DNA of 64,000 bases. Origin: Candidatus Poseidoniaceae archaeon (GTDB lineage Archaea > Thermoplasmatota > Poseidoniia > Poseidoniales > Poseidoniaceae). The notes under the pieces were generated by a model. That model worked only from the letters and a program-made list of their open reading frames with translations, was not told where the DNA came from and did no database searches. The translations under genes were made by a program, and so were the position numbers. The stretch lies in NCBI GenBank assembly GCA_949372875.1, contig CASIAW010000003.1, forward strand, positions 62,001 through 126,000. The letters are read 5' to 3'. Shown here one piece after another: positions 1 to 64,000 of the stretch (its first letter is position 1; every line of letters starts with the position of its first letter).

Positions 1-3
1 TTT

Positions 4-1173
4 GTGATGGCTGAAACACCTTTTATTGACGTCTCCCCCACTTTACGAATATTGGGCACTGCACACGTTTCAACTGCAAGTGTTGAAGCAGTGCGTGAAC
101 AAATCTCAACCTATCAGCCCGATGTTGTTGCTGTTGAATTATGCTCTTCCCGTCATGAAGCACTTACCAGCGACCGCCGATTGGATAAAGAAGGTTTACT
201 GAAGGTCGTTAAAGAAGGAAAAGCCCCGCTGGTTCTTCTTCAATCACTCTTGGCTGCGGAACAGCGTAAGATGGGGATGGATGAAGGTCAGCAACCCGGA
301 GCAGAACTTCTGGTTGCTGTTCAAGAAGCAGAAGCCGCCAATCTGGAAGTCTCTCTTATCGACCGAGATATACAAACGACTCTACGTCGAGCATGGAAAG
401 AGATGCGCTTTAGAGAAAAGTTTCGAATTCTTTGGTCATTACTCGGGGAAGATGACGATGAAGATGGTCCGGATGTGAGTGAATTACTCGAGAACCAAGA
501 TTTGTTGTCCTCCCTCATGGAAGAACTTCGTACCTTCTCTCCTGGCGCAGGTGTCGTTCTCATTGATGAGCGAGACGCCTTTTTGGCAGGAAAAATCTCT
601 TCACTCCAAACCTCGGAAAAGAAGATTTTAGCAGTGGTTGGTGCAGGTCATCTCAAGGGTATAGAGAAGCATTTACTGGAGAAAACCTCTCCTGCTGAAG
701 ATGGACTAAAAGAATTGGAAACACTGCCTGTCAGAGGACGCTTCTCGAAAAGTATTCCTTGGCTCATTCCTCTTTTCGTCATGAGCCTCATGGTTTACTT
801 CATTGCCAACGGTGAAGGTGTAAGTTTGATTGAAATGTTCACCGTTTGGACTGCTGCAAACGCTGTATTCGCTGCACTTGGATGCGCACTTGCTCGTGGC
901 CACCCCTTAGCGATTCTCACCGCCGCAGCAGCGTCGCCAATCACATCGCTCAATCCAACACTCGCAGCAGGTTGGTTTGCTGGCTATGTCCAATTAAAGT
1001 TGAGAGAACCAACGGCCGAGGATTTGCAACAATTTCTGAAACTCGAGAGTCTTGGTTCTTTTTGGACGAATAAAGCAGGAAGGGTTTTGCTTGTAACATC
1101 GCTTTCGAATCTCGGAAGTATGGCTGGAGCATGGTTTGCTGCAGCAGGATTATTGGGCAGCATTGGAATTTAG
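4..1173 (+). CDS. TraB/PrgY-family membrane protein
   Basis: This 388-389 residue protein matches the TraB/PrgY (TIKI-like) family. The N-terminal half has the GTAHVS motif (about residues 18-23), the ELCSSRHE motif (about 46-53) and a GAGHLKGI motif near residue 217, the three conserved blocks of the family. The last 150 residues hold about four hydrophobic segments (starting at SIPWLIPLF), so the protein is anchored in the membrane with the TraB domain probably on one face. Family members are proposed metalloproteases or regulators of signalling peptides, but the archaeal role is unknown. Start is GTG at 4 or ATG at 7; the window edge is too close to exclude an upstream start. The stop overlaps the end of the convergent folP by four bases. 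Confidence 0.85.
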   Translation: MMAETPFIDVSPTLRILGTAHVSTASVEAVREQISTYQPDVVAVELCSSRHEALTSDRRLDKEGLLKVVKEGKAPLVLLQSLLAAEQRKMGMDEGQQPGAELLVAVQEAEAANLEVSLIDRDIQTTLRRAWKEMRFREKFRILWSLLGEDDDEDGPDVSELLENQDLLSSLMEELRTFSPGAGVVLIDERDAFLAGKISSLQTSEKKILAVVGAGHLKGIEKHLLEKTSPAEDGLKELETLPVRGRFSKSIPWLIPLFVMSLMVYFIANGEGVSLIEMFTVWTAANAVFAALGCALARGHPLAILTAAAASPITSLNPTLAAGWFAGYVQLKLREPTAEDLQQFLKLESLGSFWTNKAGRVLLVTSLSNLGSMAGAWFAAAGLLGSIGI

Positions 1174-2036
1174 TCAACTGCCTTGAGCACTCGGAACAAG
1201 TCCAGATGCTCCTGCACATCATGGACTCGCACAACATCAATCTGCTCCGAATGAGCGTATGAAGCGATTGCGAGCGTACCACTCAATCGATTTTCTGGGT
1301 CAGCATGACCGGTTAGTTGGCCGATAAGCGATTTCCGAGAGACGCCCCAGAGAACAGCAAACCCTTCAATACCCCTAAACAGTTCATGCCGTTGTAACAA
1401 TTCGAGATTGTGGTCGAGCGTTTTTCCAAAACCAATCCCGGGGTCCAGTATGATGCACTCCGCGGGGTGTCCAGCAGCAACCAAGGCACGAGCTGTTTCA
1501 AGTAATTGGGAACTGACTTCTTTGGCACAGTCTTGGTAGGTTGGTTCCTCTTGCATTGTTTGGGGTGTTCCTTGCATGTGCATGATGCAGACGCCACATC
1601 CACTCTCGAGTACAATCTTCACCATTTCAGGATCCCTTAGCCCCGATACATCATTCACTAAATCAGCTCCTGCATAGAGTGCTGCCTGCGCGACTTGTGG
1701 CCGGCGTGTATCGATTGAAATCAAGCCTTCAGAATTCTCACTTCGCAAAGCGGTAATCACTGGAATTACACGACTCATTTCTTCTTCGGCAGAAACAAAG
1801 TCCGCGTTAGGTCGAGTAGATTCACCACCAATATCGATCCAAGTTGCACCTTGGCTCCACATGATTTTTCCAGCCTCAACTGCTGATTCATATGTCGTTT
1901 TCCTGCTCTCTTGATGAAATGAATCTGGTGTGACATTAAGAATCCCCATCACGTGACATGAATCGTTTTCATGACGATGAAGACCGGATGAAATACGCCT
2001 TCGGAGAATACTCTGGGGTGTTAAGTCGGCGCCCAT
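1170..2036 (-). CDS. folP: Dihydropteroate synthase
   Basis: FolP condenses 6-hydroxymethyl-7,8-dihydropterin diphosphate with p-aminobenzoate to give dihydropteroate in folate synthesis. The 288-residue product shows the whole motif set in order: MGILNVTPDSF (about 30-40), IDIGGESTRP (about 67-76), SIDTRRPQ (about 105), LVNDVSG (about 125), ILDPGIGFGK (about 195), WGVSRKSLIG (about 230) and the C-terminal VRVHDV. The Asn of NVTPDSF and the Lys/Arg of SRKS bind substrate in known enzymes. Length is typical. It converges on the TraB-like gene and is separated from the next plus-strand gene by 36 bp. Together with folB, a pterin dehydratase and a PTR1-like reductase elsewhere in the window it implies folate rather than only methanopterin-type cofactors. 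Confidence 0.95.
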   Translation of the reverse strand: MGADLTPQSILRRRISSGLHRHENDSCHVMGILNVTPDSFHQESRKTTYESAVEAGKIMWSQGATWIDIGGESTRPNADFVSAEEEMSRVIPVITALRSENSEGLISIDTRRPQVAQAALYAGADLVNDVSGLRDPEMVKIVLESGCGVCIMHMQGTPQTMQEEPTYQDCAKEVSSQLLETARALVAAGHPAECIILDPGIGFGKTLDHNLELLQRHELFRGIEGFAVLWGVSRKSLIGQLTGHADPENRLSGTLAIASYAHSEQIDVVRVHDVQEHLDLFRVLKAVD

Positions 2037-2072
2037 GAACCCCCCGTGTTCGGCAGATTTGATAAGATGTGA

Positions 2073-2729
2073 GTGTCAAGGGACAATATGTCCGGTGAAA
2101 CTATGGAGAGTTCTTTAGAGGAATCCAGGCCAAATGAGGACATGTATGACGCTCATGGACCGAGCGAACATCGCCGTGAATTAGCTGACCGTTTGATTCG
2201 TCGTCTTGAAGTCAAAGACCACAACTCGATTTTTGAAATGATTTCAGGAAAGGCTTACTATGGAGGTAGTCTTCTCATGATTTTAGTGTTTTTTTACTGG
2301 ATTTTCATTCATTCTGCAAATGATAACCCAGATATTGGCGTCTCGATTCTGATGAGTTTAGAATTCCCGAATGTGGCTATTGCCGTCATGCTTTTCGGAC
2401 TCCTTTCCGCTTTCTTCCGAGATTACAGCAGAGAGTTGGGTCAACTATTGCCTTCACTTGTATCTGGTGCCTTGATTATTGTCTGCGGTTTTTACTTTCT
2501 TGAACCGCTTGTCTATGGACTTGTTACCAACGACCTCGAAATACAGACAGCAGTTTGGCGCAGTGTTCGGCTCGGTTTGTTATGGGGTGGAGTGACGTAT
2601 TGCGCCCACTTCCTGGTCGATGCGTCCTTGCTCTTATGGCTGAAACAATTCTGTGCAAACCATGACATCGATATATCACCAATGGCCGAAGAACCCGTTC
2701 ATTCACCTCAAGACGAATCGATCGCTTGA
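2073..2729 (+). CDS. Four-helix membrane protein of unknown function
   Basis: I do not recognise a family. The 218-residue product has a charged N-terminal tail (about 60 residues, rich in Glu/Arg), then four hydrophobic segments at about 65-85, 90-115, 125-150 and 165-190, and a short acidic C-terminus (HSPQDESIA). GTG at 2073 is the longest start; ATG at 2088, with AAGGG five bases upstream, is an equally good choice. It is transcribed divergently from folP and lies 39 bp before the aTrm56 ATG, so it may share a transcript with the tRNA methyltransferase. Confidence 0.7.
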   Translation: MSRDNMSGETMESSLEESRPNEDMYDAHGPSEHRRELADRLIRRLEVKDHNSIFEMISGKAYYGGSLLMILVFFYWIFIHSANDNPDIGVSILMSLEFPNVAIAVMLFGLLSAFFRDYSRELGQLLPSLVSGALIIVCGFYFLEPLVYGLVTNDLEIQTAVWRSVRLGLLWGGVTYCAHFLVDASLLLWLKQFCANHDIDISPMAEEPVHSPQDESIA

Positions 2730-2768
2730 GACTGAACCTTTCTTGTAGGATTGGCAACTCGAAGCATC

Positions 2769-3338
2769 ATGACAGGTGAGCGTGTCGATGTTCTTCGGTT
2801 GGGCTATCGACTTGGTCGCGACCCTCGAATTACAACCCACTTGGCGTTAGTTGGCCGTGCTCTTGGAGCCGACCGTTTTCTTTTGGCAGGTGACGAAGAT
2901 TCGAAAATGTTCGAGAATTTAGAATCAGTAGCGAGTCGCTTTGGAGGCGGAATGGACTGTGAGCATGTCAAAAGTCCCATGGGATGGTTACGGCGTTTTG
3001 TAGAGGAGGATGCTGGAGATGGTATGCCCGGAGTGGCCGTTCATCTCACGATGTATGGGGAGCCATTTCGTGAGGCAATTCCACGCATTCGCAGAGACCG
3101 GCCGATGGTCATTGTTGTCGGTGGTGCAAAAGTACCTGGGGATGTCTACAAACATTGCCAATACAACGTCGCCGTTGGTAACCAGCCTCATTCCGAAGTA
3201 GCCGCTTTAGCCTTGTTTTTGGATGCCTGGTATGGAGAGGCAGGTAGCCATCGAACTTTCGACGATGCTCGGCTCATTATTGAGCCAACGGCGAATGGAA
3301 AGAAAGTACGGGATTTAGACCGCGAAGAAGAAGAGTGA
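2769..3338 (+). CDS. trm56: tRNA (cytidine(56)-2'-O)-methyltransferase, aTrm56
   Basis: Archaea-specific SPOUT-fold enzyme that methylates the ribose of C56 in the T-loop of tRNA using S-adenosylmethionine. The N-terminus carries VLRLGYRLGRDPRITTH, characteristic of aTrm56, followed by LVGRALGAD. The C-terminal knot region IVVGGAKVPGDVYK and NVAVGNQPHSEVAALALFLD (about residues 118-156) matches the cofactor-binding knot. The protein is about 189 residues, close to the usual length. ATG at 2769 is chosen over an in-frame TTG at 2751 because the family homology begins just after it. No other archaeal-modification gene is adjacent. Confidence 0.93.
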   Translation: MTGERVDVLRLGYRLGRDPRITTHLALVGRALGADRFLLAGDEDSKMFENLESVASRFGGGMDCEHVKSPMGWLRRFVEEDAGDGMPGVAVHLTMYGEPFREAIPRIRRDRPMVIVVGGAKVPGDVYKHCQYNVAVGNQPHSEVAALALFLDAWYGEAGSHRTFDDARLIIEPTANGKKVRDLDREEEE

Positions 3339-3419
3339 TACTTCTTGGGATGGCTTGCAGGGGCCCGATTAGGATTCCATTTCATTTCTCTGTAAATCCG
3401 ATATTTCCGCATCTGCCTC

Positions 3420-4766
3420 ATGGCAATCATTATGGGGGTTCGTTTTCGACCCAAATTGATGTCGGGATTGGGTGTACAAACCGGCACATTCAGCCCGGGG
3501 CAAAATCAACGGGGAGTTTCCGGCGCTCCAGTCTTTACCGACGCCGCTGATGGCCTTCTCTATGGCGTTGATTTACCGCCTTCTGCTGAAGGCCCAGGGA
3601 TTCTTCTTACAGCCGACGGTGGGCGCTATTTCGGGACCTTGTTCGGTGCTCAAGGTCATGGAGAGGGCGAGTTGGTGTTTACGACTGGAATGATGGGTTA
3701 CCAAGAGTCACTTACCGACCCTTCTTTTGCTGGACAAGTCCTGACCTTTACCTATCCATTGATTGGAAATTATGGCGTCCATTCGGGTGCGTCTGAGTCA
3801 GCTGGTGTTTGGCCAAGAGGCGTTGTTGTTCGCCATGCAATGCGCCAACCAGACCACCGCCATTCAATCGCTCCTGTTGGAGATTTACTGCGTTTACACA
3901 ATGTCCCAGGTATCGAAGGCATCGATACACGTTCGATTACTCGGAGAGTTCGAGAGCTTGGAACAGTTCTTTGCGTCTTTGGACCTGAAGGTGAAGAAGA
4001 ACTTCTTCAACATCGTCTCAATCAATTAACTTCTCCAGACCTTGAAGATCTAGTCGACCAAGTTTCTTTGTCGGCTCCAGTTGTTCTTAATCCGGGTGCA
4101 TTGGATGCTCTTGACCAACCTTTACCCCGACTTGGTGCTCTTGATTGTGGCATCAAATACAACATTCTGCGAAATCTCTGCTTGCATTTTGAAGTTGTTT
4201 GGTGTCCTCCTGAAACACCCTTTGATGTGCTCGTTCACGATTACCACATCGATGCACTGTTTTGCTCCAATGGCCCGGGCGACCCAGCACATCCTGGAAA
4301 AGCGACAATGGCACGCAATACCCTTGCACAAGCCGTTCAGGCTCGTATGCCAGTTATGGGGATTTGTCTCGGCCACCAATTGATGGGTTTAGCATCAGGC
4401 TTGCAAACCTACAAAATGCGCTATGGACATCGTGGCGCGAACCAACCGGTTGTTGATTTGAAGACCGGTTTAGTTTCAATTACCAGTCAAAATCATGGTT
4501 TTGCAGTAGCAGATCCTGAGGCCGGTATGCTTGCAGCCCATCCGAGCGGAGCCTGCTCGCCTCCAGGTGTGAATCAGCACGGCGCTGAAGTTGTCGTTCG
4601 TTTTATCAATGCGAACGACAGGACTGTGGAAGGTTTGGACCTTGTTGGCCATCCCTCGTTTACGGTTCAATTCCATCCAGAATCTTGCCCTGGTCCCCAC
4701 GATGCTGCACCTTTGTTCAAGCAATTCAGAGATATTGTTGATGACGCTTTAGGAGGTGTGAACTGA
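3420..4766 (+). CDS. carA: Carbamoyl-phosphate synthase small subunit (glutaminase)
   Basis: CarA releases ammonia from glutamine and passes it to CarB for carbamoyl phosphate synthesis (pyrimidines and arginine). The N-terminal CPSase small-chain domain begins near LLTADGGRYFGTLFGA with the typical ELVFTTGMMGYQE block. The class I glutamine amidotransferase domain has the nucleophile in MGICLGHQLMGLA and the His-Glu pair in FHPESCPGP. The product of 448 residues has about 50-60 extra N-terminal residues (rich in Gly, Ser, Pro) compared with typical CarA, so an internal start such as 3459 is possible. The TGA overlaps the ATG of carB, indicating translational coupling. Confidence 0.95.
   Translation: MAIIMGVRFRPKLMSGLGVQTGTFSPGQNQRGVSGAPVFTDAADGLLYGVDLPPSAEGPGILLTADGGRYFGTLFGAQGHGEGELVFTTGMMGYQESLTDPSFAGQVLTFTYPLIGNYGVHSGASESAGVWPRGVVVRHAMRQPDHRHSIAPVGDLLRLHNVPGIEGIDTRSITRRVRELGTVLCVFGPEGEEELLQHRLNQLTSPDLEDLVDQVSLSAPVVLNPGALDALDQPLPRLGALDCGIKYNILRNLCLHFEVVWCPPETPFDVLVHDYHIDALFCSNGPGDPAHPGKATMARNTLAQAVQARMPVMGICLGHQLMGLASGLQTYKMRYGHRGANQPVVDLKTGLVSITSQNHGFAVADPEAGMLAAHPSGACSPPGVNQHGAEVVVRFINANDRTVEGLDLVGHPSFTVQFHPESCPGPHDAAPLFKQFRDIVDDALGGVN
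4751..4758 (+). promoter_or_regulatory. Shine-Dalgarno site of carB inside carA
   Basis: AGGAGGTG lies seven bases upstream of the carB ATG (4766), inside the last codons of carA. Together with the TGATG stop-start overlap it supports coupled translation of the two CPSase subunits and fixes the carB start. Confidence 0.7.
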
Positions 4767-7700
4767 TGCCAAGAAGAGACGACTTGAAGACAATCCTCGT
4801 ACTTGGAAGCGGTCCTATTAAAATTGGACAAGCAGCAGAGTTCGACTTTTCAGGAAGTCAAGCAGTTCGTGCATTGAGGGAAGATGGGTACGAAGTCATC
4901 CTCGTCAATTCAAATCCGGCAACCATTCAAAATGACCCGGAAATGGCGGATAAAGTCTACATTGAGCCTTTACTCCCAGACACTGTTCGCCGAATCTTGG
5001 AAATTGAAAAGCCCTGTGCATTGCTTGCAGGTATGGGCGGTCAAACTGCTCTGAACATCGCCAGTGAACTTGCTCATGATGGTTCATTGGAGCGCTTAGG
5101 AGTGGAATTAATTGGTTCTGATTTAGATGCTATTGATAAAGCGGAAGACAGAGAGTTGTTCAATCAAGTTTGCAGTTCAATCAATCTCCCCATCTCCAAC
5201 GCTCTTGCTTGTAATACCATGGATGCAGTCATTGCAGCAGCAGATTCTATAGGCTCTTGGCCTATTCTCATTCGGCCAGCTTTTACCCTTGGCGGATTGG
5301 GTGGTGGAACTGCATGGGACATGGGCCAATTGGTAGAAATCGCTACACTTGGATTACGCAATTCTCGTATCAATCAAGTTCTGATTGAAGAGTCGATTCT
5401 CGGATGGCAAGAATTAGAATATGAAGTGATGAGAGACGGAGCAGATAATGCGACCATCGTTTGTACTATGGAGAACATCGATCCGATGGGTGTTCATACC
5501 GGTGAATCAACAGTTGTCGCTCCTCTGCAATCTTTTTCGGATGCCGACCATCAAATTTTGAGAGACCAAGCATTGGCTCTCATTCGAGAACTAAACATAA
5601 AGGGCGGCTGTAATGTCCAATTTGCATTTAACCAATCCACTGGTGAGACACGAGTGATTGAAGTCAATCCTCGAGTTTCTCGCTCGTCTGCACTTGCCAG
5701 CAAAGCGACGGGATACCCTATCGCTCGAATGGCAGCGAAAATTGCGGTTGGATACACGCTTGATGAGTTGCCTAACCCAATTACCGGTGAAGGTACAACT
5801 GCTGCATTTGAACCCACACTTGACTACTGTGTTGTCAAAATCCCTCGGTGGCCTTTTGATAAATTCCGAACTGCTGACAGAACGCTTGGGACATCCATGA
5901 AATCAACTGGCGAAGTGATGGCTATTGGTCGGAACTTCGAAGAAGCATTCCTCAAGGCTTGGGCATCACTCGAGCAAGGTTGTGCACATCCTCGACCGTT
6001 GACACGTGCTGATGAATCCGAAGGAGAAGGAATGGCAGAGCGAGCCTTAACAGCCTTGCCAGACTCTACTCTTGTCGAATGGTGTAGGGTTGCTACCGAC
6101 CGTAGAATGGGGGCTTTGATTGAAGCATTCCGAAGAGGATGGAGTGTTGAGAAAGTTCATGAAATCACTCGAATTACTCGTTGGTTCCTCTATCGTTTTG
6201 AGAACATCGCACAGATGGAAAAAGAAATCACGTCCACTTCCGCTCTTCCAAACGAATTGACTCGAGAGCAATTGCGAACATGGAAGAGTCATGGTTTCTC
6301 TGATGCGCACATTGCAGATGCTCTGTCTGATTTCCCTTCTACAGGACCTCGTTCTTTGCCATCTGGCCGTGATGAAGATGCGGTAATGCGTCGCCGGCAT
6401 GCGGTTAGATTGCATCCTCGTTTCCGCATGGTTGATTCATGTGCTGCGGAATTTGCTGCGAAAACTCCGTACTATTATTCGACCTATGAGATGGATGATG
6501 CCAAGGGTATTGACTTGCTGCCTGATCTTGAAAACAGGACGAAAGAACGCCTTGTGACCGTCGGTAGTGGACCAATTCGAATAGGCCAAGGTATTGAGTT
6601 TGATTACGGCTGTGTCCACGCTGTCAAAGCCATTCGTGCTGCTGGTAAGGATGCCATCATCATCAACAATAACCCCGAAACAGTATCGACCGACTTTGAC
6701 ACATCGGACCGGTTGTATTTCGACCCTTTGACGCTTGAATGCGTTTCTGAAATTCTGTTGCGTGAACAGGCTCATGGAATCCTTTTGCAATTCGGTGGCC
6801 AAACTGCGATTAACTTAGCACTGCCTTTGAATGAGCGATTACCATTATTGCAACCGCTTGGACTTGACCTTTCGATTAAGGGGACTTCCTGTGATGCTGT
6901 TGATGAAGCAAGTGACCGCGAACGGTTTGAAGCGTTTGCAAAGCGTGTGGGGCTTCGTATGCCAAACGGTACAACCGGAACCAGTGCAGAGGACCTTCGA
7001 AATGCTGCAATGGATATCGGGTTCCCAGTCTTGATTCGTCCTTCATATGTCCTCGGTGGTCGAGGAATGGAGATTCTTTCCAATGAGCAGCAACTTGAAG
7101 CCTATCTCAATGAGGCTTATCTTGCTCCTGACAAACCGCTCTTAATCGATGACTATCTTGGACATGCCACAGAAATTGATGTCGACGCTGCTTGTGATGG
7201 TGAAGATGTACTGGTCGGTGCTATCATGGAGCATTTGGAAGAAGCAGGGATTCATTCTGGTGATTCAACCTGCTTTATTCCAGCTCAAAACATCTCTGAA
7301 AAGATGCTTGAAAAGATTGCCGAGCAAACCAAGATTATTGGCTTGGGTCTCAATATTATAGGCTGCTATAATATTCAATTTGCCATACAGGGTGATGATT
7401 TGTATGTGCTGGAAGTCAATCCACGCTCTTCACGAACAGTTCCTTTCGTAGCCAAAGCAACTGGACTGCCAATGGCACGTATTGCAGCCAATATCACGAT
7501 TGGAATACCACTCTCACAGCAAGATATTCCCCGTCGAACTTCCGGACAAGTATGTGTTAAGGCTCCGGTTTTCCCCTTCATCAAATTACGAGGCCTCGAC
7601 CCTGCGCCAGGTCCAGAAATGAAATCAACAGGCGAAGTGTATGGTTCAGACGTTTCCGCAGACCTTGCATATCTCAAAGCGAGATTGGCAACTGAAGTTC

Positions 7701-8110
7701 CCGTTGCGACTTCTGGTGGTGCTTACTTGACTGTAAGAAATGAAGACAAGAGTTCTCTCATACCGATTGCTCAAGAACTGGCAAACCTCGGATTTACGCT
7801 TTATGCAACTCCCGGAACCTGTGATGCTCTTCGAGATGCTGGTGTTCCCGTGACTGTTGCATATCGAATTGCTGACAAAAACCACCCCGATGCATTGGAC
7901 TTGATGCGCCAGGGAGAAGTTTCGTTTATCGTCAACGTTCCAACGGTTTCAGGAGGAGCAGTTCGTGATGGAAACATGATGCGACGTCTTGCCGTTGAAT
8001 TGAACATACCTTTCGTTACGACACTACGAGGTGCAAAGATGGAAGTCGCTGCAAGTAAAGCGAAATTAAGTGGGCCACTGGAACCTCGAAGGTTAACTGT
8101 GCACTACTGA
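4766..8110 (+). CDS. carB: Carbamoyl-phosphate synthase large subunit
   Basis: CarB makes carbamoyl phosphate from bicarbonate, ammonia and two ATP. The 1114-residue protein has the duplicated ATP-grasp layout: first half starts VLGSGPIKIGQAAEFDFSGS and contains MGGQTALN and EVNPRVSRSSAL; the second half restarts with VGSGPIRIGQGIEFDYG (about residue 595) and contains FGGQTAINLA and EVNPRSSRTVPF. The C-terminal 130 residues form an MGS-like allosteric domain (LYATPGTCDALRDAG). About 40 residues longer than E. coli CarB, mainly in the linker near residues 410-580. Starts on the carA stop codon. Its stop abuts the convergent gene with no spacer. Confidence 0.97.
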   Translation: MPRRDDLKTILVLGSGPIKIGQAAEFDFSGSQAVRALREDGYEVILVNSNPATIQNDPEMADKVYIEPLLPDTVRRILEIEKPCALLAGMGGQTALNIASELAHDGSLERLGVELIGSDLDAIDKAEDRELFNQVCSSINLPISNALACNTMDAVIAAADSIGSWPILIRPAFTLGGLGGGTAWDMGQLVEIATLGLRNSRINQVLIEESILGWQELEYEVMRDGADNATIVCTMENIDPMGVHTGESTVVAPLQSFSDADHQILRDQALALIRELNIKGGCNVQFAFNQSTGETRVIEVNPRVSRSSALASKATGYPIARMAAKIAVGYTLDELPNPITGEGTTAAFEPTLDYCVVKIPRWPFDKFRTADRTLGTSMKSTGEVMAIGRNFEEAFLKAWASLEQGCAHPRPLTRADESEGEGMAERALTALPDSTLVEWCRVATDRRMGALIEAFRRGWSVEKVHEITRITRWFLYRFENIAQMEKEITSTSALPNELTREQLRTWKSHGFSDAHIADALSDFPSTGPRSLPSGRDEDAVMRRRHAVRLHPRFRMVDSCAAEFAAKTPYYYSTYEMDDAKGIDLLPDLENRTKERLVTVGSGPIRIGQGIEFDYGCVHAVKAIRAAGKDAIIINNNPETVSTDFDTSDRLYFDPLTLECVSEILLREQAHGILLQFGGQTAINLALPLNERLPLLQPLGLDLSIKGTSCDAVDEASDRERFEAFAKRVGLRMPNGTTGTSAEDLRNAAMDIGFPVLIRPSYVLGGRGMEILSNEQQLEAYLNEAYLAPDKPLLIDDYLGHATEIDVDAACDGEDVLVGAIMEHLEEAGIHSGDSTCFIPAQNISEKMLEKIAEQTKIIGLGLNIIGCYNIQFAIQGDDLYVLEVNPRSSRTVPFVAKATGLPMARIAANITIGIPLSQQDIPRRTSGQVCVKAPVFPFIKLRGLDPAPGPEMKSTGEVYGSDVSADLAYLKARLATEVPVATSGGAYLTVRNEDKSSLIPIAQELANLGFTLYATPGTCDALRDAGVPVTVAYRIADKNHPDALDLMRQGEVSFIVNVPTVSGGAVRDGNMMRRLAVELNIPFVTTLRGAKMEVAASKAKLSGPLEPRRLTVHY

Positions 8111-9379
8111 TTAACAAGCAGAATATGCTTCGATGATGTATTTGGTAAGTGGACTTGTCCAGGCGAGTTCACTGATGCCTTCTTCGCCTTCAACGTCAAA
8201 GATACGAACAACATCTCGCACTCTTACATTGCCTTGGGAGGAACGTGCAAGGATTGTAGCAGGCTTGATTGCTTTTCCAGTGCCGTGGGGGTCATAGACA
8301 GTATCCAGTGCTTCGCTAAGGAACCAGTCTGCCTTTCCACCTGCTTCTCCGTCATACTTCTTGACGATTTTCTTAGCGCCGAACATACCGCTTGACTTCT
8401 TCTTTTGAGTTCCTGCAGCAGCCTTAGTTGCAGCGACTTTGGTGGAGGTTCCAGAACTCTTTGCCTTGGTTTCCTTGGCTTTTGATTTAGCAGGGGTGCC
8501 AGCGACTGAACGGCCTTTGAATTCTTCTTCTAATTCCGCACGAATCTCCTTTTCCATATCGCTTCGAATACTCTTCTCAAGTTGAGAGCGAAGTTTATCT
8601 TCGATAGCTGCTGGATCGCCTTTGGAAAGTTTGGTGAGTGCATCGTCACGCTCATCTTGCATTGCTTGCATGACGTTGATGTAATGAGCTGCAACTTGAA
8701 TAAGTGACGTTTCCATCGATGCTTCTAATTGCATCGAAACAACTTCGCTTGATGAATCTCGCCACTTTCTCCATTGGAGCATGGTATTGGCATGTATGTC
8801 TGAACCACATTTGGGGCAGAAACTACGTTTTGGAGGCTTGAGGACTGGAATTGCACGCATTGATTCTGGGTCAATACCTTCGTGTTCTCCACTTGCAACA
8901 TCGTGAATGTGTGTTGATGCTTCCATTCCATTGTCCATTGCTTCACGGAACATGCCTTCTTTTAGGTCTAATTTTCCGGCTTGAATTAAATCCCAACCGT
9001 TAGTCCCTCGGACAACAGCACGAACTGCTGCATTTGCCGCTGGAGATTGCCCCCATTCGTGATTCGAGAAAATAGAACTCGCAGAAACGTCGGTAACATC
9101 CATTGAAAATGCATCCGACAGGTCGACATCTTCACCATCAGCTGGAGCAGCAATTCCGAGGACAATTGGATTCGCACCATCTTCGATTTTGGCAATCATG
9201 TCAAATTTCTCAGCCATTGAGAGGTCATCACGTATCCGAATAACTTCTTTGAGTTGGTTCAAATCGTGGCCTGTTGCTGTGATTGGGCCTTGAACAGTCA
9301 GGTCATGTCCACAAGAGAGACAAAACTTGGCAGCAGCCTCAACACCTGCTTCACAAGTTGGACAGTATACCCCCGCCAT
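8111..9379 (-). CDS. Zinc-ribbon protein with Lys/Ala-rich central region, unknown function
   Basis: A 422-residue protein that I cannot assign. It begins with a zinc ribbon, CPTCEAGVEAAAKFCLSCG (CxxC...CxxC), and has a second pair CPKCGSD near residue 190. Residues about 230-290 are predicted amphipathic helix rich in Glu/Lys, followed by a low-complexity Lys/Ala/Thr/Ser stretch (about 295-340) that resembles a flexible nucleic-acid-binding linker. The C-terminal 85 residues (KKIVKKYDGEAGGKADWFL to the end) look like a small folded domain containing VRVRDVVRIFDVEGEEGI. ATG at 9379 is preferred to a TTG at 9388. It lies 88 bp downstream of lysK on the same strand. Confidence 0.75.
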   Translation of the reverse strand: MAGVYCPTCEAGVEAAAKFCLSCGHDLTVQGPITATGHDLNQLKEVIRIRDDLSMAEKFDMIAKIEDGANPIVLGIAAPADGEDVDLSDAFSMDVTDVSASSIFSNHEWGQSPAANAAVRAVVRGTNGWDLIQAGKLDLKEGMFREAMDNGMEASTHIHDVASGEHEGIDPESMRAIPVLKPPKRSFCPKCGSDIHANTMLQWRKWRDSSSEVVSMQLEASMETSLIQVAAHYINVMQAMQDERDDALTKLSKGDPAAIEDKLRSQLEKSIRSDMEKEIRAELEEEFKGRSVAGTPAKSKAKETKAKSSGTSTKVAATKAAAGTQKKKSSGMFGAKKIVKKYDGEAGGKADWFLSEALDTVYDPHGTGKAIKPATILARSSQGNVRVRDVVRIFDVEGEEGISELAWTSPLTKYIIEAYSAC

Positions 9380-9467
9380 ACTTACCAATGGTTACCGACT
9401 ACTTTTCAAGTGTGACGGTCATAAGTACCAAAAAAAGGTCGAATTAACTCGAAATCGAAAGAACCCA

Positions 9468-11078
9468 CTACGCTTCAAGAAGTTCAACTGAAGCCTCGAG
9501 TAACTTAATTATTTTTTGCTGACCAATCTCAACTAGGATTGGTGCGAGTCGAGGCCCTTTTTCCATTCCCATTAAGCATAGGTAAGCCACTTTGTATGCG
9601 AGCCATTTGTGCGCTACAGGCACGGACTCAATACTTCGTGGAATTGCAGCATTGATTTCCCTTTTATTCCATTCACAAGTAGATAATTCATGCGATATTG
9701 AACGGAGAATAGCAGCTTCTTCTTTACTGAAACCTTGAATAGCAGCCTTATTTGGTTGCGTGAGAATGTTGACGCGCATTTCCACTGGGAAATGAGTGGA
9801 CTGAATCCAATACCGCATTCGATTGAGTCGGTCTTGCAATTGAGGCGTTACACTCTCGATCACACCAGATGATTGGAGACTTGACCAAACGGCTTCATCA
9901 CTGCTCTTGGTTTGAGCGAGTAAGGCAAGATGGCGGAATGTAACGGCGGTTGCTTCAATGTTCTGGCCTGAAACGACTGTTGCCATTTTCATAGCACCAG
10001 CAGCGTCTTCAATTTGCACTTTTTGACGTCGACTAAGGTCTTCATTGGATAGTTCTTGTTCGAAATTACGTGCTGCAAGTCGCTCAAATTCATCTGCCAA
10101 GGTGACAAGACCCATTCCTGTATCAAATTCAATTGCTTTGTTCGGCTTTGATTTTGCAATCAAGAGGCGCAATATTTGAGGAGGAACCAATCGGAGTGCC
10201 TCAATTGGACCAATTGTGTTTCCAGCAGAAGAAGACATTGCACCTTTACCTCTGAGGCTAATCCATTCATACACCAAAGGTTGGGGTGGTTCATGACCGA
10301 GAATTTTGACTATTTCTCGGCCAGTCGAATACGAACCACCTGCAGCGCCATGGTCCTTTCCAAATGCTTCACAGGTGACTCCGACCCAGCCCCATTTTGC
10401 CGGCCAGTCTATTCTCCACGGTAACTTCCCTTCACCTTTCGTAAGGTCTGATGAACCAGATTCTCCATACTCATCTTCCCAATGAACGAGAGGATATTCG
10501 TATCCAGTGACTCGAACTTTATCGAGCCCCCCTCGTGAATTCAAAGGGCTCCAGGGGAACCATCCATCGGGTAATTCACGCCCTGAGACTCGTTCGATAG
10601 TCTCACGAATCTCATCCGCTCGGTCACATGCAATTTTAGAAAGTTCAGCGAAGCGACCGCTTCTATAGGAATCAAGATTGTCGATAAGACGCGGTTCGAC
10701 GCCTATTTCTTTGAGTGCCTTGAGAAATGGTTCCAAGAAATGGTTTGCGTATGTCCAATTTTCATTCTTGAATCGATCCCAATCAGGATTACCATCTTCT
10801 TTAGGAGCAGGTATTGCTCCTAATTGATTTCCAACAAATTGTTCGTATTCTGGGCCGAGAAAGTCATACACTTTTCGAAGTGGGTCAGCACTGTCGATAA
10901 TGAATACAAAATCTACCTTGAGTCCAGCGTTTTCAGCAGCTCGGGCAATCATGTCTCCAGTGAGAATCTCTCGTAGATGGCCGATATGGAATTCACCGCT
11001 TGGTGTTATTCCTGTTGAAACAACATGCGTATCACTCTTGTGAGCGAGCGCTTGTGCTGTGACATCTGCCCAGTGCAT
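9468..11078 (-). CDS. lysS: Lysyl-tRNA synthetase, class I
   Basis: Class I LysRS, the form found in most archaea, charges tRNA-Lys. The Rossmann catalytic core carries the HIGH-type motif FHIGHLRE (about residues 31-38) and the KMSKS equivalent GAMSSSAGN (about 287-295). Length of 536 residues is typical of archaeal LysK. The C-terminal third is the helical anticodon-binding region. The gene starts nine bases after the gfcR-like gene and is probably co-transcribed with it. Confidence 0.95.
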   Translation of the reverse strand: MHWADVTAQALAHKSDTHVVSTGITPSGEFHIGHLREILTGDMIARAAENAGLKVDFVFIIDSADPLRKVYDFLGPEYEQFVGNQLGAIPAPKEDGNPDWDRFKNENWTYANHFLEPFLKALKEIGVEPRLIDNLDSYRSGRFAELSKIACDRADEIRETIERVSGRELPDGWFPWSPLNSRGGLDKVRVTGYEYPLVHWEDEYGESGSSDLTKGEGKLPWRIDWPAKWGWVGVTCEAFGKDHGAAGGSYSTGREIVKILGHEPPQPLVYEWISLRGKGAMSSSAGNTIGPIEALRLVPPQILRLLIAKSKPNKAIEFDTGMGLVTLADEFERLAARNFEQELSNEDLSRRQKVQIEDAAGAMKMATVVSGQNIEATAVTFRHLALLAQTKSSDEAVWSSLQSSGVIESVTPQLQDRLNRMRYWIQSTHFPVEMRVNILTQPNKAAIQGFSKEEAAILRSISHELSTCEWNKREINAAIPRSIESVPVAHKWLAYKVAYLCLMGMEKGPRLAPILVEIGQQKIIKLLEASVELLEA

Positions 11079-11087
11079 TGGTTCACC

Positions 11088-11681
11088 TCAGACTGGAACA
11101 GCGCGAATGATACCGCGCAATGGAACGCCGTCGATTTCGTTTCGGTCGGTTTTATTGACCAATACAATTGCTAGGCCAACTTCTCCACCCGCTGCACGAA
11201 TGGCTCCAATGGTTTTTCCCATCGTGGTGCCTGATGACAATACATCGTCAATGATAACGACTTTTTTACCGGAAACTTGACCGTATTTACTTGACAGAAC
11301 TCCATGACCGTCATCGCCTTCGACGTTCCGGTAGATGGTGACTTCAGAGCCTAGGCAACGAGCCACTTCGTGAGCGAAACTGATTCCGTTGATTGAAATT
11401 CCAACAATGGTATCGATATCTGGAGCGCCGAGTTCTTCATCGGCGATATCTGCCATGATGGTTCCTATTGCAGCGATTCGCTCCGGGCGAACCCCGATAC
11501 TTCTCCATCCAATGAGGACATCAGTAGGCCGCTCATCGGTTGCTCCTTCGGTTAAAAGCCAAGAAATGGTGTCTTGAGAAAGAGATAACTCATCGGCTAT
11601 TTGCTGAGAATTCAATCCCTCTTTTCGCAATCCAAATGCTTGTGCACGCATTTCTTCAATACTCGATACCATTGTGCTCAT
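11088..11681 (-). CDS. gfcR: HTH-phosphoribosyltransferase regulator, GfcR-like
   Basis: An N-terminal helix-turn-helix (about residues 8-45: EEMRAQAFGLRKEGLNSQQI, then SLSQDTISWLL) is fused to a type I phosphoribosyltransferase domain with the PRPP-binding motif VVIIDDVLSSGTT (about 140-152). This is the architecture of archaeal orotate-phosphoribosyltransferase-like proteins, one of which (GfcR of Haloferax) is a transcriptional regulator of central carbon metabolism. In this organism its targets are unknown, and a true OPRTase activity cannot be excluded from sequence. It is the first gene of an operon with lysK (9-bp gap). An in-frame ATG at 11672 is a possible start. Confidence 0.85.
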   Translation of the reverse strand: MSTMVSSIEEMRAQAFGLRKEGLNSQQIADELSLSQDTISWLLTEGATDERPTDVLIGWRSIGVRPERIAAIGTIMADIADEELGAPDIDTIVGISINGISFAHEVARCLGSEVTIYRNVEGDDGHGVLSSKYGQVSGKKVVIIDDVLSSGTTMGKTIGAIRAAGGEVGLAIVLVNKTDRNEIDGVPLRGIIRAVPV

Positions 11682-11790
11682 TGGGGGGTAAGGTCACTAA
11701 CTCATCAACCCTTTGCACATTCGCTATCTTGGGGGCCCAACATGCCTTGTCTCCAAAGGCTTCAAGAAAGAGCGGCACAGGCCATTGACT

Positions 11791-12201
11791 ATGAGCGACT
11801 TTGATTATGAGACCTTACTCGACAGAGCACGCGACAATATCCCTGAAGAAATTTCTTCGAGATCTCGATGGCGACTGCCTGAGCCGCAGATTCTTATCGA
11901 AGGTCAAAACACAATTTTCCGAAACTTTAACGAAGTTGTTTCAATGATGGATAGAGACGATAATCACGTGTATCAGTATATCTTGAATGAACTTGGGACT
12001 TCAGGCTCTCGCGACGGCCCTCGTGCTCGATTTAAGGGACGTATCCCTCCAAAAAGAATCAAGAAGACCATTGTCAACTACGTAAATTCCTACATCAAAT
12101 GCACACAGTGTGGTGCTCCAGATACCCACTTTATCAAACAAGATCGAACGACATTGCTCAAATGTCAGGCTTGCGGTGCTAATCGGCCAGTGAAACTTTG
12201 A
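11791..12201 (+). CDS. Translation initiation factor aIF2 subunit beta
   Basis: aIF2-beta is part of the heterotrimer that delivers initiator Met-tRNA to the small subunit. The 136-residue protein shows the family's central domain (MMDRDDNHVYQYILNELGT, about 52-70) and a C-terminal zinc ribbon CTQCGAPDTH...CQACGANRP with two CxxC pairs. The start at ATG 11791 is chosen because homology begins at DFDYETLLDRA; an upstream in-frame ATG at 11713 would add 26 residues unlike the family. Convergent with the ferredoxin gene, one base apart. Confidence 0.95.
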   Translation: MSDFDYETLLDRARDNIPEEISSRSRWRLPEPQILIEGQNTIFRNFNEVVSMMDRDDNHVYQYILNELGTSGSRDGPRARFKGRIPPKRIKKTIVNYVNSYIKCTQCGAPDTHFIKQDRTTLLKCQACGANRPVKL

Positions 12202-12202
12202 T

Positions 12203-12553
12203 TCAGTTTGAATCAGATTCGATAACCAGTCGATACTTTTCGGCAACAGTTCCTGAACGTAGATGTTCAAGAATCTCAGGAATTGCTTCTTCTCCGGGTA
12301 TTGAATACCATATACCTTCAGGATAAACAACACATGTCGTTCCGAATTCACAAAAATCGAGACATCCTGCTTTCTGGACACGAACATTTCTCAAACCTTC
12401 TTTTTTAGCAGAAGTCTTCAGTAAACGCATCAAGTCAAGACTTCCTCTGTTCGAGCAAGAAGGGCGACTTGCACCTTCGGGCCGCTCATGACCGCAGATG
12501 AACACATGCCGCTCGTAACCGGGCGTTGTGCGTCCTTTTGGGTCAGTAGGCAT
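12203..12553 (-). CDS. Thioredoxin-like [2Fe-2S] ferredoxin
   Basis: A 116-residue protein of the (2Fe-2S) thioredoxin-fold ferredoxin family. The cluster ligands appear as HVFICGHERPEGASRPSC (two Cys 13 residues apart) and, about 35 residues on, AGCLDFCEFG (CxxxC), the pattern of this family. Soluble, no signal peptide. Redox partner unknown. Third gene of a tight minus-strand operon with the PCD-like gene (4-bp gap) and a hypothetical protein, which may hint at a shared redox or pterin role, though this is inference. Confidence 0.88.
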   Translation of the reverse strand: MPTDPKGRTTPGYERHVFICGHERPEGASRPSCSNRGSLDLMRLLKTSAKKEGLRNVRVQKAGCLDFCEFGTTCVVYPEGIWYSIPGEEAIPEILEHLRSGTVAEKYRLVIESDSN

Positions 12554-12557
12554 TCAA

Positions 12558-12806
12558 TCACTCCATTGGGATTTGACTGATTTTAACGGCTAAGTCATAA
12601 TCTTTCTGAGTGATGGAATCAGAGGAATGTGTAAATATTTCAACAACAACATAGCCCCAACCAAAATGAAGTTCAGGGTGATGGTCTTCTTGCTCAGATA
12701 GAGTTGCTATAGAGTCAATGAAAAGTTTCGCCTGGGCAAAATTCTCGAACTCATATTCGGACATGAGCCTGCCGTCTACGATCTCCCAGCCTTCGGGAGC
12801 TTCCAT
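12558..12806 (-). CDS. Pterin-4a-carbinolamine dehydratase (PCD/DCoH-like)
   Basis: An 82-residue protein with the PCD active-site signature EDHHPELHFGWGYVVVEIF (residues about 42-60: the HHP plus a following His) and the typical helix LFIDSIATLSEQ. Known enzymes dehydrate 4a-hydroxytetrahydrobiopterin; many archaeal and bacterial PCDs have been tied to molybdopterin or folate metabolism instead. No pterin-dependent hydroxylase is visible in this window, so the physiological substrate is open. Sits between a hypothetical gene and a ferredoxin in an operon with 4-bp gaps. Confidence 0.9.
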   Translation of the reverse strand: MEAPEGWEIVDGRLMSEYEFENFAQAKLFIDSIATLSEQEDHHPELHFGWGYVVVEIFTHSSDSITQKDYDLAVKISQIPME

Positions 12807-12810
12807 TCAA

Positions 12811-13257
12811 TCATCCCCAAAGATGAGCGTCGTCACTGCCTTGGCTTTCTTTCTCGACCTTCTCATGGAGTTTTGAGCGTCGCTTCATATCGGCACGCTC
12901 GAAGGCGAGAAGTTTCTTGTCATCGATGTAAGCAGGTCGTGTGTGTGCGACCAATACAATTCGAGCAATAATATCTCGAGCAATGAAATGTGTTTGACCG
13001 TCCTCAGTCAACAGTTCGATACTGGATTTACCTGAGGAGAGGAGTCGGCCACAGAGCCATGATTCGTCATCAGAAACAATCGAACGAGCATCCAATAAGA
13101 TTTGAACTAAATCATCCCGTCGTAGGCCATGGCGGCGTTTGAGTAATTCTCCATTGTGCACGTCAACAAATTCCGAAAGGTCTGGAGACCCCATGCCTTC
13201 CCAAAGCGATGTAGCCCAGTCTGGTAGTTCAATTCCTTGCTTCTTCTTACTCGCCAT
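12811..13257 (-). CDS. Conserved-looking protein of unknown function
   Basis: A 148-residue soluble protein from ATG 13257 (a TTG at 13275 would add six residues). Not recognised. The middle (LIARDIIARIVLVAHTRP type beta-rich segment, about residues 80-115) reads like a small beta-barrel and the C-terminus is a charged helix (DMKRRSKLHEKVEKES). First gene of the operon with the PCD-like and ferredoxin genes. Confidence 0.65.
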   Translation of the reverse strand: MASKKKQGIELPDWATSLWEGMGSPDLSEFVDVHNGELLKRRHGLRRDDLVQILLDARSIVSDDESWLCGRLLSSGKSSIELLTEDGQTHFIARDIIARIVLVAHTRPAYIDDKKLLAFERADMKRRSKLHEKVEKESQGSDDAHLWG

Positions 13258-13382
13258 GTACCGTTCAAGAGTCAAGGCTACTTGAACCTCGCTCTATGAA
13301 TTCCATGAAACGAACATTGGCCCCTCCTTCAACGGATGTCTTCATGAAGGGTGTGCGACCGGCTATGAACGGGGAGTAGTGT

Positions 13383-14498
13383 ATGAAAGTCTCATGGCGA
13401 AAACTCCCAACCATACTTCTCGAAGAAGAAATACTCGATAAAGCCTTTTCTCGTGCGAAGAAAGCCGCAGATAGAGTTGATGATTCCGACCGTATTTTTC
13501 GAGTTCGAAAGCAGATGAATCGGATGGTCCAAACTGCAGCTGACATCATTGCAACGACCTTTCAGGACACCGTTAACACGTGGCCATCCTTGGACCAATC
13601 TCCACAATTTGACATTTCAATGATTGACGCCTGTGTCGGATGTGATGACTATCGTCACCACCTTTCGATGCTTCAATGGGGCGGAAAACAAGTTCTCAAC
13701 ATCGCTGGTCAGAACAGCAAGAAAATTGTTCGAACAGCACGAACTGAACTCATGCACGATGCTCGTAGAGAAGCCTATGGTCGAATCTCATCCATCTTGC
13801 GCCGTGTCGGGCCTTCATTGATGTGGCTAAGTAAAGCCAGAGAAACCCTCAAACGTCTTCCGACAATCGACCAACTCCTTCCTTGTATCGTGATTTGCGG
13901 TGCTCCCAATGTAGGTAAATCAGCATTTATTTCGGCTTTAAGTTCAGGAAACATGGAAGTGAACCATTACCCCTTCACTACCAAACAAATCCACGTTGGA
14001 CATTTTGTTCATCGCCGTCTTCAGTATCAGTTAGTCGATACACCAGGCCTTCTTGACCGCCCACTTGAGATGCGTAATGCAATTGAATTACAAGCCATCG
14101 CAGCTTTGGAAAACATCGGTTCACTGGTTCTCTTCTTAATGGATGAAAGTGAGGCATGTGGAACATCACTCGAAGAACAGCAACATCTGCTTGAAGATGT
14201 TCAAAAATTGCTCCCAGGGACTGATTTGATGGTTGTCACCTCAAAGGCAGACCTTTTGAAACCGCTTCCTGAAGACTGGGATGAAGTCCTGGCAGCAGAA
14301 CAAGAATGGCGCGATGAAGGCTCGGAGGGAGAGCCAGAATTGCCATTGCTGTATGACCTCAAGGGTAGAGTCACAATGTCGGCAACTGAATTTGTAGGGA
14401 TGGATTCAATGCGACTGGAAATCGTTCGAAGAGTTAAGATTGCTCGGCCTGTCAACCCAATGGAACTGCCAGATGGTTGGTATCGACGAGACCAGTAA
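13383..14498 (+). CDS. NOG1-family GTPase
   Basis: The 371-residue product matches NOG1/Obg-like GTPases that help mature the large ribosomal subunit. A helical N-terminal domain (about 1-165) is followed by the G domain: G1 GAPNVGKSA (about 178-186), G2-region HYPFTTKQIHVGHF, G3 DTPGLLDRP (about 219-227) and G4 TSKAD in place of the more usual NKxD. The sequence HYPFTTK is a NOG1 hallmark. Start ATG at 13383. Convergent with argS, whose stop is immediately adjacent. Confidence 0.92.
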   Translation: MKVSWRKLPTILLEEEILDKAFSRAKKAADRVDDSDRIFRVRKQMNRMVQTAADIIATTFQDTVNTWPSLDQSPQFDISMIDACVGCDDYRHHLSMLQWGGKQVLNIAGQNSKKIVRTARTELMHDARREAYGRISSILRRVGPSLMWLSKARETLKRLPTIDQLLPCIVICGAPNVGKSAFISALSSGNMEVNHYPFTTKQIHVGHFVHRRLQYQLVDTPGLLDRPLEMRNAIELQAIAALENIGSLVLFLMDESEACGTSLEEQQHLLEDVQKLLPGTDLMVVTSKADLLKPLPEDWDEVLAAEQEWRDEGSEGEPELPLLYDLKGRVTMSATEFVGMDSMRLEIVRRVKIARPVNPMELPDGWYRRDQ

Positions 14499-16280
14499 TC
14501 ACATTTGTTCGATTGGAACAATGCCGAGGCCTTCCATACTTGTTCGCATTAAGTTTCGTGCAATTTCAGATAATTGTAAATTGAAAACATTGAGTTCTCC
14601 GTCTTGCAGAATCATGCAATCACGATAGAAACTGTTGAACGAAGTGGCGAGTTGCAATAATTGGTTTGCAAAGAGATGTGGCCTGCGATCATTCACTGCC
14701 TTTGACAAGACGTCGGAATGCACACAAATGGTTCGCAGCAACTCGACCATACCTTTTGGCATTTGATCAGGAACTGGGACATTTGTTTTCGCCAGGTTTG
14801 CCTCAACATCAATTCCCGCACCAACGCATTTTCTCGCTATAGAACATGCTCTTGCATGGCTATACATGACGAATGGTGCCGAACCGCCTTCAAACGCCAA
14901 TGCTTCTTCCCAACGGAATGTGAACCCTTTGTCGGGACTGACCTTGATGATGTTAAACCGTACTGCTGAGGTTCCAGCTGCTTCGGAGATAGAGTTGACT
15001 AATTCATCTGGGTAGTCTGGATGAAGTTCGCGAACGACTGCTGATGCTTGTGCTTGAGCCTCTTCCAGTAAGTCATCCATGTAGACGACGTTTCCCTTTC
15101 GAGTGGACATTTTACCTTCTGGTAATTTGATGAAGGAATAGAACAACACATCAGGCACTTTCTCTCCGAGTTCTGCTAAGGTCATGCCTACTTGTTTTGC
15201 CTGAAGTTTGTGGTCCTCACCAAGAACATTGATCAATTGATTGGATTGCTTCCATTTCCAAATATGGTATGCAATGTCCCTTGTAGCGTACAGTGATGAG
15301 CCATCTCCTCGTCGGAAAAAGAACTCGGTTTTCCCCTTCAAACCTCGTGCTCCCAAGTCCAAGTATTCGGCACCATTTTCGGCAACACCATGAATCTCAA
15401 ATGTCTTGAATTTCTCCATGAGGTTCGATACGTCACCATTGGTCACGAAAATTGATTCTTTTGTGAAGGTGTCAAATGAGATGCCAAGCCGTTCCAACGT
15501 GGATAGCATCCCATCTAAAACAGGCTGGTATGCATCTTGGAACGATTGCAGGACCGCTTCATCACCGTGTTCACTTGCGTGAACCATACGACCTATTTCC
15601 TCCTCGATTTCTTCTTTATCAGAACGGTCTTGCCGTATGGCTTGGGCTGCTTGATACCATCTCACCCGCTCGTGGTCGGCTTTTCCCGACCACTTTGGAT
15701 TGACTGTATCTTTTTGATCAAGCGTCTTTTCGACTTCTTCACTCGAGAGGTTTTCTAAAGCCCATGCCAACACTGCAACTTGCTTACCCATGTCATCAAC
15801 ATAGTATTCTGCGCGGACATTATTTCCATGAAGTCGATGTAATCGAACCAGTGTGTCACCCAAAATAGCGTTCCTGGCGCGCCCTACGTGGAAGGGGCCG
15901 TTTGGATTTGCAGAGGTGTGTTCAATCAAGATTTGTTGGTCATTGGCTGGTTTCTTACCGAAAGCGTCACCGATTCGAACGCCATTGTTCATGACTTGAG
16001 AGGCCAGCCATTCTGGGTTGGCTTTGATGTTGAGGTAGCCGGCTACTGCACTGACTTGGCCTAAAGCAGAATTATTTGGTAGAGCTTGTGCAAGGGTTTC
16101 TGCAATTTCAATTGGCGATTTGCCGAGTTCTTTGGCAAAAGGGAAACATGGGAGTGAAAGGTCTCCTTGGTCGTGTTCTCTGGAACGAACGAGCATACTA
16201 CGCCAGTGCTGGGAGTTAACACCTATGTCTTGCAGCACCGCTTCGAGGAGCGGTTCAAGAACGTCTCTAAGCATCTGCAT
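14499..16280 (-). CDS. argS: Arginyl-tRNA synthetase
   Basis: Class I ArgRS of 593 residues. N-terminal Add-1 type domain, then the HIGH equivalent GPFHVGRARNAILGD (about 133-147), the KMSKS equivalent KMSTRKGN (about 388-395) and a DALR-type helical anticodon-binding C-terminus (SFNSFYRDC). It follows the prf1 gene by nine bases, so the two translation genes form an operon. Complete and typical in length. Confidence 0.96.
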   Translation of the reverse strand: MQMLRDVLEPLLEAVLQDIGVNSQHWRSMLVRSREHDQGDLSLPCFPFAKELGKSPIEIAETLAQALPNNSALGQVSAVAGYLNIKANPEWLASQVMNNGVRIGDAFGKKPANDQQILIEHTSANPNGPFHVGRARNAILGDTLVRLHRLHGNNVRAEYYVDDMGKQVAVLAWALENLSSEEVEKTLDQKDTVNPKWSGKADHERVRWYQAAQAIRQDRSDKEEIEEEIGRMVHASEHGDEAVLQSFQDAYQPVLDGMLSTLERLGISFDTFTKESIFVTNGDVSNLMEKFKTFEIHGVAENGAEYLDLGARGLKGKTEFFFRRGDGSSLYATRDIAYHIWKWKQSNQLINVLGEDHKLQAKQVGMTLAELGEKVPDVLFYSFIKLPEGKMSTRKGNVVYMDDLLEEAQAQASAVVRELHPDYPDELVNSISEAAGTSAVRFNIIKVSPDKGFTFRWEEALAFEGGSAPFVMYSHARACSIARKCVGAGIDVEANLAKTNVPVPDQMPKGMVELLRTICVHSDVLSKAVNDRRPHLFANQLLQLATSFNSFYRDCMILQDGELNVFNLQLSEIARNLMRTSMEGLGIVPIEQM

Positions 16281-16289
16281 GGTAGCACC

Positions 16290-17537
16290 TCACATCATTG
16301 GGTAGCGGCAAATTCCTGCAAGTCCACCAAATCCAAGGTGCAGTTGAGCACCTTCTTCTGTATCGACTGATATATAGACGATTTCAGTATTGCTTTTTGC
16401 TGCTAAGTCACCCAACTCTTCGATGATTGAAATGTTTTTCAGTTCCTTGGCGCCATCACTTGATGCATTGCACGAAGGGCACTTTGGAGTGGGGTCCATT
16501 CTGCCAACACTCTCTGTCCATTCGTGGCTACAAGAGCCACATGAATAGGTAATTGTATTCTTTCGCAATGCTTCTGAGACTAACAAACGACCAACTGCAC
16601 CTTGCTCAAGTGCTTGACGTACCATCTTTTCACCGTAAGCAGCCTTTGGATGTGGCTTTACCAGTTCGCTTAGGAAAGCATTCATCACTTGGCGTTCAGC
16701 ATCAAGTTCAATTTCACCCATCATCTTTCCAGCATTCTCGACAAGTTCGCGTACGCCACTGTCGTTTGAATAACCAACGTCAAAAGTAGTCGTGGCTATT
16801 TTTTTACCAATCTCATGGTGGAAATAATCATTCTTTACTACGAAATCCTTTGTCGCTCCAGGGCCTCCGATGATGATTGCCTGAATGTTCTCCAAGTTTG
16901 GTAGCCAGTAAGAGCAAGCGTGCTCTGTTGCTCTTTTGAAGAAATTATGAGCAGCTTCTTCGATCAATCTTTCGAAACGTTGGGCGGACTGACCACCTTG
17001 GCGGTGCTTACCCATGATGTTGGATACCAAGTGCTCTTGAACGTGAATTCTTTTTCCTGAGGCGATACCAAAGGCTGCTTCTGAACGGTCAATAACAAAT
17101 AATCCGTATGACTTCTTATCGACAAGCATGTCTTCCAGTTGGGTGAGTTCAAACACGGAATCACACCGGTATCGGAATGAAATGAGGGGCTGAGGTGGCT
17201 CTTGGACGACAATATTTACCATCTTGTTCTTGTTGTTTCCAATGATGATCGAACCGACAAAGAGTGCAATGCCATTCTCTCCAGCATTCTTGTATTTGGA
17301 AAGGGTAGAAAGTGCTGATTCAATTGCACCTTGGACATTTTTACGTGTTCCCTTTGATTTGATGTTTGCAGCTTGCCCATGTTCATTTTGAAGCAGTGAG
17401 CGTGCGTCTGAAACCTGTCGGTCTGGAGGAATAATAATCGTGACTAATTCTGTTCCAAATCCCTTCATTTCTCTCAAGTCTTCAAGAGCAATCTTGAGAC
17501 GAAGTCGTCGCGTAGCGAGAACTGCATCATCGGACAT
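16290..17537 (-). CDS. prf1: Peptide chain release factor aRF1
   Basis: Archaeal/eukaryotic-type class I release factor (415 residues from ATG 17537; a TTG at 17552 is less likely). The stop-codon-reading NIKS motif occurs in AANIKSKGTRKNVQ (about residue 58) and the peptidyl-hydrolysis GGQ motif in GKHRQGGQSAQRFER (about 178-192). The C-terminal domain has a zinc-finger-like CGSCSHEW...CPSCNA. Operon with argS downstream. Ends with the same gene order found in no bacterial context, supporting archaeal origin. Confidence 0.96.
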   Translation of the reverse strand: MSDDAVLATRRLRLKIALEDLREMKGFGTELVTIIIPPDRQVSDARSLLQNEHGQAANIKSKGTRKNVQGAIESALSTLSKYKNAGENGIALFVGSIIIGNNKNKMVNIVVQEPPQPLISFRYRCDSVFELTQLEDMLVDKKSYGLFVIDRSEAAFGIASGKRIHVQEHLVSNIMGKHRQGGQSAQRFERLIEEAAHNFFKRATEHACSYWLPNLENIQAIIIGGPGATKDFVVKNDYFHHEIGKKIATTTFDVGYSNDSGVRELVENAGKMMGEIELDAERQVMNAFLSELVKPHPKAAYGEKMVRQALEQGAVGRLLVSEALRKNTITYSCGSCSHEWTESVGRMDPTPKCPSCNASSDGAKELKNISIIEELGDLAAKSNTEIVYISVDTEEGAQLHLGFGGLAGICRYPMM

Positions 17538-17690
17538 AGGAGTTGGCCTCAATTCAATGGCATGGTTGAGGGGTCTTCAACTCTCTCATACTGAACAATC
17601 GTTTCACTCATGGTTTCCGGTCGATTGATGAGCATGAATCGCCTCTCCAAGGGGGATATCCTCAAAGTATGGAGTCTTGACGGGTGTTTG

Positions 17691-18395
17691 ATGACCCGTC
17701 GGCAAGTTGTTGCTCTTGGAGGTAGTCTCCTCCGTCCTGAAGAGTCGGAGCAACGTACTGCATGGTTCGGGCAAATCCGTCAACTTGCCGTCCATATCGA
17801 AGGCAATGCTCGACATTTGGGAATTGTCGTTGGTGGAGGTCTTCCTGCACGAGAAGGTATTGAACTTGCCAAGACCATGGTCAGTGATTCCCATCGCCTT
17901 GATGAAGTTGGTATTGCAGCAACCCGGCTCAATGCAACCATTATTCAGCAAGTTCTTCTCGACATCGGAATCGATGTTGCACCAATAATTCCAACTACGA
18001 CAGAACAAGCAGCGGAACTTCTCGACAAACATCACTTGGTCATTATGGGTGGGACAACGCCAGGCCATACGACTGATGCAGTGGCAGTTGCTTTTGCCCG
18101 AGATGCTGGTGCAGGCCATTGCATCATTGCGACGAATGTGAGTCACGTGTTTGACAAAGACCCACGGGAGCATGATGATGCTCAATCCTTTTCTTCGATG
18201 ACCTTTGACCAGTTGGCTGAAATTACTGGCATCGATGAGCCGCTTGCCCCAGGGCAATCTGCAGTCATTGACCCAATCGCAGTCGGTTGGGCAAAAAAGG
18301 CGGCCATCACACTTGCAGTTCTCGATGGGCGTCAGATTCATTTGCTTGAACAAGCCTTGGATGGGGAACCATTCGAAGGAACATTAATCCAATGA
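17691..18395 (+). CDS. pyrH: UMP kinase, archaeal type
   Basis: Amino-acid-kinase-fold enzyme that phosphorylates UMP to UDP. The 234-residue protein starts VVALGGSLLRP, has the glycine-rich VVGGGLPAREG (about 45-55), the HRLDEVGIAATRLNA block and the nucleotide-binding region ATNVSHVFDKDPREH. ATG at 17691 matches the family N-terminus; an upstream ATG at 17610 would add 27 unsupported residues. Followed after nine bases by a small zinc-ribbon membrane protein gene. Confidence 0.9.
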   Translation: MTRRQVVALGGSLLRPEESEQRTAWFGQIRQLAVHIEGNARHLGIVVGGGLPAREGIELAKTMVSDSHRLDEVGIAATRLNATIIQQVLLDIGIDVAPIIPTTTEQAAELLDKHHLVIMGGTTPGHTTDAVAVAFARDAGAGHCIIATNVSHVFDKDPREHDDAQSFSSMTFDQLAEITGIDEPLAPGQSAVIDPIAVGWAKKAAITLAVLDGRQIHLLEQALDGEPFEGTLIQ

Positions 18396-18404
18396 GGTGT
18401 AGAT

Positions 18405-18686
18405 ATGGTAGACGCAGCAAAAGTGAAGCAGAACATCGCTAAGATGACCAATAAGGCACGTGGTTCGCTTGGCTCAGGTAAGATTCAGCCTCACAAGCAC
18501 TGCCGTGTCTGTTTCACACCGATTAAACTGTCTGCCGAACCAAGAGTTTGCGGTGACCAAGCCTGTATTGACAAAAATGTTCGAGATGAACGTAACCAAA
18601 AGCAGATGCGAATCTGGATGTTTGTTTTCCTTGGATTATTTGCATTCAGTTTTGTTGGTCCAATCGTTCTCAGGTCATTCCTTTGA
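18405..18686 (+). CDS. DUF2116-like zinc-ribbon membrane protein
   Basis: A 93-residue protein with a zinc ribbon HKHCRVCFTPI...RVCGDQACIDKN (about residues 30-58), a basic linker and one C-terminal transmembrane helix (IWMFVFLGLFAFSFVGPIVL). The layout matches the archaeal DUF2116 family, whose role is unknown. Preceded by a GAGGTG ribosome-binding site and likely co-transcribed with pyrH. Its 3' end overlaps the convergent gene by 12 bases. Confidence 0.8.
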   Translation: MVDAAKVKQNIAKMTNKARGSLGSGKIQPHKHCRVCFTPIKLSAEPRVCGDQACIDKNVRDERNQKQMRIWMFVFLGLFAFSFVGPIVLRSFL

Positions 18687-19214
18687 GTCGGTTGCTCCGA
18701 GGGCAGATTTTTTCCTCCATTCCTCAAGCATTTCTTGCGGCTCTTTGTCGCCGAGTTTACTCACTTTTGTTACTGCCCTCATTTTGTCACCAATCTTGAA
18801 TAATTCACTGAATGCTTCATCGATATCTTTGGCTTGCTTGAGGAACCGAATCGGTGGCCATCCACAATCGATGACTCCTGGTTCTAACGTACTTTCCTCA
18901 ACCCAAGCCGCACATGCATCTCCATGACACAGTGCTGAAAAGTTATCTAAATCCATCCAGAACGTTCGTCGGCCGCAGACTGGGCAATCTTTGCATTCCA
19001 TTGTTGAAAGAACAGTAACACCATCTTCTCCGATGACATCAATATCCCAAACGACTACACTGGATGAGGTAAGAAGCATCTGGTCACTCTTTTTGAGAAA
19101 TGTCCTCAAGACTTGCCAGGCCGTTTCTTCTGTCGAAAAACATCCGAGTGCCAAGGAGTTCCCGTCTTCTTCTACCACAGAAGCGACATAGACCCGTTGG
19201 ACTTCATCCGCCAT
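18675..19214 (-). CDS. Uncharacterised soluble protein with Cys pairs
   Basis: A 179-residue protein that I do not recognise. Residues about 1-60 are alpha/beta (VYVASVVEEDGNSLALGCFS), the middle holds a possible metal site CKDCPVCGRRTFW followed by CHGDACAAW (about 73-103), and the C-terminal half is helical and charged. No signal peptide or membrane segment. Overlaps the DUF2116-like gene tail to tail and precedes no obvious partner; folB lies 36 bp upstream on the same strand. Confidence 0.65.
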   Translation of the reverse strand: MADEVQRVYVASVVEEDGNSLALGCFSTEETAWQVLRTFLKKSDQMLLTSSSVVVWDIDVIGEDGVTVLSTMECKDCPVCGRRTFWMDLDNFSALCHGDACAAWVEESTLEPGVIDCGWPPIRFLKQAKDIDEAFSELFKIGDKMRAVTKVSKLGDKEPQEMLEEWRKKSALGATDSKE

Positions 19215-19250
19215 ACTGCATCGTGGCTGTTGTTTGGTTTCAAGGCTCGC

Positions 19251-19613
19251 TCAGTTTCGAGCCCATTCCAGTTCAACTACGGCTAAACCACCGGGGTGCG
19301 GTAATGGGGCTTCTGGTTTTTCGATACGAACATGCAACGCTGCGACATTTTGTATTTCGCAGAGAATGTCAACAACTTTTTGTGCCATTGTCTCCATGAG
19401 CAGTATTGGATTCTTGGATTCGAACATCACGTGATCAATTGCAATTTGAATATCAGCATAGTTCAAAGTCTGGTCGAGTTTCTCATTCACTTCTTGGTTG
19501 CTAATGGTGGCCCAAACACTGAATATGAATGGTTGGTCGTTTTCGTGCTCATGCGTATAGTAGCCATGCTTAGCCATCACGGTATAGGCTTCTAAAGCAA
19601 CACGAATGGTCAT
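19251..19613 (-). CDS. folB: Dihydroneopterin aldolase-like protein
   Basis: A 120-residue tunnelling-fold protein from ATG 19613. It matches bacterial-type FolB: RVALEAYTVMAKHGYYTHEH at the N-terminus, the substrate-binding LNYADIQIAIDHVM and a Glu in NPILLMETMAQKV, ending IEKPEAPLPHPGG. FolB converts dihydroneopterin to 6-hydroxymethyl-dihydropterin, the substrate for the pathway leading to FolP found at the start of this window. One to nine bases separate it from the parvulin gene upstream, so they form an operon. Confidence 0.88.
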   Translation of the reverse strand: MTIRVALEAYTVMAKHGYYTHEHENDQPFIFSVWATISNQEVNEKLDQTLNYADIQIAIDHVMFESKNPILLMETMAQKVVDILCEIQNVAALHVRIEKPEAPLPHPGGLAVVELEWARN

Positions 19614-19622
19614 TATCCTCAC

Positions 19623-19910
19623 CTACTCGTCTCGTTCATGAACCCAAATCAAATGATATCCGAATTGAGTTTTCACAGGCTCAGAGACGGATGCAACAGG
19701 AATACTCCAAACTGCATCATCAAATTCCCGAACCATTTGACCCTTACGAAACCATCCAAGGTCTCCACCTTTTTGGCTTGAAGGGCAGGTGCTTTTTTTA
19801 CGAGCGAGTTTCTGAAAATCTTTCAGTTTACTTACCTTGTCTTTGATTTGAACAGCCTCGGATTTCGAGGTCACAAGAATGTGAGATGCCCATGCACTTG
19901 CAGCGACCAT
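19623..19910 (-). CDS. Parvulin-type peptidyl-prolyl isomerase
   Basis: A 95-residue single-domain parvulin (PpiC family): ASHILVTSKSEA at the N-terminus, the GGDLGWFRKGQMVREFDDAV core and FGYHLIWVHER at the end are the family signatures. No signal peptide, so it should act in the cytoplasm. ATG at 19910 preferred over 19922. Co-transcribed with folB downstream. Confidence 0.9.
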   Translation of the reverse strand: MVAASAWASHILVTSKSEAVQIKDKVSKLKDFQKLARKKSTCPSSQKGGDLGWFRKGQMVREFDDAVWSIPVASVSEPVKTQFGYHLIWVHERDE

Positions 19911-19949
19911 GTTACCACCCACTGACTTCAGTTATTGAAACTCTTGCTA

Positions 19950-21749
19950 TCAAGCGTCCAAGTCGTATGCAAGCAATCTCATGTAAGTACCATAGATTGT
20001 TGTTGATATGGCGAGTGATTCTTCATTGAATCGATCCATAGTATCCAGATACGTATGGTATTCCCAACTTCCGCTACCATAACACACGGCAGCTCGTCCA
20101 TTTTTACCGCCTAAGTCGTAGACAAAGGGGCAGTGGTCTGAATTGCAAGGCATTTGATTCTCCTCGCCTTGGGCGCCGTTCAGTAAGTTGAATCGAATGT
20201 CATACTTGTCTGCTAATTCACTTCGCTCTTGTTTATAGAGGTCAGTGATGCGAACGATGTGGTCGTAATCATCTTGATTATTTGTAAACAGTGTCAATGA
20301 ATTTCCACGGTTCGCAAAGTCAGCGTCAACGTGGTTCATATCTAAGTTAATGTATAATCGTAAATTGTCTCTCAAACTGCTTTGCATTTGGGCTACATAT
20401 GCTCGACTACCCCACAACCCCTCTTCTTCACCGCCCCATGTGCAGAAGCGAATGGTGCGTTCAGGAGTTCCAGTTTCATTGACGACTTCGGAAATCTGCC
20501 GAGCCATTTCAAGAATACTGGCAGTTCCAGATGTATCATCAACAGCGCCTTGAGCCTGATAGACAGTATCATGGTGAGCCCCCGCAATGACGACTTCTGA
20601 AGTTCGACCTTGTATTGTTCCACATGGGACATAGATGGTTCGTTCTTGGTCATTAATAACATCGATAATTAATTCTATAGAGGCAGGTTCTGTTGCGTTA
20701 ATAACCATCGTTTCAAAGATTTCGCCCGCATCTTTGGACATTGAAATGAACGGGATGTCTGTAGGTATATTTCCGCCGTTTGCTGCGACCAATGAATCAT
20801 AGTTTGTACCTTTGAAAATTGGGACACAGTCGTTGCCTTCAATTGTACCGCACTGGTAGTTTTTGTTGACGCTGATGAGTCCTGCAAGGTCGTTTATTGC
20901 TGCATTGCTATACAGTTCAGTATTGCCAATCTTAGAACTGTCTCCTCGGACATAACCAATGGTTCCTGTTGCTGATTGCCACAATGCTTCATCGCTTCCA
21001 TTTCCAAGGTCAGTAACGAGGATCTCTTCATTAAACATGTATTCTGATTGCCCTGAAAAACCTTGAATAACGTAATCCGAACGGTGTTGGAATATCGTTA
21101 CTTGGGAACCAATTGCGCCAAATCCTTCGCATGGTGATAAGCCTCCAAGTCCTTGAACACATAATTTGAAACTCGGTTCTGAGTTGACGTAGTGCATCGG
21201 TACTTGGAATTCATTAATTTCAGCAACATATCCCATTTCTTGGAATTTCTGACTGAGGTATTGTGAGGTATTTGTCTCTTCAACTGTTCCACTCATTCTC
21301 CCTTCCCATTCTGGATGGCCGAGATCGACGAGTTCTTGCGCAAAGTTCCGGGTTACCGTTTGGTCAAAATCAATCAATTCGTAATCATAATCTCTCTCAA
21401 AACCAAGCCAAGCCGGTTGTATAACAAGAATGGTTGCAGTGAGCATGAGAAAAGCCAAACCAATGGCAATAACGGCACCGAGGTTAAGTGGGCCGTAGAC
21501 TGTTGTTGACATACGTTGTTTGAATGTCATTGGAGCCTCAATGTCTTCTTCAAGGCTTAAGTTTGCGATATTGCCCTGGTCACTCGATGTTGTAACATCG
21601 CTGAGTTCATCCCAGATCCCATTTTTACCATTTGAATTTACCAAACGCTCGATGAGTGCCGATTTGTTACCACTAACAGGTAGTCCATTGGCGCGAAGCA
21701 TTTCTTTGAGCTCAGCAACAGAGTTCTTCGACAAAGTAGACTCGTCCAT
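19950..21749 (-). CDS. SAP-domain, membrane-anchored M28-family metallopeptidase
   Basis: A 599-residue protein. Residues about 8-42 form a SAP-like motif (SVAELKEMLRANGLPVSGNK, SALIERL), followed by an acidic linker and one transmembrane helix at about 93-115 (NLGAVIAIGLAFLMLTATIL). The rest is an M28 aminopeptidase with a PA-like insert: zinc ligands are suggested by AGAHHDTVY, GAVDDTSG, GGEEEGLWGS, YINLDMNHVD and CNSDHCPF in the expected order. It would expose the peptidase outside the cell and the SAP motif inside. SAP motifs usually bind nucleic acids, so this fusion is odd. Confidence 0.87.
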   Translation of the reverse strand: MDESTLSKNSVAELKEMLRANGLPVSGNKSALIERLVNSNGKNGIWDELSDVTTSSDQGNIANLSLEEDIEAPMTFKQRMSTTVYGPLNLGAVIAIGLAFLMLTATILVIQPAWLGFERDYDYELIDFDQTVTRNFAQELVDLGHPEWEGRMSGTVEETNTSQYLSQKFQEMGYVAEINEFQVPMHYVNSEPSFKLCVQGLGGLSPCEGFGAIGSQVTIFQHRSDYVIQGFSGQSEYMFNEEILVTDLGNGSDEALWQSATGTIGYVRGDSSKIGNTELYSNAAINDLAGLISVNKNYQCGTIEGNDCVPIFKGTNYDSLVAANGGNIPTDIPFISMSKDAGEIFETMVINATEPASIELIIDVINDQERTIYVPCGTIQGRTSEVVIAGAHHDTVYQAQGAVDDTSGTASILEMARQISEVVNETGTPERTIRFCTWGGEEEGLWGSRAYVAQMQSSLRDNLRLYINLDMNHVDADFANRGNSLTLFTNNQDDYDHIVRITDLYKQERSELADKYDIRFNLLNGAQGEENQMPCNSDHCPFVYDLGGKNGRAAVCYGSGSWEYHTYLDTMDRFNEESLAISTTIYGTYMRLLAYDLDA

Positions 21750-21794
21750 GCGCCAACTAAGGGCTTACAGTTCAAGAAGTCGGCGGTCAAGAGT

Positions 21795-22367
21795 TCACTC
21801 GATTTCTTCACCGGTCCATCGTTGACCAAGTGTGTGTTCTATGCCGATATGGTCGAGAATTCGAGCAACGACAAAGTCAACCATGTCCTCAATTGTCTTG
21901 GGATGGTTGTAGAATCCAGGAGATGCAGGAATAACGATTGCACCCCACTGTGAAAGCTTGTGCATGTTCTCAAGGTGAACGGTTGCATACGGTGCTTCAC
22001 GTGGAACGATGATGAGTTTTCTTCGCTCTTTGAGAGCAACGATTGCAGAACGGGTAATGAGATTGTCACCGATTCCTGCTCCGAGTTTACCCAGGGTTGT
22101 TCCTGAACATGGACACAGGACAACTGCATCGATATTTGCTGAGCCTGATGCAGACTTTGCTCCGATATTTTTGTCATTTTCCAGCAATGCGCCTGTTGAT
22201 TCCGCCAGTTCTTCTTTGGTGGTATTGCATTCGTGCTTGAGTGTAATTTCCCCAGCATTGGTGACGACCAATCGGACGGGAATATCCTTGGAACTCAAGA
22301 ACTGTACGAGACGCACGCCATAGGCAGCACCGGATGCTCCTGAGATGCCAACGACAACTTCGCCCAT
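21795..22367 (-). CDS. ubiX: UbiX-family flavin prenyltransferase
   Basis: UbiX attaches a dimethylallyl group to FMN to make prenyl-FMN, the cofactor of UbiD decarboxylases. The 190-residue product has the FMN-binding GISGASGAAYGVRLVQFL at residues 7-24, the CPCSGTTLGKLGAGIGDNLI block and the VPREAPYATVHLENM motif. No ubiD is present in this window, so the partner must lie elsewhere. Start is ATG at 22367. Confidence 0.93.
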   Translation of the reverse strand: MGEVVVGISGASGAAYGVRLVQFLSSKDIPVRLVVTNAGEITLKHECNTTKEELAESTGALLENDKNIGAKSASGSANIDAVVLCPCSGTTLGKLGAGIGDNLITRSAIVALKERRKLIIVPREAPYATVHLENMHKLSQWGAIVIPASPGFYNHPKTIEDMVDFVVARILDHIGIEHTLGQRWTGEEIE

Positions 22368-22450
22368 GGGATGTGGTCAAGGTTCTGCCTTTTATGTACT
22401 TGTTTTTGAAACGAAGAGTTTCCGAAAGTAGTTCTCTATAGAGCACCGCA

Positions 22451-23080
22451 CTAAAGTAGACGGGTTCTGTTTACCGCTTCGGGCATGGAATCGAGTAGAG
22501 CATCGAGTAACTGTTTTCGCTCAATGGCATGGCCAACGCCGGCTAAGGATGTGGTGGTATCCATGCCTAAGCCGCAGCCAGCAAGCATCTCAACTCTGCC
22601 TTCTGGAGTGTCATAATTGATGGTAACTCCGTGACGTGAAGTCCATCTCAAAAACGAAAGCCCAATGCTTGAAATTTTCTTACCGTTGACCCACACACCC
22701 TGCATACGCTCATCTCGAACACCTTCAATCCCACAAACTGCCAGCGTTTTGAGAATCCATTCTTCCAATACATGAATAATGGCTGCTACCGATACTTCAC
22801 CTTCTAAGTCCCATTTGAATACGGGATAGACGACCAATTGCCCCGGTCCGTGCCAGGTTAATCCGCCTCCTCGGTCAACTGGATGAGTAGCATAATCCTC
22901 AGGCGGTTGAATGCCGTCGTTACGAGCTCTTGGTCCGACGGTGACAACTTCAGGATGTTCCATGATGAGAAGTGTGTCTGGAATTTCATCATCAATTCGT
23001 CGTTTTTGCAATTCCTTCATGAGTTGAAGTGCATCGGTGTAGTCGGTCAATCCTTCATGGCGGACATTGACTTCTCTCAT
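22451..23080 (-). CDS. lipB: Octanoyltransferase LipB
   Basis: LipB transfers an octanoyl group to lipoyl domains. The 209-residue product has the signature RGGGLTWHGPGQLVVYPVF (about residues 70-88), the catalytic Lys in GKKISSIGLSF and the active-site Cys in LAGCGLGM. Paired functionally with lipA and the E2 gene 33 kb away. LipB normally uses octanoyl-acyl carrier protein, so its acyl donor in an archaeon is an open question. ATG at 23080 or 23089. Confidence 0.92.
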   Translation of the reverse strand: MREVNVRHEGLTDYTDALQLMKELQKRRIDDEIPDTLLIMEHPEVVTVGPRARNDGIQPPEDYATHPVDRGGGLTWHGPGQLVVYPVFKWDLEGEVSVAAIIHVLEEWILKTLAVCGIEGVRDERMQGVWVNGKKISSIGLSFLRWTSRHGVTINYDTPEGRVEMLAGCGLGMDTTTSLAGVGHAIERKQLLDALLDSMPEAVNRTRLL

Positions 23081-23129
23081 TCCGCTCACAGCCTTGCTAA
23101 AGCATCGTTATCCATCAACTCATGCCTTG

Positions 23130-23582
23130 TTAAAATTGGCCAGTTGAACCAAATCCACCCTCGCCACGTTCGGTTTTACCGAGGTTTTCTACCGAAGTTT
23201 CTACGATGGTCACTTTTGGAACTGGAGCAAACAGAAGTTGTGCTACTCGTTCACCTTTAGCGACGGTGAATGAATCTCCTTCACCAATCCAGGTAGCGAG
23301 AACCATCAGTTCTCCTCGGTAATCCGAATCGATTGTACCCACGCCGTTTGGCATGATCATTCCTTTTTTTCCGAGTGAAGAGCGGCAACGGATTTGCCCT
23401 TCCCATCCGTCTGGAATGGCTACTGCTAAGCCGGTACGAATCATTGAACTGCTTTGTCGAACCACTTTGGTTTCTTCAAGTGCATACAAATCCCAACCTG
23501 CTGCTTGTGACGAACCCTGTGTCGGTAATCGTGCCTCTTGTTCAATGCGAGCAAATTCTACGGTAAGTTCAATTCGTTGCAT
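23130..23582 (-). CDS. dut: dUTP diphosphatase
   Basis: Trimeric all-beta dUTPase of 150 residues that hydrolyses dUTP to dUMP. All five motifs are present in order: AAGWDLYALE, CRSSLGKKG, GVGTIDSDYRGELMV, GERVAQLLFAPV and the C-terminal RGEGGFGSTG. Divergently oriented to mscS, with 108 bp between the starts that contains a perfect palindrome. Confidence 0.95.
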   Translation of the reverse strand: MQRIELTVEFARIEQEARLPTQGSSQAAGWDLYALEETKVVRQSSSMIRTGLAVAIPDGWEGQIRCRSSLGKKGMIMPNGVGTIDSDYRGELMVLATWIGEGDSFTVAKGERVAQLLFAPVPKVTIVETSVENLGKTERGEGGFGSTGQF

Positions 23583-23658
23583 GATTCATGTTGGTGGGTG
23601 AAGGTTCTTGACAATTTGGTTGAATCTGCCTATCAATCGATACTATCATGAATGGGTC

Positions 23659-23674
23659 ACCTTTCATGAAAGGT
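23659..23674. promoter_or_regulatory. 16-bp perfect palindrome upstream of mscS
   Basis: ACCTTTCATGAAAGGT is identical to its reverse complement and lies 16 bases upstream of the mscS GTG, in the dut-mscS divergent region. Near copies occur at 25684-25699 and 40745-40760, upstream of two other membrane or surface loci. It may be an operator for a dimeric regulator. Confidence 0.45.
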
Positions 23675-23690
23675 AAGGGGAGGGGACGCT

Positions 23691-24995
23691 GTGTCACAAT
23701 TCGACGATGCCATAGAAACGCTCAACGGGCTGGATACGTGGATGCAGTGGTCTGTTGGTTTTGCTGCAACCTTGCTTACCGTTGCTATCGTACGATTCTT
23801 GATGCGAAAAGTTCTTTTGGATTTCGTGAGGAAAACTTCATTTGAATGGGATGACAAACTTTACTCCCCTGTTACCAAGCGACTCTATTTGTTTATGTTC
23901 ATCGCAGGTATTCTGCTAACCATGACTTGGGTACTTGGCAATGATCATTCCCTGGTTGAATCATCTGACCCTTTCTTCCAGGCCATTTTTATCCTGCTTT
24001 CGACCTCTCTGGTAAGCGCTTCGTTTAAGGTCATGATTCCAGTGATTATGGACCGATTCTCAGAGCCTTCAAGTGTCACGGTATCAGGGAGTAATTCTCT
24101 CATTATCTTCTTGGCACGTGCAGCCGTTTGGTTTGGTGGATTATACCTTGCTTTCTCTGAATTGGGAATTGAATTGTTCGGTGTTCTTGCTTCCTTGGCC
24201 GTGTTCTCTCTTATCATCGGCTTAGCTATGCAACAGACTTTAGGAAACATTGTGAACTCTTTCATGCTGGCTTTAGATCAACCGTTCGAAGTTGGTGACC
24301 GGATTGAAGTTGAAGGTAAAGTGGGTTCAGTTGTTTCTGTCGGTATTCTCTCAACGAAGATTCTTACCCATGAAGAAAACTTAGTCGTCGTTCCGAATAA
24401 CAGCCTTGTAAATTCTACAATTATCAATCACGCACGTGGTGGCGGAGATGGAGCAGGGCGTCGGATCTCACTGGTTCAAGACATCGGTGTCAATTATGAA
24501 GAAGACATCGACCACGTCAAGTTTACAATTCTTACACTGATGCGTGAATGTCCATTCATTATCGATAAACCAGAACCTCGCGTTTTGCTCATTGAACTTG
24601 GTGACTTTGCCAAAATATTCCGAATGTTTGGTTGGGTTGGAGACTATTCCGATGAATTTGTAGCCCGTGATTGGTTACTCAAGAATCTTGATGAAAATTT
24701 CAGACGGGAAGGGATTGATATTCCATATCCAACAGCAGTTGAAATTGCAGCTCAGAGTGCACCTTCTGTGAACACACATCGTAAGAAAACCAGTGTGCGA
24801 ACGGCCCGTATGAAGATGATCAAAGAGGACAAACAATTAGCCAAAGAACGTGCCTCTGCGAAGATAGAAATCGAAAACATCACTGAACGATTGAAGGGTT
24901 CAGATTTAGGTAAAAAGGAACGTGTCATGCTCGAAGAAGACCTTCGTGAACTCAACAGTGTTCTCAGTATGTTTGAAGCCGGTGGCGACGATTAA
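23691..24995 (+). CDS. Mechanosensitive ion channel, MscS family
   Basis: A 434-residue MscS-type channel. Four to five hydrophobic segments lie in residues about 20-175, followed by the pore-lining and beta-domain signature LGNIVNSFMLALDQPFEVGD and VVVPNNSLVNSTIINHAR. The C-terminal 80 residues (about 355-434) are a charged coiled-coil extension (KMIKEDKQLAKERASAKIEI) not found in the core family. Start GTG at 23691 is preceded by an AGGGGAGGGG purine tract. The next gene, a regulator, starts 13 bases after the stop. Confidence 0.92.
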   Translation: MSQFDDAIETLNGLDTWMQWSVGFAATLLTVAIVRFLMRKVLLDFVRKTSFEWDDKLYSPVTKRLYLFMFIAGILLTMTWVLGNDHSLVESSDPFFQAIFILLSTSLVSASFKVMIPVIMDRFSEPSSVTVSGSNSLIIFLARAAVWFGGLYLAFSELGIELFGVLASLAVFSLIIGLAMQQTLGNIVNSFMLALDQPFEVGDRIEVEGKVGSVVSVGILSTKILTHEENLVVVPNNSLVNSTIINHARGGGDGAGRRISLVQDIGVNYEEDIDHVKFTILTLMRECPFIIDKPEPRVLLIELGDFAKIFRMFGWVGDYSDEFVARDWLLKNLDENFRREGIDIPYPTAVEIAAQSAPSVNTHRKKTSVRTARMKMIKEDKQLAKERASAKIEIENITERLKGSDLGKKERVMLEEDLRELNSVLSMFEAGGDD

Positions 24996-25008
24996 GGACG
25001 GTGAGAGC

Positions 25009-25674
25009 ATGGACATGAAGAGCAATCAAAGTGTCAACTCCGTTGATTTGCGATACATGCAAGTTGAAGTTTCTCTCGAAGACGGCGCTCTCTTGCCAGG
25101 AGTTGACACCGTTGAATCATTCCGTATGTGTGAATATATTTCACTCATCGAACGGACTCCTCAAGGCCTCATTTGTTATCTTCGATTAGAATATGACCAT
25201 CCTCAAGTTCTTAAGATGAAGCACGGAGCTTTCGAGATTTTGGAGATTAAATCCCAGAACGAACACACTGCATTGGTCAAGGCCTTCGCCTCCGGCCCAT
25301 TGACTCGAATTTTCTGTAAAGATGAAGAAGCATGGTGGGTCAATCCAACAACACTTTCCAGTACGGGCATGAAGATGACGATTCGTGGGACAATGAAAGG
25401 CATGCGAAGAGTTCGAACAGAATTAGAGGAATTAGTCGGAAATGGTTTCACGGTCAAACTCGGTTCTGAAACATTACAAGAACCTGAATTCATGGATATG
25501 CTCCCTCAAAAACAACGGCTCGTTCTCGATAAGGCGATTAAAATGGGGTATTACAGCAGACCGAGAGGTTGTACGCAACGAGATATCGCACAAGTCTTGG
25601 ACATTAAACAAGCAACGGTGAGTGAACATCTTCAATCTGCTGAAGCCACGATTATTCATTCGATCAGCAACTGA
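25009..25674 (+). CDS. HTH_10 (bacterio-opsin activator-like) transcriptional regulator
   Basis: A 221-residue protein whose C-terminal 60 residues form the HTH_10 domain: LPQKQRLVLDKAIKMGYYS, then CTQRDIAQVLDIKQATVSEH as the recognition unit. The N-terminal 160 residues resemble the sensory/DmsR-like part of archaeal Bat-type regulators, with no recognised ligand motif. ATG at 25009 follows mscS by 13 bases, so the two are probably co-transcribed. It also lies directly upstream of the giant surface-protein gene, making it a candidate local regulator. Confidence 0.82.
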   Translation: MDMKSNQSVNSVDLRYMQVEVSLEDGALLPGVDTVESFRMCEYISLIERTPQGLICYLRLEYDHPQVLKMKHGAFEILEIKSQNEHTALVKAFASGPLTRIFCKDEEAWWVNPTTLSSTGMKMTIRGTMKGMRRVRTELEELVGNGFTVKLGSETLQEPEFMDMLPQKQRLVLDKAIKMGYYSRPRGCTQRDIAQVLDIKQATVSEHLQSAEATIIHSISN

Positions 25675-25683
25675 TTTCAAGCA

Positions 25684-25699
25684 CCCTATCATGAAAGGT
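25684..25699. promoter_or_regulatory. Imperfect copy of the mscS palindrome before the giant gene
   Basis: CCCTATCATGAAAGGT matches the perfect palindrome at 23659 at 14 of 16 positions. It lies about 35 bases before ATG 25735, between the HTH_10 gene and the giant surface-protein locus. Confidence 0.35.
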
Positions 25700-25734
25700 T
25701 GAATGACTATCCGCCCACTCTTCGTCCACGCATT

Positions 25735-27597
25735 ATGCGCAGCGTAAGTAATGGCCAACTCTCAAAAGCCGTCATTCTCTCTTTCCTGATGATATTGATG
25801 ACCCAAGCGGGTTTTCTCGATACACTGAACACATGGACAAACGACGAAGAAACGCTCGACTCGGACGAAGTGATTTCACATACGTCTGCTGCAACGTCCG
25901 TGATGTATGGGAACAATTCAACATGGACACCACGAGGTCCGATGCTTACGAGCGGATACCATAGTGGTTCTGCAATTCTTGCTATTAGTGACGAAGTGGT
26001 TTTGTTCATCTACCAGGAAGGCTACAATGGCGATTACTGCTTGGCCGCTTACAATCGCTACAATGAAACCTCGTGGACGCCAACGTTTGACACGCCAAGT
26101 GGAGATGATTGTTCCGTCGGTAACACCCCTTATTTCTTCGGAATGATCGGCGATACTGTGTTGTTTTATTATGATGAAAGTACCACCCAATACGTAGGTG
26201 ATTCGATTTATGCTTACTCGATTGCAAACGATACGGTGTACAGAGCGTACCGGTCTCCAATCATCTCGTACCCTAAAGAATCCTCTTTCAGCGGGTATGC
26301 GGTTATGATTGGAAAGAATGTGTACATGAAGGAGTATCACACCGGCATAGCTAACCAAAATATACCGTCGAGCTACAAAATAGGTGTCTTCAACTGGGAC
26401 AACCAAACACATTGGACCTACGATTCCACCCTTCCGTCGAATTGCACCGATGATATGGAACGTCTTCTCGTCGTCAGCGAGAGTAAGCTATTGACACATT
26501 GTGATACTGCAGTACAATATACCACAGACCCCTATATTTTCAACATTCAAAACGAAACAATGTACAAGGTAAACGGTTTGGACGGAGTCACAGTTCCATC
26601 ATTTCAATCAGCGACATCCGCATTGGTAGGTACGCAGTTGTTGTTTAGGGCTAACGGAAACACTGGGAGTGGTTCCGAGCCGTGGATTTACGATTCAACG
26701 AACGATACTGCTTGGCAGGTCGAAGATCTTAATCCAGGGAGTGGCAGTAGCGCACTCAACAACATGATTCGTTCTGGAACGAGGGTCCTGTTCAATCCTG
26801 GCTACCCTGTAGCGAACCTCTATTGGTATGAGTCATCGAACAACACCATTTGGCAAGCAACAACATTCACTGGTACGGGAACGTTCGGCGAACCGGCTGA
26901 ATTGGCGAACGGAATAATCGTGTTTACTGCTGGTTCTAAGACGTATTTCTACAATCCAGCGAATGGTTCAGTTTGGGAAGAACCTGGCTTATGCCACGAC
27001 ACATATAGTCCTGCTTCGGCTCCGTGTGGATCATTTAAGTTGAAAGAGGTCAGCGGAAATACGATTTTTGGTATCGCTAAAATGAATCAGACGGGAACAA
27101 CGTTCAGATACAGAATGATTGCGTTCGATTTCTCAAATAAATCGATGCAGGTTTCGTGGAATCTAGCGAATGCCCCAATTCCAGAAGCAAATTACGTTTA
27201 TACACGGGCATTTGCTTTAGGTGACCAACTGATGTACCCCTACAGAGCTTCTCCAGGGATGGTTTCACAGGCAGGCGCTCGAGTAAACAATGGTACAACG
27301 GGAAGCGCACTTGCGACGATGATTTGGTCGCCACCAGCCATCAGCGTAAGCGATGCTTGGAACCTCAGCAAAGGTGACCTTATTTCCGCCGGCGATCCAA
27401 TCACAGGAGGCGTAGGGACTCGCTACAGTTCAGGTGTAGGCGTTCAAAATCTAACTGCCAGTGCCGAAGGTGCAGATCTCATCATCGATGAGGCCATGAC
27501 CAACATCACCTTCCAGTACAATGCCAGTGCGCAGCGGCTCAGGCAGCGGCTCAGGCACCACAACCAACGGCAACGGAACAACATGGCAGGTGGCTGA
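25735..27597 (+). CDS. Giant surface protein, N-terminal part (signal peptide and propeller-like region)
   Basis: ATG 25735 starts a signal peptide (SKAVILSFLMILMTQAGF); a TTG at 25699 is the longest alternative. The next about 560 residues contain loosely repeated units with WxYDSTNDT and WQVEDLNPGSGS motifs that resemble diverged versions of the ELW repeats downstream, so the region is probably a beta-propeller-like extracellular domain rich in Asn, Thr and Ser. Many NxT/NxS sequons suggest glycosylation. A one-base shift near 27530 moves the protein into the frame used at 27521-27922; the last 20 codons of this frame are therefore not original. Confidence 0.75.
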   Translation: MRSVSNGQLSKAVILSFLMILMTQAGFLDTLNTWTNDEETLDSDEVISHTSAATSVMYGNNSTWTPRGPMLTSGYHSGSAILAISDEVVLFIYQEGYNGDYCLAAYNRYNETSWTPTFDTPSGDDCSVGNTPYFFGMIGDTVLFYYDESTTQYVGDSIYAYSIANDTVYRAYRSPIISYPKESSFSGYAVMIGKNVYMKEYHTGIANQNIPSSYKIGVFNWDNQTHWTYDSTLPSNCTDDMERLLVVSESKLLTHCDTAVQYTTDPYIFNIQNETMYKVNGLDGVTVPSFQSATSALVGTQLLFRANGNTGSGSEPWIYDSTNDTAWQVEDLNPGSGSSALNNMIRSGTRVLFNPGYPVANLYWYESSNNTIWQATTFTGTGTFGEPAELANGIIVFTAGSKTYFYNPANGSVWEEPGLCHDTYSPASAPCGSFKLKEVSGNTIFGIAKMNQTGTTFRYRMIAFDFSNKSMQVSWNLANAPIPEANYVYTRAFALGDQLMYPYRASPGMVSQAGARVNNGTTGSALATMIWSPPAISVSDAWNLSKGDLISAGDPITGGVGTRYSSGVGVQNLTASAEGADLIIDEAMTNITFQYNASAQRLRQRLRHHNQRQRNNMAGG

Positions 27598-27922
27598 TAT
27601 CCGCAGCGGTGGTAGCAGTAACCCCGGACTATACATGGAGATACTCGTCGGTGATACGCTCTACTTCAGTGCGGATGATGCAAGCAGCGGCAAAGAACTG
27701 TGGGCTCATGATACCTCAAACGCCTCAACTTGGCAGGTGGCTGATATCTACAGCGGCACTGGCGGCAGTGACCCCGGACAATACATGGAGATACTCGTCG
27801 GTGATACGCTCTACTTCAGTGCGGATGATGGAAGCAGCGGCGACGAACTGTGGGCTCATGATACCTCAAACGCCTCAACTTGGCAGGTGGCTGATATCAG
27901 ACAGCGGGACTGGCAGCAGTAA
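27521..27922 (+). CDS. Giant surface protein, first ELW-repeat fragment
   Basis: This frame carries a Gly/Ser linker (SGSGSGSGTTTNGNG) followed by two full ELW repeats with LYFSADD...SGKELWAHDTSNAST motifs. It is not an independent gene: it continues the frame of the upstream part after a one-base shift near 27530 and is broken again near 27898, where GATATCAGACAGCGG has one base more than the equivalent position in other repeat units. Confidence 0.5.
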   Translation: MPVRSGSGSGSGTTTNGNGTTWQVADIRSGGSSNPGLYMEILVGDTLYFSADDASSGKELWAHDTSNASTWQVADIYSGTGGSDPGQYMEILVGDTLYFSADDGSSGDELWAHDTSNASTWQVADIRQRDWQQ

Positions 27923-28915
27923 CCCCGGACAATACATGGAGATACTCGTCGGTGATACGCTCTACTTCAGTGCGAATGATGGAAGCAGCGGCCACGAACT
28001 GTGGGCTCATGATACCTCAAACGCCTCAACTTGGCGGGTGGCTGATATCACAGCGGGACTGGCCACAGTACCCCCGGAGCATACATGGCGATACTCGTCG
28101 GTGATACGCTCTACTTCAGTGCGTATGATGGAAGCAGCGGCACAGAACTGTGGGCTCATGATACCTCAAACGCCTCAACTTGGCAGGTGGCTGATATCCA
28201 CAGCGGCGACTTGGCAGCAGTAACCCCGGACAATACATGTCGATACTCGTCGGTGATACGCTCTACTTCGATGCGAATGATGGAAGCAGCGGCGACGAAC
28301 TGTGGGCTCATGATACCTCAAACGCCTCAACTTGGCGGGTGGCTGATATCTACAGCGGGAGTGGCAGCAGTAACCCCGGATATTACGGATGGAGATATCG
28401 GTCGGTGATACGCTCTACTTCAGTGCGAATGATGGAAGCAGCGGCCACGAACTGTGGGCTCATGATACCTCAAACGCCTCAACTTGGCGGGTGGCTGATA
28501 TCGACAGCGGAACTGGCGACAGTTACCCCGGACATTACATGGAGATACTCGTCGGTGATACGCTCTACTTCAGTGCGTATGATGGAAGCAGCGGCCACGA
28601 ACTGTGGGCTCATGATACCTCAAACGCCTCAACTTGGCGGGTGGCTGATATCAACAGCGGAAGTGGCCACAGTTACCCCGGACAATACATGGAGATACTC
28701 GTCGGTGATACGCTCTACTTCAGTGCGGATGATGGAAGCAGCGGCTACGAACTGTGGGCTCATGATACCTCAAACGCCTCAACTTGGCGGGTGGCTGATA
28801 TCCACAGCGGAGCTGGCAACAGTAACCCCGGACAATACATGGCAGATACTCGTCGGTGATACGCTCTACTTCAGTGCGTATGATGGAAGCAGCGGCTACG
28901 AACTGTGGGCTCTTC
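27585..28915 (+). repeat. Tandem 150-bp ELW repeat block 1 (nine units)
   Basis: GGTGATACGCTCTACTTC recurs about every 150 bp at roughly 27650, 27808, 27950, 28099, 28249, 28400, 28550, 28700 and 28850. Each unit encodes 50 residues of the pattern ILVGDTLYFSANDGSSGHEL then WAHDTSNASTWQVADI. The units are nearly identical at DNA level, with variation concentrated in the codons just before NPGQYM and before ELW. Five of the eight frame breaks in the locus fall inside this block. Confidence 0.9.
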
Positions 28916-31179
28916 AACCAAGTGAAATCACCTCACTGAGCAGCGGCTCAGGCAGCGGCGGCTCAGGCAGCGGCTCAGGCAGCGGCATGACCAACGTCAC
29001 CGGTGCAACAAGTTGTGTTGCTTCTCCAAGTCTACCAAACGGCTTGAACATCGACAGCAGTACGTGCACCATCAGTGGTACACCAATAGTCACGACAAGC
29101 AATGCAACCTACACGGTTACGGCGGTCATCAATTCAACAACATTCCAGACGACCGTATGGCTCTCCACCTCACCGTTCGCAACCATCACCTCAACGGTGG
29201 AAGGTGCGCATCTCAATCTTGGTGAAGCTATGGGCCCGATCACGCTCAACTACACTTCACAAGCGGGTAACGGAACCCTGTACAACGGCAACGGAACAAC
29301 ATGGCAGGTGGCTGATTATCGTGGCGAATCTGGCAGCAGTGTCCCCGGAGTATACATGGAGATACTCGTCGGTGATACGCTCTACTTCAGTGCGAATGAT
29401 GGAAGCAGCGGCAGAGAACTGTGGGCTCATGATGCCTCAAACTCCTCAACTTGGCAGGTGGCTGATATCGAAAGCGGAACTGGCAGCAGTAACCCCGGAC
29501 AATACATGGAGATCTTAGTCGGTGATACGCTCTACTTCGGTGCGACTGATGGAAGCAGCGGCCACGAACTGTGGGCACATGATACCTCAAACGCCTCAAC
29601 TTGGCAGGTGGCTGATATCAACAGCGGGACTGGCAGCAGTAACCCCGGATATTGCTACCCCGGACAAGACATGTCGATACTCGTCGGTGATACGCTCTAC
29701 TTCAGTGCGACTGATGGAAGCAGCGGCTACGAACTGTGGGCTCATGATACCTCAAACGCCTCAACTTGGCGGGTGACTGATATCCGCAGCGGTGGTGACA
29801 GTAACCCCGGACAATACATGTCGATACTCGTCGGTGATACGCTCTACTTCAGTGCGGAGGATGGAAGCTACGACAGCGAACTGTGGGCTCATGATACCTC
29901 AAACGCCTCAACTTGGCAGGTGGCTGATATCCGCAGCGGATCTATCGGCAGTAGCCCCGGGCTTTACATGTCGATGCTCGTCGGTGATACGCTCTACTTC
30001 GATGCGGCTGATGGAAGCAGCGGCCACGAAGTATGGGCACATGATACCTCAAACGCCTCAACTTGGCAGGTGGCTGATATCGACAGCGGAATTAGCGGCA
30101 GTAGCCCCGGACAATCCATGTCGATATTCGTCGGTGATACGCTCTACTTCAGTGCGACTGATGGAAGCAGCGGCAAGGAACTGTGGGCTCATGATACCTC
30201 AAACGCCTCAACTTGGCAGGTGGCTGATATCAACAGCGGGACTGGCAACAGTAACCCCGGAGATGACATGACGATACTCGTCGGTGATACGCTCTACTTC
30301 GATGCGTCTTCGCCAGGCAGCGGCTACGAACTGTGGGCTCATGATACCTCAAACTCTTCAACTTGGCGGGTGACTGATATCAACAGCGTAACTGGAATCC
30401 AACATGGCAGTAACCCCGGACAATACATGTCGATACTCGTCGGTGATACGCTCTACTTCAGTGCGACTGATGGAAGCAGCGGCCACGAACTATGGGCACA
30501 TGATACCTCAAACGCCTCAACTTGGCAGGTGGCTGATATCGACAGCGGAACTGGCGGCAGTAACCCCGGATCTTACATGGCGATACTCGTCGGTGATACG
30601 CTCTACTTCAGTGCAAATGATGGAAGCAGCGGCCACGAACTGTGGGCTTTAGACCCTACCAAAATCATCCTCAACACCCCACCACCCGTTTCATGGGAAA
30701 CCGACCCTGCATTACCTGCAGGAATGAGCATCTCGAACGGCGTCATCAGTGGAACACCATCGGTTTATGCCAACAATCAGACCTACACGATTTACGCCAA
30801 TCAGAGCAATTATTCAACAACGCACCAGTTGTACTTCAGTGTCGATACCGACAATGCACACACGGTCGTTGAGAACCAAGCCATCGATGCCATTGGCTTC
30901 CATCCACCGTTCAACAACGGTACCACTACGTGGACGGCTTCGGCAAACTTGCCAGGAAACCTCACGATTGATGCTTCGACTGGTGAAATTACTGGAACGG
31001 TCAACGGAACCTTTGCGAATGCTACCATTACGGTAACAGCAACCCATAACGGCAGTGCTACCGAGACCTTCACGTTCAACCTACAAAGCCTCGCAGATTA
31101 CGACGGCGATGGACTAGCCAAACGATCTGCCAGCAGATTACGATGCAGCCGACCAACCAACGCCAGGTCTTGTTGCTGA
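28237..31179 (+). CDS. Giant surface protein, central ELW/Ig-like part
   Basis: True coding parts of this frame are about 28215-28385 and 28848-31117; between them the real repeats are in the frame of 28389-28859. It encodes the end of repeat block 1, a Gly/Ser linker with an Ig-like domain (LPNGLNIDSSTCTISGTP), repeat block 2 and two further Ig-like domains (LPAGMSISNGVISGTP and LPGNLTIDASTGEITGT). The ELW units match the hyalin-like ELWxxDGT repeat family of secreted proteins. Near 31117 an extra A in CTAGCC shifts the frame; removing it restores LPNDLPADYD and joins the next part. Confidence 0.7.
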   Translation: MSILVGDTLYFDANDGSSGDELWAHDTSNASTWRVADIYSGSGSSNPGYYGWRYRSVIRSTSVRMMEAAATNCGLMIPQTPQLGGWLISTAELATVTPDITWRYSSVIRSTSVRMMEAAATNCGLMIPQTPQLGGWLISTAEVATVTPDNTWRYSSVIRSTSVRMMEAAATNCGLMIPQTPQLGGWLISTAELATVTPDNTWQILVGDTLYFSAYDGSSGYELWALQPSEITSLSSGSGSGGSGSGSGSGMTNVTGATSCVASPSLPNGLNIDSSTCTISGTPIVTTSNATYTVTAVINSTTFQTTVWLSTSPFATITSTVEGAHLNLGEAMGPITLNYTSQAGNGTLYNGNGTTWQVADYRGESGSSVPGVYMEILVGDTLYFSANDGSSGRELWAHDASNSSTWQVADIESGTGSSNPGQYMEILVGDTLYFGATDGSSGHELWAHDTSNASTWQVADINSGTGSSNPGYCYPGQDMSILVGDTLYFSATDGSSGYELWAHDTSNASTWRVTDIRSGGDSNPGQYMSILVGDTLYFSAEDGSYDSELWAHDTSNASTWQVADIRSGSIGSSPGLYMSMLVGDTLYFDAADGSSGHEVWAHDTSNASTWQVADIDSGISGSSPGQSMSIFVGDTLYFSATDGSSGKELWAHDTSNASTWQVADINSGTGNSNPGDDMTILVGDTLYFDASSPGSGYELWAHDTSNSSTWRVTDINSVTGIQHGSNPGQYMSILVGDTLYFSATDGSSGHELWAHDTSNASTWQVADIDSGTGGSNPGSYMAILVGDTLYFSANDGSSGHELWALDPTKIILNTPPPVSWETDPALPAGMSISNGVISGTPSVYANNQTYTIYANQSNYSTTHQLYFSVDTDNAHTVVENQAIDAIGFHPPFNNGTTTWTASANLPGNLTIDASTGEITGTVNGTFANATITVTATHNGSATETFTFNLQSLADYDGDGLAKRSASRLRCSRPTNARSCC
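28389..28859 (+). CDS. Giant surface protein, ELW-repeat fragment
   Basis: Three full ELW repeats in the correct reading (SGHELWAHDTSNASTWRVAD) lie in this frame between indels near 28388 (GGATGGAGATATCGG has two bases more than its homologues) and 28846 (CATGGCAGATACTC has one base more). A fragment of the surrounding gene, not an independent one. Confidence 0.45.
   Translation: MEISVGDTLYFSANDGSSGHELWAHDTSNASTWRVADIDSGTGDSYPGHYMEILVGDTLYFSAYDGSSGHELWAHDTSNASTWRVADINSGSGHSYPGQYMEILVGDTLYFSADDGSSGYELWAHDTSNASTWRVADIHSGAGNSNPGQYMADTRR
29300..30655 (+). repeat. Tandem 150-bp ELW repeat block 2 (nine units)
   Basis: Nine further units with the GGTGATACGCTCTACTTC core near 29370, 29520, 29685, 29835, 29985, 30135, 30285, 30444 and 30594. 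Units differ more than in block 1 (ATGTCGATACTC alternates with ATGGAGATACTC; three units carry 9-15 extra bases before the core) and this block has no frame break. Confidence 0.9.
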
Positions 31180-31201
31180 CGATGATGACGACGCTGACGG
31201 C

Positions 31202-34132
31202 TTGGCCGATTCTGTCGAGACTGACACTGGAACCTACATTGATGCAACAAATACGGGTACTGACCCATTGAATCCAGACACCGACGGTGATGGGATTTGC
31301 GACGGCCCAAATGCAGTACCTCCAATCTGTGTCGCAGGTCCAGACAGCGATCCGAACGGTGAGAGTTTCCCGCCAACCTTAGTTGCCGTGAACAACACCG
31401 TCATCTCAACGCTTGCTCCATACATGGCAGTGAGCGGTGGAACATACGAGATTGCACCTGACTTGCCAGCAACCCTGTCACTTGACCCCGCAACCGGTGA
31501 AATCACCGGTACAGCTACCGAAACCATCACCAACACCACCTATACCATGTGGTCGAACAACTCCAACGGCGATTCTCTGTCGTGGAACTTCACGATTGAA
31601 ATCTTGGAAGACAGCGATGGCGACGGTTTGCCAAACGAACTGCCGGACGATTATGATCCAACCAACCCAGATGCACCAGGTCTCATCGAAGATACTGATG
31701 ACGATGCTGACGGTACACCGGACATCGAAGAAGACGGAGACGGTACAGATTCAGCCAATCCAGATACCGATGGTGATGGAATGTGCGATGGTCCAAACGC
31801 AGTCGACCCGATTTGCGTTGCTGGTCCTGATGCATTCCCGCTTGACCCTTCAGGAGATACCGATACCGATGGTGACGGTAAGCCCGACACTCTCAATCCA
31901 CCTTCAAACAGTGTTCCTGCTTTGGAAGAAGACTTTGATGATGATGGTGACGGCCTCGAAGACGTCAATGAAACCAACACGGGTATTGCCAACGGTGACA
32001 CCGACACAGGAACCGACCCGCTCAACCCAGATACCGACAACGACGGAATTTGCGATGGACCAATCGATGTCTATGACCCGCAAGGCAACCTCATCTGCGT
32101 TGCAGGACCTGACGAAACTCCATTTGGCGAAGAAGCCTCAGGCATGGTGTACGGACTGAACAATACCCAATTCGCAAGCCTCGTGCCACCGTATCAATTA
32201 CCTGATGCTACATGGGAGATTTCTCCTGACCTTCCTCTTGGATTGAGCATTGACCCGGTAAGTGGAATCATCAGTGGAACACCGACTGAAGTGATGGAAA
32301 ACACAACATTCATCATTTACGGTAACGCTTCTGTTACGAACACCATTACCTTTGGTTTCAATCTGGAAATTCTCGAAGATACAGACCGAGACGGCCTGCC
32401 CAATGTCCTCCCAGATGATTATCCGGAAGACGGAGAACTCATCGAAGACTTGGACGATGACGGTGACGGTGCTTCTGACTTGAGCGAAACCGGTACTGGA
32501 ATCTACAACGGAACTGGAGACATGGGGACTGACCCGCTTGACCCTGACACCGATGACGATGGAATCTGTGACGGTCCAAACGATGTCTTGCCGCAATGTA
32601 TTGGCGGTCCTGACTCCAATCCGTTTGGAACCGGTCCACTTGGTCCGACTGTTTTGGTCAACAATTCAATAACCACTCCACTGCCACCTGCGAACCCAGT
32701 TCCTGGTGCAGTTTGGGAAGTCTCACCTGACTTGCCTGACGGTTTGGTTTTGGACTCTGCAACGGGAATCATCACTGGAACGCCAACCCAAACAATAGAC
32801 AACACGACGTTCACCATGTGGGCAAACACAACCACGCCAAGCATGTCGATTCTCTCGACGTTCTGGCTTGAAGTGCTCGAAGATTCAGACGGTGACGGCA
32901 TGCCGGACACACTGCCTGATGATTATCCAGACACCAATCCACCGTACGATCTCGTTGAAGATTTGGACGATGATAACGACGGCATGTCGGATGAAGATGA
33001 AGCAATCATTGGAACCGACCCAACAAATCCGGATACCGATGGCGATGGATTCTGTGACGGTAATGGAACCGGCGATGGCGACTGCTATGCTGGACCTGAT
33101 TCAGCACCGCTCGACCCACTTCAACCGGTCAATACCGACGGCGATGCCTATCCAGATAACGACCCAGACGGTGAAGGTGGATTAACCGCTGACGATGATG
33201 ACGATAACGATGGATTCCTCGACACCCGTGAATTGGAGTGCGAAAGCGACCCATTGAATGCAACGGACATTCCTCAAGATTTGGACCTCGATGGTGAATG
33301 TGATGCATTGGATGACGATATTGATGGTGATGGATTGCTCAACGTGATTGAAACTGATTCAGGTGTGTACAATTCAACGCTTGATACTGGTACTGACCCG
33401 CGAAACCCTGACTCCGATGGTGACGGCGTTTGTGACGGTCCAACATCTCCTCTGACAAGTAACTGTACGGCTGGACCAGATGCCTTCCCGCTTGATCCTG
33501 CAGCTCATACTGATACAGACGGAGACAGATTGCCAGACGAATTGTTTGGAAATTCAACCAGCATTCCTCCACTTGAACTTGACATGGATGACGATAACGA
33601 TGCTTGGAGTGACCTCGATGAAGTTGCATGTGGAACCGATACGCTCGATGACACAAGTACTCCTGTTGACACCGATGGCGATGGAATCTGTGACGCACTT
33701 GATGATTTACTGGACTTACCGTTTACCTTGACCTATCCAAGTCAAACACTCCAACTCAATGTTGATGAAGAAATGACGGCATTTATGCCAAACATCACTG
33801 GACTTGGCGAAGTTGCTACATGGGAAATCAGTGGCGAATTACCTGAAGGTTTGACCTTTGGATGGAGTCCTGCCCGAGATGCAATGCTTGACGGAAGCAT
33901 CCGTGGAACACCAACCGCTGCAATGAATATGACGAACTTTACGATTTGGGCTAACAATTCTGCCTACAGTCAATCGTTTGATGTCTCTTTGACCGTGAGC
34001 GAAGAAATCGCTCAGGAAGTCGAAGAAGACGACGATGACGACGATGCGGCGAGGGTTCGGTTGGATGTGGTGTTTCCCATGTTTGATTATCCTCTTGCTT
34101 CTGTTGCTCATTCCACTTCTCTTTGGAAGTGA
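31202..34132 (+). CDS. Giant surface protein, calcium-binding TSP3/Ig-like part
   Basis: About 950 residues of alternating modules: thrombospondin type 3-like acidic repeats (DPLNPDTDGDGICDG, DSDGDGMPDTLPDDYP, DDDNDGMSDEDEA) that should bind many Ca ions, and putative Ig domains with the sequence LPxxLxxDxxTGxITGTP. Short Cys-containing units (CDGPNAVPPICVAGPD) recur five to six times. It continues the previous part after correction of one base near 31117. It ends in an acidic run EVEEDDDDDD; the following 27 residues in this frame look out of frame, since the other frame gives a hydrophobic helix. Confidence 0.75.
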   Translation: MADSVETDTGTYIDATNTGTDPLNPDTDGDGICDGPNAVPPICVAGPDSDPNGESFPPTLVAVNNTVISTLAPYMAVSGGTYEIAPDLPATLSLDPATGEITGTATETITNTTYTMWSNNSNGDSLSWNFTIEILEDSDGDGLPNELPDDYDPTNPDAPGLIEDTDDDADGTPDIEEDGDGTDSANPDTDGDGMCDGPNAVDPICVAGPDAFPLDPSGDTDTDGDGKPDTLNPPSNSVPALEEDFDDDGDGLEDVNETNTGIANGDTDTGTDPLNPDTDNDGICDGPIDVYDPQGNLICVAGPDETPFGEEASGMVYGLNNTQFASLVPPYQLPDATWEISPDLPLGLSIDPVSGIISGTPTEVMENTTFIIYGNASVTNTITFGFNLEILEDTDRDGLPNVLPDDYPEDGELIEDLDDDGDGASDLSETGTGIYNGTGDMGTDPLDPDTDDDGICDGPNDVLPQCIGGPDSNPFGTGPLGPTVLVNNSITTPLPPANPVPGAVWEVSPDLPDGLVLDSATGIITGTPTQTIDNTTFTMWANTTTPSMSILSTFWLEVLEDSDGDGMPDTLPDDYPDTNPPYDLVEDLDDDNDGMSDEDEAIIGTDPTNPDTDGDGFCDGNGTGDGDCYAGPDSAPLDPLQPVNTDGDAYPDNDPDGEGGLTADDDDDNDGFLDTRELECESDPLNATDIPQDLDLDGECDALDDDIDGDGLLNVIETDSGVYNSTLDTGTDPRNPDSDGDGVCDGPTSPLTSNCTAGPDAFPLDPAAHTDTDGDRLPDELFGNSTSIPPLELDMDDDNDAWSDLDEVACGTDTLDDTSTPVDTDGDGICDALDDLLDLPFTLTYPSQTLQLNVDEEMTAFMPNITGLGEVATWEISGELPEGLTFGWSPARDAMLDGSIRGTPTAAMNMTNFTIWANNSAYSQSFDVSLTVSEEIAQEVEEDDDDDDAARVRLDVVFPMFDYPLASVAHSTSLWK

Positions 34133-36113
34133 CAAAATCCTCTTGATGTTGGCAGATGGTCCTGAACCAGAGAACACAACCTCCTCTCCTTCCTTCTTAT
34201 CTGGAAGTGGAACAGTTGACGATCCGTTTGTTTTGAAGCCAATTACCGGTCTTCAACCGGGTGAATCTGCAAGCAGTGTTGAAGTCATCACCATCGATAA
34301 GATGTCTGATATTAAGGTCGATATGATTGACTTGAATCAGGAATCGAATGGAGATAAGTTCTGCATGTATGAAGCCGAATTCGGCGATACTGGTACTCGA
34401 ATCATCGGAATTGGCAAGGATGGAGAAATCGTTATCAACATGAAATTCGATGACAGTATCGATACACCAACCTTTGAGGGCGGTGAATATTCTGGACTTT
34501 TGAAACTTGGTCGAGCAAGTGTCTATCTCTCATGGTCAGTCACTGTGAAGAAGAACATGGGCAAGAAGAAAAAGTACGAAAAAGAGTTGTCGAAGAAATC
34601 TGAAGAATCCAATGATTCCGAAAACACTGTTTCTGAAGACGATGAACCAGAAGGAACAGTTGATGTTGTCAAGGACAAGATCCATTCTACACTCGACCGT
34701 GATGGTGATGGAGAACTCTCAATCAAAGATGTCAAAGCAGGTGCTTCTCAAGTCGGTGAATCCGTCAAGAAGGGTGCTGGAAGTCTCAAAAAGACGGTTG
34801 TTCTTGTGAAGGATAAAACACATGAATTCCTTGACAGAGATGGCGATGGAAAATTGACCAGAGAAGACCTCAAAATTGCTACGGGACGAACCGATGAAAA
34901 GGTTGCAGCAGCAAAGGCTGCCAAAGAAGCAAAGGCTGCTGCAAAGAAAGCCAAGAAAGATGCTGTGGCTGCCGAAAAAGTTGCGGTTGCTGAAAGGGCT
35001 GAGCAAGAAGTACTCGCTCAATTTGAAGCCGAAAAGCAAGCCGACCAAAAGGCTGCGAAGGAAATAGCTGCCCTTGAAGCAAAAGTACAAGAGGAAGCCG
35101 ATTCAAAGGCTTTGGAAGAATCAAAAGCCAAGGTTGCTGCTGAAGAGATGAAAATTGAACAAGAAAAAGCAGGCCTCGAAAGGGCAGCAAAGGCTGCTGA
35201 AGAGATGTCTGCTGAGATCTCTATGACCAAAGCTCAGAAGGCTGCAAAAGCAAAGGCAGACGCTGAAGCCAAGGCTGCCGCTGCCAAGAAGAAGGCAGAC
35301 GCTGAAGCCAAGGCTGCCGCTGCCAAGAAGAAGGCAGACGCTGAAGCTAAGGCTGCTAAGGAAGCGGAAGCCAAGGCTGCTAAGGATGCGGAAGCCAAGG
35401 CTGCCGCTGCCAAGGAGAAGGCAGACGCTGAAGCGAAGGCTGCTAAGGATGCCAAGGCTGCTAAGGAAGCGGAAGCCAAAGCAAAGGCTGTCGCAAAACC
35501 AGTTTCGAAGGAAGTCAAGAAGGAGCAAGAAATCAAGCGTGTTCAACAACGTGCGAAGACCATTGACTTCAAGATACTCGGAACTGCCAAAGCCAGCGAT
35601 AAAGACGACCTTCAAGTCATCAAGGGCATTGGACCATTCATTGAAGAGAAACTCAATGCTTTGGGGATTTACACTTATCTGCAAATCTCGAAGATGACCT
35701 CCAACCTTGAAACTGATGTCAATGAAGCTATCGAGTTCTTCCCTGGCCGTGTGAAGCGAGACCAGTGGGTGAACCAAGCAAAGATATTGTTGGGTGAAGA
35801 TGTCAAACTTGATGAAAAGGCACTGAAGCAAGCCGAAGACTTGGAACGAATTTCCAAGAAATCAGAGTCAATTGACTTCGCCACACTTGGAATTGCCTCA
35901 GCCTCAGACAAAGATGTTCTTCAAACCATCAAAGGTATTGGACCGTTCATTGAAGAGAAACTCTACGCACTGGGAATCTTTACCTTTGAACAAGTTGGCA
36001 ACATGACGCCTGAAATCGAAACACAAGTCAATCTTGCCATCGAGTTTTTCCCTGGAAGAGTCAAGCGAGACCAGTGGGCAAAGCAAGCAAGGAAGTTGCA
36101 CAACGACAACTGA
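34035..36113 (+). CDS. Membrane-anchored EF-hand, coiled-coil, helix-hairpin-helix protein (C-terminal part of giant locus or separate gene)
   Basis: Residues about 13-32 are strongly hydrophobic (CFPCLIILLLLLLIPLLF). Then an Ig-like or beta domain (about 60-180), two EF-hand loops DRDGDGELSIKD and DRDGDGKLTRED (about 220-280), a long Ala/Lys/Glu coiled coil (about 285-500, with 13-residue repeats AEAKAAAAKKKAD) and two helix-hairpin-helix units (LQVIKGIGPFIEEKLNALGI and LQTIKGIGPFIEEKLYALGI, about 507-610 and 610-692). It overlaps the preceding frame by 98 bp. Either the acidic run upstream is fused to this helix through an indel near 34050, giving a surface protein with a cytoplasmic tail, or this is a separate signal-anchored protein. 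Confidence 0.72.
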   Translation: MTTMRRGFGWMWCFPCLIILLLLLLIPLLFGSDKILLMLADGPEPENTTSSPSFLSGSGTVDDPFVLKPITGLQPGESASSVEVITIDKMSDIKVDMIDLNQESNGDKFCMYEAEFGDTGTRIIGIGKDGEIVINMKFDDSIDTPTFEGGEYSGLLKLGRASVYLSWSVTVKKNMGKKKKYEKELSKKSEESNDSENTVSEDDEPEGTVDVVKDKIHSTLDRDGDGELSIKDVKAGASQVGESVKKGAGSLKKTVVLVKDKTHEFLDRDGDGKLTREDLKIATGRTDEKVAAAKAAKEAKAAAKKAKKDAVAAEKVAVAERAEQEVLAQFEAEKQADQKAAKEIAALEAKVQEEADSKALEESKAKVAAEEMKIEQEKAGLERAAKAAEEMSAEISMTKAQKAAKAKADAEAKAAAAKKKADAEAKAAAAKKKADAEAKAAKEAEAKAAKDAEAKAAAAKEKADAEAKAAKDAKAAKEAEAKAKAVAKPVSKEVKKEQEIKRVQQRAKTIDFKILGTAKASDKDDLQVIKGIGPFIEEKLNALGIYTYLQISKMTSNLETDVNEAIEFFPGRVKRDQWVNQAKILLGEDVKLDEKALKQAEDLERISKKSESIDFATLGIASASDKDVLQTIKGIGPFIEEKLYALGIFTFEQVGNMTPEIETQVNLAIEFFPGRVKRDQWAKQARKLHNDN
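35235..35490 (+). repeat. Ala/Lys-rich 39-bp tandem repeats
   Basis: The coiled-coil segment contains near-identical units encoding DAEAKAAAAKKKA (two exact 39-bp copies starting near 35260) followed by degenerate KAAKEAEAKAAKDAE units. In-frame, no break seen. Confidence 0.75.
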
Positions 36114-36116
36114 GGC

Positions 36117-36731
36117 TTAGACAACGGGACCTCGGATGAGGAATGCCACCCAAAGCAGCGAAAGCAATGTCCCACATATTTTGAAGACACGAGGACCTTT
36201 CACAGGGTCGGTGAACAGATTGGACGCTTTATCGCCAAAGAAAGTCCAGACCATCATAGCCAAGATACAGATTGTGATTGTGATGCTTGCAATCAAGAGA
36301 ATCGCCTTTAAGCCACCTCCAAATGGAGTGATAAATTGACTCATGATAATGATGATGAAAGCCCATTCCTTCCCATTGGCAAATTGCATTGCAACACCCG
36401 TTTTGAAACCAATCCTTTGGTGGTTTTCTGAGATGCCCAGGGTACTCGGATTTATGCGAAATATCGTCAACGCCATAGCTGCTAAAAACGTCATTCCAAT
36501 CCAATGAAGTGCGACGAGTGCAGTTTCATTCTCCTTCAAGGACTCGATGGTCAACCCGATGATCAATTCCATCATGAAAATTCCAACTGCCATACCGGCA
36601 ATTAAACCAACATTACTTTTCTTCCCGAAGACACCACTGTGAGTGAATGCAGCGATTGGATTTGGGCCAGGAGTCGCCAAACCAATCCCGATAAGGATCA
36701 AGAGTTCGAGTAGGGCTGTGGTGAAATCCAT
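36117..36731 (-). CDS. LysE/RhtB-family exporter
   Basis: A 204-residue membrane protein with about six hydrophobic segments. The N-terminal signature ATPGPNPIAAFTHSGVFGKK (about 19-38) and the following GLIAGMAVGIF block are those of LysE-type amino acid exporters; the second half contains AMQFANGKEWAF, matching the conserved NPK/K region. Substrate cannot be predicted. Converges on the giant surface-protein locus with a 3-bp gap. ATG at 36731. Confidence 0.88.
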   Translation of the reverse strand: MDFTTALLELLILIGIGLATPGPNPIAAFTHSGVFGKKSNVGLIAGMAVGIFMMELIIGLTIESLKENETALVALHWIGMTFLAAMALTIFRINPSTLGISENHQRIGFKTGVAMQFANGKEWAFIIIIMSQFITPFGGGLKAILLIASITITICILAMMVWTFFGDKASNLFTDPVKGPRVFKICGTLLSLLWVAFLIRGPVV

Positions 36732-36791
36732 TCTACGGGGTCAGCGACTTATCTTAATCAAACTTGGCTTTTTGAAAATCCAAATCAGCAT

Positions 36792-36935
36792 TTAGACGAA
36801 ATAGAAATACAACGGGGTAATAGAAAATACACCGATATAAAGCAAGGCCTTGAGGGGTCGAACCCACCATTTGTTTTCTTCAGCATCCATAAAGTCGCCA
36901 ACTACTTCGATCACTGGCTCAACCAATTCAATCAT
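36792..36935 (-). CDS. 47-residue small membrane protein, FMDAEENKWWVRPLK family
   Basis: A short gene with an N-terminal amphipathic stretch (MIELVEPVIEVVGD), the motif FMDAEENKWWVRPLK (residues 15-29) and a C-terminal hydrophobic helix ending YFYFV. A paralogue of 48 residues at 46109-46255 shares this motif exactly, with different flanking codons and a similar C-terminus, which strongly supports both being translated. A TATA-like GCATATGAAAC lies about 25 bases upstream, consistent with a leaderless mRNA. Function unknown; it sits between the LysE exporter and the coiled-coil operon. Confidence 0.78.
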   Translation of the reverse strand: MIELVEPVIEVVGDFMDAEENKWWVRPLKALLYIGVFSITPLYFYFV

Positions 36936-37020
36936 AGTTTAACGTTCGAATCATTGCATATGAAACTTGAGCCGGATATCCTCATTTACCCGAAAAATTA
37001 GAGTTAGGACTCTTTAATCC

Positions 37021-37267
37021 TCAGAGTAAAAGGTAAACTGCTGCTCCACAAATGAAGGTTGTGAGTAAGGCAATGATGCCAATTTTCATTCCATTCGATG
37101 TGCTTGCTTCTGGTTCAAGTGCAACCGGTTCTGTTGGAATTGCATTTTGTGCATCCCAATACGCTTGCTTTTCTGCAGCACCAGCATCTAATTCTGCCTC
37201 TTCTTTCATTTCTTTAGCGAGACGTGCTTCTTCAGCCAATCGTGCTTCTTCGGCCAATCGTGCTTCT
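37021..37267 (-). CDS. C-terminal part of tail-anchored coiled-coil protein (after frameshift)
   Basis: This frame continues the AEEARLAEEARLA repeats of the upstream part (37268-37897), then reads KEMKEEAELDAGAAEKQAYW, a Pro/Glu linker and a C-terminal transmembrane helix (GIIALLTTFICGAAVYLLL) ending at the last residue. The break between the two parts is one extra G near 37271 (CAGGCC where other 18-bp units have CAGCC). In the intact form the protein would be a tail-anchored membrane protein. Confidence 0.7.
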
Positions 37268-37580
37268 TCAGGCCAACCGTGCTTCCTCGGCTAATCGTGC
37301 TTCTTCAGCCAACCTTGCTTCTTCAGAGAGTCGTGCCTCTTCAGCCAATCTTTCTTGTTCTGCCTGGTGTGCTTCTCTGGCCAACCGAACTCCTTCCGCA
37401 ACCCGTGCTTCAGTAGCAATCCGATTTTCTTCAGCGAGCCGTGCCTCTTCGATGAGTCGTGCCTCTTCAGCCAATCGCGCTGCTTCAGCAAGCCGTGCTT
37501 CTTCGATAAGTCGTGCTTCTTCATTCAATCGAGCTTCCTCAGCCAATCGTGCTTCTTCCACCTGTCGTTCGGCTTCAGTT
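37200..37580 (-). repeat. 18-bp coiled-coil repeats
   Basis: On the plus strand GCTTCTTCAGCCAATCGT-like units recur about every 18 bp, encoding six-residue AEEARL on the minus strand. One unit near 37265 is 19 bp long and causes the frameshift. Confidence 0.8.
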
Positions 37581-37897
37581 GCAGCCTGATTCGCCGCTTG
37601 TTCCGCTGCAAGGAGACGAATACGTTCGCTTACAGCATCAGTGTTATCGTTACGATATCGGTTCAGAACAGCCTCAGCCATTTGGATGAAATCTTCATGC
37701 GGGATTCCATCAATGACTTTACCCGTTTCAAATAATATCCGTTCAACGTTTTCAATCTGGAATTCTCCTTCAAAGGAATTCAAATTGTCTCGAAACGCTT
37801 TGTAAAATTCAGTCTGCTTAGCAGAAAGAGCACCGTCTTTCGTCATGTAATCTTGCAAGGAATACAAGACTTCAGACAATTTGAGCGGAGTTGTCAC
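37268..37897 (-). CDS. Coiled-coil protein with EEARLA repeats, N-terminal part
   Basis: A 209-residue frame. Residues about 1-95 form a helical folded domain (LSEVLYSLQDYMTKDGALS, then KAFRDNLNSFEGEF) that I do not recognise. From about 100 on it is an Arg/Glu/Ala coiled coil of six-residue AEEARL repeats. The reading frame stops early only because of a one-base insertion within the repeats; the membrane anchor is in the next frame (37021-37267). A strong AGGTGAAAT ribosome-binding site precedes the ATG. It is the last large gene of the operon 40709-37021. Confidence 0.72.
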   Translation of the reverse strand: MTTPLKLSEVLYSLQDYMTKDGALSAKQTEFYKAFRDNLNSFEGEFQIENVERILFETGKVIDGIPHEDFIQMAEAVLNRYRNDNTDAVSERIRLLAAEQAANQAATEAERQVEEARLAEEARLNEEARLIEEARLAEAARLAEEARLIEEARLAEENRIATEARVAEGVRLAREAHQAEQERLAEEARLSEEARLAEEARLAEEARLA

Positions 37898-37955
37898 GGT
37901 ATTTCACCTCCGAATAAGCAAGGAATTTCACTTTAAACCGTGCTTCTTTCGTGAT

Positions 37956-39971
37956 TCATCGTTGGCCCAATGGTAAGCGAGTTTCAACAGACGCAGATAG
38001 TGGGCATAGACCATCTTTCTCCATTCTCTGGTGAAGGATTTTATTGTTGATGAAAATATCGCCCCAAAGATTGGCTGCTGTACCTTTTGTACCCTTTGGC
38101 AAGTCGAAAACTTCCGTTATTGTAGGTTCAAGCAAGGCTCGCCAAACTCGTGCAGGATTAACGGCCATGGTGACTTCGACGATGATCTCGTTTTCATTCA
38201 AACCAGTACCAGTTTGCCACGAGTCTTCACCCATGTCGGCAAGGAACGGCAAACAAACATCTTGGATAGAGAGACTTGTCATTGGGTCTGCATTGGTGAG
38301 CGAAGCATATGCTTCACGCATACGTCCACGGTCTGCTCCACGAGAGCCAGTAATCGAGCGTAGCTTGTCGATTGATGTTGGTACCAAGAAACGGATATCT
38401 GTATAGTAAACCAATGGGTTGTTGTCACGAGCTCCAAAGATATGGTCGTATGGAGCAGGGTCACCGGATTCTCCAAGGTCTGTAATCGGATAAATTGTCT
38501 TCAAGGCGTTTGTAGCAATCGATTGTATGCAACGGCGCATCAATCGGTCAGGTGCTGCGGAGATGTCGTTGAAGGTCTGGAGGTATTCATCCATACTCAT
38601 GACATCGTATCCTCGAACGGAGAGAATCGAGTGAACGTTTGGTCCAATCTGTTTCTTATCTCCTTTCTTTTCATGGAAATCGGCTTGTGTGATCCATCGG
38701 GAACCTTGAGCAACTTCGCTTGCAGTTACCAAATCAGCGTAAGCCTTGAATCGGCGAGTGACACGGTTCATGAAATCAGCTTGGTCGAGTTTTGTAAACA
38801 CAGTCGCTTCGTAATTGGACTTCAATGCATGGTCAGCAACTTGGCTGGCGTTTACACAGGTCAACAAGTTTCCTTGGTCACGAGGGTAAATGATGAGGCG
38901 ACGACGCTTTGCACCACCACCAAGACTACCAATTCCAGGGTCAGTGAGCATGTATCCCAATGAAGCACAGACTTCGAATAAACGAGCATACTTGTCTTCA
39001 TCGGTGGCACTTGCAATCCATTCATCCAATCCAGGTTCAATGCAGTGGAATTCGAGCGGAACCATTTCTGAACCTGCGCCGAACATCTGACGAACTGTTG
39101 TTGAACTCATCATGCCCATCAAACAGTAAAGAGATGTCTTACCAGTGGTCATGTAAATATCAGTAATACCTTCTTCACCGAATGAAAGACGACGGTCGGG
39201 CAAATTGACGAGGAGGTTGAAGGCAGTTGGTGATTCACGGTTACCGTTAACAGCAGGCCAAATCCAGGTGCTTGGTCGTGTCATCACGTATCCGCTTGCG
39301 TCCTTTCCAAAACCTGCAGGTGAGAATCGTGTCCAACCTAGACGGTTGTTGAACGAAACACCTCTGTGCATAAGAGAAGGGTAGTAACATTGGTCCAACG
39401 GATCAGAGTCAGGAACGATTCCACGGTGGCCAAGGCCCCAAAGAATAGTTTCCCATTCAGGTACTTCTCCTTCGGGTGCCCCAAGGAATGGGTGAGTACT
39501 GCTTGGGCCGTCTCCTGTTAGGAAGGAACCGCCCATGCGCTCTTCGTCTCCAGCGGAACAAATAAACAGAGTTTGAGTTGTTGACAATTGCTTTGGAGTC
39601 CACATGTTCGCATTGAGAATGGTTTTCTGCTTGAGGAATTCAGCGACATTGGCGATTCGGCGTTCGAACTTGAATCGCTCGGATTCAATCCAACTCGATC
39701 CGAGAATCAAATTGGTGTTCAGCAAACGTGCTCGTGCTGGACCGATGTAGCGTGTACGTGGGTCAGGCTTCGAGATGTCAGAGGCAGGATTTTCTTCCCA
39801 AGGTCCTGTCTGAGGAATGTATTTCAAGAATTCAACATGGTCGAATTCTCCGACTTGAGCTTTTGATACGGCTTCTTCGACAATGTCCATTAAGCGAACA
39901 TAAGATTCGCTCGGACGCATTATTTTGTTTTCAGTATAGACTTTATTTGATACAGTTCGATGTTCCCACAT
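37956..39971 (-). CDS. 671-residue protein of unknown family
   Basis: A large soluble protein with no signal peptide or membrane helix and no family that I recognise. Visible features: TQTLFICSAGDEERMGGSFL (about 132-151), many aromatic residues around 160-230 (LGWTRFSPAGFG, PSTWIWPAVNG), a glycine-rich basic segment GIGSLGGGAKRRRLIIYPRD (about 350-369) and a folded C-terminus (VEVTMAVNPARVWRALLEP). No NTPase, protease or nuclease motif is complete. Preceded by an AGGTGAAATT ribosome-binding site and by a membrane coiled-coil gene nine bases upstream; followed after 58 bp by a tail-anchored coiled-coil gene. It may be a structural or scaffold protein held at the membrane by its neighbours. 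Confidence 0.85.
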   Translation of the reverse strand: MWEHRTVSNKVYTENKIMRPSESYVRLMDIVEEAVSKAQVGEFDHVEFLKYIPQTGPWEENPASDISKPDPRTRYIGPARARLLNTNLILGSSWIESERFKFERRIANVAEFLKQKTILNANMWTPKQLSTTQTLFICSAGDEERMGGSFLTGDGPSSTHPFLGAPEGEVPEWETILWGLGHRGIVPDSDPLDQCYYPSLMHRGVSFNNRLGWTRFSPAGFGKDASGYVMTRPSTWIWPAVNGNRESPTAFNLLVNLPDRRLSFGEEGITDIYMTTGKTSLYCLMGMMSSTTVRQMFGAGSEMVPLEFHCIEPGLDEWIASATDEDKYARLFEVCASLGYMLTDPGIGSLGGGAKRRRLIIYPRDQGNLLTCVNASQVADHALKSNYEATVFTKLDQADFMNRVTRRFKAYADLVTASEVAQGSRWITQADFHEKKGDKKQIGPNVHSILSVRGYDVMSMDEYLQTFNDISAAPDRLMRRCIQSIATNALKTIYPITDLGESGDPAPYDHIFGARDNNPLVYYTDIRFLVPTSIDKLRSITGSRGADRGRMREAYASLTNADPMTSLSIQDVCLPFLADMGEDSWQTGTGLNENEIIVEVTMAVNPARVWRALLEPTITEVFDLPKGTKGTAANLWGDIFINNKILHQRMEKDGLCPLSASVETRLPLGQR

Positions 39972-39980
39972 AATTTCACC

Positions 39981-40709
39981 TCAGAATTTCTTTTTTGGCC
40001 CGTTTTCAACCTGTTCTTCGGTTTCGGTGCTGGCATCACCGTCTTCTTCCGCTGCTTCTTCAGTTGCTGCTGCTGTTTCCACTGCTTCTTCTTTCGCTGC
40101 TTCTTCCGCTTCTACTTCTTCAGTTGCTGCTGCGATAGCCTCAGTTTCCGCCGCTTCGACTTTCGCCGCTTCGACTTTCGCCGCTACCTTGGCATCCACT
40201 TTCGCTTTCTTTGCAGCCGCTTTTACTTCCTTCACAGCCGCTTTAGCAGCCGCTTCCGCCGCTGCTACTTCTTCAGCTTCAGCTTCTTCCTCCGCTGCTG
40301 CAACAATTTCGTCAGCGATCTTTTCCGCTGTTTCTTGGATTTGCTCTTCCTTTACCGCAGTAATGATGAGTGCAGCTGTTGCTTGCATTGAAGCGTCAAC
40401 ATAAGGTGCTGCTCGATAGAAATATTGAATCATGGTACCGACGGTGCCAAAGACTGCACCTGTGCCAATAACCCAGCCGTTGTTGATGTTTTGAACTCGG
40501 TCAGGGTCGCCAAAAATCTCTGAGGCAGGAATACCTGTTTCTGGCGCCCACCATGTGGCACCTGTAGCGTTTGTGATTACCTCAATAGTGGCCCAAACGG
40601 CATAAATGAGCATCAAAATGGACATATAATTTACAAATGTTCTGTTTTCGAGGAGGAATCGTATCAATGCGCGGTCATGCGTTTGATTACCTTTCGAGAC
40701 GTTGGACAT
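39981..40709 (-). CDS. Membrane protein with long Ala/Glu coiled-coil tail
   Basis: A 242-residue protein: two transmembrane helices (about 28-48, YMSILMLIYAVWATIEVI, and about 76-96, GWVIGTGAVFGTVGTMIQYF), then from about 105 on a helix composed mostly of Ala, Glu and Lys (EKIADEIVAAAEEEAEAEEV) up to an acidic C-terminus ending KKKF. The tail should be cytoplasmic and form a coiled coil. First gene of a probable operon with the 671-residue protein (9-bp gap) and the tail-anchored coiled-coil protein. Confidence 0.78.
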   Translation of the reverse strand: MSNVSKGNQTHDRALIRFLLENRTFVNYMSILMLIYAVWATIEVITNATGATWWAPETGIPASEIFGDPDRVQNINNGWVIGTGAVFGTVGTMIQYFYRAAPYVDASMQATAALIITAVKEEQIQETAEKIADEIVAAAEEEAEAEEVAAAEAAAKAAVKEVKAAAKKAKVDAKVAAKVEAAKVEAAETEAIAAATEEVEAEEAAKEEAVETAAATEEAAEEDGDASTETEEQVENGPKKKF

Positions 40710-40724
40710 GGGGTGAGGTTGAAA

Positions 40725-40736
40725 CCATTATACCTT
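40725..40736 (-). promoter_or_regulatory. TATA-like promoter of the coiled-coil operon
   Basis: On the minus strand AAGGTATAATGG is centred about 22 bases before ATG 40709, the spacing expected for an archaeal TATA box of a leaderless or short-leader mRNA. Confidence 0.4.
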
Positions 40737-40744
40737 AACTTAGG

Positions 40745-40760
40745 CCCTTTCATAATAGGT
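40745..40760. promoter_or_regulatory. Third copy of the mscS-type palindrome
   Basis: CCCTTTCATAATAGGT matches the palindrome at 23659 at 13 of 16 positions and lies just upstream of the TATA-like box of the coiled-coil operon. Confidence 0.3.
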
Positions 40761-40850
40761 TGATGGCGAGATGTTTGGCTTTCGGCTTCCGACTTCAATT
40801 CAGTCCCCGTGGTGTCATACCTTTTTCGCAAAAAAACGTGTGAAGTCTCT

Positions 40851-41227
40851 TCAAGCATCACTTTGAGCAATGAGGTCTTTGCGATTGAGTGTTTTGGTGC
40901 TCTTTCGAGATGGTTGTGGCGTTCTTTCACCTGAATCCATTTGTTCCTTGAACCACGCAAGTTGTTCTGATTTCGAAAACAAATCTTGAGACGTTTTTTT
41001 GTACGGTATTGTAGAATGCCAAGGTAGGCGACAGGAACAAGGAACAAAGCCCCGAGGAAAAATCGAGCACGAACGCCCCACTTCTCCGCATTCTCATCCG
41101 GTGGGGAATAGGGTTCGTCTCCTTCATCGATTAGGGTGTAGCTCGAGGACAATGAATAGGTGAGACTTGGGACATCTTGACCCCAATCGTGCTGCGTCAT
41201 TGGTATCATCTCGTTACCGACGAACAT
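40851..41227 (-). CDS. Small membrane protein split by a homopolymer frameshift
   Basis: The N-terminal part (from ATG 41227, or 41200) is acidic (SLSSSYTLIDEGDEPYSPPD), followed by one transmembrane helix (FFLGALFLVPVAYLGILQY). At a run of seven T on the plus strand (40994-41000) the frame must change: the continuation that looks like protein is KTSQDLFSKSEQLAWFKEQM to KTLNRKDLIAQSDA, stopping at 40851. Without a shift, the frame runs into an implausible tail overlapping the next gene. Together they give about 125 residues with a cytoplasmic tail. Error in the T7 run, or genuine slippage, are both possible. Function unknown. Confidence 0.55.
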
Positions 41228-41557
41228 GAATTGTTATTGGTGTTGTATGAGTCACAGGAATCATTGGAGAATAGAAGGAGAATCATAAAACTCATATCCA
41301 AATTCGCAGAAGTTGCCAATGTAAAGATTCTTAGATGAATTACTGGATGAATCGAAGGAAATCGACTCGGATTAGTCATAAGGGGTTATCCGAAACCCCT
41401 CTGCATTTTCTTTCCCGATACAAAGGGGATTCAGTGGGTCGATGCAAACGCTATGCAAGCGATATCATGCACGTGTAGGCATGACTGGTAGACTCTGCAG
41501 TAATCCTATTCCATTATTTGGCCTTCATGTAGATGCAGTTTCAGCCCGATGAAAAAA
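41228..41557. other. 330-bp intergenic region
   Basis: I find no gene here. It separates the coiled-coil operon from a secreted protein on the same strand. The only clear structure is the hairpin at 41381-41400. Confidence 0.6.
41381..41400. other. 7-bp stem hairpin
   Basis: AGGGGTT and AACCCCT are perfect complements around a six-base loop. No T-tract follows on either strand, so a terminator role is not shown; a regulatory or processing site is possible. Confidence 0.4.
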
Positions 41558-43600
41558 TTAGAGTCGATTGAAACTTCCATCGCCCATCATTTGCCAGCGG
41601 ACACCATCTGCCTGGATGTAGATTGTTTGTCCGGTTGACTGGTCGTAGGAACCACCTGGTGGCAAACCAGTGTAATCAGCGACGGTCGTAGGCTGTGCTG
41701 GCGGAGGTGGCGCAGTAGCAACTGGGGCTGGTGTCGGAACCGCTGTAGGCTGAACTGGTGCAACTGGAGAAGCAACTTGCAGTGGTTGGACTTCCTGAAC
41801 TTGTTGGACGTGCTGAACTGGTTGCATGTGTTGAACTGGCTGTTGCACTGTTGCATAGTCTGGCATGGGCGCCATATCTGCTTGGACAGGCATTGATTGT
41901 GCAGATGGTTGATTCCATTGTGGTTGGTTGAAATTTTGGCCAGTACCATCGTCACGCCGGCGCATAAGAACAACCGCAACACCAACAACGATGCCAAGGA
42001 TACCAATGGTCGAACCAACAACCAATGCTGTGTTTGACGACTGCGTATCACTGCTGCTATCATCTTTGGTATCTCCATCCGTTGTTTGATCTTCTTGCTC
42101 GACTTCTTCACCATTCGCAATCGCTTGAGCGGCATCTTCGCTACCGTCGTGCTGGCTTGTGTTACCAGTCACAACTGCGGAAGCATCTGCTGCAACTGCT
42201 GTGCCGTCGAGGGTTGAGGATTCGGTAACAAAGGCAACAGATGCCATGTGAGTCACGCCGCCATCGAGGGCAACCACGTTGAGGTTCACGGTGTACTCGT
42301 TTCGGTCTGTGGTGTCATTCACGGTGAAGATGACTGTGAACGGTAAATTCCCATTTTGGGTCATGGTGCCGAATTCGATAACTGCTGAGTCCAGCAACGC
42401 TTGGTTGTATGGCTCAATGAAAATATCAAGTGCGCCTCCAAGTGCTAGATTGAGTCCATTGTGCGCGTTGATGACGCCACTGATGGTCATGGCACCGTTG
42501 GTGATAATTTGTTCTCGCTCTTCTATTTCCAAGGAGAACTCAGGCAACGAAGTCAGTGTAAAGGTGATTTCATCTGAATGCACATTGTTTCCTGCTGTGC
42601 CAGTCACAATTACGGTGTAATCGCCAGCAGTAAAGTTCGCTGGTATGGTGAGGGTCAAAACCGACATGAATGGAGCAGAACCTCGGGCAAAGTCAAGTTG
42701 AGCCGTCATGCCATCAGGCACAGTTACACTGACGCTGACATCAGCGCCAAAACCATTGACTGGTTCGATGAAAATAGGCGTAGGTACAACCCATTCAACA
42801 CCTTGTGGTAAGACAATCCAGGGGTCAAAACTCAAGATTTCGAAGTCCGGATCGTTGTCAACGGTAAATGGAATCGTGATTGAACGCTCTGCACCTCCAT
42901 TCGAAGAACCAGTCACAGTGAGAAGGTATTCACCACTGGAGAGATTCATTGTATCAACAACGACAGTACCTGCATTATCGACGGTCAATTGGTCTCCATC
43001 AAACATAATTGGTGCGTTCTCGGCATTGATACTAGCGCTCATGTTAACCGTGGTATTGAATTCGTTGAAGCCAACGACATTCACCCAAGCTGCGAATGGT
43101 AAACCCATCTTGGCTACGTTATCTGGAACGCTTTGCAAGAGGGTGAAATCAGGAGTTGCCCAGTCATTGTTGCCTTCCCTTCCAGCAAATACTTGGATTC
43201 CGTTGGCTGTTACTGAATCATTGCCTACGGTGAAATCCTTCGTCGAGAGGTGACGGTAATTCAAGGGAAGCGCATCCGATACAGGGACTTCTATAGAAAA
43301 CAATTCACAACCACCCATCTCTGATGACATTGATATCGAACCATCACCAACGGCAGATTCACTCCACACGGTGCCTTCTTCAATCGGGAAGTGGAAGTGA
43401 TCTATTCCTTGAGCATAAATGAGGTTTGACCGGACTTCAGTAGTGCTGGTCAAGTCACTCATATCGGGTATGCAACCGAAACCGGGGTCAATACCGTCAG
43501 AACCATCGTCCCCTCGCCACCGTTTCCAGAACCATCGCCCCTCGTCCACCGTTTCCAGAACCATCGTCTCCACCGTTATTGCCGCCGCCATTTTGAGCAT
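41558..43600 (-). CDS. Secreted membrane-anchored protein, C-terminal part
   Basis: From about 43515 down this frame encodes the rest of the protein begun at 44819: a Cys-containing segment (IDPGFGCIPDMSDL), several Ig/CARDB-like beta domains (VDNAGTVVVDTMNLSSGEY, VTVTG-type strands), an acidic Thr/Ser linker (about 500-540), one transmembrane helix (ALVVGSTIGILGIVVGVAVV) with RRR stop-transfer, and a cytoplasmic Pro/Gln/Val-rich tail ending in a compact motif GQTIYIQADGVRWQMMGDGS. The first about 28 codons from ATG 43600 are an out-of-frame reading of the Gly/Asp repeats. The anchor topology places the tail in the cytoplasm. Confidence 0.75.
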   Translation of the reverse strand: MLKMAAAITVETMVLETVDEGRWFWKRWRGDDGSDGIDPGFGCIPDMSDLTSTTEVRSNLIYAQGIDHFHFPIEEGTVWSESAVGDGSISMSSEMGGCELFSIEVPVSDALPLNYRHLSTKDFTVGNDSVTANGIQVFAGREGNNDWATPDFTLLQSVPDNVAKMGLPFAAWVNVVGFNEFNTTVNMSASINAENAPIMFDGDQLTVDNAGTVVVDTMNLSSGEYLLTVTGSSNGGAERSITIPFTVDNDPDFEILSFDPWIVLPQGVEWVVPTPIFIEPVNGFGADVSVSVTVPDGMTAQLDFARGSAPFMSVLTLTIPANFTAGDYTVIVTGTAGNNVHSDEITFTLTSLPEFSLEIEEREQIITNGAMTISGVINAHNGLNLALGGALDIFIEPYNQALLDSAVIEFGTMTQNGNLPFTVIFTVNDTTDRNEYTVNLNVVALDGGVTHMASVAFVTESSTLDGTAVAADASAVVTGNTSQHDGSEDAAQAIANGEEVEQEDQTTDGDTKDDSSSDTQSSNTALVVGSTIGILGIVVGVAVVLMRRRDDGTGQNFNQPQWNQPSAQSMPVQADMAPMPDYATVQQPVQHMQPVQHVQQVQEVQPLQVASPVAPVQPTAVPTPAPVATAPPPPAQPTTVADYTGLPPGGSYDQSTGQTIYIQADGVRWQMMGDGSFNRL

Positions 43601-44819
43601 TAGAACATCCCATCATATCGACAGATGCTCCTGCCATAGTATCAGGGCACATGTCGTCATCATCGCTAACACCATCACCGTCGGCATCAGTCGCATCACT
43701 ACCACCGTTTCCAGAGCCATCGTCTCCGCCGTCATCATTGCCATTTCCGCCGCCATTTTGAGCATCTGAACAACCCCAGAAGTCAACTTCAGCACCAGTG
43801 GTGGTACCAGGACAATCGTCGAAAAAGTCCTCCACGTCGTCGCAATCTTCGTCCGGTTCGCCATCTGAAGTCGTGCAACTTCGCCCAGAAGTTTCATCGC
43901 TACTCATGGCGCCAAAGCCGCCAGATGTTTCGATTTTAGAGGTGAACGTGAGGTTTTCATGCATGAGCGAGAGGTCGGAGGTCGCGTAACATGCAACCCC
44001 GGTTTCTTCTTCGGTGGTTGTCGTCGTCATGCCAAAGAAACTCATGGAGAAAGTCATTTTTCCTTCCAGTGAGACTCTGTAGCATTCGTTTCCAGAAACT
44101 GTTTCTGTTCCAGTCACCGTCATTTGGTGGTATTCATTGTAATCAACACCCATCATGCTCGGCATGGTGACTGAAAAATTCCAGAAATCACCGGCTGTCC
44201 ATGTTGGTGCAGAAGATGCGGTAGATGAGGTCGATTCTGCGAACTGATAGGAGGAAAGTGATTCGGTGTAGAGAAGGTTGCCCTTTGCATCAAACATTTC
44301 TGTCGCTGCGTTCCAGCCAATTTGTGGTGCATACCAGTGGACGAGGTATCCCGCATCGATCTCCAGAACATAGGCACCTCCACCTGCTTCGGTCATGGTT
44401 GCGTTCACTGAGACAATGTAGAGCCCACCGTAGTCGGTTTCATCTTCCCCGAGGAACAGTGTGTCTCTCGTCTTTCCGGGATTGCTTGCGCTAAGGTGAG
44501 TGCCTTCTTCGTCCCAAACGGACATTGATACGCCATCACCCGCAGCATGTGAAAGGGTCAAGAGGAGTGTTTGGCCAGGCTCCAGCCAGACGCCAAAGTA
44601 ATCCAATTCATCACTCCACATGTCCACTGAGCCACGTATTACGTCGCCAGGATAGACTTCCTGACCAGTGGTGTTGAGGTTGTTTGGCTCGGTTTCCTGG
44701 ATGACATCAACTTTTCCATCTGCTGTGAAGTAGGGCTTTTCCTCATCATCCAACGATGTTTGAGTCAGCAGGGGGTGCATCGAAGCAAGTATGAGTATCG
44801 CTAGAACAGTAAAACGCAT
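43497..44819 (-). CDS. Secreted protein with PPC-like domain and Asp/Gly repeats, N-terminal part
   Basis: ATG 44819 starts a signal peptide (RFTVLAILILASMHPLLT). Residues about 35-150 look like a pre-peptidase C-terminal (PPC) domain: ETEPNNLNTTGQEVYPGDVI, GSVDMWSDELDYFGVWLEPG and LLLTLSHAAGDGVSMSVWDE. A second domain (about 200-300) is followed by Cys-containing TSP3-like units (DDVEDFFDDCPGTTTGAEVD, then DADGDGVSDDDDMCPDT) and a Gly/Asn/Asp linker. The frame fails at 43510-43550, where G-runs in the repeats differ in length; the protein then continues in the frame of 41558-43515. Upstream ATG 44843 lies inside the TATA-like box and is unlikely. Confidence 0.78.
   Translation of the reverse strand: MRFTVLAILILASMHPLLTQTSLDDEEKPYFTADGKVDVIQETEPNNLNTTGQEVYPGDVIRGSVDMWSDELDYFGVWLEPGQTLLLTLSHAAGDGVSMSVWDEEGTHLSASNPGKTRDTLFLGEDETDYGGLYIVSVNATMTEAGGGAYVLEIDAGYLVHWYAPQIGWNAATEMFDAKGNLLYTESLSSYQFAESTSSTASSAPTWTAGDFWNFSVTMPSMMGVDYNEYHQMTVTGTETVSGNECYRVSLEGKMTFSMSFFGMTTTTTEEETGVACYATSDLSLMHENLTFTSKIETSGGFGAMSSDETSGRSCTTSDGEPDEDCDDVEDFFDDCPGTTTGAEVDFWGCSDAQNGGGNGNDDGGDDGSGNGGSDATDADGDGVSDDDDMCPDTMAGASVDMMGCSNAQNGGGNNGGDDGSGNGGRGAMVLETVARGRWF
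43500..43770 (-). repeat. Gly/Asp-rich short repeats with frame breaks
   Basis: Units encoding GGDDGSGNGG and DMMGCSNAQNGGGN recur with about 30-bp sub-units (ACCGTTTCCAGAACCATCG on the plus strand appears four times). Two G-run differences within the last copies break the reading frame twice. Confidence 0.75.
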
Positions 44820-44837
44820 AGTGGGGGGTTTGAATGG

Positions 44838-44848
44838 ATACATATAAT
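44838..44848 (-). promoter_or_regulatory. TATA-like box of the PPC-domain protein gene
   Basis: ATTATATGTAT on the minus strand is centred about 24 bases before ATG 44819, fitting a leaderless transcript and deciding that start over 44843. Confidence 0.5.
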
Positions 44849-44937
44849 CGTTAAGTTACATTTATGTTACTCTTTGGTATACATTCAAGAATAAACCTTT
44901 AGAAAATCCTAATGTTATCACTTCACTTGGAGGTATC

Positions 44938-45140
44938 ATGACTCGAGCAGCGAATCCACTGTTCGCAGCATTCGTTTTGACGCTCTTTGTCATGCAGGAG
45001 GTCATAACCTGTATGGGACAGATCTGTGCTCGCCAGATGTCGTGTGGAACTGCCTTGGAAATCAAGGCCTCTATGATACAAACCAGTTGCAATGGGATTT
45101 CCTCAGTAGATTTCCCAAGGCCGTAACTGAAGAATTCTAA
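44938..45140 (+). pseudogene. Possible gene remnant in the 44.8-45.3 kb gap
   Basis: ATG 44938, eight bases after GGAGGT, opens a frame with a signal-like start (NPLFAAFVLTLFVMQEV), but its later part is unconvincing. A second frame, open from about 44913 to TAA 45138, reads as plausible protein (HNLYGTDLCSPDVVWNCLGN and QLQWDFLSRFPKAVTEEF) without a start codon. This pattern suits a decayed or frameshifted small secreted-protein gene. It could be chance; I see no family. The rest of the 456-bp gap holds only the hairpin at 45169. Confidence 0.3.
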
Positions 45141-45161
45141 CATAGATGAATGTGACTGCAT

Positions 45162-45185
45162 AAAAAAAGTTCAAACGCTTTGAAC
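45162..45185 (-). terminator. Hairpin with T-tract (minus strand)
   Basis: GTTCAAA-CGC-TTTGAAC (45169-45185) is a perfect 7-bp stem with a 3-base loop, flanked on the plus strand by A7, i.e. T7 after the hairpin on the minus strand. Looks like an intrinsic terminator for leftward transcription, although no leftward gene ends just here. Confidence 0.35.
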
Positions 45186-45299
45186 CGAGAAGCTCGATAT
45201 GTTTGTTTGAGTATTTTTCTATTTTGATACACCTGTTTTCACAAGAAAGAAGCGGTCCTACAAACAGACTTTGATAAGTCAACCCGCTCAATACGCATC

Positions 45300-46088
45300 A
45301 TGAAGTATTCAGTTTCCGTAGCAACTCTTGTTCTTTTGGTCCTGCTCGGTGCTGCTTCTGGCGCAGCACTCAGTTCGATTGTCGCCTCTCCATCATCGTC
45401 TAACAGCCCTTTTACCATTGACGCACCGGTTGTTTATGGCATCAATGAATTCACCCTCCTTGAAGTTGATGATGGTGATAACAATGAAGAAGATGTCATT
45501 ACAGAAATTCTGCATGAATTTGTGTTCGAAAGCAAGAATGCTGGCGATGTGGTTACCTGGGATTTCGGCGATGGAATGATTTCAACTGGTCCAAACGCTC
45601 TGCATTCCTATGCTTTACCAGGTCATTACATTGTCACAGCAACATCGACTTCTGTCGATTCCATACAAGTCTCTTCGGTTGAAATAACAGTGGAGCTTCA
45701 ATCATCGGTCGAATCCGATAACATGGAATGCGTCTGTGCACCTACGGCAAAGTCAACCGTCATTGACTTGAGACTGACACCAGGAATGGTTTCCCTCGAA
45801 GGCATCGTAACGGTTGAGCATGATGGAAGCAGTGAATCCTGTTCTATGCGTAACCCGCTACAAGAATGTCATGTTCGTGTGATTCTTGAACATACAGTCG
45901 ATGGAGCGGTTGTGGAACAAGAGGTTCTGTTTGATGATACATTTCGGAGTAATGAATTGAGTATTCCCTTTGAAATGTTGGACCTCGAAATTGAACCAGG
46001 CGAAGGAATGCAATTCCGCCTTGAAACAGACCAAGTCCGTGACTGGCACAAGCCTAACACCGAGTGGAGCATGACTGCTCCAGCATGA
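45300..46088 (+). CDS. Secreted PKD-domain protein
   Basis: A 262-residue protein with an N-terminal signal peptide (VATLVLLVLLGAASGAAL) and a PKD-like Ig domain at about 70-135 carrying the signature WDFGDGMISTGPNALHSYAL (VTWDFGDG, then SYALPGHYIVTATST). The rest contains two Cys residues in MECVCAP and a second beta-rich domain. No lipobox or C-terminal anchor is evident, so it may be released or held non-covalently. ATG 45300. Confidence 0.8.
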   Translation: MKYSVSVATLVLLVLLGAASGAALSSIVASPSSSNSPFTIDAPVVYGINEFTLLEVDDGDNNEEDVITEILHEFVFESKNAGDVVTWDFGDGMISTGPNALHSYALPGHYIVTATSTSVDSIQVSSVEITVELQSSVESDNMECVCAPTAKSTVIDLRLTPGMVSLEGIVTVEHDGSSESCSMRNPLQECHVRVILEHTVDGAVVEQEVLFDDTFRSNELSIPFEMLDLEIEPGEGMQFRLETDQVRDWHKPNTEWSMTAPA

Positions 46089-46108
46089 TTTGCTGCACCT
46101 CTGGTTGC

Positions 46109-46255
46109 TTAGATGAAATAAAAGTAGACCGGGATTACTGAAAATACACCCACGTAGATCAGAAACTTGAGCGGGCGTACCCACCATTTGTTTTCTTCAG
46201 CATCCATGAATTCACCCAACGCTTCAACTGCGGGTCCGAGGAGTTCGGCTGCCAT
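46109..46255 (-). CDS. 48-residue small membrane protein, FMDAEENKWWVRPLK family
   Basis: Paralogue of the gene at 36792-36935. It reads MAAELLGPAVEALGE, then the identical 15-residue FMDAEENKWWVRPLK, then a hydrophobic C-terminus ending YFYFI. The motif is kept at protein level over two loci 9 kb apart, while N-termini and codons differ, which is a sign of selection on the peptide. Membrane-facing Trp pair and Arg/Lys suggest an interfacial anchor. It converges on the PKD-protein gene. Function unknown. Confidence 0.78.
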   Translation of the reverse strand: MAAELLGPAVEALGEFMDAEENKWWVRPLKFLIYVGVFSVIPVYFYFI

Positions 46256-46451
46256 GCTCACGTTTTTCCTTCTCTCTTGAAGAAGATTGTGCCAGTTTCA
46301 GCATGAAGATGACGATATTGAGTGGTTTCCCTTTCATTCAAGTCGCCCACTCGGTGCTATGAGCCAACGTATCGGTGTCAGTCTCCCCAAAGGGTTCTCG
46401 GTGAAGGTGCAGTCGTCGATAACAGCCGTAAAATAATCAAAACTTACCTCT

Positions 46452-46463
46452 TAGATAATATAC
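46452..46463 (+). promoter_or_regulatory. TATA-like box of the cold-shock gene
   Basis: TAGATAATATAC is centred about 26 bases before GTG 46484. No Shine-Dalgarno sequence precedes the GTG, so the mRNA is probably leaderless. Confidence 0.45.
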
Positions 46464-46483
46464 CATTAGTAAAAGCACGCCTC

Positions 46484-46675
46484 GTGGCACAAGGTACAGT
46501 CAAGTGGTTTAACCAAACAAAAGGATTCGGATTTATTGAACAAGAAGGTGGAAAAGACCTCTTCGTTCACATCTCAGAAGTAGAAGGCGAAATTCAGGAC
46601 GGAGACACCGTCGAATTCGAAGTCGGCGAAGGCCCGAAAGGCCCGAATGCTGTTGGCGTTCGTAAAGTCGAGTGA
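46484..46675 (+). CDS. CspA-like cold-shock protein
   Basis: A 63-residue single cold-shock domain that binds single-stranded RNA/DNA. RNP1 is GFGFIEQ and RNP2 is DLFVHISEV, after the canonical [14 protein letters not shown]; it ends NAVGVRKVE. The start is GTG 46484, giving MAQGTVKWF; a longer in-frame start at 46322 would add 54 residues unlike the family. Cold-shock proteins of this type are bacterial in origin and occur in a few mesophilic archaea. A TATA-like element 26 bp upstream supports its own promoter. Confidence 0.93.
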
Positions 46676-46720
46676 AGTTTCACCGCATACTTTCTTGAGC
46701 GGTAACGCTCTGCGAGGTTC

Positions 46721-47041
46721 ATGAACGAACCTGTTTTCATTATTCAAACGACTCTCCCACGTAGTTGGGATGAGTTTGAGATTGGTAATTTCTCTCAACA
46801 GTTGATTGAATCTGGCGCAGCTTGCGTCCAATACTCAGCGATCAATTCGATGTATCGCTGGAAGGGCAATCTTGAATCGAGTTTAGAATGGTCTTTAGAA
46901 ATTAAAGTAAGTACCTCTCACAAAGATGCTGTTCTTTCTAAGATTGAATCGCTTCATCCCTATGAGGTTCCACAACTTGTTCACTGGCAGGTTACGAGTT
47001 CTCGGGCCTATGGTGAATGGATTCGTACAAGTTCTGAGTAA
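46721..47041 (+). CDS. cutA: CutA1-family protein
   Basis: A 106-residue trimeric ferredoxin-fold protein of the CutA1 family, linked in bacteria to divalent metal tolerance though the real role is unclear. Signatures: FIIQTTLP near the N-terminus, SMYRWKGNLESSLEWSLEIK and the HPYEVPQLVHW motif (about 79-89). No signal peptide. Follows the cold-shock gene by 45 bp. Confidence 0.93.
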   Translation: MNEPVFIIQTTLPRSWDEFEIGNFSQQLIESGAACVQYSAINSMYRWKGNLESSLEWSLEIKVSTSHKDAVLSKIESLHPYEVPQLVHWQVTSSRAYGEWIRTSSE

Positions 47042-47095
47042 ACCAAAGGTGTATTCCATATTTGGCGATTCTCAACCTCTGTGAAAAACAATTCC

Positions 47096-47134
47096 GGTTC
47101 GAGTGGAAACGAACCTTGAGATAGTGTTTTTTTT
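47096..47134 (+). terminator. Hairpin plus T8 after cutA
   Basis: GGTTCG...CGAACC (47096-47101 and 47110-47115) forms a 6-bp stem, and a run of eight T (47127-47134) follows 11 bases later. Likely a transcription end for cutA; archaeal termination mainly needs the T-tract. Confidence 0.4.
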
Positions 47135-47321
47135 ACAGTGGAAAACCGGCCTTTATAGTCTGTGGAGAATTATTGAGTATAAGGCCCACTGAACCACTTT
47201 TTAGGAAATAGTTTACACTCGGCAAAACGCCTTGCTACATGGCGTCATGAGGGTGAACATTATACACTACCTCGGAGGGCAAATAAATTCCAGCAATAGA
47301 AATATACGAGGGGGATGACAA

Positions 47322-48368
47322 ATGGTAATCGATCACGACAAAAAATCAGGCAGTTCAGATGGATTTGAAATTGACCTTTCGCAAGAACACATTGAACCTA
47401 TGCTGCAAGAAAATCTTGACCGATTTGTTCTTTTCCCGATCCAACAAGCTGAAATTTGGGAAATGTACAAACTTCACGCCGCCTCCTTTTGGACTGCTGA
47501 AGAAATCGATTTGGCTGAAGACGCTAAAGACTGGAAGACATTAAGTGATAATGAGCGCCATTTCCTCAAACACGTTCTCGCATTCTTTGCAGCAAGCGAT
47601 GGTATTGTGAACGAGAACCTTGTTACCAATTTCGCAGATGAAGTCCAATGGGCAGAAGCCCGCTGTTTCTATGGTTTCCAAATTATGATGGAAAACATCC
47701 ATGCAGAAACATACTCTCTCCTTATCGACACATATATTACAGATGCAAATGAAAAAGACCACTTGTTTAACGCCTTAGAAACTGTCCCATCTGTGAAGAA
47801 GAAGGGGAATTGGGCCTTGCGCTGGTTGTCCCGTAAGAAGGGCTCTTTTGCTCAACGTCTTGTCGCCTTTGCTGCTGTAGAAGGAATTTTCTTTTCCGGA
47901 TCTTTTTGTGCAATCTTTTGGCTCAAAAAGCGTGGCCTCATGCCTGGCCTCACGTTCTCGAATGAACTCATCTCAAGAGATGAAGGTCTTCACTGTGACT
48001 TTGCTTGTCTCCTTCACAATAAATTGAACCGAGGCGCTGGAGAAAATATGATTCACCGAATCATTTCTGAGGCAGTTGATATTGAAATTGAATTCGTTAC
48101 CTCTGCACTCCCAGTCTCACTGATTGGAATGAATGCTGAACTCATGCAAGAATACATTCGCTTTGTTGCGGACAGATTAATGGTTTCTCTTGGAGCAAGT
48201 AAATTGTATAACGCTACAAATCCATTCCCTTGGATGGAAATGATTTCAATGCAAGGTAAAACCAACTTCTTCGAGAAGAGAGTTGGCGAATATCAGAAAG
48301 CCGGTGTCAAAGACGGCGGAAACCTCGGAAGCGTCCAACAGCGTTTCTCAGTAGACGAAGACTTTTGA
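47322..48368 (+). CDS. nrdB: Ribonucleotide reductase, class I, beta subunit
   Basis: NrdB houses the di-iron tyrosyl radical for deoxyribonucleotide synthesis. The 348-residue protein keeps the ligands and radical in [11 protein letters not shown] (ExxHxxxY: Glu, His and the radical Tyr), plus [23 protein letters not shown] and [12 protein letters not shown], and the C-terminal tail FSVDEDF that docks on NrdA. Oxygen-dependent, so the organism should live aerobically. Preceded by a GAGGGGGAT-type ribosome-binding site. Upstream 280 bp carry two TATA-like stretches (near 47155 and 47260) but no clear regulator site. Confidence 0.96.
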
Positions 48369-48428
48369 ACCGTACCCAATCAAACGAAGATGTTGCGCAA
48401 ACACATATGAACAAATGGAGGAAGAAAA

Positions 48429-50822
48429 ATGACAATGCAAGTAGTTAACAGAGAAGGCGAGCGAGAGGATGTTCGCTTTGATGCAATACACGATAAACTC
48501 AAAACTTTGACCTATGGTCTTGATCCAACATGGATTGACCCAGGTCATGTCACAAAACTCACCATCGAAGGGTTGTATGACGGTGTTACTACTCGTGAAC
48601 TGGACCAACTTGCTGCTGAAACCGCAGCATCTCTTGCATCCCAGCATCCTGACTACAGCCGACTTGCAGCTCGTATTTGTGTAGACGACCTCCATCGTTC
48701 AACCAAGACCACCTTCACCGATGTTGTTACTGATTTGCGCGAATACATCGACCCAGAATCGGGATTGCATGCACCTCTCATTTCAGAAGAGGTCTTTGCT
48801 ATCGTTATGGAAAACGCTGAGACATTGAACAATCATATCGACTACACTCGTGATCATAATTACGATTATTTTGGATTTAAAACTCTTGAACGTTCGTACC
48901 TTCTTCGCTTGAACGGTGAAATTGCTGAACGCCCTCAACACATGTTGATGCGCGTTGCAGTTGGTATTCACCACTCAAACATCAGCAAAGCATTGGAGAC
49001 ATATGACTTGATGAGCCAAGGTTACTTTACCCACGCTACACCAACGCTGTTCAACTCTGGAACACCAACACCTCAAATGTCATCCTGTTTCTTACTCACT
49101 ATGCAAGATGACTCTCTTGACGGAATTTATGATACACTCAAACAATGTGCTTTGATTTCGAAATCTGCGGGTGGAATTGGTTTGTCTATTCACCACATTC
49201 GCTCGAAAGGCTCCTACATCAAGGGCACAAACGGCCAAAGTAACGGTATTGTTCCAATGCTCCGTGTCTTCAATGATACAGCCCGTTATGTCGATCAAGG
49301 CGGCGGCAAGCGAAAGGGCTCCATCGCTATCTATCTTGAACCATGGCACCCAGATATCCTTGCGTTCCTCGACTTGAGAAAGAACCACGGTAAGGAAGAA
49401 CTACGTGCACGCGACCTTTTCTATGCACTTTGGACACCTGACTTGTTCATGCAACGTGTTGAGCAAAATGCTGACTGGTCCTTCTTCTGTCCGAATGAAT
49501 GCCCTGGGCTTCAAGACTCCTATGGAGCAGAATTCAAGGAACTCTTTGAATCCTATGAGGCTCAAGGACTGGCTCGTGAAACCATGCCAGCTCGTGTCGT
49601 CTGGGACAAACTCGTTGAATCTCAAATTGAAACTGGAACACCTTACATGTTGTATAAGGACGCAGCGAACGAAAAGTCGAACCAAAAGAACCTCGGGACA
49701 ATCCGCTCTTCGAATCTCTGCACCGAGATTATGGAATACACTGCCAAAGACGAAGTTGCAGTATGCAATCTTGCATCTATTGCTCTCAACAAGTATGTCG
49801 ATGTCGAGAACCAATCGTTCAACCACCAACTTTTGTATGATGTAACCTATCACGCTACTGGAAATTTGAACCGAGTTATTGACGTCAATTACTATCCGGT
49901 CGAAGAAGCTCGTAACTCGAACATGCGCCACCGTCCAATCGGTCTTGGTGTCCAAGGCCTTGCAGATACTTTCGCTCTTCTCAAGTTGCCATTCGAGAGC
50001 CCTGAAGCCCGAAAACTCAACAAAGAGATTTTTGAAACAATTTACTTTGCTGCTTGCACTGCATCCAAAGATGCAGCGATTGCAGAAGGGCCTTACTCGA
50101 CTTTCAAAGGTTCTCCAGCAAGCCGAGGCGAACTCCAATTCGACCTTTGGGGAATGAACGATCACAGCGGTCGCTGGGACTGGACTTCTTTGAAGACTGA
50201 AATCATTGAGAACGGAATGCGAAACTCACTCTTAGTTGCTCCAATGCCAACCGCTTCGACTTCACAGATTCTTGGAAACAATGAGTGCTTTGAAGCATTC
50301 ACATCCAACCTCTACGTTCGTAGAACACTTTCTGGCGAATTTATTGTCTTGAACAAGCACCTTGTTCGGGATCTTATTGAGATGGGCCTATGGGGACTTG
50401 AAATGAAAGACGAAATCCTTCGTCACAAAGGTTCAATCCAAAACATTTCAGGAATTCCCGATGCCGTCAAAGAATTGTATAAGACCACTTGGGAAATCAA
50501 GCAACGCCATGTCCTTGACATGTCAGCCGATCGTGGAGCATATGTCGACCAAAGCCAATCACTTAACATTCACATGGTGGATGCAAATCCGGCAAAGGTT
50601 ACTTCAATGCACTTTTATGGCTGGAAGCAGGGTCTGAAAACCGGAATGTATTATCTCCGAACAAAGGCTGCTGCGGATGCGATTCAATTCACTGTGGAAG
50701 CCAAGAAGTCTGACGACCAAACAGTTGGCGGGCTAGCAGAACGTGCTGAAGACATCTCGAGTCTTGAAGCAATTGCTTGTTCCCTCGATACGCCTGATGA
50801 CTGTCTCAGTTGCGGCTCGTGA
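48429..50822 (+). CDS. nrdA: Ribonucleotide reductase, class I, alpha subunit
   Basis: The 797-residue catalytic subunit. N-terminal ATP-cone (about 1-95), the first redox Cys in [11 protein letters not shown], the active site NLCTEIME (Asn, Cys thiyl and Glu), [13 protein letters not shown] and the C-terminal redox pair in DDCLSCGS. The ATP-cone means activity control by ATP/dATP. It follows nrdB by 60 bp with a GGAGGA ribosome-binding site. Eukaryote/bacterial class Ia type; complete. Confidence 0.96.
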
Positions 50823-50876
50823 GCCTCATTGGTTGAAGTTTATACACACTCGACCAGTTTTGTTCTTGCTCGGGGA

Positions 50877-50970
50877 CACTCAAGTCCTGCGGGCAAGGCC
50901 CTGAGTGCGTTGTTATCATCACGCTTCTTTTCCTTGCCCGTAGGCCCTTCTTCATTCAGGTTGCATGAAT
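50877..50970 (+). other. Structured region after nrdA (candidate 3' UTR or small RNA)
   Basis: In the 291-bp convergent gap between nrdA and lpd, TGCGGGCAAGG (50888-50898) pairs with CCTTGCCCGTA (50932-50942) in an 11-bp stem with one G-U pair. Inside it GCGT/ACGC (50907-50910, 50921-50924) form a small hairpin, and ATTCA/TGAAT (50954-50970) another. An alternative stem CACTCA/TGAGTG (50877-50907) competes. No known RNA family is recognised. The remainder of the gap holds nothing else I can support. Confidence 0.4.
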
Positions 50971-51113
50971 CCTTTCAGGTCAAACTTGGCATAGAATATA
51001 CACAAACAGGTAGATTACGAAGACCCACGTTTATGAAACCGATTCACCGGTCTGAAAGTCGAAGAAATGTAACAAGAAACCAATGTTTCAACATTGGATT
51101 GAAATTTCTGGTT

Positions 51114-52544
51114 TCATGCGCTGTGAATAGCATGGCCCAACGTTGCTAAGACTGCTTCATGTGTCATTTCAGTCATGGTTGGGTGTGCATGGATTGTTCC
51201 TGCAATATCTTCCAGTAATGCGCCCATCTCAAGAGCGAGTGTCCATTCTCCGACCAGTTCACTAATGTGCGTTCCAACACCTTGGATTCCAAGGATACGG
51301 TGATCGTCTTCCCGAGCACAGACTCGAATGAATCCTGCAGTCTTTTCAGCTTCTTGCGTAAGTGCTCGACCGTTTGCGCCTAGAGGGAACTTACCAACAA
51401 TCACTGGGTGTCCAGCAGCCTTGGCTTCTTCAGGTGAAAGTCCAACTGATACGATTTCAGGTTCTGTGAACACGATGGCAGGGACGGCAACTGGGTCGTA
51501 TGCTCGCTTGTGGCCAGCAATAATTTCAGCAACCATTTCACCTTGGAAAGAAGCAACGTGTGCGAGCATTTCTCCAGAATCACAAACATCTCCAATTGCA
51601 TACACACCTCGCATATTTGTTTCACATCGGTCATTGACCTTGACGAACCCGCGTTCATCCAGAGCAACTCCAGTCGGAGACAATGAAGCAGAGTTCGGCT
51701 TTCGTCCAACGGTGACCAGAACCTTATCGACAACAATATTCTGCATTTTGGATTCATCTTTTTCATTCTTATCGATGAAATTGAGTTGAGTACGCCCGCC
51801 CTTCGTTGCTTCAACACCTTTGGCAAACACACCAAGATGGGTCTTGATTTTCTGTTTCTTGATTGCGATTTCAAGAGGCCTGCGGATTTCTTTGTCAAAG
51901 ATTGGAAGCACGCTGTCCATGGCTTCAACAACAGTGACTTCTGAGCCAAGCATTCGGAATGTGATTCCTAATTCAAGGCCAATGTATCCTCCACCGACAA
52001 CAGCTACATGCTTTGGTAACTCTTCAAGGGATAAAGCCTCTCGAGAAGAGATGACATTGTCACCGTAAGGCATGAATGGAAGTTCGATAGGAACTGAACC
52101 ATTTGCAAGAATGACGTTCTCGGCTTGAATGATGATTGCATCTTTGCCTTCCCCAACCTTGACCGTTTTTGCATCTTGGAACTCAGCCCATCCGTTGATG
52201 AGTTCAGCGCCAGCATTCTTGAGAAGATGTTCAACTCCCTTGTTAAGTCGGGTGACGATTCCTTCTTTCCATTCGACCAGATTCCCCATGTTGAGTTCTG
52301 CTGGTCCTGGAATTGAGATGCCCATATGGCCATCGTTTGAAGCGTGTTTTGCCAACTTATGGAATTGATGAGCAGCGTGAATCAGGGCTTTTGATGGAAT
52401 ACATCCACGAATGAGACAGGTTCCACCAGCTTTTTCACCTTCAACAATAATGGTTGAGAGTCCGAGTTGACCTGCACGAATAGCGGAGACATAGCCTCCA
52501 GGTCCGGCACCTATGACGAGAACTTGACATTTTTTGGTTTGCAT
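51114..52544 (-). CDS. lpdA: Dihydrolipoyl dehydrogenase (E3)
   Basis: FAD-dependent E3 that reoxidises dihydrolipoamide with NAD. The 476-residue protein starts VLVIGAGPGGYVSAIRAGQL, has the redox disulfide GGTCLIRGCIPSKALIH (CxxxxC, about 37-53), a second Rossmann motif VVGGGYIGLELG, the FAD motif GVYAIGDV and the C-terminal HAHPTMTEM with the catalytic His. ATG at 52544 is preferred to 52583. Last gene of the lipA-E1-E2-E3 operon, ten bases after E2. Confidence 0.96.
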   Translation of the reverse strand: MQTKKCQVLVIGAGPGGYVSAIRAGQLGLSTIIVEGEKAGGTCLIRGCIPSKALIHAAHQFHKLAKHASNDGHMGISIPGPAELNMGNLVEWKEGIVTRLNKGVEHLLKNAGAELINGWAEFQDAKTVKVGEGKDAIIIQAENVILANGSVPIELPFMPYGDNVISSREALSLEELPKHVAVVGGGYIGLELGITFRMLGSEVTVVEAMDSVLPIFDKEIRRPLEIAIKKQKIKTHLGVFAKGVEATKGGRTQLNFIDKNEKDESKMQNIVVDKVLVTVGRKPNSASLSPTGVALDERGFVKVNDRCETNMRGVYAIGDVCDSGEMLAHVASFQGEMVAEIIAGHKRAYDPVAVPAIVFTEPEIVSVGLSPEEAKAAGHPVIVGKFPLGANGRALTQEAEKTAGFIRVCAREDDHRILGIQGVGTHISELVGEWTLALEMGALLEDIAGTIHAHPTMTEMTHEAVLATLGHAIHSA

Positions 52545-52554
52545 TCCTCGCACC

Positions 52555-53835
52555 TCACATGAAAATTGTTGCTGGATGTTCAAGGTAAGATTTCACCAGT
52601 TGAACAAGACTTGCGCCATCGTGACCATCGACAACTCGGTGATCCCAAGATGACGAGAGGTTCATGATTCGGCGGATGACAATATTGCCATCCTTGACCA
52701 CAGCACGGTCTTTTGCATTGTGAACACCAAGAATGCCAACTTCGGGTTTATTGATGATTGGGGTTGCACCCAATCCACCAAGTCGACCAAGGCTGGTAAT
52801 CGTGAATGTTGAGCCTGCGAGGTCTTCAGCAGTTGCTTTTCCATCTCTGGTTGCGCTGGTGACCCGCATCATTTCTTCCGCAGATTGCCAAATATCCATT
52901 GCTTCAACATGTTGAACAACAGGAACGAACAATCCACGGTCGGTTTGCGTTGCAATTCCAAGATTAACTGCCTCGTGTCGAGTAACGACATTTGAATCAT
53001 CATCATACAGAGCGTTGCATTCAGGACGTTCCCCGAGTGCCTTGACGAGTGCTTGCATTATGAACGGTAAGTATGTCAATTTTGGAGCCCCTTCTGGGCG
53101 AGTTGCATTGAGGTGTTGGCGTAGTTCTTCCAACGCAGTGACATCAACTTCTTCAAAGTAGGAGAAGTGAGGGATTGTGGAATACGACGAAATCATACCT
53201 TCTGCAATCTTTCTTCGCAGACCGATTACCTTGATTTCTTCCGTTCCATTGAGTTCAGTACGGGCAGAGGCACCCATAGGGCGAGAGCGGCTTGCACCAC
53301 TTGCTCCACCAGCGATATGAGCATCAAGGTCAGCATGACTGATACGGCCCGCAGGTCCTGAGCCAGCGACCATATTCAAGTCGATATTCGCTTGGCGAGC
53401 ACGTTGTCGAACGGCAGGACTTGACAGTGCTTTGGTTCCTGGTGCACGTTGAACGGCAGGAGCAGCCACAGGTTCTGGTTTTGGAGCAGGTGCGGGTTCT
53501 GCTTTAGGAGCAGGTGCAGGTTCAGCTTTCGGTTCAGGTTTTGCTTCTGGTTCTGCGGCAGGTGCTTCTGCAGCAGCCGATGCATTTCCATCTCCCTCTA
53601 CTTCAAATTCAATACAAACCACACCAACAGGGAGTGTGTCTCCTGCTTCACCAACAATTGAAAGGACCTTCCCATCAACAGGTGAAGGTATTTCCACAGT
53701 TGCTTTGTCGGTCATTACCGAGAGAATCGGGTCATCTTCTTTGACCGTGTCACCAACAGCGACCATCCATTCTACAACTTCGCCTTCGACGACTCCTTCT
53801 CCGATATCTGGCATCTTAAATGCAAATGTTCCCAT
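52555..53835 (-). CDS. Dihydrolipoamide acyltransferase (E2)
   Basis: The 426-residue core subunit: one lipoyl domain (about 1-75; lipoyl-Lys in MTDKATVEIPSP), an Ala/Pro/Glu/Lys linker (about 90-135), a peripheral subunit-binding domain (SSPAVRQRARQANIDLNMVA, about 140-175) and the catalytic domain with FTITSLGRLGG and DHRVVDGHDGA near the end. Substrate (pyruvate, branched-chain or acetoin type) cannot be fixed from sequence. The lipoyl domain is the expected target of LipA and LipB in this window. Two bases separate it from E1-beta. Confidence 0.95.
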   Translation of the reverse strand: MGTFAFKMPDIGEGVVEGEVVEWMVAVGDTVKEDDPILSVMTDKATVEIPSPVDGKVLSIVGEAGDTLPVGVVCIEFEVEGDGNASAAAEAPAAEPEAKPEPKAEPAPAPKAEPAPAPKPEPVAAPAVQRAPGTKALSSPAVRQRARQANIDLNMVAGSGPAGRISHADLDAHIAGGASGASRSRPMGASARTELNGTEEIKVIGLRRKIAEGMISSYSTIPHFSYFEEVDVTALEELRQHLNATRPEGAPKLTYLPFIMQALVKALGERPECNALYDDDSNVVTRHEAVNLGIATQTDRGLFVPVVQHVEAMDIWQSAEEMMRVTSATRDGKATAEDLAGSTFTITSLGRLGGLGATPIINKPEVGILGVHNAKDRAVVKDGNIVIRRIMNLSSSWDHRVVDGHDGASLVQLVKSYLEHPATIFM

Positions 53836-53837
53836 AT

Positions 53838-54848
53838 TCATTCCTCCTGTGTTTTCTTTATTGCTTCAGCAATTCGTGCTGGACTTGGGATGTAATCCCA
53901 TTCTGTAGTGTGAGGGAAGGGTGTATCCCATCCGGTCACTCGAGTAATTGGTGCTTCTAAGTGGTAAAAACAGCGTTCTTGAATCGATGCACTCATTTCA
54001 GCACCGAAACCACTGGTCTTTGGTGCTTCGTGAACAATAACGCATCGGCCTGTTTTCTTGATTGAATTAACGACCGTGTCTCTGTCCCAAGGAACCAGTG
54101 TCTGCAAATCAATCAGTTCACAGTCGATTCCAGAATCTTTGATTGCTTGCTCACACATGTGAACCATGGTACCCCAAGCAATGACGGTGCAAGCACTGCC
54201 TTCACGAACAATTCGGGCTTCTTCCAAAGGTACGATGTAATGGCCTTCAGGAACTTCAGCATCTGGATGGTCGTTCCATGTCGGGACATTGTGTGGGTCG
54301 CCGTAAAAGGGCCCTCGGTAACATCGTTTTGGTTCAAAGAAAATAACCGGGTCATTGCATTCGATTGAAGCAGTGAGCAATCCTTTCGCATTGTAAGGGT
54401 TTGAACAATACACCACTTTCAGACCTGGCGTGTGAGTAAATTGTGCTTCAGGAGATTGGGAATGGTGGTGTCCACCTTTGATACCTCCACCTGCCGGCGT
54501 GCGGAATGTGAGTGGAGCGGTAAACTCGCCACCAGAGCGGTGGCGAACTTTCGCAATTTCGTTGACTATTTGGTCATAGGCTGGGAATATGTAATCAGCG
54601 AATTGAATTTCTGCAACCGGGCGAAGGCCGTTCAAGCCCATCCCCATTGCAATAGCCGCTATTCCACCTTCCGCAAGAGGTGAATCGAAGACTCTGTGCT
54701 CACCGAACTTCTTTTGTAAACCATCAGTGACTCTGAATACACCACCGAAAAATCCTACATCTTCTCCGAAGATGACAACGTTCTTGTCTTTCTCGAGTTG
54801 GACTTCAAGAGCTGAGTTGAGTGCTTTAATCATGTTCATTTTTGTCAT
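53838..54848 (-). CDS. 2-oxoacid dehydrogenase E1 component, beta subunit
   Basis: A 336-residue thiamine-diphosphate enzyme subunit: NSALEVQLEKDKNVVIFGED at the N-terminus, EGGIAAIAMGMGLNGLRPV and the HHHSQSPEAQFTHTPGLK block are typical of E1-beta. Together with E1-alpha it decarboxylates the 2-oxoacid and transfers the acyl group to the E2 lipoyl arm. The spacing to E1-alpha is nine bases with a GAGGTGAT ribosome-binding site. Confidence 0.95.
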   Translation of the reverse strand: MTKMNMIKALNSALEVQLEKDKNVVIFGEDVGFFGGVFRVTDGLQKKFGEHRVFDSPLAEGGIAAIAMGMGLNGLRPVAEIQFADYIFPAYDQIVNEIAKVRHRSGGEFTAPLTFRTPAGGGIKGGHHHSQSPEAQFTHTPGLKVVYCSNPYNAKGLLTASIECNDPVIFFEPKRCYRGPFYGDPHNVPTWNDHPDAEVPEGHYIVPLEEARIVREGSACTVIAWGTMVHMCEQAIKDSGIDCELIDLQTLVPWDRDTVVNSIKKTGRCVIVHEAPKTSGFGAEMSASIQERCFYHLEAPITRVTGWDTPFPHTTEWDYIPSPARIAEAIKKTQEE

Positions 54849-54857
54849 AATATCACC

Positions 54858-56099
54858 TCACTTCCCGAGTTCCTCTCGCTGTTCTTGAACGTGCCATGGC
54901 ACTGTTTCATAGACTTCTGTGAAGATCGTTGACGCAGGTGGATAAGGGCCACTTGCTAAATCTCCAAACTCACATGCTGCCTTGTAAGAGGCCATCACTT
55001 CATCGTCGATTTTCTGTGCTAGAGCAGTATGGCGAGTTTCATTCCACATCTCAGCCTTGATGAGATGTTCTTTGAGTCGCAGGATTGGATCTCCACCTGG
55101 CCAATACCGGAATTCATCATCCGGGCGATAAACAGACGGGTCATCCGAAGAAGAATGCCCACCGGCTCGATAGGTGTAGACTTCGATGTGTGTAGCGCCA
55201 AGGCCAGCAGCAGCACGTTCTCGTGCCCATTTTGTGACGCTGTAAAGAGCGAGGAAATCATTTCCGTCAACTCGCATTGAAGGGATGTCGTAAGCCAATC
55301 CTCGTTCAGCAAAAGTTCGTCCACCGGTGGCAAGATTAGCGTGCGTCGAAATAGCCCACTGGTTGTTCACGACATTGAGAATCACTGGCGGCTTGAATGT
55401 TGAAGCAAAATTCAGTGCATAGTGGTAGTCGCCTTGAGCGGAGGTTCCGTCACCGAGCCATGAGATACAGACTTCATCATCACCCTTGTAAGCACTGGCC
55501 ATTGCAACGCCAACTGCTTGGGAGAATTGAGTTCCAACCGGTGAAGAGATTGAAATGAATCGTCCTTCTTTCCACGTATAGTGAACTGGCATTTGGCGAC
55601 CTTTGACGTTGTCTTCAGTGTTTCCAATACAATGACAAATCATACTCACCATGTCACGCCCTCGGACAAATTGGGCCCCTGGTTGGCGGTATGATGGAAA
55701 AATCCAGTCTTGGGTTTCAAGGGCCATCGTTTGAGCAATTGCAATTGCTTCTTCGCCGAATGACCGCATGTAGAATGAGAGTTTCCCAGTGCGTTGCATT
55801 TTGATCATTCTGTCGTCAAATATACGAAGCCTCATCATGTATTCAAGACCTTGAATCATTGTTTCAGCATCCAACTGGGGGTTCCATTGTCCGGAAGCGA
55901 CTCCTTCATCATCAAGCACACGAATCAAACCGGAGGCATGAGCCACCGTATCTTGTGCGGAACATGTTGCAGGGTCTGGTCGACCTAAATCGCCAGGTTG
56001 CTCAGAGAATTTACCGCCGAAATCCGCATCTTCACCGGGTCGAAATGGCGGCCGACCGATCGTGTACGGCTTGGTTGTGGCTGTCACTCTCTCGGTCAT
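54858..56099 (-). CDS. 2-oxoacid dehydrogenase E1 component, alpha subunit
   Basis: A 413-residue subunit with the thiamine-diphosphate motif GDGTSAQGDYHYALNFA ... NVVNNQWAIST (GDG to NN) and the phosphorylation-loop region YRAGGHSSSDDPSVYRPDD. The RGRDMVSMICHCIGNTEDNV and PVHYTWKEG blocks resemble branched-chain E1-alpha more than pyruvate E1-alpha, so the complex may act on branched-chain 2-oxoacids; this is a weak inference. Second gene of the operon after lipA (9-bp gap). Confidence 0.93.
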   Translation of the reverse strand: MTERVTATTKPYTIGRPPFRPGEDADFGGKFSEQPGDLGRPDPATCSAQDTVAHASGLIRVLDDEGVASGQWNPQLDAETMIQGLEYMMRLRIFDDRMIKMQRTGKLSFYMRSFGEEAIAIAQTMALETQDWIFPSYRQPGAQFVRGRDMVSMICHCIGNTEDNVKGRQMPVHYTWKEGRFISISSPVGTQFSQAVGVAMASAYKGDDEVCISWLGDGTSAQGDYHYALNFASTFKPPVILNVVNNQWAISTHANLATGGRTFAERGLAYDIPSMRVDGNDFLALYSVTKWARERAAAGLGATHIEVYTYRAGGHSSSDDPSVYRPDDEFRYWPGGDPILRLKEHLIKAEMWNETRHTALAQKIDDEVMASYKAACEFGDLASGPYPPASTIFTEVYETVPWHVQEQREELGK

Positions 56100-56108
56100 T
56101 GTATCACC

Positions 56109-57137
56109 TCAGTATACCCCGCCATTAAGTGGTGTCGGTGTGTCGTTTTCATGACGAGCAACATAGACATACGCACCCGGCATTGTTTCAGAGTTCTCTC
56201 CATCTCGCGTTTTACGTAGTAAGAGGCCTGCTTTGAAGGAAGAGCGGACAAGAGGGCCGCTTGCAATACCTGAGAATCCCATAGCAATGGCTTCTTGCGC
56301 CCAGACATCATACATTTCTGGCTCAGGGAATCGGTCCACTGCGAGATGTTTTGCAGATGGGGCAAGGTATTGCCCTATGGTGACGAGGTCAACACCAGCA
56401 TCACGCAAGAGGTGCAGTGCCTCTGTAATTTCTTCATCGCGTTCTCCTACGCCGACCATTAAAGATGACTTGGTAATGATATCGGGGCGGAGAACTTTCG
56501 CTTGTCGGAGGATTTCTAGAGATTGAGAAAAAGAGGCTCGATGGTCTCGGACCGTTTTATCCAGTCGAGGGACACATTCGACATTGTGTGCAAAAACGGA
56601 AAGTGGACTTCCTTCGAGCAAATGGGCAAGTGCTTCGTGATCGCCTGCTAAATCACTGCATAATAATTCAAGGGTTACGTCTGGTTTTCGTTCGTGGACT
56701 GCTGTGATGCATTTTTTGTAATGGTCGGCGCCACTGTCAGCGAGGTCGTCACGATTGACGACGGTAATGACGGCGTGTCGTAGATTCATCGATTCCACAG
56801 CAGTTGCCAGATGTGATGGCTCTTCAGGGTCAAGAGGTGGTGCAGCTTTGATTGTCCCGACTGCACAAAAGCGACAACCTCGAGTGCATTCTTTACCTGC
56901 AATCATGAATGTAGCATCACCGCTAGCCCAGCAATCATGAATATTTGGACATCGTGCCTCTTGGCAAACAGTGTGCAAGGTATTGTCCTTCACCGCCGCT
57001 TTAGTGCTGTTGAAAATCGCTTGCTGCTCTCCAGATGGGAGTGTTGTTCGAAACCAACTTGGCAGCCTTTCACGCTTGGGTTTTGGTCGAAGGGCAGGTG
57101 GAGTTTTACTCGCCATCGGTAGTTGTTTACCCGACAT
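56109..57137 (-). CDS. lipA: Lipoyl synthase
   Basis: Radical-SAM enzyme inserting two sulfurs into octanoyl-lipoyl domains. The 342-residue product has both cluster motifs: the auxiliary CQEARCPNIHDCW (CxxxxCxxxxxC) and the radical-SAM CTRGCRFC (CxxxCxxC), followed by TIKAAPPLDPEEP, and ends with SSFKAG (the conserved RSS region VRSSFKAG). ATG at 57137 (57158 possible). First gene of the five-gene operon that encodes the very complex it modifies. Confidence 0.96.
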   Translation of the reverse strand: MSGKQLPMASKTPPALRPKPKRERLPSWFRTTLPSGEQQAIFNSTKAAVKDNTLHTVCQEARCPNIHDCWASGDATFMIAGKECTRGCRFCAVGTIKAAPPLDPEEPSHLATAVESMNLRHAVITVVNRDDLADSGADHYKKCITAVHERKPDVTLELLCSDLAGDHEALAHLLEGSPLSVFAHNVECVPRLDKTVRDHRASFSQSLEILRQAKVLRPDIITKSSLMVGVGERDEEITEALHLLRDAGVDLVTIGQYLAPSAKHLAVDRFPEPEMYDVWAQEAIAMGFSGIASGPLVRSSFKAGLLLRKTRDGENSETMPGAYVYVARHENDTPTPLNGGVY

Positions 57138-57290
57138 ACTTGCTCCCCCTCGATTCACCCCACGCTTTGCCTATCAAAAAGGTGTGCTGTAGGCTTTATT
57201 CACAGTGTGAAGTCCAAACATCGATTTCGAACCCCTTTCCGATTGGAATTTTCGAGAGCATTGATGAAGGGCGAATGCTTCGAGAAGATT

Positions 57291-58037
57291 ATGGCACAAC
57301 GTATTGCACTGATTACAGGTGCTGGCAAGCGCATCGGTGCAGCAACTGCCTCTTTACTCATGGAAAACGGTTGGTTTGTCTTTATTCATGTTCGGAATTC
57401 GATTGCTGAGGCTGGACAGTTATGTTCTGATTTTGAACATAAAAACGGTTCCAAAGCACCCGCTGAAATCATTCAAGCTGACTTGAACAATGATGCGGAT
57501 ATCGACGCACTACTCCATGCCGTTTCTCAGCATGAAATGGTTGTAAAAAACGGCGGTTTACACGCCCTCATCCACAATGCTTCAATCTATAGTTCCGAAG
57601 GCTATGAGTCTGTTTCCCTTGAAACACTTCGCCTTAACAATCGAGTTCATCTGGAAGTTCCATTCCTGTTGACACAGGGTCTTTTACCCCAATTAAAATC
57701 TGCAAAAGGCTGCGTAATTGGGATGGTGGATACATCATTGGGCCGTGCTTGGAAAGGTCTTTCTCACTACACGGCAAGTAAAGCCGGTTTGAGGCAATTG
57801 ATGCTGAACCTAGCTGGTGAGCTTGCTCCTGATGTTCGTGTCAATTGTGTTGCGCCCGGGGCTATTATCGCTGCCGAATGGGAAAGCGAACATTTTGCAT
57901 CGGTGGTGGAAAAAATCCCCTTGGGGCGTGCTGGAGAACCTCTTGACGTTGCCAGAGCAATCCAGTTTTTACTCGAATCGAACTATATTTCAGGTCAAAC
58001 CATCAATGTTGATGGTGGCTGGTCGGTTTCGCCTTGA
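57291..58037 (+). CDS. SDR-family reductase, pteridine reductase (PTR1/FolM)-like
   Basis: A 248-residue short-chain dehydrogenase. The cofactor motif TGAGKRIGAATA (TGxxxRxG, as in PTR1 and FolM), HNASIYSSEGYE in place of the common NNAG, the catalytic YTASKAG and the C-terminal VNVDGGWSVSP are visible. The RxG-type motif and Asn-Ala-Ser suggest a pterin reductase, which would fit FolP, FolB and the PCD-like gene nearby, but other substrates are possible. ATG 57291 is the likely start; 57264 would add nine residues. Confidence 0.85.
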   Translation: MAQRIALITGAGKRIGAATASLLMENGWFVFIHVRNSIAEAGQLCSDFEHKNGSKAPAEIIQADLNNDADIDALLHAVSQHEMVVKNGGLHALIHNASIYSSEGYESVSLETLRLNNRVHLEVPFLLTQGLLPQLKSAKGCVIGMVDTSLGRAWKGLSHYTASKAGLRQLMLNLAGELAPDVRVNCVAPGAIIAAEWESEHFASVVEKIPLGRAGEPLDVARAIQFLLESNYISGQTINVDGGWSVSP

Positions 58038-58089
58038 AGCACTGTGCCGAGGGGTTTTCTTCAAATCCTGTGTGTTGTTCGGATGGATT

Positions 58090-58176
58090 GCAGGGATGGC
58101 TGAGGTGGTCAAAGGCGCCGGGCTTAAGATCCGGTCCCGTATGGGTTCGTGGGTTCGTATCCCACTCCCTGCACCA
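58090..58176 (+). tRNA. tRNA-Leu (anticodon TAA), CCA encoded
   Basis: A complete class II cloverleaf: acceptor GCAGGGA/TCCCTGC, D-arm region TGGCTGAGGTGG, anticodon stem CCGGG/TCCGG with loop CTTAAGA (anticodon TAA), a short variable arm (CCC-GTAT-GGG) and T-arm GTGGG-TTCGTAT-CCCAC. The discriminator A is at 58173 and CCA (58174-58176) is encoded. No intron. It reads UUA codons and lies 110 bp before the start of a large secreted-protein gene. Confidence 0.93.
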
Positions 58177-58286
58177 AACTCTCTGTTCTGAATCTCCCCC
58201 TCGTAGAGGGGGGTTTTCTTGAACATTCAATGCAAAACCGTTTAACCCTTGGTGGACAGGCCACATCGGTGAACAGGGTGTCCTCT

Positions 58287-61220
58287 ATGCAAGCAACTTC
58301 CGTCAACCGCATCTTACCGGTCCTTTTGGTCGTCTTACTTTTCGGCTCAGTTATGCCGATTTCGGCACCCTCGATACCTGTCTCCGATGTTGAGCAAGAA
58401 CTTGCCGACCAGTCCTCAGTCATGCCTTCTGGCAGTGATTGCTCCTCGTGCCAATCCTATGATTTGTATTTGGATGAATCGACTACTGAAACCGGTGGAG
58501 ATGGTGCAATTACCACGGAAGAGCCATCAGGAACTCACCAAGAAGCCAGTGCATTGGGCGGGATTCAATTCCGTAGCAATGAGATGATCTCCGATCTTGC
58601 GGTCTATGGGAGAGACAACACCGATAAAGTCACACTCACAGTGTTCATGCAATTCAAAGGGACAGAAGGTTCCACTGCTGACGTTACCTATTCACTCGAG
58701 TCTGGTGGCTCCGAAATTGACTCTGTCTCTGAGACGCGAGAAGATCCTTGCACCGGCAACATCGTTGGAACAGCCAGTTGTCCATGGGTGACCACGACAA
58801 TCGACTTTGAGATTCCATCAAGTGGATTCATGGTTGAAACTGGGGATCAACTCGAGTTGAACATTGATGCTCAAGCAACATGCGAGAGTAGCAGTGGCGG
58901 ATTTGGCGGTGGCAGTTGCGAAGTGAATGTAGCATTCGGAGATGTTGAAGATACATCCGGAACCTCCAAACTGGAATTGAAAGCGAATGCACTTGCTGAT
59001 TCGTCTGTCCGAGTTCACCGCCCAGGTGCGAGTTTCCTCGACCAAGAAGTTACCGAATGGTCTCCAAATCACCGACCCGAGTTTAGAACAATGCAGTTTA
59101 CTGTCGATGTCCGAGACGCATTTGGTCGTGACGATATTCAGGGCGTTGACTTGGTAATGACGACTCCGAATGGAGCGAATTCCGTTTTTGACAAAAACTT
59201 CGAAGACAATGACTTGAAACTCGATAATCAAGGCCTTATCGGAAATTACACGTGGACCTACGACCCGGGTATCTCTGCTGGAGAGTATCCCGTTCAACTG
59301 GAAATTAGCGATGTGCAAGGTCATACTCTTGTCTTCGAACATTCGGGAATTACTTTCATCGAACATGACCTCTATCTTTCACTCCCATCTTCTCAGCCCG
59401 ATACAGTTCTTATCGCTCCGGGGCAAACTTCCAGTATTGAGTTCTTAGTCGAGCATACGGGCTCAACCTCTTCAGCAATGAATGTCAAATTCGACTTAGT
59501 TGGTTCTCCATTCCCATCTTCATGGTCTGCCCCTATTTGGGATCAACCAAACGGTGTTGACCTTAATGGAGGTGGCACTTTTGCACGTCCTATCCTTTCG
59601 TTCGATGTTGTCGATGGAGATTTGACTGGTGCTCCGAGCAGCATAGAAATTGAAGCTCGTGCTTATGCCGACATTGATGGCGTTCAGCGAGAAGTGGCCC
59701 TCACCACCATTGTTATGTCACTGGAAGAGTCAGATGTTTTGTCTCCTCCCCGTATTGCTGTATTCGAGGACTTTGAGCATCAAATACAGATTGCAGATTC
59801 TACACGGCCTGATGCCTACGATGAGACACTTTCACACTATGTAGATGCAGGAGATACCAAAGGCGAGTTCTTCATCGATGTATTCAATGCTGGGTTCATT
59901 ACTGATTCATTCCGATTACGAGTGACCGATTTGCCTGATGCATGGCAGTTCAAGTTCTACGACAACGATACCGGTATGGAACTTTCAGAAGAAGGGATTT
60001 ATTCACTTACGCCAGACATTGGTTCGAACCAAATCCTCACTGTAAAGATGGAAATATTCCCTCCAAGCGAGCGCGATGCTCAGGATATCGGGATGATTGA
60101 GTTTACAGTTTCCAGCACCAGTGATTCCGACCTCAGTACAAAAGTTGCCTTTACAGTCCACCGGACTTTTGGCATCCTCGTTGAAGTCATTGCTGATTCA
60201 GACGGGGGCACACTCGGAACTGTTGGACCTGTTTCACCCGGTTCAAGCATGTATTACAACATGAGAATTAGTGATTCAAGTGAAACGCTCGGTCAAACCA
60301 CATGGAGGATTCAAAACCCGGCAGACCTTGACCGTAATCTCGAAACATCCGATGGGGCCGATACGGGATATGGGGCGTGGGATTACGTCCTTTCAAACGG
60401 AACTGAAACCAATCTTGTAGTTGTTTACCTCGACCGCGACCTGCACGTTGACGTCAAACTCGACCTCACACTTCGCTCGAAGGTAGAGGCAGGATTCCAC
60501 ACTGTTTATGTCCGTGTTATCGAAGAAGGTGTTGATTCTGAAGAAGCCCGATACTTCGATTTACCAATCACTGTTGAAGTTCGGGATGATGTTCAGCCGG
60601 GTCAACTAGAAATCACTGATTCAAGCAGCGAAATCATCCGGTTTGAATCCAGTTTGCAACGAAATATTAACTTCCAAATCGATAATCAGAATAACATCCC
60701 ATTGGATGTCGTCATTACATTAGAGGAACCAGAAGGATGGGACGGCCTCATCAAAGCCTCATCGGACCAACTTGGTGGCAGCTTCCTTTTACTGACATTG
60801 CCTGCTTACACAAGCAAAGACTTCTCGATTGCAGTTACACCACCTGCTAATCTGAAAGATGGCACCGAAGTCACCTTTGTGCTCACCGTTACACCGATGG
60901 ATGAAGAAGTCCCTTACGACAGTGATTACACACAAATTACCTCATTCATGTATACGACGGAATGTTCTGGTTTAGCGTGTCTCATGAATGAAATCTTGAG
61001 CCCTGAACCTCAAACGATTGCTCTCGGACTTGGCCTTGCATTCGTTCTTGTCTTCGCCGTTTATCGACGTGGCCAGAACGCTGGAATTAGCAATGAATTT
61101 GAGCAGAATTGGATTGAAGAAGAGCCTGAAGTCGGACTTCCCCTTGAAGAAATCTTTGAAGAAATAGCCGTTGAACAAGATGACGATTTGGAACTTTTAG
61201 ACGAACTTGAAGATCTTTGA
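58287..61220 (+). CDS. Large surface protein with C-terminal membrane anchor
   Basis: About 977 residues from ATG 58287, which directly starts a signal peptide (NRILPVLLVVLLFGSVMPIS); ATG 58230 would precede it by 19 residues. The ectodomain consists of beta-sandwich domains (GLIGNYTWTYDPGISAGEYP, YTSKDFSIAVTPP) with a CxSC pair near the mature N-terminus (SDCSSCQSYD). One transmembrane helix near the end (QTIALGLGLAFVLVFAVY) is followed by a short acidic cytoplasmic tail (EEIAVEQDDDLELLDELEDL). Looks like a CARDB/NPCBM-like surface protein; no enzyme domain recognised. Confidence 0.8.
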   Translation: MQATSVNRILPVLLVVLLFGSVMPISAPSIPVSDVEQELADQSSVMPSGSDCSSCQSYDLYLDESTTETGGDGAITTEEPSGTHQEASALGGIQFRSNEMISDLAVYGRDNTDKVTLTVFMQFKGTEGSTADVTYSLESGGSEIDSVSETREDPCTGNIVGTASCPWVTTTIDFEIPSSGFMVETGDQLELNIDAQATCESSSGGFGGGSCEVNVAFGDVEDTSGTSKLELKANALADSSVRVHRPGASFLDQEVTEWSPNHRPEFRTMQFTVDVRDAFGRDDIQGVDLVMTTPNGANSVFDKNFEDNDLKLDNQGLIGNYTWTYDPGISAGEYPVQLEISDVQGHTLVFEHSGITFIEHDLYLSLPSSQPDTVLIAPGQTSSIEFLVEHTGSTSSAMNVKFDLVGSPFPSSWSAPIWDQPNGVDLNGGGTFARPILSFDVVDGDLTGAPSSIEIEARAYADIDGVQREVALTTIVMSLEESDVLSPPRIAVFEDFEHQIQIADSTRPDAYDETLSHYVDAGDTKGEFFIDVFNAGFITDSFRLRVTDLPDAWQFKFYDNDTGMELSEEGIYSLTPDIGSNQILTVKMEIFPPSERDAQDIGMIEFTVSSTSDSDLSTKVAFTVHRTFGILVEVIADSDGGTLGTVGPVSPGSSMYYNMRISDSSETLGQTTWRIQNPADLDRNLETSDGADTGYGAWDYVLSNGTETNLVVVYLDRDLHVDVKLDLTLRSKVEAGFHTVYVRVIEEGVDSEEARYFDLPITVEVRDDVQPGQLEITDSSSEIIRFESSLQRNINFQIDNQNNIPLDVVITLEEPEGWDGLIKASSDQLGGSFLLLTLPAYTSKDFSIAVTPPANLKDGTEVTFVLTVTPMDEEVPYDSDYTQITSFMYTTECSGLACLMNEILSPEPQTIALGLGLAFVLVFAVYRRGQNAGISNEFEQNWIEEEPEVGLPLEEIFEEIAVEQDDDLELLDELEDL

Positions 61221-61338
61221 GATTCTCGTGAGTCTCTCTCCCGCCAATCGCTCTACTGCGTAATACTTTACTCTGTGAGTGAGTGCGTTCATCACCTTGG
61301 CAAATGAAGTATTGTATGAACATCGCACCATTTCCCTT

Positions 61339-64000
61339 ATGAGGCATCAAACAAGCCCGTCATTAGTGAATGCTATGCGCACGTCTGTTTCCCCCTCCGA
61401 GCCGCGCTTCCAATTGAAGATTTTACAGCATCGTAATGTCTTCAAATCTATCTCTTTAGCAGCTTTGATGATTCTCTCAACATTTGCTGCAATTCCATAT
61501 ATTTCGATGGATGCGCTTGCCGCTTCTGATCAAGATGGAGATGGGTTGACCTATGGACTGGAATACCTCATGAACACCGCTCCAAATGACCCTGATTCCG
61601 ATAACGATGGCCTACCTGATGGATGGGAATGGCAATACGGACTTGACCCACTTTCAAGCACTGGCGGTGACGGTGCTGTAGGTGACCCTGATGGAGATGG
61701 AATGTCGAATTTGCAAGAGTATTCATACCTCCAACCCCAAAACTGGGACAGTTCTTCTACGCCTGGCGTTCTCGACCAGGGTGTTTGGTGGAACGGTACA
61801 GTTCCAGTCAATGATTGGAATGAAGAAGATGCATTACAATACAATCGACCTGCATGTGGTGACAGCGGTTCTGACGGGACAGGTAGCGTGATTCTTTGTG
61901 ATGAGGACCCCGTCGGTAATATTTGTACAAATGGTTTTGATGACGATAAAGACGGCCTTGTGGATTCTGCAGACCCTGACTTTGACGGTGATGCTGATTG
62001 TTCATCTGACGATGACGATGGTGATGGAATCGCTGACGAAGACGTAGCCGGATGGGATACTGATGGTGATGGAATGGATGACGGTTGGGAGGCTGCAAAC
62101 GGCCTCAATGCAACCTCTGCCTCGAATGCTGATGGCCCGAATGGAGACCCAGATGGCGATGGACTCAACAACCTCATGGAATACGTCAATCCAACGTGGA
62201 CAACCATGTGTGGCGCATCACCTTGTTTCCGTAATGGACCTGATGGTGTCCTCACTGAAACGACCTCTCCTTGTGACCCAGTTGCTGGGATTGGCCCAGG
62301 TGGCTGTGCAACCTTCACTGCTGAAGTTGATGGAATCACCAGTACCAATCCGCAACGAGCAGATACCGATGGAGATGGACTTAACGATTCATATGAAGCA
62401 TTGACTTTACTCACAGACCCAACATCTTCTGATACCGATAACGATGGTATTAGTGACGGCGTTGAAGTCAACGGTGCCTATGGAACTCCTCCTCAAGCGA
62501 GCAATCCACGTGACAACAACACCGATGGAGATGCTTTTGACGATGGCGAAGAAGATACGAATTTCAATGGCGTTATTGATGCCGGAGAAACAGACCCTAC
62601 TCGCATGGAAGATTCCGGTGATGAAGACAACGATGGTATACAGAACTGGGAAGAAAACCTTTCATGCACTTCTTGGGACATTGCAGACACTGATTTTGGA
62701 GGCATTAATGACGGAGATGAGCGGAATGTATCTCACGGTACTGACCCTTGTGATTCACTCATCAATTTTGAAACGACCATCGTTCTCTGGAATGCAGGGA
62801 CAAGTCGGCTGGAAGTTGCTGATGGTTCTGGCTTCAACCCAAGCGGCGGTGTTGGATGGTACAATACCTCTGGGACGTGGATATCCTTTGCTTATGCAGG
62901 TACGGTCAACAATGCGCTTCAAGGAGTTTCAACAGCTCCAAATGCCGGCGTGACTCAAGTTGCAAACCGAAACGGCTCCTTCTGCCACACCGACGCTACC
63001 AGTGGGGGCACAATCGGAACGACTCAACAATACTGTGATGACGACTATTCCGATTCCGATGGAGACGGTCTGGCTGACTGGCAAGAATTACTCGGGACCT
63101 TTGGATGGTTTTCCAACCCGACCCTTGCCGACACGGATGCCGATGGTGTGAGTGATTTTGATGAAGTGTTTGACAACACAGATCCAAACCAACCATGTAC
63201 GAATCTCTTAGACGACGATTTGGATGGACTGAACAACTACTTTGAAACTTCAACTGGATGTGACCTTTCATGGATTGGCGTCTTGAATGGCTCCACCGAC
63301 GTCTGGATTACTGATGATTCAGTCCCAGATACCGATGCCGGAGGCGTAGGTGACCGAGACGAATATTTTGACGGAACAAATCCTGAAAACGACCCTTCTG
63401 ATGACTTGTTGCCTGAAGATTTTGACGGTGATGGCATTCCAGATGCTGTAGAGAACCTTACCGGTACTGATTGGACCAATCCAGATACCGATGGCGGTGG
63501 TATGATCGATGGACTGGAATGTCCACAGCAATTTTGGATCATTGGATGCGCAGGCTCTCCATTCGATCCGTTTGATCCGACAGACGACTTGATTTCCTCT
63601 GAAATTGTATTTTGGGCGAACAACACCTCTGGTGTCGTCGATGTCGATTCAGTTCACCGATGGCGACAGTACACCAATGATTTCTACACAGGCACAACCT
63701 ATGCGCATTTAGAGGCAGTCCACCCATTTGAGCCAGTTGTTCTTCCTTCTTCTAACTTGACTCATCTTGCCGATGTCGCCTTTTCAAACGGCACCATTGA
63801 CTGGCTCATGACATACAATAATCCGCAAAACGGAGGGAATCTTCCGGTTCCGCATTCTCTCTCGAACCTTTCCTTTTATTCTGACATTGCTGGAGAGCTT
63901 CAACGCTCGAATGATTCACACAACATTGAAATTATTGCTGGACCAATCCAAGAAGCATTTGTTCAACAACCGGAATATTACTTTGATTGGGCTACACTCG
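61339..64000 (+). CDS. Secreted TSP3-repeat protein, cut by window end
   Basis: At least 887 codons, open to the window edge. ATG 61339 or 61375 begins a long N-terminal region with a signal segment (SISLAALMILSTFAAIPYIS). The mature part begins with calcium-binding thrombospondin type 3-like units (DQDGDGLTYGLEYLMNTAPN, DPDGDGMSNLQEYSY, DTDGDGLNDSYEALTLLTDP) separated by Cys-containing segments. Two segments around 62760-62930 and 63600-63800 contain VxWNAGTSRLEVADGS and VFWANNTSGVVDVDSVHRW, resembling beta-domain repeats that interrupt the TSP3 units. No frame break. The C-terminus is not visible. Confidence 0.82.
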   Translation, partial: MRHQTSPSLVNAMRTSVSPSEPRFQLKILQHRNVFKSISLAALMILSTFAAIPYISMDALAASDQDGDGLTYGLEYLMNTAPNDPDSDNDGLPDGWEWQYGLDPLSSTGGDGAVGDPDGDGMSNLQEYSYLQPQNWDSSSTPGVLDQGVWWNGTVPVNDWNEEDALQYNRPACGDSGSDGTGSVILCDEDPVGNICTNGFDDDKDGLVDSADPDFDGDADCSSDDDDGDGIADEDVAGWDTDGDGMDDGWEAANGLNATSASNADGPNGDPDGDGLNNLMEYVNPTWTTMCGASPCFRNGPDGVLTETTSPCDPVAGIGPGGCATFTAEVDGITSTNPQRADTDGDGLNDSYEALTLLTDPTSSDTDNDGISDGVEVNGAYGTPPQASNPRDNNTDGDAFDDGEEDTNFNGVIDAGETDPTRMEDSGDEDNDGIQNWEENLSCTSWDIADTDFGGINDGDERNVSHGTDPCDSLINFETTIVLWNAGTSRLEVADGSGFNPSGGVGWYNTSGTWISFAYAGTVNNALQGVSTAPNAGVTQVANRNGSFCHTDATSGGTIGTTQQYCDDDYSDSDGDGLADWQELLGTFGWFSNPTLADTDADGVSDFDEVFDNTDPNQPCTNLLDDDLDGLNNYFETSTGCDLSWIGVLNGSTDVWITDDSVPDTDAGGVGDRDEYFDGTNPENDPSDDLLPEDFDGDGIPDAVENLTGTDWTNPDTDGGGMIDGLECPQQFWIIGCAGSPFDPFDPTDDLISSEIVFWANNTSGVVDVDSVHRWRQYTNDFYTGTTYAHLEAVHPFEPVVLPSSNLTHLADVAFSNGTIDWLMTYNNPQNGGNLPVPHSLSNLSFYSDIAGELQRSNDSHNIEIIAGPIQEAFVQQPEYYFDWATL

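Follow-up and report, generated by a model that had tools for sequence, protein, structure and literature searches.

The window, a stretch of 64,000 nucleotides from a Candidatus Poseidoniaceae archaeon, encodes a large orphan protein, ORF680, directly behind a membrane protein that ends in Lys-Phe (KF), and this pair may constitute an unrecognised membrane-attached cytoskeletal system. The reading towards which the evidence inclines us is that of a two-gene membrane–cytoskeleton module of the Poseidoniales, in which KF tails would tether a divergent tubulin-like protein to the membrane. Poseidoniales rank with the most common uncultured archaea in surface seawater, and to our knowledge little is known of their cell biology.

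The genes named by the original prediction are real, although several of their features had to be corrected (Table 1). The 242-aa membrane protein, the 671-aa ORF, the AEEARL protein and a 47-aa membrane ORF further downstream (36792-36935) all lie on the minus strand. The length of 671 residues holds for the ORF as read, but the frame is lost near its end: the window carries one extra base at 38005 relative to L060, the nearest ORF680 relative (97% identical), a second match piece to the relatives is found in the frame running to the stop given in Table 1, and intact relatives are longer, mostly 677–697 aa. The AEEARL gene is split by a frameshift, and the tail-anchored coiled coil ascribed to it is present, complete with a C-terminal hydrophobic helix, but in two ORFs in different frames. 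Near-identical ribosome-binding sites had been reported for the genes; the sequence AGGTGAAAT precedes two of the three but not the 242-aa gene. Of the two helices assigned to the 242-aa protein, only the first is clear by hydropathy, a crude count, in the window copy; the second is deduced from relatives, in which the matching stretch scores well (L091). Its Ala/Glu coiled-coil tail exists in the window but is not kept as a coiled coil in relatives, where it becomes a charged, variable linker that is sometimes nearly missing. The 'single-helix' protein placed upstream (ORF 40664-41227) looks like a fragment, as it overlaps a stretch that shares 70% DNA identity with a portion of a longer open frame, of 743 codons, at another place in the genome.

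Table 1 Positions of the ORF680 locus features within the window
Feature	Position	Strand	Basis
ORF680, large orphan protein; 671-aa ORF as read, MWEH N-terminus	37956..39971	-	Conservation, models, Foldseek
Natural C-terminal end of ORF680; frame of the relatives, out of frame here	37928..38005, stop 37928-37930	-	Extra base at 38005
Membrane partner TM2 (242 aa); first helix clear, second deduced from relatives, Ala/Glu tail long and charged	39981..40709	-	
KKKF C-terminus of the partner	39984..39995	-	
Ribosome-binding site AGGTGAAAT of ORF680; overlaps the TGA stop of the partner	39973..39981	-	
AEEARL coiled-coil protein, N-terminal part, 209 aa	37268..37897	-	
AEEARL protein, C-terminal part, 78 aa; membrane tail anchor, other frame	37021..37257	-	
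Ribosome-binding site AGGTGAAAT of the AEEARL protein	37901..37909	-	

The unit that persists among relatives is a pair. A membrane partner is encoded directly upstream of ORF680 in 75 of the 78 distinct loci with enough upstream sequence, and the three others are either masked (L076, L088) or cut (L121, whose contig starts inside the partner). The spacing between the two genes is 9–11 nt in 69 of these 75 loci, a figure to be read with the way in which partners were chosen, as only ORFs with a hydrophobic stretch were considered and the one nearest to 11 nt was taken, which biases the choice towards hydrophobicity and spacing alike. The survey took in the window and 96 fetched loci, 97 altogether, of which 16 went unscored, comprising 12 with less than 300 nt upstream, one without a start and the same three (L076, L088 and L121) without a hydrophobic upstream ORF, and six re-fetched duplicates were taken out. 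The pair is found in no fewer than six genomic contexts. The AEEARL gene, in contrast, follows ORF680 in only 20 of 87 loci, namely in the window and in 19 of its 20 nearest loci (87–98% identical), and is an accessory found only beside the ORF680 copies nearest to that of the window; elsewhere ORF680 is followed by a thermosome or by an unrelated gene. The membrane-associated scaffold or filament originally envisaged around three linked genes thus gains a conserved membrane partner and a tubulin-like predicted fold, but loses its three-gene form and the coiled coil of the partner, even though the three genes do occur as neighbours in relatives.

What is conserved in the partner is the C-terminal KF and not the coiled coil. 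In 67 of 75 scored loci the last two residues of the partner are Lys-Phe, at any length between 70 and 398 aa. Other ends are KH in five g14 partners and KI in one, while neither the L069 partner, which emerges from a masked stretch, nor the L065 partner, whose ORF680 has ambiguous letters, ends in KF. The original prediction contained no mention of this end, nor of its presence on further membrane proteins encoded next to ORF680. Among 1271 distinct called ORFs of at least 60 aa in the loci, many of which are homologous to one another and some of which are spurious products of a simple longest-ORF script, all 68 that end in [KR]F belong to gene groups adjoining ORF680. Besides the partner, the motif is carried by an opposite-strand group (c53), by groups c96 and c72, each one gene further upstream, and by a downstream protein in L147. 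One such [KR]F group, read from the opposite strand in genus g2, matches strongly (E 1.3e-30 or better) in 8 of 193 genomes, and all eight are g2 genomes that carry ORF680.

A general KF sorting signal was tested by a pattern search of two genomes, made without CGN arginine codons, and rejected. The reversed control gave more matches (59 and 20) than the pattern itself (20 and 13). Thirty of the 33 pattern matches were read. Three long ORFs are among them: the partners of the two genomes (201 and 242 aa) and, in G059, a frame of 501 aa whose end resembles that of a relative of the protein at 34035-36113 in the window. Two further ORFs, of 71 and 96 aa, lack a hydrophobic stretch, and the remainder are at most 40 aa or do not fall on a stop.

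Predicted structures suggest that ORF680 probably has a tubulin-like fold. The structure-based check suggested for the large protein returned tubulin-like matches, from models of low to moderate confidence. The first AlphaFold model (full length, 47 sequences) is poor, with a mean pLDDT of 43, and the second (residues 118–680, 68 sequences) reached a pLDDT of 54.7 and a pTM of 0.63; both alignments left out the sequences retrieved from genome searches. Among the Foldseek matches listed, 49 of 50 for the first model are tubulin entries (best E 0.016), and all 50 for the second are tubulin (48) or FtsZ (2), with a best E of 1.4e-4 at probability 1.00 and 15 among those listed at E≤0.001, although TM-scores are only 0.16–0.36. 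The tubulin hypothesis had been recorded before the first Foldseek result. The fold is predicted over approximately residues 267–680 of the intact form, those before about 267 being unmodelled, and the elements run in the order S4-H4-S5-H5-S6-H6-H7-S7-H9-S8-H10-S9-S10-H11-H12. Residues 368–427, the presumed H6 and H7, have a pLDDT of 39–49 even in the better model.

At the sequence level ORF680 has no recognisable family, as had been stated. Searches of Pfam, NCBIfam, PHROGs, PADLOC, the PDB (with both single-sequence and profile queries), phage records and viral contigs gave nothing usable, the sole listings being at chance level (a PDB chain with E 0.52 and, for one of 12 members, Transposase_1 with E 0.16), and neither these searches nor Foldseek yielded a confident match to an unrelated family. 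No Pfam tubulin model, PF00091 included, matched any of the 12 ORF680 members, PF13809 found no match in P0001, the 12 members of A3 or G000, and no tubulin match was returned from the viral library. A profile comparison with 33 archaeal FtsZ-type sequences scored 13.7, with 35 of 39 other families scoring higher (range 12.2–23.3). The T4 signature (GGGTG or GGTG[ST]G) appears in 0 of 90 ORF680 rows and GKTS in 90 of 90, six of the rows being re-fetched copies. As [T/S]GKTS stands in place of the T4 signature GGGTGSG, we regard GTP binding by ORF680 as an uncertain prediction. The T7 acid could be D396/D399 (invariant) or D431 (variable), depending on a register that is unsure; an early placement at D396/D399 is not secure, and in the second model the pattern of helices speaks for H7 at 394–420.

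We envisage that the module might work as follows. ORF680 would be a soluble protein whose deeply diverged, tubulin-like fold follows the unmodelled N-terminal part. The partner would span the membrane, probably twice, and extend a flexible, charged tail of highly variable length into the cytoplasm, where its free C-terminal [K/R]KF could act as a docking peptide, keeping ORF680 or its polymer at the membrane as a scaffold. In some lineages, other membrane proteins adjoining the ORF680 gene may carry the docking peptide additionally or instead. A broader proposition strikes us as evenly balanced, namely that ORF680 represents a hitherto unrecognised tubulin-like family of marine archaea that lacks the classical GTP-binding loop and is brought to the membrane by a C-terminal [K/R]KF docking peptide on dedicated transmembrane linkers, that this membrane cytoskeleton is distinct from FtsZ, CetZ and FtsZl1, and that it has been passed as a unit between two Poseidoniales families.

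A special form of the preferred module, with which its confidence overlaps, would have ORF680 adopt the tubulin fold as a nucleotide-independent, static membrane scaffold or adaptor for KF-tailed proteins and not as a dynamic filament. This is possible but doubtful: the absent GGGTGSG loop and a T7 acid that is not clearly kept are consistent with it, whereas all 12 members of A3 keep D396/D399 and have GKTS at the T4 position, which suggests a retained but changed nucleotide or metal site. It is unlikely, in our view, that the tubulin likeness is an artefact of weak models and that ORF680 is a membrane-recruited protein of unknown fold, either an enzyme or a receptor for KF-tailed membrane proteins. 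Mean pLDDT values of 43 and 55 and the want of sequence-profile support do point that way, and an enzyme would be in keeping with the strong conservation and the many invariant polar residues; against this, both models rank tubulins first despite a different crop and alignment (the two are not mutually independent), and the S4-to-H12 element order fits tubulin, under a hypothesis that predated the search.

The KF tail itself could be a mere by-product of a DNA element, AAATTYTGAGGTGA, upstream of ORF680. As the KF codons abut the ribosome-binding site and the lysine is nearly always AAA (68 of 73 partners, with TGA as the stop in 69 of 73; six of the 73 are re-fetched copies), conservation could partly lie at the DNA level. 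That this accounts for the tail in place of a docking peptide is nevertheless improbable, since KF also ends the c53, c96, c72 and L147 proteins, away from the ORF680 ribosome site, and the phenylalanine codon varies (TTC 40, TTT 33). We give very little credence to an operon in which the thermosome (TCP-1), the next gene in 32 of 87 loci, is the dedicated chaperone of a tubulin-like protein. Two to four thermosome genes are present in all seven genomes tested, including G036, which has no ORF680 match, and those of the window's genome do not lie beside ORF680; a dedicated chaperonin partner was rejected on these grounds.

If the tubulin-like module is real, a tubulin relative that escapes the present sequence searches would extend the tubulin superfamily beyond its known range, and with it the range of nucleotide sites compatible with that superfamily. 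The KF tail offers a cheap and immediate test of the membrane-tethering rule. Should the fold assignment fail, a new receptor-like system would still be left, in which a conserved orphan has a regular membrane partner and there is a shared C-terminal tag.

The closest structural parallels are the eukaryotic and Asgard tubulins (alpha, beta, gamma and OdinTubulin, the last listed for the first model), which are the best Foldseek matches of both models and share with the ORF680 model the S4-to-H12 portion of the secondary-structure order of tubulin. However, tubulins are approximately 450 aa long against approximately 680 aa for ORF680, which has no detected sequence similarity to them, lacks GGGTGSG, shows no H8 and has an unmodelled N-terminal part. 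FtsZ, whose membrane anchors are SepF, FtsA and ZipA, is a cytoskeletal protein that a linear peptide and a flexible charged linker bring to the membrane, as ORF680 would be, but the direction is reversed in the ORF680 system, where the transmembrane anchor carries the peptide and linker. Two clear FtsZ genes coexist with ORF680 in the window's genome, and ORF680 is therefore not the division FtsZ. A further parallel is FtsZl1, which we take to be Pfam Tubulin_2 (PF13809). According to PMC2875224, it is a large, diverged tubulin-superfamily protein beside membrane proteins that coexists with FtsZ, as ORF680 would be, but keeps the GGGTG(S/T)G motif that is absent in ORF680, has a coiled coil and adjoins vWA proteins and GTPases. 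Among the ORF680 neighbours scanned, one vWA match was seen (L141), weak and below the cut-off. CetZ is a member of the tubulin family proper, whereas ORF680 has no Pfam tubulin match. As described in PMC9856176, CetZ is an archaeal, non-division relative of tubulin, as ORF680 would be.

The large orphan protein ORF680 and the membrane protein encoded directly upstream of it (the partner, TM2) form a real, conserved two-gene system. Among 97 ORF680 loci, the gene directly upstream could be scored in 81, or 75 without re-fetched copies; three further loci have sufficient sequence, with a partner that carries masked letters or meets a contig end. The partner stop lies 9-11 nt from the ORF680 start in 69 of the 75, while the surroundings vary by clade: thermosome and PurH genes lie downstream in much of genera g1 and g11, and other genes surround ORF680 in g12, g13, g2, g5/g9 and g14. 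It is this near-constant adjacency and spacing in changing surroundings that makes the pair the unit. The original prediction had placed three genes together; the pairing of partner and ORF680 is borne out across the scored loci, but the gene for the AEEARL protein, a tail-anchored coiled coil, lies downstream in only 20 of 87 loci, those being the window itself and all but one of the 20 loci nearest to it. A thermosome gene comes next in 32 of 87 loci; all seven genomes tested have two to four such genes, including one that gave no match to ORF680, and in the window's genome they all lie away from ORF680. With at least one hydrophobic stretch as the script's precondition for scoring a partner, crude hydropathy gave two stretches in 66 of the 75, one in eight (the window's partner included) and three in one.

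Genes of the window locus (window coordinates) and elements of the ORF680 model (protein numbering)
Feature	Position	Strand	Remark
Partner TM2	39981-40709	minus	
ORF680	37956-39971	minus	
AEEARL protein	37268-37897 and 37021-37257	minus	two frames
47-aa membrane ORF		minus	after AEEARL protein
LysE-type transporter	36117-36731	minus	family match E 9.8e-9
S4	271-274		
H4	278-296		
S5	306-310		
H5	324-343		
S6	357-361		
H6	367-385		
H7	394-420		
S7	449-459		
H9	473-490		
S8	521-530		
H10	548-559		
S9	567-573		
S10	595-604		
H11	606-614 or 632-652		
H12	656-677		

In the window (C3:62001-126000 of a 2.16 Mb genome in 13 contigs) ORF680 is cut short, as judged from one extra base at 38005 relative to the 97%-identical locus L060, from an alignment of relatives that holds to about residue 655 and diverges beyond, and from recovery of the absent end in another frame. 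Even this close relative differs upstream, since L060 and the window are alignable (E<=1e-20) only over 37308-40802. The single-helix ORF upstream (40664-41227) overlaps DNA that matches part of a 743-codon open frame at another place in the genome with 70% identity. Several frame breaks fall inside about 4 kb (37257-37268, 38005 and 40664-41227), and are either sequencing errors or real decay. The transporter belongs to a group, c67, also found near ORF680 in g9 loci with differing orientation (c67 loci: L140, L142, L150). On the plus strand, 31202-34132 encodes 976 residues rich in Asp-rich DxDGD-type repeats, resembling secreted calcium-binding proteins in look.

The best 80 of 125 ORF680 relatives come from Candidatus Poseidoniaceae, Candidatus Poseidoniales, Poseidonia or Euryarchaeota records, mostly MAGs; the chromosome record CM001443.1 is also among the sources. 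ORF680 is present in 27 of 59 near relatives (counting the window's own genome), in 107 of 292 Poseidoniales genomes and 10 of 22 genera, and in 19 of the 35 Poseidoniales genomes with completeness >=90% and contamination <=5%. Of 389 genomes across the phylum, 55 had a hit at E<=0.1. Two of these hits are marginal (E 0.07 inside Poseidoniales, E 0.09 outside), and the latter was the only one outside Poseidoniales at this threshold; viral contigs and phage records yielded no relative. Compared members share at least about 57% pairwise identity, mean column identity is 74% across 12 diverse members, and all 12 begin with MWEH, a conservation that is unusual for a patchily present orphan. In a tree of 31 members, with genus labels assigned from contig positions and g14 and g17 on long branches, g2 groups with g12/g13 (95/91) and g5/g9 with g14 (100/100); the second family's sequences thus fall in two places, which suggests that ORF680 was transferred between the two Poseidoniales families.

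The Lys-Phe (KF) tail is a clear new feature of the two-gene system. Partners range from 70 to 398 aa; their tail, which by the positive-inside rule should be cytoplasmic, can be nearly absent or reach about 300 charged residues. KF ends the partner in 67 of 75 loci; the rest end in KH (five, all g14), in KI (L147) or, at L065 and L069 with their ambiguous or masked letters, in none of these. The terminus [KR]F is found on 68 of the 1271 distinct ORFs called in the loci, and every one of the 68 belongs to a gene group beside ORF680; this is not a count of independent events, since many of the ORFs are mutually homologous. The groups comprise the partners, c53 on the opposite strand in g2, c96 in g5/g9, c72 in g14 (a genus whose small partner has a KH terminus), and a protein downstream of ORF680 at L147. 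Of 193 genomes, 8 have strong c53 matches; these 8 all belong to g2 and all carry ORF680. Three weak matches in g3 end at residue 64 or 81 of 100. The partner's own KF may have a DNA-level cause, because its final codons adjoin the ribosome site; this does not apply to c53, c96, c72 or the L147 protein.

Membrane proteins upstream of divergent pairs (L141:6839-7831, L142:4160-5158, L144:6391-7665) share an ending like SM[AQ]DRYG..[HD]RKF, preceded by a linker that is acidic or rich in proline, the g14 member with a DUF2135 match below cut-off. Next door to the window locus, 34035-36113 (+) encodes a protein with a hydrophobic helix at its N-terminus, an EF-hand match that narrowly exceeds cut-off, an extended Ala/Lys/Glu coil and, at the C-terminus, two similar repeats with a Cdd1 match, which we take to be helix-hairpin-helix. 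The window copy ends HNDN; a frame in genome G059 (L166), distant from ORF680, ends like a relative of this protein with the terminus ESKKKF. Proteins of this type are possibly a second KF-tailed client.

As originally predicted, the 671-residue protein has no recognisable family by sequence: family and PDB searches gave no match of note. A tubulin-like hypothesis drawn from the ORF680 alignment was recorded before the first Foldseek result. With a pLDDT of 43 the first model was of poor quality, yet 49 of its 50 listed Foldseek matches were tubulin entries (best E 0.016). The second, of L060 residues 118-680 with 68 sequences, had a pLDDT of 54.7 and a pTM of 0.63; of the 42 ten-residue blocks from residue 268 on, 35 have a mean of >=50 (maximum 81), with residues 368-427 at just 39-49. 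All 15 matches at E<=0.001 were tubulin entries, led by 7m2z_A (E 1.4e-4, probability 1.00), and the 50 listed comprised 48 tubulin and 2 FtsZ entries.

Several observations weigh against membership of the tubulin family. When profiles were compared, 33 archaeal FtsZ-type proteins scored 13.7, and 35 of 39 other families scored higher; the T4 loop GGGTGSG is absent from all 90 ORF680 rows, residues 276-280 reading [T/S]GKTS; the TM-scores of the Foldseek matches are low (0.16-0.36); a viral library gave no tubulin match; and the modelled tubulin-like part starts after about 270 N-terminal residues. As a failed defining feature bars membership, ORF680 is not classed as a tubulin. Among the papers listed on the Poseidoniales/Marine Group II cytoskeleton and the archaeal tubulin superfamily (PMC2875224 and PMC9258230 included), no title points to a family of this kind.

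The window genome carries two clear FtsZ genes, so ORF680 most likely acts outside primary division, with shape, membrane domains or surface-machine positioning as candidate roles; filament formation, GTP use and this cellular role are putative. The same genome has a third tubulin-family match outside the window, in a 312-codon frame at G000:C3:159639-160103; it is weaker, at 51 bits, and above cut-off. For ORF680 itself, a tubulin-like core is probable but unproven. The protein is probably built like a tubulin; the order of elements in its model is that of tubulin, from which it differs in lacking H8 and in some added short elements.
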